Shown: positions 1 through 28,437 of the stretch, piece after piece
How positions within the stretch are numbered: the first letter of the stretch is position 1
Layout: each line of letters begins with the position of its first letter
From: a virus
Reading direction: 5' to 3' (one strand)
Length of the DNA: 28,437 nucleotides
Virus record (IMG/VR): IMGVR_UViG_3300031857_001037
Span: 1 to 28,437 of that record
The notes under the pieces: generated by a model
The model's input: only the letters and a program-made list of their open reading frames with translations
Database searches by the model: none
Told to the model about the DNA's origin: nothing
Translations under genes and position numbers: made by a program

Positions 1-39
1 GCGATTACCACGAATAGCAACATTGGTGTAGAACTTCAT
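1..39 (-). CDS. 43: DNA polymerase gp43, 5' end only
   Basis: Only the first 13 codons are in the window; the gene runs off the low end. Its start reads MKFYTNVAIRGNR, which resembles the opening of T4-like family B DNA polymerases of marine phages. The ATG at 39-37 follows a GAGG ribosome-binding site about 15 bases upstream, inside the end of the methyltransferase gene. Location is the strongest support: in T4 and relatives gp43 follows the clamp, clamp loader and regA genes in this orientation, as here apart from an accessory cassette. It would be the replicative polymerase with 3'-5' proofreading, working with gp45 and gp44/62. The identification rests on a very short peptide plus synteny. 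Confidence 0.72.
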   Translation of the reverse strand, partial: MKFYTNVAIRGNR

Positions 40-41
40 GT

Positions 42-55
42 AGGTAAGTATACCT
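42..55 (-). promoter_or_regulatory. Hairpin over the gp43 ribosome-binding site
   Basis: In the minus-strand message AGGTA, a TACT loop and TACCT form a 5-bp stem with a 4-base loop. It lies just before the gp43 ATG and takes in most of the GAGG ribosome-binding site. T4 and RB69 gp43 repress their own translation by binding a hairpin at this place. A similar role here is inference; the stem is short and could be chance. Confidence 0.4.
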
Positions 56-906
56 CAGCCCATGACTGAGGCAAGGGTATTCGGGATCTCTTCTTTGATT
101 CTATTCTCTGCGATCTTGATGTACTCAGGATTAAGTTCAGTACCGACAAAGTTCCTATTGTTCTCAAGTGCAACAATAGCCGTGGTTCCCGATCCCGTGA
201 ATGGATCTAGCACGGTCCCGCCTTCGGGGCATCCTGCAAGAATACAAGGACGAATAAGATTCTTCGGGTAGACTGCGAAATGTGCGCCCTTGTAGCCCTT
301 GGTATTCACCGTCCATACTGAACGCTTGTTCTTTTTTTCCTCACCTGAAACGGATGTTTCCTTCACTGCCTTATGATCATAGTAATAATGAGACTTCTTG
401 GAGAGCAAAAAGATATATTCATGAGCCTTGGTACAACGATCCTCCACGCTCTCAGGCATGGGATTGGGCTTTGACCAGATGATATCCTGACGCAGCCACC
501 AACCATCGGCTTGTAGGGCAAATGCAACGCGCCAAGGAATGCCGATGAGATCCTTATGCTTCAGCCCCTTCTGATCCCTGCGATTGCCAGGAATGAATGT
601 AGGCATGTCCCTCTGCCCACCGATTGACTGTGGTGGTGGAGCAACATTCTTCTGAGACATGTAGGAATCGCCAAGGTTCAGCCACACAGTGCCATCATCA
701 CGAAGACAACGGCGAACTTCACGGAATACATCAACCATTGCATTGACATACTCCTCGACTTCCTGCTCTGATCCGATCTCTCCTTCTCCCCCACCATAGT
801 CACGAAGACCAAAGTAGGGAGGAGAAGTGACACAGGTATGTACGGATCCCGCATCGATCTGCTTGAGGGCTTCACGACAATCTCCCTGAATGATTCTGTA
901 GTCCAT
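55..906 (-). CDS. DNA methyltransferase, class beta amino-methyltransferase
   Basis: A 283-residue S-adenosylmethionine-dependent DNA methyltransferase that methylates an exocyclic amino group of cytosine (N4) or adenine (N6). The catalytic motif TSPPY is at residues 27-31 and the AdoMet-binding motif DPFTGSGTT at 234-242; this order (catalytic motif first) defines the beta class. The TSPPY form is commoner in N4-cytosine enzymes, but target base and site cannot be read from sequence. No restriction endonuclease is adjacent, so it is likely a solitary phage enzyme that shields phage DNA from host restriction or alters gene control. The start has a GAGGA site overlapping the stop of the SpeD-like gene. 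It is the last gene of the accessory cassette before gp43. Confidence 0.92.
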   Translation of the reverse strand: MDYRIIQGDCREALKQIDAGSVHTCVTSPPYFGLRDYGGGEGEIGSEQEVEEYVNAMVDVFREVRRCLRDDGTVWLNLGDSYMSQKNVAPPPQSIGGQRDMPTFIPGNRRDQKGLKHKDLIGIPWRVAFALQADGWWLRQDIIWSKPNPMPESVEDRCTKAHEYIFLLSKKSHYYYDHKAVKETSVSGEEKKNKRSVWTVNTKGYKGAHFAVYPKNLIRPCILAGCPEGGTVLDPFTGSGTTAIVALENNRNFVGTELNPEYIKIAENRIKEEIPNTLASVMG

Positions 907-912
907 ATGTCC

Positions 913-1290
913 TCAGTATGCAACGCCACGCGCGAAATGATGCTCCTCAAACGATGAGAAGCCAAAGCATTCCCTAGCATAGTCCAAGATTATCTTCTTG
1001 TCAAAGTTGTTGCAGGAATAGACATCCAGCGTGATGAAGTGGGTGGGTTCGATTGAGTGGATTTGAATGCCACTTTCAATCAGAGGAACCCACCCACTTA
1101 CACCAGCCTTTGCGGGATAGAGTTCCTTGCCAAGGTGAGTTGGTCCATGTATGACAATCGGTTGACTCATGCGGGTCATGCCGATCTTGTCAACGACTCG
1201 TTCTAGAAAGCGATATGTCAGTTCCATGTCATCTGCCACGCCAGGCTTGCAGTTGTACATGTCGAGATAGTAAGAGTATCCAAATGCCAT
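913..1290 (-). CDS. SpeD-like S-adenosylmethionine decarboxylase family protein
   Basis: A 125-residue protein resembling the short bacterial type of pyruvoyl-dependent AdoMet decarboxylase, which self-cleaves at a Glu-Ser bond and supplies aminopropyl groups for spermidine synthesis. Seen here: an N-terminal segment with MYNC, the Glu72-Ser73 pair at the expected cleavage site, His78 matching the catalytic His, and Cys93 in the VYSC segment matching the catalytic Cys. The usual His after the cleavage-site Ser is Gly74, so substrate may differ; some phage members of the family are reported to act as ornithine or arginine decarboxylases. The start codon overlaps the previous stop (TGATG), showing translational coupling. 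Family assignment is fairly sure, reaction is not. Confidence 0.72.
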   Translation of the reverse strand: MAFGYSYYLDMYNCKPGVADDMELTYRFLERVVDKIGMTRMSQPIVIHGPTHLGKELYPAKAGVSGWVPLIESGIQIHSIEPTHFITLDVYSCNNFDKKIILDYARECFGFSSFEEHHFARGVAY

Positions 1291-1556
1291 CAGTTGCGCT
1301 CCACCATGTAAATGTGTTCTTCCTCAATCACATCAAGATCGTCATACTGCTTTCCACGGCACTTGGTGATATCCCAAAGCGCACGATCTCCAACCTTGAT
1401 GTCCTCGGTCACTCCTTCACCAACAGCAATCACCTTTGACCACACCAAATGAGTATTTACTTTGTCATTGTAGATGATTCCTGCCTCTGTCTTCTTCTCC
1501 CCACCGAAATCACGGCGAAGAGCAACGAACTTACCCACGGGGCGAAAACCCTTCAT
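1290..1556 (-). CDS. 31: GroES-like co-chaperonin, gp31-type
   Basis: An 88-residue protein with the GroES pattern: N-terminal FRPVGKFVALRR strand, a mobile-loop region rich in charged residues, the IxVGDRALWD segment (residues about 53-62) matching the GroES VKVGDxVLF motif, and a C-terminal EEEHIYMV strand. T4 gp31 replaces host GroES on GroEL, giving a larger cage in which major capsid protein gp23 folds. This protein is shorter than T4 gp31 (111 residues) and near normal GroES size. It overlaps the preceding gene by ATGA and the next by TGATG. The fold is well supported; partnership with host GroEL for gp23 folding is inferred from the family. Confidence 0.8.
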   Translation of the reverse strand: MKGFRPVGKFVALRRDFGGEKKTEAGIIYNDKVNTHLVWSKVIAVGEGVTEDIKVGDRALWDITKCRGKQYDDLDVIEEEHIYMVERN

Positions 1557-1921
1557 GATAGTTCCCTTGTAGTGCAGTGAATAAGAGACTCGCCATACTG
1601 AGCCAGTATCCTCTTATCCTGCCTGTATGCAGAAAGGAGAACGATGTAGTTGATCACATCGATCATCGTGTCCTCGAACGACTCGTCCTTGACATGGTTT
1701 GTTCCTGATTCGATGATAGATGATAGGCGGCTCATCTTGTCCGTGAGGCGAACCATGAAACCTTGCTCCGTCGAGCAGATTCCCATTGCCTCCACGCGAG
1801 TGAAGTTCGCGAACGGTTCCTTGCCATCGTTTCCTGCATAGTCGCGGTTCTTCATGTCCATCAGATCACGCGCTTGCTTGCAGAGTATCTCATGATGCTT
1901 CAGCAGTTCTTCTCGGGTCAT
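1553..1921 (-). CDS. DUF1599 / nucleotide modification-associated domain protein
   Basis: A 122-residue helical protein with the DUF1599 (Nmad1-type) signature: KNRDYAGNDGKEPFANF at residues 24-40, then a helix with RLTDKMSRL and a final helical segment with DTMIDVINYIVLL. The acidic and DxxN residues on helices are like MazG-type all-alpha nucleotide pyrophosphatases, and the family is found next to nucleotide-metabolism genes in phages. It sits directly downstream of a dUTPase, fitting a role in the deoxynucleotide pool, but the substrate is unknown. The ATG is preceded by GGAG at a normal distance. Confidence 0.75.
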   Translation of the reverse strand: MTREELLKHHEILCKQARDLMDMKNRDYAGNDGKEPFANFTRVEAMGICSTEQGFMVRLTDKMSRLSSIIESGTNHVKDESFEDTMIDVINYIVLLSAYRQDKRILAQYGESLIHCTTRELS

Positions 1922-1939
1922 TCTTTGTCTCCATAATGA

Positions 1940-2440
1940 TTAGTTCACGCCTGTGCTTCCAAACCCACCATCCCGCGAGGTTCGCTTCTGCGGTCTCTCG
2001 GGTGTTTCAACGATCACATAATCCTCATTCCTCACAAGTTCACCCTGTGCAATCCGCATGCCATGCGTGATGGTCTGCCGCACAAGGGAATCGTTCTTGA
2101 GAAGGATGAAGCACTCCTCGACATAATCGGAGTCAACTATACCTTCGCAGTTCTGAGTTACAAGCCCATTCTTGAAAGAAAGACCAGAACGAGGATAGAT
2201 TCTAACAGAGTAGCCTTCGGGAATATCGAATATCAATCCTGTAGGAATCAATACTCGGAACTCGGCGGGAATCTCTACTTGATCGACATTGCAATAAAGT
2301 TCTATCGGTTCATTCATCCGCGAGTATGCCTTGACCTTCTCCATGCCCTTGAGGCATGCACAGATGTCAAAGCATGCGGATTGATCCGTGGCAAACTGCG
2401 GAAGCAGTGCCTCAGTATGATTTTTGTAAATCTTCAGCAT
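1940..2440 (-). CDS. dut: dUTPase (deoxyuridine triphosphatase)
   Basis: A 166-residue trimeric-type dUTPase that hydrolyses dUTP to dUMP and pyrophosphate, keeping uracil out of DNA and supplying dUMP for thymidylate. All five motifs are visible: motif 1 SACFDICA (21-28), motif 2 PRSGLS (83-88), motif 3 NCEGIVDSDYVEE (97-109) with the uracil-binding Tyr, motif 4 GMRIAQGEL (127-135) and motif 5 RTSRDGGFGSTG (153-164) near the C-terminus. Motif 3 has DYVEE where DYRGE is usual. Its start overlaps the glycosyltransferase stop by one base (TGATG). Together with the dCMP deaminase at 19076-19576 it gives the phage two routes to dUMP. Confidence 0.95.
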   Translation of the reverse strand: MLKIYKNHTEALLPQFATDQSACFDICACLKGMEKVKAYSRMNEPIELYCNVDQVEIPAEFRVLIPTGLIFDIPEGYSVRIYPRSGLSFKNGLVTQNCEGIVDSDYVEECFILLKNDSLVRQTITHGMRIAQGELVRNEDYVIVETPERPQKRTSRDGGFGSTGVN

Positions 2441-3717
2441 CAGCGGCTCTTTGCCTTGCGATCCTTCTTGCGGTTCAACAGACGCTTAAGGTTCTCCCTG
2501 CGGAGTTCTTCTTCCTTTTTTGTGTCCAATACTGAGTTCATCGACTTCGGGACTTCCTGCTGTGCAGCCTGTGCATCCTTCTGTCTCATTGCCGCAATCA
2601 GGTCTGCTGACTCAATCATCCTCTGCTCATACAACTGAAGGTTCTGCTGCATCCTTGGCTTCTCGGTCTCAGGATAAAATGGATTTTCCATGCACTTCTT
2701 ACCCGCAGCAACTCCCTCATCGAACCTATGAAGATAGAATGCTGTTGCAGCAATTTCGTCATCAACTTGCCACTTGTAGACATCCTCATCGATGAAGAGA
2801 ATATCAAAGTGGGGATATGGCATGTCCTTTGCCATCTTTGCATAAAGATATGCAAGCCTTGGTTGATTAATCAACCGATACATCTTGGCAATCTGATAGA
2901 GTGGTTCAGCACGGATGGGGCGATAGTTCCATGCCATAAGGAACCTTTCCTTGATCTCACCGAATGGCTTGTTCGTGATTGCTGCGATCATGGCGATTCG
3001 ATACAAGGAGTAGAAGACCTCTTCCTCCCATCCGCCCATCTCAACTCGCTTTTGGTATGCCGCAGCAGACTTATCCCATTGCTGAGAATCAAAGTATGAC
3101 TGAGCAAGATAGAACTGATGACGAGTGTTCGTCGGATCTTCCTTCATTGCCTCTTCAAGGATCACGGCATCACGGCTGTACTTTTCAATGGGAGATATGC
3201 CAACATTCCTTGCACCACCCATGGTACGGGCGCAGATGTTGTAGTTGCCTTCTAGTTTCTGAATCCGTGGGTTTTGCTTTTCACAAGCGGCATATTCGTG
3301 CAGTACACCCTTGTACTCCCACTTGCAATCCAACTTGAAGACCTGATTGCGCCACCAGAAGAAGGAACCTCGCTTGATGCGTAGGGCATAACTATCGACT
3401 TCGGTGGTTGGTGGGAGAATGAGTTCTCCCTCAATGTAGTCATCGGCATCGATCACCCATGCATAGTCTGCCTTGCCTTCAGCAGCACGGAAAGCAAGGG
3501 TGCGGTTGTGACCGAAGTTCTTCCACTCATGATCGTGAATCTCACCAGGAATACCCTTCTCCTTGAAGAAGTCGGTGATGATCTGCTTTGTGTTGTCGGT
3601 GGAGCCTGTGTCGCAGATGACCCAGTAATCAATGTACTTGTATACCGAGTTGAGGCATTCGTGTATGATGTGCGACTCGTTCTTCACGATCATGCATAGT
3701 GTAACAGTTGGACGCAT
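2440..3717 (-). CDS. Family 2-like glycosyltransferase with helical repeat tail
   Basis: A 425-residue protein. Residues 1 to about 150 form a GT-A glycosyltransferase domain: start PTVTLCMIVKNE, DTGSTDNT at 36-43 for nucleotide-sugar binding and the metal-binding DADD at 90-93. The region from about 180 to 340 is rich in paired helices with a TPR-like look (for example the FYLAQSYFDSQQWDKSAAAY segment), and the last 40 residues are highly charged. Such proteins occur in bacteria and large phages and transfer sugars to proteins, glycans or, in some phages, DNA. Acceptor is unknown. The start has an AAGGA site 9 bases upstream. It is the first gene of the cassette placed between regA and gp43, which are adjacent in T4. 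Confidence 0.85.
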   Translation of the reverse strand: MRPTVTLCMIVKNESHIIHECLNSVYKYIDYWVICDTGSTDNTKQIITDFFKEKGIPGEIHDHEWKNFGHNRTLAFRAAEGKADYAWVIDADDYIEGELILPPTTEVDSYALRIKRGSFFWWRNQVFKLDCKWEYKGVLHEYAACEKQNPRIQKLEGNYNICARTMGGARNVGISPIEKYSRDAVILEEAMKEDPTNTRHQFYLAQSYFDSQQWDKSAAAYQKRVEMGGWEEEVFYSLYRIAMIAAITNKPFGEIKERFLMAWNYRPIRAEPLYQIAKMYRLINQPRLAYLYAKMAKDMPYPHFDILFIDEDVYKWQVDDEIAATAFYLHRFDEGVAAGKKCMENPFYPETEKPRMQQNLQLYEQRMIESADLIAAMRQKDAQAAQQEVPKSMNSVLDTKKEEELRRENLKRLLNRKKDRKAKSR

Positions 3718-3737
3718 TATGTAGATTCCTTTTTTTG

Positions 3738-4154
3738 TCAGGGCTTCTTCTTACCTATATGGTATTTAGGTACGAGTTCCCAGTTCTGCTTGTCTTTGAA
3801 TGGGATTATCTTCATCTGTGCAAGAGAAACTATTGGTTCACTTGCCTTCTTTGAATCGACTATGTTCACCAAACCCCATTCCTCAAGCAGATTGGCAATC
3901 GTGTTCCTGCGCCCAATGTCGGTATCATCTATGTCTGTTGGCAACCCATCTAGTGCGAACAGTTCCTTGAAATGGACGATGTAGAACTTGCCCCTCTTAT
4001 GAAGGATATGGCAACTCTGATATAGTTTGTTATCTTTCTTTGAAGAGACTCCGATGCGCGTCAATGTTTCCCGCACTTTGAGGAAGTCGTCCTCTGCCTT
4101 TAGGGTGATCTCCAAAAGGTCTTCGACCTTGAGATCCAATATTCTTTTTTCCAT
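3738..4154 (-). CDS. regA: RegA translational repressor
   Basis: A 138-residue protein clearly similar to T4 RegA (122 residues), an RNA-binding repressor that blocks translation initiation of many early phage messages. Conserved stretches include LYQSCHIL, KFYIVHFKELF, the LLEEWGLVNIV helix and the end LVPKYHIGKK. The N-terminus has about 16 extra residues before the ITLK segment where T4 RegA begins. I chose the ATG at 4154 because GAGG stands 8 bases upstream; an in-frame TTG 18 bases further up has no such site. It follows gp62 by 41 bases, as in the T4 order 45-44-62-regA. RegA may act on the replication genes around it. Confidence 0.95.
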   Translation of the reverse strand: MEKRILDLKVEDLLEITLKAEDDFLKVRETLTRIGVSSKKDNKLYQSCHILHKRGKFYIVHFKELFALDGLPTDIDDTDIGRRNTIANLLEEWGLVNIVDSKKASEPIVSLAQMKIIPFKDKQNWELVPKYHIGKKKP

Positions 4155-4195
4155 GGTATCCTCGCCAATCAATCAACATTACAGATTGTTCTGCA

Positions 4196-4597
4196 TTATT
4201 TAGCATTTCGGATACCTCCATGCATGACTTTACTATACTTTAGGATTTCGTCTACCTTGCTCTTTCCAAGTACACCAATGATCTCAGTTGCCCTCTTTAT
4301 GGAGCAACCAAAGAACTCAGATATCGTCTGAGCGATCTCAGCATCCTCCTTCTTTGCCCACTTGCTCATCCTCTTTCGGGGACGAACCGAATGAAGCAGA
4401 AACTCATACTGCATCTGCTTATCCATGTGCCATCGAATGTTCATCTCATTCGAATGCATGACAGTATCGGCAAACTGAGACAATCCCTTGTTCATGAGGT
4501 AGGGGGCATACTCGGATGCCCCCCTTCCCTCCTCACGGACAAGATTGACCTTGGTTGTATTGATGCTGTTTAGGAAATCAAATGGATTGTCGTTCAT
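4196..4597 (-). CDS. 62: Clamp loader small subunit gp62
   Basis: A 133-residue protein. In T4, one gp62 joins four gp44 subunits to form the ATP-driven loader that opens sliding clamp gp45 and places it at primer-template junctions. Recognisable pieces are the start DNPFDFLNSIN and the region near residues 70-110 with RKRMSKWAKK and a helix ending IGVLGKSKVDEIL. It is shorter than T4 gp62 (187 residues), as is usual in marine T4-like phages. Its ATG overlaps the gp44 stop (ATGA), so the two subunits are translationally coupled. Confidence 0.9.
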   Translation of the reverse strand: MNDNPFDFLNSINTTKVNLVREEGRGASEYAPYLMNKGLSQFADTVMHSNEMNIRWHMDKQMQYEFLLHSVRPRKRMSKWAKKEDAEIAQTISEFFGCSIKRATEIIGVLGKSKVDEILKYSKVMHGGIRNAK

Positions 4598-5541
4598 TTC
4601 TTGAACTCACAGGAAACCATCAGTTCGCTGATGCAAGCCATGGTATTGATCTCTTGGTCAGCAGCGAACGCAGACTTGTACTGATAGTCAGCAAGGGTCA
4701 GGATAGCCTGTGGAATGGACTGTGGCTCAAGAATGTCATAGATCGAATCGTAGATCATTCTGAACAACCCTACATGATCATTGTCAATGTTGTTCGCCAC
4801 CCACTTCCTGATGCCACCGAACTCCTTCTTCTTCATCATGGAGATGAGATCCTGCACCTTGTCCGATACGCTCGTCCCAAGGATTCCCACATCGATCTTG
4901 CCCCCGAGAGCATACTTCTGTAGATCGTTGATGAGCCTTCGGAAATCAGGAAACCTACGAACCACAAGTTCCGCAACAACACTGGAATCATATTCTACTC
5001 CTTCGGTTTCTAGAATGGTACAAACGCGCTTCCACATCTTCTTCGCCATCAGTTCCTTCTGAGCGGATGGGATCTTGAAATCGATCACCGTGCATCGCGA
5101 GTGCAGCGGCTGAATGATCCTGTTCTTGTAGTTGCAGGTCAGGATGAACCTACAGTTCTTTGAGAACTCCTCCATGAATCCACGAAGTGCTGGCTGCATG
5201 GATTGGGGATTGGAGTAGTCGAACTCGTCTAGGATGACCACCTTGTTGCCACCCGTGAAGGATACGGAACTCGCAAAGTCCCGAATCCTTGTGCGGAGGG
5301 TATCGATGTTTCCATCCTCAGAGCAGTTGATGATGATCCAATCCGCACCCATCTCGTCGCAGAGTGCCTTTGCAACGGTTGTCTTGCCCACGCCAGAACC
5401 GCCAGCAAGAAGCATGTTCTGCATCTGTCCCGCAGCAAGAGTGTCTTCGAATGTCTTCCTGATGTCCTCTGGCAAAACGCAATCCGCGATGCGGCGAGGG
5501 CGATACTTCTCTGACCACAGGTATTCTTCCGTGGCAATCAT
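4594..5541 (-). CDS. 44: Clamp loader ATPase subunit gp44
   Basis: A 315-residue AAA+ ATPase, the main subunit of the loader for clamp gp45. Walker A is GGSGVGKT (47-54), Walker B is VVILDEFD (101-108) with the DEFD form also used by T4, and the sensor/trans-acting SRC motif is at 148-150 (HSRCTVI). The start EEYLWSEKYRPRRIADCVLP matches the typical loader N-terminus. Length is close to T4 gp44 (319). A GAGGTGA ribosome-binding site overlaps the gp45 stop codon just upstream. Confidence 0.97.
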   Translation of the reverse strand: MIATEEYLWSEKYRPRRIADCVLPEDIRKTFEDTLAAGQMQNMLLAGGSGVGKTTVAKALCDEMGADWIIINCSEDGNIDTLRTRIRDFASSVSFTGGNKVVILDEFDYSNPQSMQPALRGFMEEFSKNCRFILTCNYKNRIIQPLHSRCTVIDFKIPSAQKELMAKKMWKRVCTILETEGVEYDSSVVAELVVRRFPDFRRLINDLQKYALGGKIDVGILGTSVSDKVQDLISMMKKKEFGGIRKWVANNIDNDHVGLFRMIYDSIYDILEPQSIPQAILTLADYQYKSAFAADQEINTMACISELMVSCEFKK

Positions 5542-5549
5542 CTTTCACC

Positions 5550-6224
5550 TCAAGACTTGGTTGACTCTGAACGCAGGGCTACCCAATACGCAATGGGATT
5601 GTTCTTGCCAGTGAACTTGGCAACGGCGGTGCCACCGATCTCAACATGGTAGTCATCGGGAATCAACTTGAGAAGTTCGATGTCGATGAAGATGTTGAAC
5701 TTGTTGTCGGTCTTGTCATCAAGTGCCATCGTGAAGACATTCGATGAACTGTTCAGACCGATCTTGCGATCAAAGGTGACGATCTCAATATTGCCCTCAT
5801 CGGTGTTCCTAATGCACAGATTGTCTAGTTGTAGGACGGATGATGCCTTTTGAATCTCAGCGATCTGATCGTTCTTGAGATCGAACTCGACAGTCAAGGA
5901 AGGCATCTTGATGCTCTTGTTTGCCTTCTCGACCAACTTCTCGTCCGCATAGTAATAGTTCACCGAACTGTTCTTTGCCTTGATAGTCACGAACTTGTCG
6001 TTGAACTGATACTCGGGATTCTGAAACAGAGTCGTCGTGGCAATGAACTTGCCAAGGTCAAAGATGGCGAACGGCTTGACGAAATCCTCGTCTACCTTTG
6101 CCTCTGCCATGATGTTTTTGGCTGTAGAAACCGTGCGAATGGTGTTGCCCTGCTCAACATGAATGCTTGAGCGGATGCCCGAAAAGTTCTTCAGAATGTC
6201 AAATGTCTTCTTGCTGATCTTCAT
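5550..6224 (-). CDS. 45: Sliding clamp gp45
   Basis: A 224-residue DNA polymerase processivity clamp (T4 gp45 has 228). It forms a trimeric ring that tethers gp43 to DNA and, in T4-like phages, also moves along DNA to activate late transcription through gp55 and gp33. Recognisable features include the start MKISKKTFDILKNFSGI, the repeated clamp-fold beta segments such as FAIFDLGKFIAT and FNIFIDIELLKLIPDDYHVEI, and the C-terminal YWVALRSE. A GAGGA site precedes the ATG. It opens the 45-44-62-regA block. Confidence 0.96.
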   Translation of the reverse strand: MKISKKTFDILKNFSGIRSSIHVEQGNTIRTVSTAKNIMAEAKVDEDFVKPFAIFDLGKFIATTTLFQNPEYQFNDKFVTIKAKNSSVNYYYADEKLVEKANKSIKMPSLTVEFDLKNDQIAEIQKASSVLQLDNLCIRNTDEGNIEIVTFDRKIGLNSSSNVFTMALDDKTDNKFNIFIDIELLKLIPDDYHVEIGGTAVAKFTGKNNPIAYWVALRSESTKS

Positions 6225-6226
6225 GA

Positions 6227-6421
6227 TTATTCCTCATCTTCAAAAGTATCCATGATGTCGTCTGTCTCGACATCCTCACCGTTGTTTACCATGTCCTTTA
6301 GATCGCGCATGTGATGCTTCATGTCATGCCTCTGACCACGCCGTTCGTGCTTCCGTCCACGGGAGGATGGGTGTCTGCGATCAAGCGAATCAAAGTCATT
6401 GTCATCAAACTTGCGGCTCAC
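6227..6421 (-). CDS. Small charged protein, unknown function
   Basis: A 64-residue protein with a GTG start. The GTG is well supported: AAGGAG lies 8 bases upstream and the start overlaps the preceding stop as GTGA. The chain begins MSRKFDDNDFDSLDRR, has a basic Arg/His/Lys middle (residues about 15-40) and an acidic end (DDIMDTFEDEE). Short proteins of this kind, beginning MSRKF and lying just before gp45, occur in marine T4-like phages. The basic middle could touch nucleic acid or the clamp, but no function is known. Confidence 0.7.
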   Translation of the reverse strand: MSRKFDDNDFDSLDRRHPSSRGRKHERRGQRHDMKHHMRDLKDMVNNGEDVETDDIMDTFEDEE

Positions 6422-6849
6422 TTCTCAGTCTCCTTCTCGTTCAGTGTCAAGAGATACTCTACACCAAAGGTCTCCTCAATCAACTTCTTTCTCATATCAT
6501 TCTCCGAAATGGTTAGTGGAACATAGTTGGTGAACCCAGGCATGTTTTTAGGACAGTTTACCCGAGGATAATCCAACTTTGAATAATGATTCTCATTCAG
6601 GTTCTTTATCTGAGTATGTCCGAAGTCGCCACAGTTACACGCACCGCAGAAGTAAGAATGAGCAAATTTAACACTCGGTTTTCTCTCAGGGCAAGGAGGA
6701 ATGTTCATCTCTTCTAAACCATGGCATGATATGCTTCTCACATCATGCAACTCATCGGATACTTTGTTGTTCTTGATGCCTCTCGACAACAGAGAATCCG
6801 CAACTTGCCATGCACTAGTGAATTTGTTCCTGAGAAAATAATTCTTCAT
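6418..6849 (-). CDS. Cysteine-rich conserved protein between gp46 and gp45
   Basis: A 143-residue protein of unknown function. Cysteines lie at 42, 53, 68, 71, 73 and 99; the CGACNCGDFGHT block (68-79) and the later KLDYPRVNCP and MPGFTNY stretch (91-109) look like a metal-binding (zinc or iron-sulphur) core. The N-terminus is helical with LLSRGIKNN, the C-terminus is a charged helix. It overlaps gp46 by ATGA upstream and the next gene by GTGA downstream, so it is co-translated with replication and recombination genes. I have seen similar proteins in marine T4-like phages but know no assigned role. Confidence 0.75.
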   Translation of the reverse strand: MKNYFLRNKFTSAWQVADSLLSRGIKNNKVSDELHDVRSISCHGLEEMNIPPCPERKPSVKFAHSYFCGACNCGDFGHTQIKNLNENHYSKLDYPRVNCPKNMPGFTNYVPLTISENDMRKKLIEETFGVEYLLTLNEKETEK

Positions 6850-8570
6850 GACATCCTGCTGAAGTTATTCTTCTTCTTGAATGTAAGGACTTCTTGAAAC
6901 TTATCAAGCAACTGATCGCTCTTGTGTGAGATGACGAAGATGTTGCACCTTGCCCCCATGCCCTTGAGCAACTTCATGAATTCATCCATGCCTGTTCCAT
7001 CAAGGCTTGAATCAAAGACCTCGTCAAGGACAAGAAGATTGCAGTTCGTGCTGTTCTTCAGCCGCGCGATCTCACGCCATGCGAGGAGAAGGGAAAGATC
7101 GATACGCATCTTCTCACCCTCGCTGAACGATGCATAGGTGAACTCATCGCGGTGCCTTGACTTGATTGTTTCATCGAAGTTCTCGTCAAGGTTGAACTGC
7201 ACGAAGAAATCCATGCAAGCAAGATAGTGATTTATCAACTTGTTCATGATCGGAAGATAGTGACGAATCACCTTCGTCTTGATTCCACTGTCCTTGAGAA
7301 TGATCTGAGCGGAACCAAGCAACTTCTGCTCATGCAGTTTCTCTGCATGATTTCGCTTTCCTGCCTCTGATCTGTCAACGAGTTCCTCAAGTGCCATCTG
7401 CTCGTCTTCAAGAGACTGCTGAGACTTCTTGATCTTGTCGATGTCAGCAGTCAGCCGTTCGATCATCTTTTCTGCAACGCCTAGTTTCTGTCGATGCTCG
7501 TTGAGTACCAACTGAAACTTGTTGTACTCCTCCTCAATCTTGTCGAGTTTATTGTTGAGGATGAACATGTTTTCATCGGCTATCTTGCAGTCGATGTCGG
7601 CAAGTGCCTTGTTGACTTCCTCGCGCTTCGTCTTCTTTGCTCCGATCTCCTTCTGACGATGCTCCTCAGTCATCTCCCTGCCACATGAAGGGCAAGGCAT
7701 CTCCTTGGTTGTCACATACATGGAGATGTCCATGTCGAGTGAATCTATCTTTCGCTCAAGGCTGCTCTTGATCTTCTTTAGATCGGATATGTTCCCGATC
7801 TTCTTGCGATAGAGATCACGGTTCTTGGTCATCGTTGCAAGGATGTTTCCTCCCTTGACCGACAAGGCATTGAGATTGTTCTTGGTCTCGGTGTTCTTCT
7901 TCAACTCAACATCAAGTTCGTCAAGAGAACTCCTGCTCTTTTCCTCAAGCATGTTGAGATACTTTCTCTGCGTCTCTATCTTGCTGCCAAGAATCTCCAT
8001 CGCGGTCTCGCAGGAACGAATCTCCTCTTTGTTGGTGGAGATGCGGTTCTTCAACACGACATTCATGGACGAGAACACGCCGATGTCTAGAAGAGACTCG
8101 ACAATCGCGCGGCGATCTGCCGCAGGAAGACGCATGAAAGGAACATAGTTGGTAGAACCAAGGATCACCACCTGACAGAATGACTTGAATGACATCTTGA
8201 GGATCTGCTCCTCAAGCATCTTCTGATGATCCTTTGACTTTGAATCCTGATCAAGCATCTCGCCATTCTTGTAGACTTCGAATATCTTCGGATTCAAGCC
8301 ACGACGAACCAGGTACTTGTTTGTGCCGATGGTGAACTCACACTCAACAAGACAATCCTTGCCATTGATGCTGTTCGGCAGTTGTGGAATATTGATGTTG
8401 CGGAATGGCTTGCCGAAAAGGCAGAAGCAGATGGCATCAAGGAAAGTGGTTTTTCCTGCACCATTCTCCCCGCAGATCAGAGTCATCTCGCTTTTATTCA
8501 GCGTGATTTGCGTGAAATAGTTGCCGTAGGAAAGAAAGTTCTTCCAGCGAATCTTCTCAAAGACTATCAT
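6846..8570 (-). CDS. 46: Recombination nuclease ATPase subunit gp46 (Rad50/SbcC-like)
   Basis: A 574-residue SMC-like ATPase. With gp47 it forms the phage counterpart of the Mre11-Rad50/SbcCD complex that resects DNA ends for recombination-dependent replication and degrades host DNA. Walker A GENGAGKT is at 34-41, two long coiled-coil arms span about 170-285 and 305-415, the zinc-hook CPSC at 293-296 joins them, the ABC signature FSEGEK is at 482-487 and Walker B LLVLDEVFD at 512-520 with a D-loop after it. Length matches T4 gp46 (560). A GGAGTGA site precedes the ATG. Unusually, its partner gp47 is more than 6 kb upstream, separated by an adhesin-like block. Confidence 0.96.
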   Translation of the reverse strand: MIVFEKIRWKNFLSYGNYFTQITLNKSEMTLICGENGAGKTTFLDAICFCLFGKPFRNINIPQLPNSINGKDCLVECEFTIGTNKYLVRRGLNPKIFEVYKNGEMLDQDSKSKDHQKMLEEQILKMSFKSFCQVVILGSTNYVPFMRLPAADRRAIVESLLDIGVFSSMNVVLKNRISTNKEEIRSCETAMEILGSKIETQRKYLNMLEEKSRSSLDELDVELKKNTETKNNLNALSVKGGNILATMTKNRDLYRKKIGNISDLKKIKSSLERKIDSLDMDISMYVTTKEMPCPSCGREMTEEHRQKEIGAKKTKREEVNKALADIDCKIADENMFILNNKLDKIEEEYNKFQLVLNEHRQKLGVAEKMIERLTADIDKIKKSQQSLEDEQMALEELVDRSEAGKRNHAEKLHEQKLLGSAQIILKDSGIKTKVIRHYLPIMNKLINHYLACMDFFVQFNLDENFDETIKSRHRDEFTYASFSEGEKMRIDLSLLLAWREIARLKNSTNCNLLVLDEVFDSSLDGTGMDEFMKLLKGMGARCNIFVISHKSDQLLDKFQEVLTFKKKNNFSRMS

Positions 8571-8587
8571 GGATCACTCCGTTGTAT

Positions 8588-9112
8588 TTATACGGAAGCC
8601 TCAAGACCGAGCATCGGATTCTTTTCAACGAACCAAGACGGAGGATTCACATTCTTCCATTTGGCGAATCTTGCTTTTTCACCGAGATAGTATTTGCGAT
8701 ATGCAACAACAGCATCCTCGCACCTGTATTGGTCGGGCATTGCCTGTGCAAACGGCGTGAGTTCATTCGTGGTCGAGGTGTGATGCACGGCAGCATGGGC
8801 AACGAACCATCCTGCCATCGGCTGACAGGAATGGGTCTTGCCGTAACGCTCCGTATACTCAAAGCAAAGAGCAAGGGTATGCTCTGCAAGCCACATGTAG
8901 TTCTTGTGGGACATTCTTGCCCACAAAGTACATGGGTGGTTTGCGAACGATTGCTTATAGAGGTTCACGGGTGCATGGACAATGTGGCTACCGCAAATGC
9001 GATGATTTGTGGAGAGCATCTGACAGCCCTCCACTATCATCTTGACCACATGCTTGTCACACATATCCTTAGCCGCTAGAAAGGGATCGCTGTTGAGTAC
9101 GAAGATGTTCAT
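8588..9112 (-). CDS. Conserved phage protein of unknown function (MNIFVL family)
   Basis: A 174-residue cytosolic protein. The start MNIFVLNSDP, then CDKHVVKMIVEG, HPCTLWAR, an aromatic helix with WLAEHTLALCFEYTERYGK, then LTPFAQAMP and YRKYYLGEKARFAKW are features of a family common in bacteriophages. Conserved His, Asp, Lys and Trp residues suggest an enzyme, perhaps acting on DNA, and I recall relatives being labelled hypothetical or DNA-glycosylase-like; nothing visible proves this. No good ribosome-binding site precedes the ATG; instead a near-perfect sigma70-type promoter ends 6 bases before it. The family-typical N-terminus supports this start. It sits between the adhesin-like block and gp46. 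Confidence 0.75.
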   Translation of the reverse strand: MNIFVLNSDPFLAAKDMCDKHVVKMIVEGCQMLSTNHRICGSHIVHAPVNLYKQSFANHPCTLWARMSHKNYMWLAEHTLALCFEYTERYGKTHSCQPMAGWFVAHAAVHHTSTTNELTPFAQAMPDQYRCEDAVVAYRKYYLGEKARFAKWKNVNPPSWFVEKNPMLGLEASV

Positions 9113-9118
9113 GCAGGA

Positions 9119-9146
9119 ACTATATCCCTGATCATGACTCTGTCAA
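9119..9146 (-). promoter_or_regulatory. Sigma70-like promoter TTGACA-16-TATAGT
   Basis: On the minus strand the -35 box TTGACA (9146-9141) is a perfect match and the -10 box TATAGT (9124-9119) matches five of six, with a 16-base spacer. It fills the 35-base gap after the 1413-residue gene and would restart host-polymerase (early) transcription for the downstream gp46-to-gp43 block. The -10 box ends 6 bases before the ATG at 9112, so the message would begin at or next to the start codon. Confidence 0.6.
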
Positions 9147-9147
9147 G

Positions 9148-12100
9148 TCACTCTGTTTGATATTCTGGTATTCCATAAGATGCAGGAGCCTCAAGCCATA
9201 CACCCCTGCTGTTTGCAGGAATAGGAATCCTATCAGGAAGTGTAGTTTGTGTGGTGCTTGTCTTTGCGAAACGAATCTTTCCTGGAGGAGCAGTCATTCT
9301 CCACAAGCGGCTTCCAGTAACTCCAATGTCTCCACCGCTTATCACCATATTTGTTCCTGCTTCGTAGAGATCGATTCTATCCACAGTTGCACCAACTGTT
9401 GCCGTTGCATTTGTGCAAGGCTTTGCCAAGGTGTTTCCGCTTATCACAGACCAATCAAGAAGACCCTGATTTCCAAGACTGACATCTCCACTTGCATTGA
9501 AGAAGTTTATTCTTCTAGCACCATTGAGACATAGGTGATAAAGTTCCTCGAAATAATATTCTCTCGCATAAGAGTTACCCTCATAGAACTGCGTGAATGG
9601 TGCGTCTCCACTCCAACCACCAAAGGAACCACTGATTCCGCCACACATCCATGGAGAGATTCCATCAATATATGCCTCTGGTCTAGATCGGAGTATACCA
9701 CGAATCCTGCGTAGGTCAGCAATGAATGCCTGATATGCAGAGTTTCCAAAGGTGATTCCACCCTCTGCAATAGGATGCCAACCGAAAGACTTTCCAAATC
9801 TTACATTTACATCTGTGGTTGCACCTGGAGGATATCCATAGGAATTTATCAATCCTCCAAATCCACCACCACCAGAGGCATTGAATCCACCCGACAACTG
9901 CCCGTAGCAGTGAACCTGATGCCCGTATCCAGGTATATGTGCCTGTAGTCTTCTGTGTCCGTTGAGATCGGTGGCAAACTTTGCCTCTTGTCCATTCAAT
10001 GCATACACATCAGATGAATACTTTCTGATGCCAGCAAAGCCTGTTGTCTCGTCTATGCTTCCGCCAATGATCTTTGACTTGAGATCACCATGGCAGAATG
10101 TATAGATCGCGGAGTCCCATGCATAGTATTGATATAGACGATCAAGGACACCCCAAGGTGGCTTGAAGTCATTTCTGTTCGTGACATTGGTGAAGTATGT
10201 GCCAAGTATGGTTTCAGCAGAAGCACCGCAAGCACCATGCCCTTCGCTCTGTAGGATCTGATTGTAGTTGTACACGAACTCTTCAGCAAGAGTCCTATTG
10301 GTTATAGAATTGGTGATTCCATTGAACCTTGTATCCTGTGAGATTGCAACAAGTCTTCTTGCATCGGGAATCTCAAGGTATGAAGTGTTCGGACCACTGG
10401 CAAAGTTGTCTAGTTCTGCCTGATTTCCTGGAGATAGTCCGTTGTAGAATCCTCCAAGCCCAAATGTTCCAAGAGACTCTGAATCATCATTTACCTCGGA
10501 GAAAACATATCCAAGGTTCTTACTCTGCTGTAGGAAGTTCTTGAAGGAATCCTTTGCAATCTGCCTATTGACATATGACCACGGAGTATTGAATTTCAAG
10601 GGATTGGTGTCTGCCTTATCCCATGTTCCACCGTAATCTGTGCTGAGATAGGTGGCACCAGGAATTCCTCCCGTATATGTCGTACCATCAGCAGTCTGCT
10701 TGAAGTAATAGTCGCCTGGACGCTGATTCGATGGTCCATCAAGAAGCCAATATGTCGGCAGGAACACGCGGCGTTCCAATGGAATCTGCTGCACCGTGAA
10801 AGTATATGTGTTCAGAAGATCGCTTGGCAATCCCGCCGTTGATCCTGAAGAAACATAGTTTCTGAAATACATCAATGCAGGATCTACTTGACCACTTGGA
10901 TTGAACCTTGGATTTATCATTGGGACTACAGAGGGTACATCGACTGTGATTGGGAAGTACGCAGTTCCAAACAACTCATAGTTCAATGCTCTGAAGTAGC
11001 CAGTTCTGTTAGGAGGAGCCTCTGCACCTGATGGCTCAAGTTCGTTATAGAGTTGCGTGAAGTGAAGCGAATCAAGTCCTGCGGTGATTCCGCCCTTCAT
11101 GCAAGCATACAGAAGTTCAAACTCGGATGTCCTTGCATTTCCAGTCCAGAAATTCTGCGGAGGAGTTACGGGAGTTCTTCTTCCTGGATATGGGAAATCG
11201 GAAACAACAGTGCCAACTCCATTTGTCTCCATGTTCTGCTCAAGGATATTTCCAAGAGTCTTGTCGAACCATCCAGTCCTGTTGTAGATATTGTAGTATG
11301 AGACTCCGCTGTGGAACTGATCAAGTATGCTGAAGTTCAATGCAAGACAAGTTGGATAGAGGTAGAATAGACGGAATCTTCTATCATTTACCCAAGGAAC
11401 TCCATCACTTGTTCCATTATAGAATGTTCCAGGAACTCTTTTCCATTTGATGTCGCCATTGTCCTGCACAGTTGTGAATGTATTGTACAGGAATGGAAAT
11501 CCACTCATGACAGACTTATTCGTATCTGTCATATCTTCCACGGTGCAGGATGCGTGTATCTCACCCAATGTGCTTGATCCACAGACTCCCATTCCCCATA
11601 TTGAATTGGAATAGGTCAATCCCCATTTCCTTTGACCAAGGAACATATCCTGTGGAGATGTCATCAAATCGGTTGGCTTATCATCATCAAGGCACCAGTG
11701 CCTTGGGTTGGTATCGCCATTGAATCTTCTCTGATCATTTCTTGTTGGATTATAGACTCCAACATCATCCTTGAACATGTACTGAGCGAATCTTTCGGTT
11801 CCAAGCACGACTCCCTTTGCAGGATTAGGACCAGAGGAACCAAATGTATAGTTGTATTGATCTCTAGCCCATCCAACGGGAATGTTCTCAACATAACTTG
11901 CACCCGATTGAGTGATATTTGTCCAAAGAGTGAATCCTGGAGGTTGCCACCTGTGATATGTTCTCTCTATGATTGCCGAGGCATCGATATCAACATGAGC
12001 AAATCCATCCACGGGAGAAAGGAATTTTTCCTTCCAGTGGGCAACCGATGCATCAAGTCTCCATATAAAATACTCTGCATTTCCCGATACCGTTGGATCA

Positions 12101-13389
12101 GCATACAGGGCAAATGGAACTCGCATCTGAATTCCAGTTCCGTATGGAAGATTTCCAAAGTATGCGATGAACTCCATCGTGTTTCCATACTCTGCGGAAA
12201 GTTGATTCAATGAGTTTACGAGTTTCTGTCCATACCCAAATGACAATCCAACGGAATCACTCATGGGTGGCTTGGGAATCAATCCACTGATGTCTTGTGG
12301 ATCACTTGGGAATGTGCTGCCATCAAAAAGCACAAGAGTCTCGGGATTGAAGCACAGCCCCGCTTTCTCCGCACCAGAACCCCACCAACTGCTGTAGGTT
12401 ATTCCGTTCGGGAAAGTAATCCACGGAGATCCTACGAGAACCTGATCCGCCGAGAAGCCACCAGCAGTCCTCCCATAGTCATCATAACTTGGGTATTTCG
12501 TATATGCTCCAGCAGGAAAGCATAATCCCCTATAGAGAGTGTTCATATGTGCATCTGCACTTCCACCAACAATAACGCCAAGATTGGGATCTCTTACAAC
12601 AGTATGATCTCTCAATAGATCACGAAGGGTGGTATTCTCCCGACACAAAAGATACATGTCATAGATGAAAGCCTCGCCAGTATATCGATCACTCAACCAA
12701 GGAAATCTTCTCCAGTTTCCTGCATACACATTCATTGGAGATGTCATGTTTCCGTATGGGCTGTGAAGCAGTTGTCTACAAACTCCATTGTCTATTCCAG
12801 CCGTATATCCCATATACAGTTGTCTTGGCAGAAGAGTATTTCCTGGACTCCAATCGAAGGTGGGGTGATATCCGTAGTAGGCATTTCCACCTTGATACAA
12901 GAAATCCTGACAGTAGATTGCATTCAGATTGTAGTGTATGAACTTGTGTTTTGCCTGTTTTGGGCTTCTGGCGCGCTCACATCTTTTGTATGCAGTTCTA
13001 ACAGCAGCAGCAAAATCCTTTGGATATGTCAGTGGATCAAACCATCCCTCATCCATGTTTCCCGTTGTATAGTTGAAGGAAGCCTCCACGGTTCCTCCAA
13101 GTATCAATGGGTTTACGGCAGACGAAACTCCAAGCAATGCCATGGTTGCTGCCTTGCCTGTGGCTACATCTGCCGCAGACCAACCTGGTTCATACCTCTT
13201 CATGAGATAATCAAATACTATGTCAAACTTCTCTTGAAATGTCCTTGTTGGAGTGGTGGGAGTCGGAATGTCGGGAGTTCTTGTTCCTTGCTCCGACACG
13301 ATGCTTCTTGAGGAATCCACGCTCGACAACCGTGCGTTGATCAACTTAACCTTGTAGTTGTTGTATACTCTTATGTTTCTTATCTTCAT
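9148..13389 (-). CDS. Giant 1413-residue putative virion adhesin or glycan-active protein
   Basis: The largest gene of the window; I recognise no family with certainty. A basic N-terminus is followed by a Pro/Thr-rich linker (about 36-51) and a long chain rich in Gly, Tyr, Trp, Phe and Asn, as in tail fibres and carbohydrate-binding proteins. No signal peptide, membrane segment or collagen-like repeat is seen. Residues about 1220-1300 (WMCGG, then a long insert, then YFEELYHLCLNGARRINFFN) look like late strands and helices of a TIM-barrel glycosidase, with Glu1281/Glu1282 as candidate acids; the last 90 residues look beta-rich. The ATG overlaps the stop of the 148-residue gene (ATGA). Its operon starts with a late-type promoter motif. 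A tail adhesin or polysaccharide depolymerase is my best inference; an enzyme role is unproven. Confidence 0.6.
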   Translation of the reverse strand: MKIRNIRVYNNYKVKLINARLSSVDSSRSIVSEQGTRTPDIPTPTTPTRTFQEKFDIVFDYLMKRYEPGWSAADVATGKAATMALLGVSSAVNPLILGGTVEASFNYTTGNMDEGWFDPLTYPKDFAAAVRTAYKRCERARSPKQAKHKFIHYNLNAIYCQDFLYQGGNAYYGYHPTFDWSPGNTLLPRQLYMGYTAGIDNGVCRQLLHSPYGNMTSPMNVYAGNWRRFPWLSDRYTGEAFIYDMYLLCRENTTLRDLLRDHTVVRDPNLGVIVGGSADAHMNTLYRGLCFPAGAYTKYPSYDDYGRTAGGFSADQVLVGSPWITFPNGITYSSWWGSGAEKAGLCFNPETLVLFDGSTFPSDPQDISGLIPKPPMSDSVGLSFGYGQKLVNSLNQLSAEYGNTMEFIAYFGNLPYGTGIQMRVPFALYADPTVSGNAEYFIWRLDASVAHWKEKFLSPVDGFAHVDIDASAIIERTYHRWQPPGFTLWTNITQSGASYVENIPVGWARDQYNYTFGSSGPNPAKGVVLGTERFAQYMFKDDVGVYNPTRNDQRRFNGDTNPRHWCLDDDKPTDLMTSPQDMFLGQRKWGLTYSNSIWGMGVCGSSTLGEIHASCTVEDMTDTNKSVMSGFPFLYNTFTTVQDNGDIKWKRVPGTFYNGTSDGVPWVNDRRFRLFYLYPTCLALNFSILDQFHSGVSYYNIYNRTGWFDKTLGNILEQNMETNGVGTVVSDFPYPGRRTPVTPPQNFWTGNARTSEFELLYACMKGGITAGLDSLHFTQLYNELEPSGAEAPPNRTGYFRALNYELFGTAYFPITVDVPSVVPMINPRFNPSGQVDPALMYFRNYVSSGSTAGLPSDLLNTYTFTVQQIPLERRVFLPTYWLLDGPSNQRPGDYYFKQTADGTTYTGGIPGATYLSTDYGGTWDKADTNPLKFNTPWSYVNRQIAKDSFKNFLQQSKNLGYVFSEVNDDSESLGTFGLGGFYNGLSPGNQAELDNFASGPNTSYLEIPDARRLVAISQDTRFNGITNSITNRTLAEEFVYNYNQILQSEGHGACGASAETILGTYFTNVTNRNDFKPPWGVLDRLYQYYAWDSAIYTFCHGDLKSKIIGGSIDETTGFAGIRKYSSDVYALNGQEAKFATDLNGHRRLQAHIPGYGHQVHCYGQLSGGFNASGGGGFGGLINSYGYPPGATTDVNVRFGKSFGWHPIAEGGITFGNSAYQAFIADLRRIRGILRSRPEAYIDGISPWMCGGISGSFGGWSGDAPFTQFYEGNSYAREYYFEELYHLCLNGARRINFFNASGDVSLGNQGLLDWSVISGNTLAKPCTNATATVGATVDRIDLYEAGTNMVISGGDIGVTGSRLWRMTAPPGKIRFAKTSTTQTTLPDRIPIPANSRGVWLEAPASYGIPEYQTE

Positions 13390-13832
13390 TTGGTTGCCTC
13401 TGCATCTATCTCGAATTTTCCGCCAAGAAGTTTGGAAACAATCTCTCCATCGGCACTCTCTACAAGTTCAAGATCATAAAAGTATCTACCAGGCTTGAAT
13501 GATGCCGTTGTGTCCGATGTTATCACTATTCTCATATGACCCGTTGAACCACCGAGAAAGAATATACCATCGCTAACAAATCCTGCGGTAGATCCAGGCT
13601 GCGTGATGTATGTCATGGTTGTGCCAGAGGAGTAGAGTTCCGATGTCCTGTACTTCGACTTCTTGATCTTCATTCTTGCAGAAAAGTCTGTGAACTGATA
13701 CTTGGTCGTTCCATTTTCATCGACATATGACTCAAGCAACTCAAGGGGATTGAGTTCGTCATCAAAGACTTGAAATTCAAGTACGAATGTTGATCCTTGC
13801 TCCAAGGCAAGATCGATGTTAAGTGCTGGCAT
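13386..13832 (-). CDS. Putative virion beta-sandwich protein, paralogue B
   Basis: A 148-residue protein that is a diverged tandem copy of the gene just upstream. Shared landmarks are EQGSTFVLEFQV near the N-terminus, a KKSKYRTSE segment, a GHMRIVI strand and GRYFYDLELVES before the C-terminal GGKFEIDAEATK. The pattern of alternating beta strands is like small structural proteins of phage baseplates and fibres that serve as connectors. It overlaps the giant gene by ATGA, so the two are made together. A role as adaptor or chaperone for the giant protein is inference from this coupling. A GAGGT ribosome-binding site precedes its ATG. Confidence 0.65.
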   Translation of the reverse strand: MPALNIDLALEQGSTFVLEFQVFDDELNPLELLESYVDENGTTKYQFTDFSARMKIKKSKYRTSELYSSGTTMTYITQPGSTAGFVSDGIFFLGGSTGHMRIVITSDTTASFKPGRYFYDLELVESADGEIVSKLLGGKFEIDAEATK

Positions 13833-13841
13833 CAGAATACC

Positions 13842-14279
13842 TCACTTCGTGACCTCTTCTTCTATTGACATTCTTCCCGACAATGCCTTGGTGATCTGAT
13901 AGTTTCCTGTGGTTCCCTCTACAACCTCTATGTCATAGAAATACTTGCCGTGCTTTATGCCAGCAGTGGATGCAGGAGACATGGTGAACCGAACATATCC
14001 TGGCTTCGATGCAATCACATAGAATCCATCCGCAGTCCTTCCAAGTTGCTCTTCATCTATCTGCAAGATACCCACGGTTGACATAGAGTATGCAGCATTT
14101 GTTGCCTTGTACTTGGTCTTTCTAAACTTAGTCCTAAAGGAATAGTTTCCAAGTGCATACTGATTGTAATCATTCAACTTGGCAAGTTCCAATGCAGTAC
14201 CATCATCCTTGGTCAACTCAAACTCAAGGATGAAGGTAGAACCCTTCTCAATAGTGAAGTCTTGTTCCTGTAGTGCCAT
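13842..14279 (-). CDS. Putative virion beta-sandwich protein, paralogue A
   Basis: A 145-residue protein matching its downstream neighbour along the whole length: EKGSTFILEFELTKDDG, FRKTKYKATN, GYVRFTM, GKYFYDIEVVEG and SGRMSIEEEVTK. Many marine phages carry structural proteins with this layout (start with a 'QGS/KGSxF' strand, end with a KxGxYxYDIE strand and a TP/VTK tail). No signal peptide or membrane segment. The start overlaps the stop of the 269-residue gene by one base (TAATG) and lies in the same operon. It is probably a virion component; exact position in the particle is unknown. Confidence 0.65.
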   Translation of the reverse strand: MALQEQDFTIEKGSTFILEFELTKDDGTALELAKLNDYNQYALGNYSFRTKFRKTKYKATNAAYSMSTVGILQIDEEQLGRTADGFYVIASKPGYVRFTMSPASTAGIKHGKYFYDIEVVEGTTGNYQITKALSGRMSIEEEVTK

Positions 14280-15088
14280 TATCCACCCTTGGTGATGTCA
14301 CCAACACTCTTGTCCTTGCGCCACATCTGACATGACCAATACTTCGGGGTGTCTCTTGCGATTCCACCCTTATCGCAACCATGACGAGCGCGGAAGTTCT
14401 TTAGCCGACCAGGTTGATCTCGCTTGATTGAAAGACCAGGATCGCCAAAGCGAACTAGTTTGCCATCGGCGCATACGGCGAACTTCTTCTTCTCACCAGG
14501 AGTTCTCCATGGTTTTCCTGATTGACGGTTCTCGCATTCATTCGCTTCCTTTATCTCTCTCAAAATGCCGCCATGATCAATGAAATCGAGCATGGATAGC
14601 CGCTCTTCATCAACAGACTTCCATTTGCCACCCTTGCGCTTGTAGCACTGAGAAGCCCAACCATTTGCATAGGCAGAGGGATAAACATCGAACTTTGCCT
14701 TGGCTTGAGAAACACAATCATCCCACTTGTCGGGGCTAGTTGGCTTGTTCTTTTCCAAGAGAACTTCCAATGACTCTATTAGATTGTCTCTTGGATCGAT
14801 CTCGTATTCTTCGCTGATTCTTCCCTTGCCAAAATTGGATACCATGATGGGATCACCCTTTCTCTCTGGATTTGGATCATGCTTTCTCTTGGTGCGGACA
14901 GCAGCAGCCCTCTCTCTCTTGGAGAGTTGAGCGCGCTTTTGATTGGACATGCACTTGGGCTTTGGCTCTCCAGGTTCCCTTGCACAAGGACCGACAACCT
15001 CACCCTTGGTGTTGATACGCTTCCAACCACCCTTGGGGTGGCTAGGGCTGAACCATTTCCGTAGATCCTCTTGTATGCGTCTGCCCAT
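14279..15088 (-). CDS. Three-domain fusion of DUF5872-like and other orphan marine-phage domains
   Basis: A 269-residue, strongly basic protein. Residues 1-80 resemble the DUF5872 family (LRKWFS, VGPCAREPGEPKPKC, then KRERAAAVRTKRKHDPNPERKG). Residues 118-155 carry the KFDVYPSAYANGWASQCYKRKGGKW module seen in phages and giant viruses. Residues about 195-256 carry KKFAVCADGKLVRFGDP and FRARHGCDKGG...YWSCQMW, another module known in marine phages. In other phages these usually appear as separate small proteins. Functions are unknown; paired Cys and basic residues hint at DNA or metal binding. A GGAGGA site and a late-type promoter motif precede the ATG; it is first in the adhesin-like operon. 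Confidence 0.75.
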   Translation of the reverse strand: MGRRIQEDLRKWFSPSHPKGGWKRINTKGEVVGPCAREPGEPKPKCMSNQKRAQLSKRERAAAVRTKRKHDPNPERKGDPIMVSNFGKGRISEEYEIDPRDNLIESLEVLLEKNKPTSPDKWDDCVSQAKAKFDVYPSAYANGWASQCYKRKGGKWKSVDEERLSMLDFIDHGGILREIKEANECENRQSGKPWRTPGEKKKFAVCADGKLVRFGDPGLSIKRDQPGRLKNFRARHGCDKGGIARDTPKYWSCQMWRKDKSVGDITKGG

Positions 15089-15101
15089 CTGTCCTCCGAT
15101 T

Positions 15102-15114
15102 CCTAATATTTAGG
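15102..15114 (-). promoter_or_regulatory. Late-promoter-like motif CCTAAATATTAGG
   Basis: The 29-base gap between gp47 and the adhesin-like operon holds CTAAATATT on the minus strand, near the T4 late -10 element TATAAATA that gp55 recognises. The 13 bases are also a perfect inverted repeat (CCTAA-TAT-TTAGG on the plus strand). A start of transcription about 7 bases downstream would lie just before the GGAGGA ribosome-binding site at 15092-15097. The same CCTAAATAT core occurs at 24394-24386. Confidence 0.5.
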
Positions 15115-15117
15115 AAA

Positions 15118-16170
15118 CTAGAGAGACAAACTTTCAGTATAGATTTCCCGCATCATATTCTTCAGATCGCTTCCACCATCGATCTTCAGTTCATCAATGT
15201 AGCCGTCTATGAGGTCTATGGTGTTCTTGGAAAGTTCCTTCTCGGAGACATAGGCATCGGCGGAATCCTCAACCTCCTCGGCACTCTCAATGATCTGTAG
15301 GTCATATATGCCAGCATCAAAGAGGCGGTCACAGAACATGTCAAACTTTGGCTGATTCTTCTTGGATGTCACAACAAGACGGACAAAGCAGTTCTTGTAC
15401 TTTGAGAAGTTGAAGTTTCCATGACCACTTTCGTCAAGGGATGCATCATAGGAGATTCTGCGATAGAGTTTCAAGGGGTTCTCAATGAACTCAAGGCAAC
15501 CATCATCTGTGTTCAGTACATGGAATCCCCTCGTCTCATCCACCTCAGAGAAGAACATCTGATATGGGTTTCCAAGGTAGTTCACATTTCCGCTCTGCTG
15601 CTTGCAGTGGAAGTGACCAGAATAGACCTTGGGGAACTTGGATAGTATGGCAGGGTCAAGACCGCCCTCATGACGAACTCCACGGACAACCTCATAACCA
15701 TTCAATTCAAAGTGACCAAAGACAGCATCTGCATTGCTACCCTTGAGATACTCAGCCACCTCAAGGGCATTCTCCTTGCTTATCCAAGGAACAAATCCGC
15801 AGATCATTCCATCGATCAGTATGTCCTGTGGCTTCTCATAGACATGAAACGAGTCACCGAAAATCTCCACGACCGAGTTGACCTCATTGGTGTTCTTCCA
15901 ATAGCAGTCATGGTTTCCAATCACGCAATGCACATCGATGTCATTCTGAACGAAGAAATCCGTGAACCTCTTACGCACATTTCTCAAGGTGTTGAAGTTG
16001 ATGTACTTCCTTCGGTCAAGAACATCCCCCATGTGGATGACCGTCTTGATATTGTTCTTGATGAGATATGGAAAGAACTGATCCTCAAAGAAGTTCAGAT
16101 ATGCCTCAAGGAATATCGGAGAATCGTTCTTGAAACCGAAGTGCGTGTCCGTTACGATTGCAATCTTCAT
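15118..16170 (-). CDS. 47: Recombination nuclease subunit gp47 (Mre11/SbcD-like)
   Basis: A 350-residue metallophosphoesterase nuclease, partner of gp46 in end resection. All phosphoesterase motifs are present: DTHFG (8-12), GDVLDR (48-53), GNHD (85-88), FGHFE (151-155) and SGHFH (184-188), giving the residues that bind two manganese ions. After residue 230 comes the capping and gp46-binding region. Length matches T4 gp47 (339). The ATG overlaps the gp55 stop (ATGA). Confidence 0.96.
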   Translation of the reverse strand: MKIAIVTDTHFGFKNDSPIFLEAYLNFFEDQFFPYLIKNNIKTVIHMGDVLDRRKYINFNTLRNVRKRFTDFFVQNDIDVHCVIGNHDCYWKNTNEVNSVVEIFGDSFHVYEKPQDILIDGMICGFVPWISKENALEVAEYLKGSNADAVFGHFELNGYEVVRGVRHEGGLDPAILSKFPKVYSGHFHCKQQSGNVNYLGNPYQMFFSEVDETRGFHVLNTDDGCLEFIENPLKLYRRISYDASLDESGHGNFNFSKYKNCFVRLVVTSKKNQPKFDMFCDRLFDAGIYDLQIIESAEEVEDSADAYVSEKELSKNTIDLIDGYIDELKIDGGSDLKNMMREIYTESLSL

Positions 16171-16706
16171 TTCTTGGTCTTCTTCTTAGCAGCCTTCTTG
16201 GCTGGTTTCTTTTCCTTCTTCTTGCCCTCAAAATTCTCAAGATCAAGTTCAGAGAGAGAAAGAGATTTCACGAAGTCCTGAACCTTGTTTTCATCATGAT
16301 ATATTTCATTCAGCCATTTCGGTATCTTACCTTGCATCTCGGCAAGTTCAATGCACTTGAACTTGATGTAGTTCTGCTTCTTTTCCTTCTGTATCCTGCG
16401 GACAAAGGCATAGTAGATTATCTGCGTGAAGTAAGAGAATGGATTCTTGGACTTGCGAGGATTGAAGTTGGCGGCATACATGAGGCAGTTCTCTATGCCA
16501 TCTCCCACCATCTCATCCCTGTATGGGTAGTTGATGAAGTTTGGTCTGTACGACAGACGCTCTGCAATCTCAAGAAAACACTTGCCTATGTACTCGGTGA
16601 CGGGAGGAAGTGGAAGATTGGCTTTCTTTGCCTTGTTCCAATCCTTCTTCCATTTCACCATCTCTGCGTAGAATGTCTTGTTGTCTATGTAATGGCTGCT
16701 GCTCAT
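16167..16706 (-). CDS. 55: Late-transcription sigma factor gp55
   Basis: A 179-residue sigma factor that, on host RNA polymerase core, recognises the late -10 element; in T4 it also contacts clamp gp45. The sigma region-2-like core is at about 60-110 (DGIENCLMYAANFNP, then NPFSYFTQIIYYAFVRRIQKEKK). Residues 150-160 (SLSELDLENFE) are followed by an 18-residue tail with 12 lysines, whereas T4 gp55 ends in its clamp-binding motif. An AAGGAGG ribosome-binding site precedes the ATG. It lies between the uvsW block and gp47, the place seen in marine T4-like phages. No gp33 coactivator gene is visible in the window. Confidence 0.93.
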   Translation of the reverse strand: MSSSHYIDNKTFYAEMVKWKKDWNKAKKANLPLPPVTEYIGKCFLEIAERLSYRPNFINYPYRDEMVGDGIENCLMYAANFNPRKSKNPFSYFTQIIYYAFVRRIQKEKKQNYIKFKCIELAEMQGKIPKWLNEIYHDENKVQDFVKSLSLSELDLENFEGKKKEKKPAKKAAKKKTKK

Positions 16707-16848
16707 GCATCCTCCTTCTCTGATGTGAACATCCTACATCATCATCGGACGAAAGCAAGCCATGACTTTAGATTCTGTTGACAAGACTATTGACAGATGA
16801 AAACGAGATTGGTAACTTGACTGTGTCGGGTTTGATCAAGAAGTGTTC
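16707..16848. other. Largest intergenic gap, 142 bases
   Basis: No convincing gene or hairpin terminator is seen. On the plus strand there are two TTGACA hexamers (16778-16783 and 16790-16795), but neither has a good -10 box and no plus-strand gene follows. On the minus strand no strong promoter is evident, although a gp55 promoter would be expected here. Confidence 0.5.
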
Positions 16849-17580
16849 TTAGAGATAATCACTGGGGTTTGAACTCCAGTCTCGGAAACTGTTGCCGTAA
16901 GGCTCATCACCCTTCTCATTCAGATTGATATCGTTCTCACGGATCTTCTTTGGCTTGATCTTGTGATCGACATCGTCCTCAAGGTCTTCATCTGAATCGT
17001 CACCATTGTCATCGTTGTAGTTCATTCCCGCGGAAAGAAGATCATCGATAAGACCTTCCTCCATCATGTTCTTGAAGATGTTGGAAGGGAACATGAAGTT
17101 GACGATCACCATGTCCTTGCCCTTTTCATTTGACTTGAGGAAGTTGTCCATGGGTTCAACTGGAATCGAAGAAGCATCTCCACCCACGGATTCCATCAGC
17201 ATTTTTCTCATCTCGTTTTCAATCCTCTTCAGTTCTTCTTCTTCCTTCTCAGTAAGCACGGATTCTTCAGCCTTTGGCGGTGCTTGCTTGGGCATGTCTT
17301 CGCTTTTCATATAGCGTTCATAGGCTTCTATGACATCGCTTGAAGGAGGCATCTTGATCCCTATCCAGTTGTTTGGTATGACAACTTCATTGGAATCCGT
17401 TCTTCCAATCCAGTTCTCCATCACCACTGCTGCCTTGAGAACTCCTGTTGCATGATCCATGAATGGAACCTGCTTTATCTGCATCGGACGAAGAACCTTG
17501 ACTCCCGTTCTGCTCTTGGATATCAGGCTTGCGACTATCTCATCGCCTGATCGCAACTTGATGAGGATGTATTCCTTCAT
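16849..17580 (-). CDS. Two-domain protein with Sm-like N-terminus, unknown function
   Basis: A 243-residue protein. Residues 1-75 (EYILIKLRSGDEIVASLISKS, then VKVLRPMQIK, later NEVVIPNNWIGIK) have the strand pattern of an Sm/LSm-like barrel, the RNA-binding fold of Hfq. A charged helix follows (about 105-130), then a second conserved segment DMVIVNFMFPSNIFKNMMEEGLIDDLL (156-182) and a very acidic stretch (190-206). The start at 17580 was chosen because it overlaps the UvsW stop (ATGA) with GGAG upstream; the longer frame to 17691 only reads through uvsW. Genes of this type stand by uvsW in other marine T4-like phages as hypothetical proteins. RNA binding is inference. Confidence 0.7.
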   Translation of the reverse strand: MKEYILIKLRSGDEIVASLISKSRTGVKVLRPMQIKQVPFMDHATGVLKAAVVMENWIGRTDSNEVVIPNNWIGIKMPPSSDVIEAYERYMKSEDMPKQAPPKAEESVLTEKEEEELKRIENEMRKMLMESVGGDASSIPVEPMDNFLKSNEKGKDMVIVNFMFPSNIFKNMMEEGLIDDLLSAGMNYNDDNGDDSDEDLEDDVDHKIKPKKIRENDINLNEKGDEPYGNSFRDWSSNPSDYL

Positions 17581-19067
17581 TGGAGATTCTCCACCTTTAG
17601 GATGATCGGTCGAAACTCGAACTTTTCCGACCGATAGATTTTGATTCTTTCGGAGAAATGACGAAGAGTGTGATTCTTCCTTGTTTTCCATGATAGATCA
17701 TCTCCAATATCGTACAACTTTGCAAACTGCTTGTGTTCGGAAACCCTGAGTTGCCTTCCGATTGATTGCAGCACGCGAATCCTAGACTTGCTCGGAGAGG
17801 CAAATATGATGTTGTGCAGTCTCTTTATCGAAATCCCCGTCGAGAATGTCCCGTAAGACGCCACCACGATGCACGAATCATTCTCTTCAAGTATCTTGCG
17901 TACAGCCTCGCGATCCTCGACATCCGTGCCACCGTGAACGAAGAAGACCTTTCTCTTGTCACTTTCCCTTGCGAGATCATAAAGAACCTTTCCATGTTTC
18001 TCGACATACTGGAAAAGTATCAGTGTATTTCCCTTCAGCGTATGTGCGAGATCCGTTATGAACTTGTTTCGCTTTTGATTGTGGACGAGCCACAGCATCT
18101 CGTCACTATAGTTATGCTTCGTCATCGTGCGTCTGTCCTCCTCGGGATACTGTAGGAGGATGGCATCGATCTTGAGGCTCGACAGAATGTTCTTGTCGAT
18201 CAGTTTCTTCGTGGAGGTCACATGATAGGAAGGACCGAACAATCCTTCGATGATCAACTTGTGGCACTGCATTCCGTCAAGTGTTCCCGTGGTTCCGATC
18301 CTGTGATTGCAGTTTGTAAGTTTCTCCATGATGCCACTGAGCGACTTTGCCTTGTACATGTGGCATTCATCGCCAAATGCAACGGAGAACTGATCAAACC
18401 ATGAGCGCGGTTGCTTGAAGATCGATTGCCATGTCGTGATCACGATCCTCTTGTTGGTATCCTTGTCCTGTCCTGCATAGATGGAATGACAGTTCTTTCC
18501 AACCTTCCAATCGGTTCCCTTTGAGTACAACTTGAAGTCCGACTCCATCTGAGTGACAAGTCCTATCGTTGGAACGATGACGAGGATCTTGCCCTCTGTA
18601 TTCTCAAGCAGATGCCTCATCAGGAGGTAGATGATCAAGGACTTGCCGCTACCCGTTGGAGACACCAGGAGGATTCTAGATGTTTCTGCTGCCTTCACAA
18701 CGGCTTCCCGCTGATGATCGTGGAGCGATGGTATTCCCGACTCCTTGCCTACGCAGCGCGAGAACAGTTCGTCCACCTGCTCACCTGTCAATGGCAACTT
18801 TGGAGTCTCGGAAAGATTGTTCTCAACATGGTAGCCACGATCCGCAGCGAACTTGGTCACATAGTTCTTGAGACCTCGGTAGATCGTTGCCTTGCCTATG
18901 TTGTAGAGTTTGATGTCTCCATTCCACCGCGACTTGCGGAAACGGGACATGTACTTGTGATTAGGAACCTTGAAGGAGAAGCAATCGCTCAACTCCTTTG
19001 CGGTTCCGCGTTCACATCTCACTCGGATGAATACTGAATCTACATCTTCAAGAACCAATGTATCCAT
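17577..19067 (-). CDS. uvsW: UvsW helicase
   Basis: A 496-residue superfamily 2 helicase. In T4 UvsW unwinds R-loops and branched DNA, ending origin-dependent initiation and driving recombination-dependent replication. Residues 1-100 form the small N-terminal domain (KYMSRFRKSRWNGDIKLYN). Walker A SPTGSGKS is at 136-143, the DEAH-like box DECH at 233-236, TGT at about 260 and motif VI QSIGRQLR near 424-431. Length is close to T4 UvsW (503). No strong ribosome-binding site precedes its ATG, only GGAGG about 25 bases upstream. It follows the dCMP deaminase by 8 bases. Confidence 0.95.
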   Translation of the reverse strand: MDTLVLEDVDSVFIRVRCERGTAKELSDCFSFKVPNHKYMSRFRKSRWNGDIKLYNIGKATIYRGLKNYVTKFAADRGYHVENNLSETPKLPLTGEQVDELFSRCVGKESGIPSLHDHQREAVVKAAETSRILLVSPTGSGKSLIIYLLMRHLLENTEGKILVIVPTIGLVTQMESDFKLYSKGTDWKVGKNCHSIYAGQDKDTNKRIVITTWQSIFKQPRSWFDQFSVAFGDECHMYKAKSLSGIMEKLTNCNHRIGTTGTLDGMQCHKLIIEGLFGPSYHVTSTKKLIDKNILSSLKIDAILLQYPEEDRRTMTKHNYSDEMLWLVHNQKRNKFITDLAHTLKGNTLILFQYVEKHGKVLYDLARESDKRKVFFVHGGTDVEDREAVRKILEENDSCIVVASYGTFSTGISIKRLHNIIFASPSKSRIRVLQSIGRQLRVSEHKQFAKLYDIGDDLSWKTRKNHTLRHFSERIKIYRSEKFEFRPIILKVENLQ

Positions 19068-19075
19068 ACAGATAT

Positions 19076-19576
19076 CTATGGTTCTATTTCCTCCCCATTG
19101 AACCTAATCTTGAACTCCCCTTCGTTCAAAACCTTTCCTTCATATAAGAGGACTTCCACTCCTGCACCCTCAAGGATGTTTATCCCGATGTTGCACTTGG
19201 GTTTCCATCTTGGTGGCATGATGTCCCAAATGGTCTTATGACCAACCACTCGCTTGATGCCAGACATGACTATGGCTCTTGCACAGTCGGGGCAAGCAAT
19301 GAATGGGCAGTACAGATGGGTATTGAGAGTGGTAAGACCCTTGCTTGCACATCGATAGATCACAGCCCTTTCGGCATGTTCGATGTAATCGTACTTGTCC
19401 TGATATGCTGGCTGCTTGATGGATGGATAACGGTTGACATCGGCGGCAATGATTCCTGATGATGGGAACACGATCAATGCCCCATTCTGCGTATTGGAAT
19501 CCTCACTCCGAGCCTGAGCATGAATGTATGCCTGTCGGAGATATACTCTATGAATGCCATCCGTTACGATCTTCAT
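19076..19576 (-). CDS. dCMP deaminase
   Basis: A 166-residue zinc-dependent deoxycytidylate deaminase, converting dCMP to dUMP for thymidylate synthesis. The zinc site is plain: His67 and Glu69 (HAE, with catalytic Glu) and PFIACPDC (91-98) with Cys95 and Cys98. The N-terminal helix (LRQAYIHAQAR) and NGALIVF strand are typical. I chose the ATG at 19576 because it overlaps the uvsY stop as ATGA; the frame continues to an ATG at 19624 but that would overlap uvsY by 52 bases. It is inserted between uvsY and uvsW, which are usually closer neighbours, and is translationally coupled to uvsY. Confidence 0.9.
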   Translation of the reverse strand: MKIVTDGIHRVYLRQAYIHAQARSEDSNTQNGALIVFPSSGIIAADVNRYPSIKQPAYQDKYDYIEHAERAVIYRCASKGLTTLNTHLYCPFIACPDCARAIVMSGIKRVVGHKTIWDIMPPRWKPKCNIGINILEGAGVEVLLYEGKVLNEGEFKIRFNGEEIEP

Positions 19577-20007
19577 GATCCGCTCATGAACTTCTTCCAT
19601 TCTATAGCCGACTTGATATCCCATCCACGCCGCCCAAGCCCCTGTAGAACGGACTCAAGGTACTTGACCTTCTCGCGCTGATAGTGTATTCGTGCCTCTA
19701 GACGCAGTAGATCCTTGTCGGACTCAAGGTACACATCGATATCCGTGCGTAGGATCTTGAGACCGAATGGTTGCCACCCCTTCTCGTCAAGGGTCTCTTG
19801 GTCGAGTTTGCCGAGATAGTATTCCCACTTCAGCCTACGCATCTCTTTCTGCTCAATGAGATACTTGTGCAGGACAAGCGATTCGTCGTGCAGCAGGTTG
19901 AGATACTTGCCGTGTAGTTGTGGAGTCTTCAGTGATTCAAGGTCGAGGTTGAGATCATCGATCTCCATGTCCTTCTCGACCAACTTCTTGATTGATTCGA
20001 TATCCAT
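19573..20007 (-). CDS. uvsY: Recombination mediator UvsY
   Basis: A 144-residue protein similar in length and layout to T4 UvsY (137 residues), which loads the recombinase UvsX onto single-stranded DNA covered by gp32. The start MDIESIKKLVEKDMEIDD aligns with the T4 N-terminus, and the rest is a series of charged helices including KDLLRLEARIHYQREKVKYLESVLQGL and a C-terminal RGWDIKSAIEWKKF. There is no clear ribosome-binding site before the ATG; a sigma70-like promoter ends 6 bases upstream, implying a leaderless message. Position between gp23/gp3 and uvsW is the marine T4-like order. Confidence 0.88.
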   Translation of the reverse strand: MDIESIKKLVEKDMEIDDLNLDLESLKTPQLHGKYLNLLHDESLVLHKYLIEQKEMRRLKWEYYLGKLDQETLDEKGWQPFGLKILRTDIDVYLESDKDLLRLEARIHYQREKVKYLESVLQGLGRRGWDIKSAIEWKKFMSGS

Positions 20008-20013
20008 GACAAG

Positions 20014-20041
20014 AATATAGCACAGATTTCAATCAAGTCAA
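20014..20041 (-). promoter_or_regulatory. Sigma70-like promoter TTGACT-16-TATATT
   Basis: On the minus strand -35 TTGACT (20041-20036) and -10 TATATT (20019-20014) each match five of six consensus bases with a 16-base spacer. It lies between the tube-fold gene and uvsY and would start transcription of the recombination genes. As at 9119-9146, only 6 bases separate the -10 box from the ATG. Confidence 0.5.
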
Positions 20042-20595
20042 GTAGCCTTGACCATTGAGAATGTTTCGTATGCGAATGTGGCGTTTATCGTGATGGGACT
20101 GCTATCTGTAAGCGTTGTGCTTAGATCAAATCCATCAATGGATATTGGAAACAACTTGTGGAATATGAAGTTTACATTCGGTCTTTTTGCGCTGTTGAGG
20201 CAATGAACTGTTGCATCGGAATAATACTCTGCATCATTCTTTAGGATGTCTCTGAAATCCTCAAACGGAATAATCTGGTGCATCCACTTATAGATTTCAT
20301 TCCAGTTGGAGAACTCCTCATCTACAATGAATGTTATCTTGAAGTTATCCGCTTGAATGGACGATCCTGGAACATAAAGAGGAACAAACTTGTTTGGAAT
20401 GGCTATGTCACCAATTGTTATTGATGGTATGTTCACCGATGTACACCAGAATGTCATGTTTGGAATTCTGCTGAAGGTCAACTTGAAGTGAGTATCCAAC
20501 ATCGGATTCGTCGTATCTGGTTGACGACGATTCTGATTGTAACTCATACCTTGGCTAACAACCGATGGAAATGTATATTCGCTTTCTGTAGGCAT
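20038..20595 (-). CDS. Tail protein with tube-like fold, in the gp3 position
   Basis: A 185-residue structural protein. Its strand pattern (THFKLTFSRIPNMTFWCTSVNIPSI, then KFVPLYVPGS, FKITFIVDEEFSNWNEIYKWM, and the end FPISIDGFDLSTT with ITINATFAYETF) closely parallels the gp19 tail-tube fold also seen here at 26088-26657. In marine T4-like phages the gene after gp23 is commonly called gp3, the tail terminator; I cannot verify that from sequence alone. It could instead be a tube-cap or initiator protein. It lies beyond the terminator that follows gp23, so it should have its own promoter; a weak late-like motif stands directly before the ATG. Confidence 0.65.
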   Translation of the reverse strand: MPTESEYTFPSVVSQGMSYNQNRRQPDTTNPMLDTHFKLTFSRIPNMTFWCTSVNIPSITIGDIAIPNKFVPLYVPGSSIQADNFKITFIVDEEFSNWNEIYKWMHQIIPFEDFRDILKNDAEYYSDATVHCLNSAKRPNVNFIFHKLFPISIDGFDLSTTLTDSSPITINATFAYETFSMVKAT

Positions 20596-20600
20596 GCAAA

Positions 20601-20608
20601 TATGTATC
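20601..20608 (-). promoter_or_regulatory. Weak late-promoter-like motif GATACATA
   Basis: The minus strand reads GATACATA, six of eight matches to TATAAATA, ending 5 bases before the ATG at 20595 and just downstream of the terminator. A separate promoter is expected here because of the terminator, but the match is modest. Confidence 0.3.
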
Positions 20609-20610
20609 CC

Positions 20611-20644
20611 TAAAAAGAAAGTCGGGGGGATTTCTCCCCCCGAC
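20611..20644 (-). terminator. Intrinsic terminator after gp23
   Basis: In the minus-strand message a perfect 9-bp stem GTCGGGGGG / CCCCCCGAC (20644-20636 with 20629-20621) with a 6-base loop is followed by TTTCTTTTT. It is 26 bases after the gp23 stop and is the only strong hairpin-plus-T-tract seen in the window, so it should end or sharply reduce transcription of the capsid operon. Confidence 0.9.
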
Positions 20645-20669
20645 CTTTAGATCATTTACCGATCAACTA

Positions 20670-22115
20670 TCAGAATGCCTGAACTGCCTGAGTTCCGTGG
20701 AGATTATCTACGCGGAAGATTCGGTAATACTGATTGGCGCGATAGTTGCTTGCAATCTGAACATCTGTCGTGTTTACGAAGGGGTTGACTGCCATTCCGT
20801 AACGGGTCTTGAAGCCGATCTTGGGCTGGAAGGTGTTAGGATTGATTGCACGAACCATCTGTAGTGGGATGTAGGGGCAGTAGAAGAGACCAGCATCATA
20901 TGGAGAGGTTCCCTTGTATCCAACGCAGACAAAGTCGCGTGCAGCAGAGAACAATCCTGATCCTGCATATGGATCGATGTAGACCTTGATCTTGCCATTG
21001 AGAACACCGACAAAGGTGTTGCCAGTGTCATCTACATCAAGGTTGACATTGAGTGCTGGGCTGATGTTGAGGAAACCACCCATCGCGAGTGCCGATGCAA
21101 CATCGGACGAAACGATGATGAAGTTACCCTTGCCACGACGAGTATCCTTGGCAATCACATTGGCTTCACGCTCAATCTGGAACATGAGACCACGGAACTT
21201 TTCTGCCGACCAACGACCGTCTGAGTCGCGGACGAGATCGTAGACTCCACCTGGAGAAAGAAGACCCGCCGAGGCGCTCTGTGCATTTGTGGCAAAGTCG
21301 TATGAAACGCCTGATCTGTAGTAAAGATCGCTGTGCTGTGCGCCGAGTTTGGCTGTGGTGTAGATCGAACGAACGACCTCGCGGTTGATTTCAGCAAGGA
21401 TTTCCGTGCTGAGAATATTGGCGAGTTCGGTTTCAGCATCAAGACCGTGAATAGCCTTGAGATCCTGAGCGAGTTCGATGGTGTACTCTGCCTTGAGAGC
21501 GCGAGTCCTTGCAGTAACCGATGCACGATCAATGGTGAATGCCATTGTGTTGAAGTCGCCATAGGTTCCACCTTCACCGAGCCATTCACCAAGTTGTCTG
21601 GACATTCCTCCGTTTGGAGTCCAACCGAGGGTTGTACCGATACCAGTTCCGTTTGTAGCAGTGATACCAAAGAGAGGATCTCCAACGAGAGTTGATTCCC
21701 TAGTTGCATCACCAGGACCAGAAGTACCTGAGAATCTGGTGAATGCTTCGCGGAAGAGGGCTTCGTTGCCGCTGCGGTCATTGTAGGTTGACTTCATTGC
21801 AAAGATCAAGCCTGTTGGCGAGGTCATTGGCTGAACCGATGCGACATCATATGCCATTAGGTTTGGCATTGCACGGCGAACGAGTGCGATGAGAATTGGA
21901 TCGTAGCCTGCAAGACCACTTGAGGCGTTGTATCCAAGACCATTGGCACCACCTGCGTTGTTTACTGCATCTTCGCGAAGTGCCTGTTCCTGGTTCTCCA
22001 AGAGAATGGAGGTGACTGCGCGACGGTAATTATCCTTGACTGGAACGAGGCTGTCATGCTCCATGACTGGCTGCCACTTCCGCTCAAGTTCTTCTACTAG
22101 TGAAAAAGTTCCCAT
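20670..22115 (-). CDS. 23: Major capsid protein gp23
   Basis: A 481-residue HK97-fold capsid protein, the hexamer subunit of the head. The start LVEELERKWQPVME, the region DPILIALVRRAMPNLMAYDVASVQPM (72-97) and TGLIFAMKS are conserved among T4-like gp23 proteins. The N-terminal part is removed by protease gp21 during maturation; LLE (38-40) and LRE (46-48) fit its (L/I)xE cleavage preference, compared with residue 65 in T4. A strong AAGGAGA site precedes the ATG, as expected for the most abundant virion protein. Folding in T4 needs gp31, whose likely homologue is at 1290-1556. Confidence 0.98.
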   Translation of the reverse strand: MGTFSLVEELERKWQPVMEHDSLVPVKDNYRRAVTSILLENQEQALREDAVNNAGGANGLGYNASSGLAGYDPILIALVRRAMPNLMAYDVASVQPMTSPTGLIFAMKSTYNDRSGNEALFREAFTRFSGTSGPGDATRESTLVGDPLFGITATNGTGIGTTLGWTPNGGMSRQLGEWLGEGGTYGDFNTMAFTIDRASVTARTRALKAEYTIELAQDLKAIHGLDAETELANILSTEILAEINREVVRSIYTTAKLGAQHSDLYYRSGVSYDFATNAQSASAGLLSPGGVYDLVRDSDGRWSAEKFRGLMFQIEREANVIAKDTRRGKGNFIIVSSDVASALAMGGFLNISPALNVNLDVDDTGNTFVGVLNGKIKVYIDPYAGSGLFSAARDFVCVGYKGTSPYDAGLFYCPYIPLQMVRAINPNTFQPKIGFKTRYGMAVNPFVNTTDVQIASNYRANQYYRIFRVDNLHGTQAVQAF

Positions 22116-22142
22116 TTCTATCTCCTTTGAATAAACAGATTC

Positions 22143-23294
22143 TTATCTGTTCTTAAGACCTTTGCGGGAGAGTACGGAAGCGTACTGCTCCATGATTGGA
22201 TTGTGTGATGTTTGTTCCTGCTCTTGAAGATTCTCTTCAGTTTCGCCGCTGTCAAGGACGATCTCCTCGACAAGATCCATTGAAGCCGATGCTGGCTTCC
22301 TTATACGACGAGCATTTCCAAAGTATGATTCCTTGAGGACTGCGAGTTTCTCCTCGAATAGTTCCTCTGAATCAAACTCAATGCCTTCTGCAAGAGTGCG
22401 TAGTTTCTCAACCTGAGTATCGGCTAGACCATCGCAGTACGACTCAAAGATGTCATCGCAGCGAAGGGCAAGGATTTCCTTGCGGAGAGCAAGGTTCTCG
22501 TTGACTTGCTCGTTGACTTCGTCGCGGAGTTGATCGTTCTCATCGGAGAGATCGTCAATTAGATCAACCTTCTCCTCGGGAACCTGCACATAGTTCTCCT
22601 CAAAGACATCGCGGATGCCCTGTAGGAAGTTCTCTGCGATCTCGGTCTTGATGCCTGTCTCGACAGCAAGACGGTTCTCCTTCATCCATTCCTCGGCAAT
22701 GTACGAGATGTAGTCATTGACGCGGCTGGAGAGTTCATCAAGAATCTTCTCGGTGTTCTCTTCAATTGTCTTCTCATAGGCTTCCTCAAGACGAGTAACG
22801 ATTGCATCGTAACGCTCATTGATTGCAGCCTCAAAGACAGCGACTGCCTTCGTCTTGAAGTCTTCGGAGAGTTCCTCTCCTTCGAACATGGCAGTCATAT
22901 GCTCCTTCACTGTGAAGTCGCTCTTATCGGGAATCTTTGCCTTGCCAATGAAAGGCATCTTTGAGGAGATGGTGGCGCGGTTCTTTCCTTCAAGACCATC
23001 AGTGGTTTGCCACTTCTTGATCTTGCCACCACCAAAGTCAGTGTCGGTGTCGCTGGTTGCAACAACCTCATACTGCTCGGATACCTCGTCCTCATCTTCA
23101 TCGGACTCTTCATCCTCATCGATGAGTTCTTCATCGTCGTCAAAGTCCTCTTCCTCTTCGGAGATTTCTTCTTCGTCGGCTTCTAGTTCGTCCTCATCAT
23201 CGACAAACTCATCCTCATCAACTTCTTCTTCGTTGACGAGAGTGGTGTCTTCAAGGATCTCTTCTTCTTCGAAAAACTCTTCTGGCTGTGGCAT
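22143..23294 (-). CDS. 22: Prohead scaffold (core) protein gp22
   Basis: A 383-residue scaffold that fills the prohead and is later cut by gp21. The first 76 residues contain 48 Asp or Glu and no Lys or Arg. From about 110 on the protein is helical and coiled-coil-like (for example the VDLIDDLSDENDQLRDEVNE segment), typical of gp22. It is longer than T4 gp22 (269 residues), as in marine relatives. The frame is open to 23363 but I choose the ATG at 23294: AAGGAG lies 6 bases upstream and the longer version would overlap gp21. Its place between gp21 and gp23 is the T4 order. Confidence 0.93.
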   Translation of the reverse strand: MPQPEEFFEEEEILEDTTLVNEEEVDEDEFVDDEDELEADEEEISEEEEDFDDDEELIDEDEESDEDEDEVSEQYEVVATSDTDTDFGGGKIKKWQTTDGLEGKNRATISSKMPFIGKAKIPDKSDFTVKEHMTAMFEGEELSEDFKTKAVAVFEAAINERYDAIVTRLEEAYEKTIEENTEKILDELSSRVNDYISYIAEEWMKENRLAVETGIKTEIAENFLQGIRDVFEENYVQVPEEKVDLIDDLSDENDQLRDEVNEQVNENLALRKEILALRCDDIFESYCDGLADTQVEKLRTLAEGIEFDSEELFEEKLAVLKESYFGNARRIRKPASASMDLVEEIVLDSGETEENLQEQEQTSHNPIMEQYASVLSRKGLKNR

Positions 23295-23316
23295 TAGAAT
23301 CTCCTTTATCTTCCCA

Positions 23317-23324
23317 TATGTATA
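23317..23324 (-). promoter_or_regulatory. Late-promoter-like motif TATACATA before gp22
   Basis: On the minus strand TATACATA matches seven of eight bases of the T4 late element TATAAATA. It is 22 bases before the chosen gp22 start and upstream of its AAGGAG site, a normal late-promoter geometry. Confidence 0.5.
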
Positions 23325-23328
23325 AAAG

Positions 23329-23976
23329 TTAAAGTTTGGAAATGAAGTCCTTGAAGACTTCAAACTTTGCTTCTTCTAGTTTTCTTGAACTTGCCTTCTT
23401 GATGGTGTTCTTGTAGGAAGCAATGTGCCTCTCAGCAAGAACTCCATTGTTCCATACCCATTCCTTGCCTTCCATGATGCCATTTACAAAGGCATTTGGG
23501 GCTGAGGGATCGGCTACGATATCTACGGTGGCAAGGCTGAAATCGTCCTGCACTTCGTTGATTCCATTGACTTGCTTCAAGGAACCCATGCCACGGGATG
23601 ATACGCCAAGGCGAACACCCTCATCGATTAGGTTCTGAACGATCTTTCCGTATGGGGTATCAAGAATCTTTGCTTTGCCATAGACAGTGGTTCCATCCAT
23701 CTTCATTTCCTTGATGATGTGAGAAGTCCTGTCGAGGTTGATACCTGGTCCTTCGGGGTGTCCAAGTTCGCCAAGAGAACGGCTAGTCTTGATGTACTTG
23801 TCATTGTATCTACCGACTTCACGCTCCATGATGGGCTTGCGGTAGATTCTGCCGTTGTTGTTAACTTTTTCGGACTCCATGAAGATGCCACGAATGAAGT
23901 AGTTCTTCTTTCCTCCACCTGCGTCCTCAGAGAGGGTCTGAATGTTGTCTTCAGTATGTTCGGTGATCAGTAGCAT
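23329..23976 (-). CDS. 21: Prohead protease gp21
   Basis: A 215-residue serine protease of the herpesvirus-assemblin-like fold that cleaves scaffold and capsid proteins during head maturation. The expected catalytic residues are visible: His73 in LGHPEG, Ser126 or Ser127 in GVSSRG, and an acidic partner in DIVADPSAPNAF (152-163). Length matches T4 gp21 (212). A TAAAGGAGC ribosome-binding site overlaps the upstream gene's stop region. Confidence 0.97.
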   Translation of the reverse strand: MLLITEHTEDNIQTLSEDAGGGKKNYFIRGIFMESEKVNNNGRIYRKPIMEREVGRYNDKYIKTSRSLGELGHPEGPGINLDRTSHIIKEMKMDGTTVYGKAKILDTPYGKIVQNLIDEGVRLGVSSRGMGSLKQVNGINEVQDDFSLATVDIVADPSAPNAFVNGIMEGKEWVWNNGVLAERHIASYKNTIKKASSRKLEEAKFEVFKDFISKL

Positions 23977-23987
23977 CTTTGGCTCCT

Positions 23988-24362
23988 TTAGCGGTACATG
24001 CCCTTGTTCTTGGTCTTTGCTGCTTGTGCGGGAGTCAAGTTGCCAGACTTGACGGCTGCATTGATGCGGGAACCAAGGACTTCATCCTTGGGAGTCTCCA
24101 CCGTGCCATCCTTGTCATAGTCCTTGCTAACCTTCTTCTTTGGCTTGGTTGGCAATGTGCCACCGCTATAGCGATTGGCAGACATCTGACCTTCATTCAT
24201 TTCCTCGCAGTCATCGCAACCAAATAGATTTGCACCGACTTCCTGCTTGGCATCTTCAAGTTTATCCGTGACAGCCATATAGATCAGGTTGTTTGTTATT
24301 TCCTTGGCACTGACGAAATCCTCGTCAATTATGGACTTGATAAGATCGTGTGATGGACTCAT
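23988..24362 (-). CDS. Prohead core protein, gp67-like
   Basis: A 124-residue protein in the place of the small core genes gp67/gp68 between portal and protease in T4. The start DLIKSIIDEDFVSAKEITNNLIYMAVTDKLEDAKQEVGANLFG is a helix pattern common to core proteins of marine T4-like phages. After it come a CDDCEE segment and a Lys-rich, low-complexity tail ending NKGMYR. It probably joins gp22 in the scaffold. A GGAGAG site precedes the ATG and a CTAAATA motif overlaps the end of gp20 just upstream. Assignment is by position and N-terminal pattern. Confidence 0.7.
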   Translation of the reverse strand: MSPSHDLIKSIIDEDFVSAKEITNNLIYMAVTDKLEDAKQEVGANLFGCDDCEEMNEGQMSANRYSGGTLPTKPKKKVSKDYDKDGTVETPKDEVLGSRINAAVKSGNLTPAQAAKTKNKGMYR

Positions 24363-24384
24363 ATGGTTCTCTCCAATTGATTTA

Positions 24385-24393
24385 GATATTTAG
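24385..24393 (-). promoter_or_regulatory. Late-promoter-like motif CTAAATATC
   Basis: On the minus strand CCTAAATATC shares its first nine bases with the motif at 15114-15106. It includes the TAA stop of gp20 and lies 23 bases before the start of the core-protein gene, upstream of the GGAGAG ribosome-binding site. Confidence 0.42.
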
Positions 24394-26066
24394 GATTTCT
24401 TCTTCTCTGACTTCTGTGGCTTCTTTTCCTCGGGTGGAGCCATCTGTGCTTGCATCTGCATCTGCTGCATCTGCTGCTGCATCTGAATGTCACCCGTCAT
24501 TTGCTGAGTAGTTGCCTGAGTTGTGACTGCTGTTGGAACATTAGACTGAGGATTTGCTTGCATTTCCATTGCAATCTCGTTCTCAACATCCGCAATTTCC
24601 TCATCGGTCATGCGAAGAATGACCTTCTGAATGTATCTCTTGGAGAAATACTTTCCGATATGAGCATCGGCAGAGGTGGCAAGATTCAACCTATTGGTCA
24701 TGATCTCGTTTTCCTTTGCCTCAGTGAAGTATGAGTCCTTGCGGAAATTGAACTTGATGTGGGGATACAGATATTCCCAATCGTCCTTTGTCATGACTCC
24801 CTTGAGAATCAACTGAGTCTTCAGAAGTTCGCGGAAAAGTTCGGAGAACTTCTTGCGTAGACGCTCAATGAATCTGAAGAACTTCAGTTCATCGCGAGTG
24901 ATCTCTGCCTGTCTGCCCATGTTGAAGCCGTTCTGATCGGTCTCAAGGCGAGAGAAAGGAACATTGAGGGACTTGTAAAGTTTCTTCTGAAAGTACAGAA
25001 CATCGTCCATCTGCCCAAGGTTCTGACCACCTGGCAGTGTGGTGATCTCAGTTCCCTTGCCACCTTCGCGGCGAGGAAGCCAGAAGTCCTCAAGCATCGT
25101 CATGTGCCTACGCTCATCCTTCAGTTCACCTGTGGATGCATCATAGACCAACTTGTTGCGATAGCGGTTCATGATCTCCTTAAGGTACTGCTCTGCCTTT
25201 GCCTTCGGGAGATTTCCGACATCGATGTAGAAGACTCTGCGCTCGGGCGCGCGAGAGAGACGATAGATGACAAGGGCATCCTCGACCATCTTCAACTGAT
25301 TCATTGGCTTTAGAGCCTTATGAATGTATGAGAGAACTCTCTTCTTGCCAGCATCGAACAGCCCACTGTGGATATAGCAGATTGAATCTGTGGCTATCTT
25401 CACTCCCTTGAGAGGTGTGGCAGGGGTATATGCCGCAGTCGATGTGATTGTTTCCTCGCGCTCATTGTAGATGAAGAACTCGTCTACGCCTGCAACGACA
25501 TCTGCATTCGTCTTCTTGTCCTTCTTCTTGACTACATTTCGCACCTTGCGAATGTTCGTGGCTTCGATTGGACGCAACTCCACAAGACCATTGTTCGGAT
25601 TGTCCTTGTCTACGATCTTATGATAGTAGAGTCTTCCATCAATGTACCACTTGCGAAATATCTCATAACCCTTGTCTTGGAACTTCAGAAGCCGCAGGAT
25701 TTCATCGAACTCTCCTTCGATCTTTTCCTTGATCTTGGGAGAGATGCGCTTTTGATCGATGTCTATCTCAACAGGTCGATTTGTGTCATCATAGACGATT
25801 GCTTCATCACAGATATCCGCGATTGCCATCTCCACCTCGGGGTAGAGTGCCATCTCGCGGTATTTGCGAATCATATCGCTGGTAGCCTTGATGCCACCAT
25901 CGAAATCCATGTATGAACTGAAGTAGACTCCCGATGCAACGGGTAAAGCCCCATCATCATAGGCAGGAGGGGCAAATGAGGCATTTGCCGTCAAATCCTC
26001 CTGCTTCTCTGTCGGGGCTACCTTGCCAGCACGGCTTATAGAATAACCAAAAAGTTCAAGTGCCAT
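24390..26066 (-). CDS. 20: Portal protein gp20
   Basis: A 558-residue portal subunit. Twelve copies form the vertex through which DNA is packaged and to which the tail joins. Well-conserved stretches include RKYREMALYPEVEMAIADICDEAIV, the FRKWYIDGRLYYHKI region, RLSRAPERRVFYIDVGNLPK and LPGGQNLGQMDDVLYFQKKLYKSLNVPFSRL, which are standard gp20 markers. Length is near T4 gp20 (524). The last 50 residues are a Gln/Met-rich low-complexity stretch and a Lys-rich end, likely flexible. The ATG at 26066 has GGAGAG upstream and is 21 bases after gp19. Confidence 0.98.
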   Translation of the reverse strand: MALELFGYSISRAGKVAPTEKQEDLTANASFAPPAYDDGALPVASGVYFSSYMDFDGGIKATSDMIRKYREMALYPEVEMAIADICDEAIVYDDTNRPVEIDIDQKRISPKIKEKIEGEFDEILRLLKFQDKGYEIFRKWYIDGRLYYHKIVDKDNPNNGLVELRPIEATNIRKVRNVVKKKDKKTNADVVAGVDEFFIYNEREETITSTAAYTPATPLKGVKIATDSICYIHSGLFDAGKKRVLSYIHKALKPMNQLKMVEDALVIYRLSRAPERRVFYIDVGNLPKAKAEQYLKEIMNRYRNKLVYDASTGELKDERRHMTMLEDFWLPRREGGKGTEITTLPGGQNLGQMDDVLYFQKKLYKSLNVPFSRLETDQNGFNMGRQAEITRDELKFFRFIERLRKKFSELFRELLKTQLILKGVMTKDDWEYLYPHIKFNFRKDSYFTEAKENEIMTNRLNLATSADAHIGKYFSKRYIQKVILRMTDEEIADVENEIAMEMQANPQSNVPTAVTTQATTQQMTGDIQMQQQMQQMQMQAQMAPPEEKKPQKSEKKKS

Positions 26067-26087
26067 ACATCTCTCCGATAAAAGTCA

Positions 26088-26657
26088 TCAACCACCAGGA
26101 GTAAGTTGCGTAAGTGTTGGGAGCGGCGTTGCGTCAGGCGTACCAGTATTCGATGTGAAGTACGAGTATGAAAGAGTGACTGAGAACTCCTCAATCTGAT
26201 CCGTTGCATCGTAACTTAGATCGATTGGCGAGATGTCCGTTGGGAAGCATCCGACAAGGGTATATGCCTTGACAGGCTTTCCTGTTCTGTCGAGTTGATT
26301 GACAGTCCAATCGCAGAAGATTGGCTGCGAGAAGTTCACGAACTCGTTTGCGGCGACATTTCTCTGCATGGACTGAATACCATCGACCCAAAGTTCAAAC
26401 AGAGTTCTCAACTGGAACTTGTTGTCATTGTAGATCGATATCGTCCAATCGGAGAATACGCGGTCTCCAGGAACCTTGAGCCTACGACCACGATAAGGAA
26501 CTTCGATGGTTCCCAAAGCGGTTCCTGGCAAGGATGCTGCCCGTACAAGGAATGGAGTCAGTGGGCTTTCGGTTCCACCGATTCTTCCTTGAACCTCAAA
26601 CAGCGTTGGCTTAACTCCTGCTCCAGTGAATGAGTTGGCGAAATTTCTGATGTTCAT
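26088..26657 (-). CDS. 19: Tail tube protein gp19
   Basis: A 189-residue tail tube subunit; stacked hexamer rings make the inner tube through which DNA passes. The N-terminus (RPTLFEVQG-like strand), the AASLPGTALGTIEVPYRGRRLKVPGDRVFSDWTISIYND block (41-80) and the end SPIDLSYDATDQIEEFSVTLSYSYF match the gp19 family. Length is near T4 gp19 (163) plus a short C-terminal Pro/Thr tail. An AGGGAG site precedes its ATG. Order sheath-tube-portal is as in T4. Confidence 0.96.
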   Translation of the reverse strand: MNIRNFANSFTGAGVKPTLFEVQGRIGGTESPLTPFLVRAASLPGTALGTIEVPYRGRRLKVPGDRVFSDWTISIYNDNKFQLRTLFELWVDGIQSMQRNVAANEFVNFSQPIFCDWTVNQLDRTGKPVKAYTLVGCFPTDISPIDLSYDATDQIEEFSVTLSYSYFTSNTGTPDATPLPTLTQLTPGG

Positions 26658-26678
26658 CCTAGTGTCTCCCTCTTACCC

Positions 26679-26687
26679 TATTTATTC
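26679..26687 (-). promoter_or_regulatory. Late-promoter-like motif GAATAAATA before gp19
   Basis: On the minus strand AATAAATA matches seven of eight bases of TATAAATA. It overlaps the sheath gene's TAA stop and is 22 bases before the tube start, a good late-promoter position. Confidence 0.5.
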
Positions 26688-28437
26688 GATTGTTGTTAGA
26701 TTTTGATCGGATCTTGTGGCAATGAAGTTCAACTGAATGAAGTTGATGGACTTCAATGGCTTGATGTAGATGTCCGCAACGAATTGATTTGCATCTCTTA
26801 CAGCAGCGGTGTTGTTTGTTTCATCACATACAACCTTGAAGTCCGCGATAGCCCTTCTACCCGCAAGGCTTGCAAGGAATGGTCCTACAAGATTGCGGAA
26901 CTGCGAGCGCGTGAACTCATCATTGAACTCAAAGAGTGAATACTTGGCAGACCTTGCTATTGCCTTCTCTATGGCAATGAAGACCCTGCGTACATTGATG
27001 CGGTCGAATGCACTTGGCTTGGAAAGCAATGTCTTGTCTCCAAGAAGAACATTTCCGCCGCCATCATTGAAGTTCACGAAGAAGTTGATCTGATTCTTAT
27101 AGAGTTCATCGCGATCAGCCTTTGTGAAGTTGGTCTCAAGCCTGAGAGCATTCTTGAGATTGCCTCTTGCAAATCCTGCGGGAGACTCCCAATACTGCTC
27201 TTGACCACACATTATTCCCGCCACATCCGATGCAAGGGACATTCTCCTGATCTGTGCATTGAATGCATCAAAGTAGAGTTTTCTTCCTGCCACAAGAACT
27301 GTATAGGAGTTTGATGGCAACTGTAGACCACTCTTGCGGTAGTTGATTGCATTGTTTGCGATATAAGATGATTGCTTGCTTGATGATGCAAGAGGTGGAG
27401 TTGGGATCACCAGTATGGTGTCCTTTCTTGGCTGTATTACCGTGTCATAGATCAATTGCTCTACGGTGGTCAAGTCTCCGCTCTGATCATCGGTTACGCT
27501 TGACTCAGGCAAGAATAGAACATCAGCGGCATCATCATCATTGAGGAAGATTGAGTATCCATCTGCAAGTTCCTCAGCAGAGACTGCATTGACACTCGAC
27601 TCTCCATAATCAAATGATGTATCATAGAAGCCAGTGCGGTTATATGTTACGCCTTCGAAACTATATCTTGTATAGATGTCTCCAAATGCCGTGGTTGCAG
27701 GTGAATCATAGTTTCCACCACCAGTGAAACCAAATGGCTTAGTCATGTAGACATAACGAGAGTTCTGATTGATATAGTCCTTGTAGTAGATCGGCTGACC
27801 ATCAAGGTTCTTTGCATCGACTGCCTTTGACAGCAGTTCGAACTTCTCAAGGATTCCTCCTCTTGGTCCAAACTTTCCACCAAAGTCAACGACTGCAATG
27901 CTGATCTCATCATTGCTTCCGCCAACTGCCTCTGCGTACCTTGAGGTTCCTGGCATCTTGTCAAAGATGCGAGTTGATTCGTATGACTCTTCGAATGTGG
28001 TTGTGGAGGTTCCTTGGAAATCTCCAAGTTGAACTATTCCATTTCCAAAGTTTCTTCGGATGCCTGTTAGACCGCCTTCAGAATCAAAGTTAATCGCAGC
28101 GGTTCCAAGCATACCAGAATCATCTTTAGTCCTGACTATTCTTGTGCCTGTGATTCCGATGAGATTAGACCAACCAAGACCATTTCCAGCAGCGACAGCA
28201 TCAATCAGATTTCCGACCCCACTCCATACATTCGTATATTGCCACAGTCTTCGACCAGCATCATATTCTGGTGCTAAAGCAAATGGTTTACCGTATATGG
28301 TTGAATCAACATTGTTTGATTGTGTAGAAAATATACTTTTTCCCACAGAATCTAGTGTGCCGAAATTTGTTGGGAAATTTGGAAGCGCCTCTGCTGGTGA
28401 ATTAAGCGGAGCAGCAGTCCAAATCGTTTGTACACCA
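26682..28437 (-). CDS. 18: Contractile tail sheath protein gp18, 5' end cut off
   Basis: At least 584 residues of the sheath that contracts to drive the tube through the host envelope. The frame is open to the window edge: codons upstream of a GTG at 28346 read on as GVQTIWTAAPLNSPAEALPN with no stop, so the true start is outside the window. Sheath markers include QYWESPAGFARG, the DELYKNQINFFVNF segment, and the C-terminal NVRRVFIAIEKAIARSAKYSLFEFNDEFTRSQF and DANQFVADIYIKPLKSINFIQLNFIATR. T4 gp18 has 659 residues, so some 70 may be missing. Confidence 0.96.
   Translation of the reverse strand, partial: GVQTIWTAAPLNSPAEALPNFPTNFGTLDSVGKSIFSTQSNNVDSTIYGKPFALAPEYDAGRRLWQYTNVWSGVGNLIDAVAAGNGLGWSNLIGITGTRIVRTKDDSGMLGTAAINFDSEGGLTGIRRNFGNGIVQLGDFQGTSTTTFEESYESTRIFDKMPGTSRYAEAVGGSNDEISIAVVDFGGKFGPRGGILEKFELLSKAVDAKNLDGQPIYYKDYINQNSRYVYMTKPFGFTGGGNYDSPATTAFGDIYTRYSFEGVTYNRTGFYDTSFDYGESSVNAVSAEELADGYSIFLNDDDAADVLFLPESSVTDDQSGDLTTVEQLIYDTVIQPRKDTILVIPTPPLASSSKQSSYIANNAINYRKSGLQLPSNSYTVLVAGRKLYFDAFNAQIRRMSLASDVAGIMCGQEQYWESPAGFARGNLKNALRLETNFTKADRDELYKNQINFFVNFNDGGGNVLLGDKTLLSKPSAFDRINVRRVFIAIEKAIARSAKYSLFEFNDEFTRSQFRNLVGPFLASLAGRRAIADFKVVCDETNNTAAVRDANQFVADIYIKPLKSINFIQLNFIATRSDQNLTTIE

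Follow-up and report, generated by a model that had tools for sequence, protein, structure and literature searches.

What are four coupled genes, one of them coding for a protein of 1,413 residues, doing between the two nuclease-subunit genes of a T4-like phage, and does the interval serve as a slot for exchangeable cargo? The window that raises this question comprises the 28,437 bases of an IMG/VR record from a T4-like phage, in which PHROG matches place homologues of gp18, gp20, gp23, gp47, gp46, gp45, gp44 and gp55 in T4-like order, and which also encodes gp22 and uvsW, with all genes on the minus strand. By its gp47-gp46 core the phage is a T4-like myovirus, and its gp47 is 38-39% identical to those of isolate phages. 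The block itself is tightly packed: fusion and parA overlap by 1 bp, parA and parB are separated by a 9-bp gap, and parB and GIANT overlap by 4 bp (Table 1). ORF positions and junctions bear out the first-pass annotation of this DNA in its coordinates and its count of four coupled genes parting gp47 from gp46, as does the relatedness of parA and parB (hhalign 99.9%), the two paralogues that it had named; a fifth gene, PyrEx, lies between the block and gp46 and had gone uncounted. Elsewhere in the window (2440-3717, 55-906) a glycosyltransferase gene (phrog_13126, E 5e-24), a DNA methyltransferase gene (phrog_67) and a dUTPase-like gene lie near each other, neighbours that make DNA modification in this phage possible.

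Table 1. Features in and around the gp47-gp46 interval, in window coordinates.
Feature	Position	Strand	Description	Match or remark
gp47	15118..16170	-	SbcD-like nuclease subunit, upstream border gene	phrog_100 E 8e-103
CTAAATA	15107..15113	-	late-promoter-like motif of the block	19 nt before fusion ATG
fusion	14279..15088	-	269 aa, basic protein	phrog_727 2e-20, phrog_3477 3e-19
parA	13842..14279	-	145 aa, small adaptor-type, left end of exchanged cassette	phrog_1084 6e-13
parB	13386..13832	-	148 aa, parA paralogue	phrog_1084 4e-16
GIANT	9148..13389	-	1413 aa, predicted modular adhesin (anchor + A + B)	
GIANT residues 1-50	13240..13389	-	clade-wide N-terminal peptide and P/T-rich linker	alignments
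GIANT module A	11023..13239	-	residues 51-789	without B in L106, L122, L113
GIANT module B	9151..11001	-	residues about 797-1413	present or absent among relatives
TTGACA-N16-TATAGT	9119..9146	-	early-type promoter, predicted to restart the PyrEx-gp46 side	11/12 sigma70-type match
PyrEx	8588..9112	-	174 aa, pyrimidine-dimer-glycosylase-like	PF03013 1e-9, phrog_624 5e-60
TATAAATA	8585..8592	-	late-type motif directly before gp46, overlapping PyrEx end	retained in most relatives
gp46	6846..8570	-	SbcC-like, downstream gp47 partner	phrog_77 E 4e-164

That gp47 and gp46 normally lie close together, as had been supposed, is confirmed outside the clade of the window, where the gap between them measures 0-1.5 kb (more than 100 contigs, plus the isolate genomes examined) and where the two genes are adjacent or one gene apart in the isolates S-PM2, S-CAM1, HTVC008M and Melnitz. 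Among the matches listed, the block is absent from contigs outside the clade picked by gp47 or gp46, and clade members (gp47 at least 67% identical) all carry it. We based the tally of its presence on uvsW as bait, which avoids selection by the block itself: the block was found in 17/17 contigs that reach past gp47, the other 18 contigs ending too early. The same virus recurs in different samples (e.g. L002/L003/L005, L001/L004, L015/L119 and L113/L105), so that independent lineages are fewer than contigs, and the trees described below used 14 distinct lineages. The four-gene block thus belongs to the clade as a constant element and is not an occasional insertion, the very outcome that the first-pass annotation had named as speaking against its reading. 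Across the clade the frame runs gp47-fusion-parA-parB-GIANT-PyrEx-gp46, opened by a conserved late-type motif and closed by a conserved sigma70-type promoter; the gene set at this place is constant in 17/17, and what varies is the alleles and the modules of GIANT. A foreign origin of the block, considered from its G+C content, was not supported, the G+C being the same as that of its neighbours.

How the variable part changes can be followed in contig 3300010354_004134 (L125/L194), which is among the closest relatives of the window, with protein identities of 99% for uvsW, 96% for gp45 and 99% for gp44. Fusion and PyrEx are each 91% identical between the two phages; the values are 38% for parA, 49% for parB and 61% for the N-terminus of GIANT. 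At the DNA level, contiguous homology of 85-89% outside the cassette breaks off at about 14233, near parA codon 16, and is back at 9114, beside the start codon of PyrEx, which marks the right border. Between these points just one short piece aligns, and the 1,413-aa GIANT of the window is replaced in the contig by a stub of 50 aa; fusion goes with the flanks and lies outside the exchanged unit. The same borders therefore hold different parA-parB-GIANT alleles, the swapped cargo that the first-pass annotation had proposed to look for. Phylogeny agrees: L125 and L110 join the window in the core tree (99/99), a grouping rejected by the parA+parB tree (lnL 92 lower, p-AU 6e-52), which unites the stub carriers L118, L125 and L110 (100/99.6). 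The L118 branch is long, and the conclusion of exchange is independent of where L118 groups, because a sharp difference is already there between the window and L125. Alignments and trees show that parA-parB-GIANT changed hands together and with constant borders, a horizontal exchange between phages with near-identical flanks of the kind expected of anchor-based receptor-binding proteins (RBPs).

A second layer of variation lies within GIANT, whose homologues at the same place range from 50 to 2272 aa. Every one opens with the same type of ~45-aa peptide (MKI.NIR..NNYK.KL.N..L.GV...GTR), followed by a P/T-rich linker. After the linker comes nothing in the stubs of four contigs (50 aa), module A in L106, L122 and L113 (767-789 aa), A and B in the window, L107, L104, L097 and L132 (1386-1428 aa), A and a beta-helix in L121 (1640 aa), A, B and B' in L102 (2124 aa), and A, B and a beta-helix in L002 and L098 (2227-2272 aa). 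The beta-helix, which in the homologues of L121 and L002 matches PF13229 (4e-14) and the tail-spike family phrog_7458 (3e-7), comes after A in one of these phages and after B in the other, with 60% identity between the two copies, and so moves as a module. A constant N-terminus to which unrelated or additional C-terminal domains are joined is the arrangement that would be expected of an anchor-based modular RBP. In both stub lineages the stub ends at the linker, which we infer to fit an empty socket better than a random truncation. The term cargo slot therefore holds for parA-parB-GIANT, and for GIANT after its N-terminal ~50 residues; it does not hold for the four-gene frame itself, which is fixed.

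GIANT has no significant match in Pfam, PHROGs or isolate phages, and relatives of it were not found in bacterial genomes. Profile searches of the PDB gave no match for modules A and B, which are not detectably homologous to each other, and AlphaFold2 models built with 6 and 3 homologues reached pLDDT values of 28 for A and 29 for B, too low for use. Pfam hits to RRM, ICEA and DUF5872 fell below their cut-offs and were dismissed. Two features of individual homologues may be recorded here: the GIANT segment after B in L102 (12357-14354) repeats part of B in diverged form (25-31% identity), and in L005 both GIANT and gp47 are frameshifted (12463 and 7780) compared with the near-identical L002, which likely reflects sequencing, assembly or strain errors.

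The two paralogues that travel with GIANT belong by profile match to phrog_1084 and phrog_3304, families of tail-fibre-associated small proteins, the match to phrog_3304 (L-shaped tail fibre assembly) being weak for parA (2e-3) and 1e-4 for parB. Relatives of ParA/ParB occur in baseplate and fibre regions of HTVC008M, MED4-213, P-HM2, Mosig and ACP17, and a relative stands directly upstream of a fibre gene in L142, L143, Mosig and P-HM2; GIANT itself is a predicted fibre or adhesin. In L142 and L143 the parB relative (E 2e-10 and 2e-8) is followed by a collagen-like fibre gene with which its codons overlap, and the fibre genes after it in one or other of these contigs are collagen-like or Gly-rich; in L142 and in Streptomyces phage Beuffert a parB relative also adjoins capsid genes. 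PDB 26dk chain M ('Structural protein'), a virion chain whose matched stretch has the same sequence as ORF087 of Pseudomonas phage KPP25, is matched marginally by parA (E 0.002) and parB (E 0.0035), two matches that are not independent because the proteins are paralogues with related profiles. In L143, a distant T4-like relative, a parB-like gene and then collagen-like and glycine-rich fibre genes (8001-9884) lie between a glycosyltransferase gene and dut, so that adhesin-type cassettes appear to enter this DNA-metabolism region elsewhere too. In L205, from the sister group, a parB-like gene directly follows a w3738 homologue and precedes unclassified ORFs of fibre-like appearance (10587-12961).

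Fusion, the first gene of the block, is probably virion-associated. Its N-terminal half is of the cyanophage T4-GC_119 type, which in cyanophages is located between gp16 and gp17, and a homologue is annotated as structural in S-B43; its C-terminal part, weakly DUF5754-like, recurs in small phage proteins and in L015 also matches a minor-head/DNA-pilot profile. The L015 homologue (IMGVR_UViG_3300044621_000408, 8287-10035) also has an intein-like insertion, placed between FDVYP and SAYANGWA, which starts with C, ends with GN|S and matches PF14890 below its cut-off (E 8e-4). Further upstream, L098 has ~780 bases (2384-3162) between gp55 and gp47, genes that overlap or touch in other relatives; this is possibly an inserted element.

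Predicted expression signals stand at both ends of the block. The late-promoter-like motif that it had been said to open with is present as CTAAATA, a form that has been put forward as late promoter in Aeh1 (PMC1524935), and sits within a TCTAGTTTCCTAAATA-like stretch kept in all contigs examined except L118; a conserved TATAAATA or CTAAATA before the first gene is what would mark a T4-type late unit. TAAATA is not more frequent in the window than chance would have it (7 observed vs 5.8 expected), but its placement departs from chance (binomial p about 1e-9), with 6/7 copies found on the coding strand at 15-46 nt upstream of a gene start. Motifs of a similar late type stand before two non-structural genes as well, gp46 and that for the glycosyltransferase. 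At the other end, the claim of an early-type promoter restarting the gp46 side finds support in TTGACA-N16-TATAGT, the best of 20 promoter hits in 14 kb, a total at chance level. A promoter is predicted at the same place in 13/13 relatives tested, scoring 9-11 of 12, at -34/-35 from the PyrEx start codon and with a spacing of 16 or 17, though the surrounding DNA differs; simple shuffles put p at no more than 0.03 for each. The last gene of the stub phages has its stop codon within the -35 box, and in four sister-group contigs, where PyrEx overlaps gp47, the promoter is absent. Since no terminator-like site was seen at the downstream border, the slot is 'insulated' only in the sense of a restart. 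Together with the motif before it, this promoter seems to give gp46 two starts, an early one via PyrEx and a late one at TATAAATA; middle-type genes with both an early and a late start have been described in S-PM2 (PMC2984593).

Taken together, these features make it probable, in our judgement, that the four genes form an operon, exchangeable in its distal part, for an accessory adhesin of the virion. The earlier suggestion of adhesin-like late-type genes inside a DNA-metabolism module accords with the motif, the swapped modular GIANT and the fibre-linked relatives of ParA/ParB, from which we infer that the products are located in the virion and act in host recognition. ParA and ParB would be made late in infection and form a docking piece, to which the N-terminal peptide of GIANT would bind; modules A, B and the tail-spike-like beta-helix would then be displayed on the particle, where they may bind or cut host or environmental polysaccharide, and the downstream promoter would give early expression of the PyrEx-gp46 repair genes whatever the cargo upstream. 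Against this reading count the lack of any known-family match for modules A and B, the marginal PDB matches of parA and parB, the late-type motifs before non-structural genes and the place of fusion outside the exchanged unit. GIANT appears to be accessory because stub phages without A and B exist and because G001, the largest related genome (156 kb), has separate genes elsewhere for tail-collar, long tail and collagen-type fibres; that GIANT is the sole host-recognition protein is unlikely. More tentatively, we suggest a dedicated adhesin docking locus split from the other tail genes, in which the adaptor pair and the 50-residue anchor with its P/T linker would make up an exchangeable and maybe empty socket, A and B would represent new families of adhesins or enzymes at the phage surface, and the nuclease genes would be kept running by the two conserved promoters under any inserted cargo.

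Where on the particle such an adhesin would sit bears on its role. As a sub-case of the adhesin operon, the products could form a dispensable decoration of the head or neck (Hoc- or whisker-like) that sticks to surfaces or polysaccharide, and not a host-choosing tail fibre. The dispensable distal part in stub phages, the separate tail-collar and long tail-fibre genes of G001, the capsid genes beside a parB relative in L142 and Beuffert, and the closeness of the block to gp20-gp23 (in G001 it lies far from baseplate genes) all speak for this placement; in T4-like isolates, however, the family most often neighbours baseplate and tail-fibre genes, and the beta-helix resembles tail spikes, so that we regard it as possible but rather unlikely. 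The beta-helix of GIANT homologues weighs likewise against a role of GIANT within the infected bacterial cell, as an enzyme or effector of takeover, superinfection exclusion or lysis partnered by parA and parB. Such a role would suit modules A and B, which have no recognisable adhesin domain, and the position among DNA-metabolism genes, but relatives of parA and parB occur in virions and beside fibre genes, the block is preceded by a late-type motif, and a fixed N-terminal peptide with a swapped C-terminus is the usual plan of RBPs (PMC6872550); we consider it improbable. Least likely is that these are ordinary stable core genes of the clade whose differences reflect fast divergence with no exchange of cargo. 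The four genes in place in 17/17 determinable close relatives and their unremarkable G+C would be expected of such genes, whereas the gain and loss of GIANT modules would not, and the sharp homology breaks at both borders between phages otherwise 85-89% identical, with the rejection of the core grouping by the parA+parB tree (p-AU 6e-52), strongly disfavour it.

If the adhesin-operon reading is true, the clade offers a natural series of one surface-protein slot (empty anchor, one, two and three modules) in close phages and with known borders, so that the contribution of each GIANT module would be directly comparable; it would also bring to light two large modules, A and B, that have no known relative, and provide a case of structural cargo that is housed within a pair of DNA-repair genes and equipped with a restart promoter. 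The closest parallel is with anchor-based RBPs with exchangeable C-terminal domains, such as the tail fibres of T7 and K1F and the second RBPs of KP32viruses, among which a truncated KpV767 protein of 69 aa keeps the conserved 29 aa and has been proposed as a docking site for new cargo (PMC6872550). GIANT shares with them a short conserved N-terminus, variable distal modules (among them a candidate depolymerase-like one), horizontal exchange and truncated forms of the attachment peptide. It differs in the peptide itself, in that a T4gp10-like adapter was not found (Pfam, PHROG), in the paired ParA/ParB swapped along with it, in modules A and B, which match no known family, and in its place between gp47 and gp46 of T4-like phages. 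ParA and ParB, for their part, resemble the phrog_1084 and phrog_3304 proteins (KPP25 ORF087) in sequence family and small size, the family often standing directly upstream of fibre-type genes; unlike these, they are tandem paralogues followed by a non-collagen giant and lie outside the baseplate region. T4-like phages also have hyperplastic regions, such as cyanophage g15-g18, where variable accessory genes occupy a fixed place (PMC2984593). There too variation lies between core genes, and T4-GC_119, the homologue of the fusion N-terminus, is located in that region. The present block, in contrast, stands between two recombination-nuclease subunits with a fixed gene frame, its gene set does not differ between close relatives, and it varies by allele exchange and by module gain and loss within genes. 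Open-licence papers yielded no description of cargo between gp47 and gp46. Thus a conserved anchor with an exchanged C-terminus and retained truncated forms is known already from Klebsiella phages (PMC6872550), and what is new here is the place, the partner proteins, the modules and the unusually complete series from an empty anchor to three modules.
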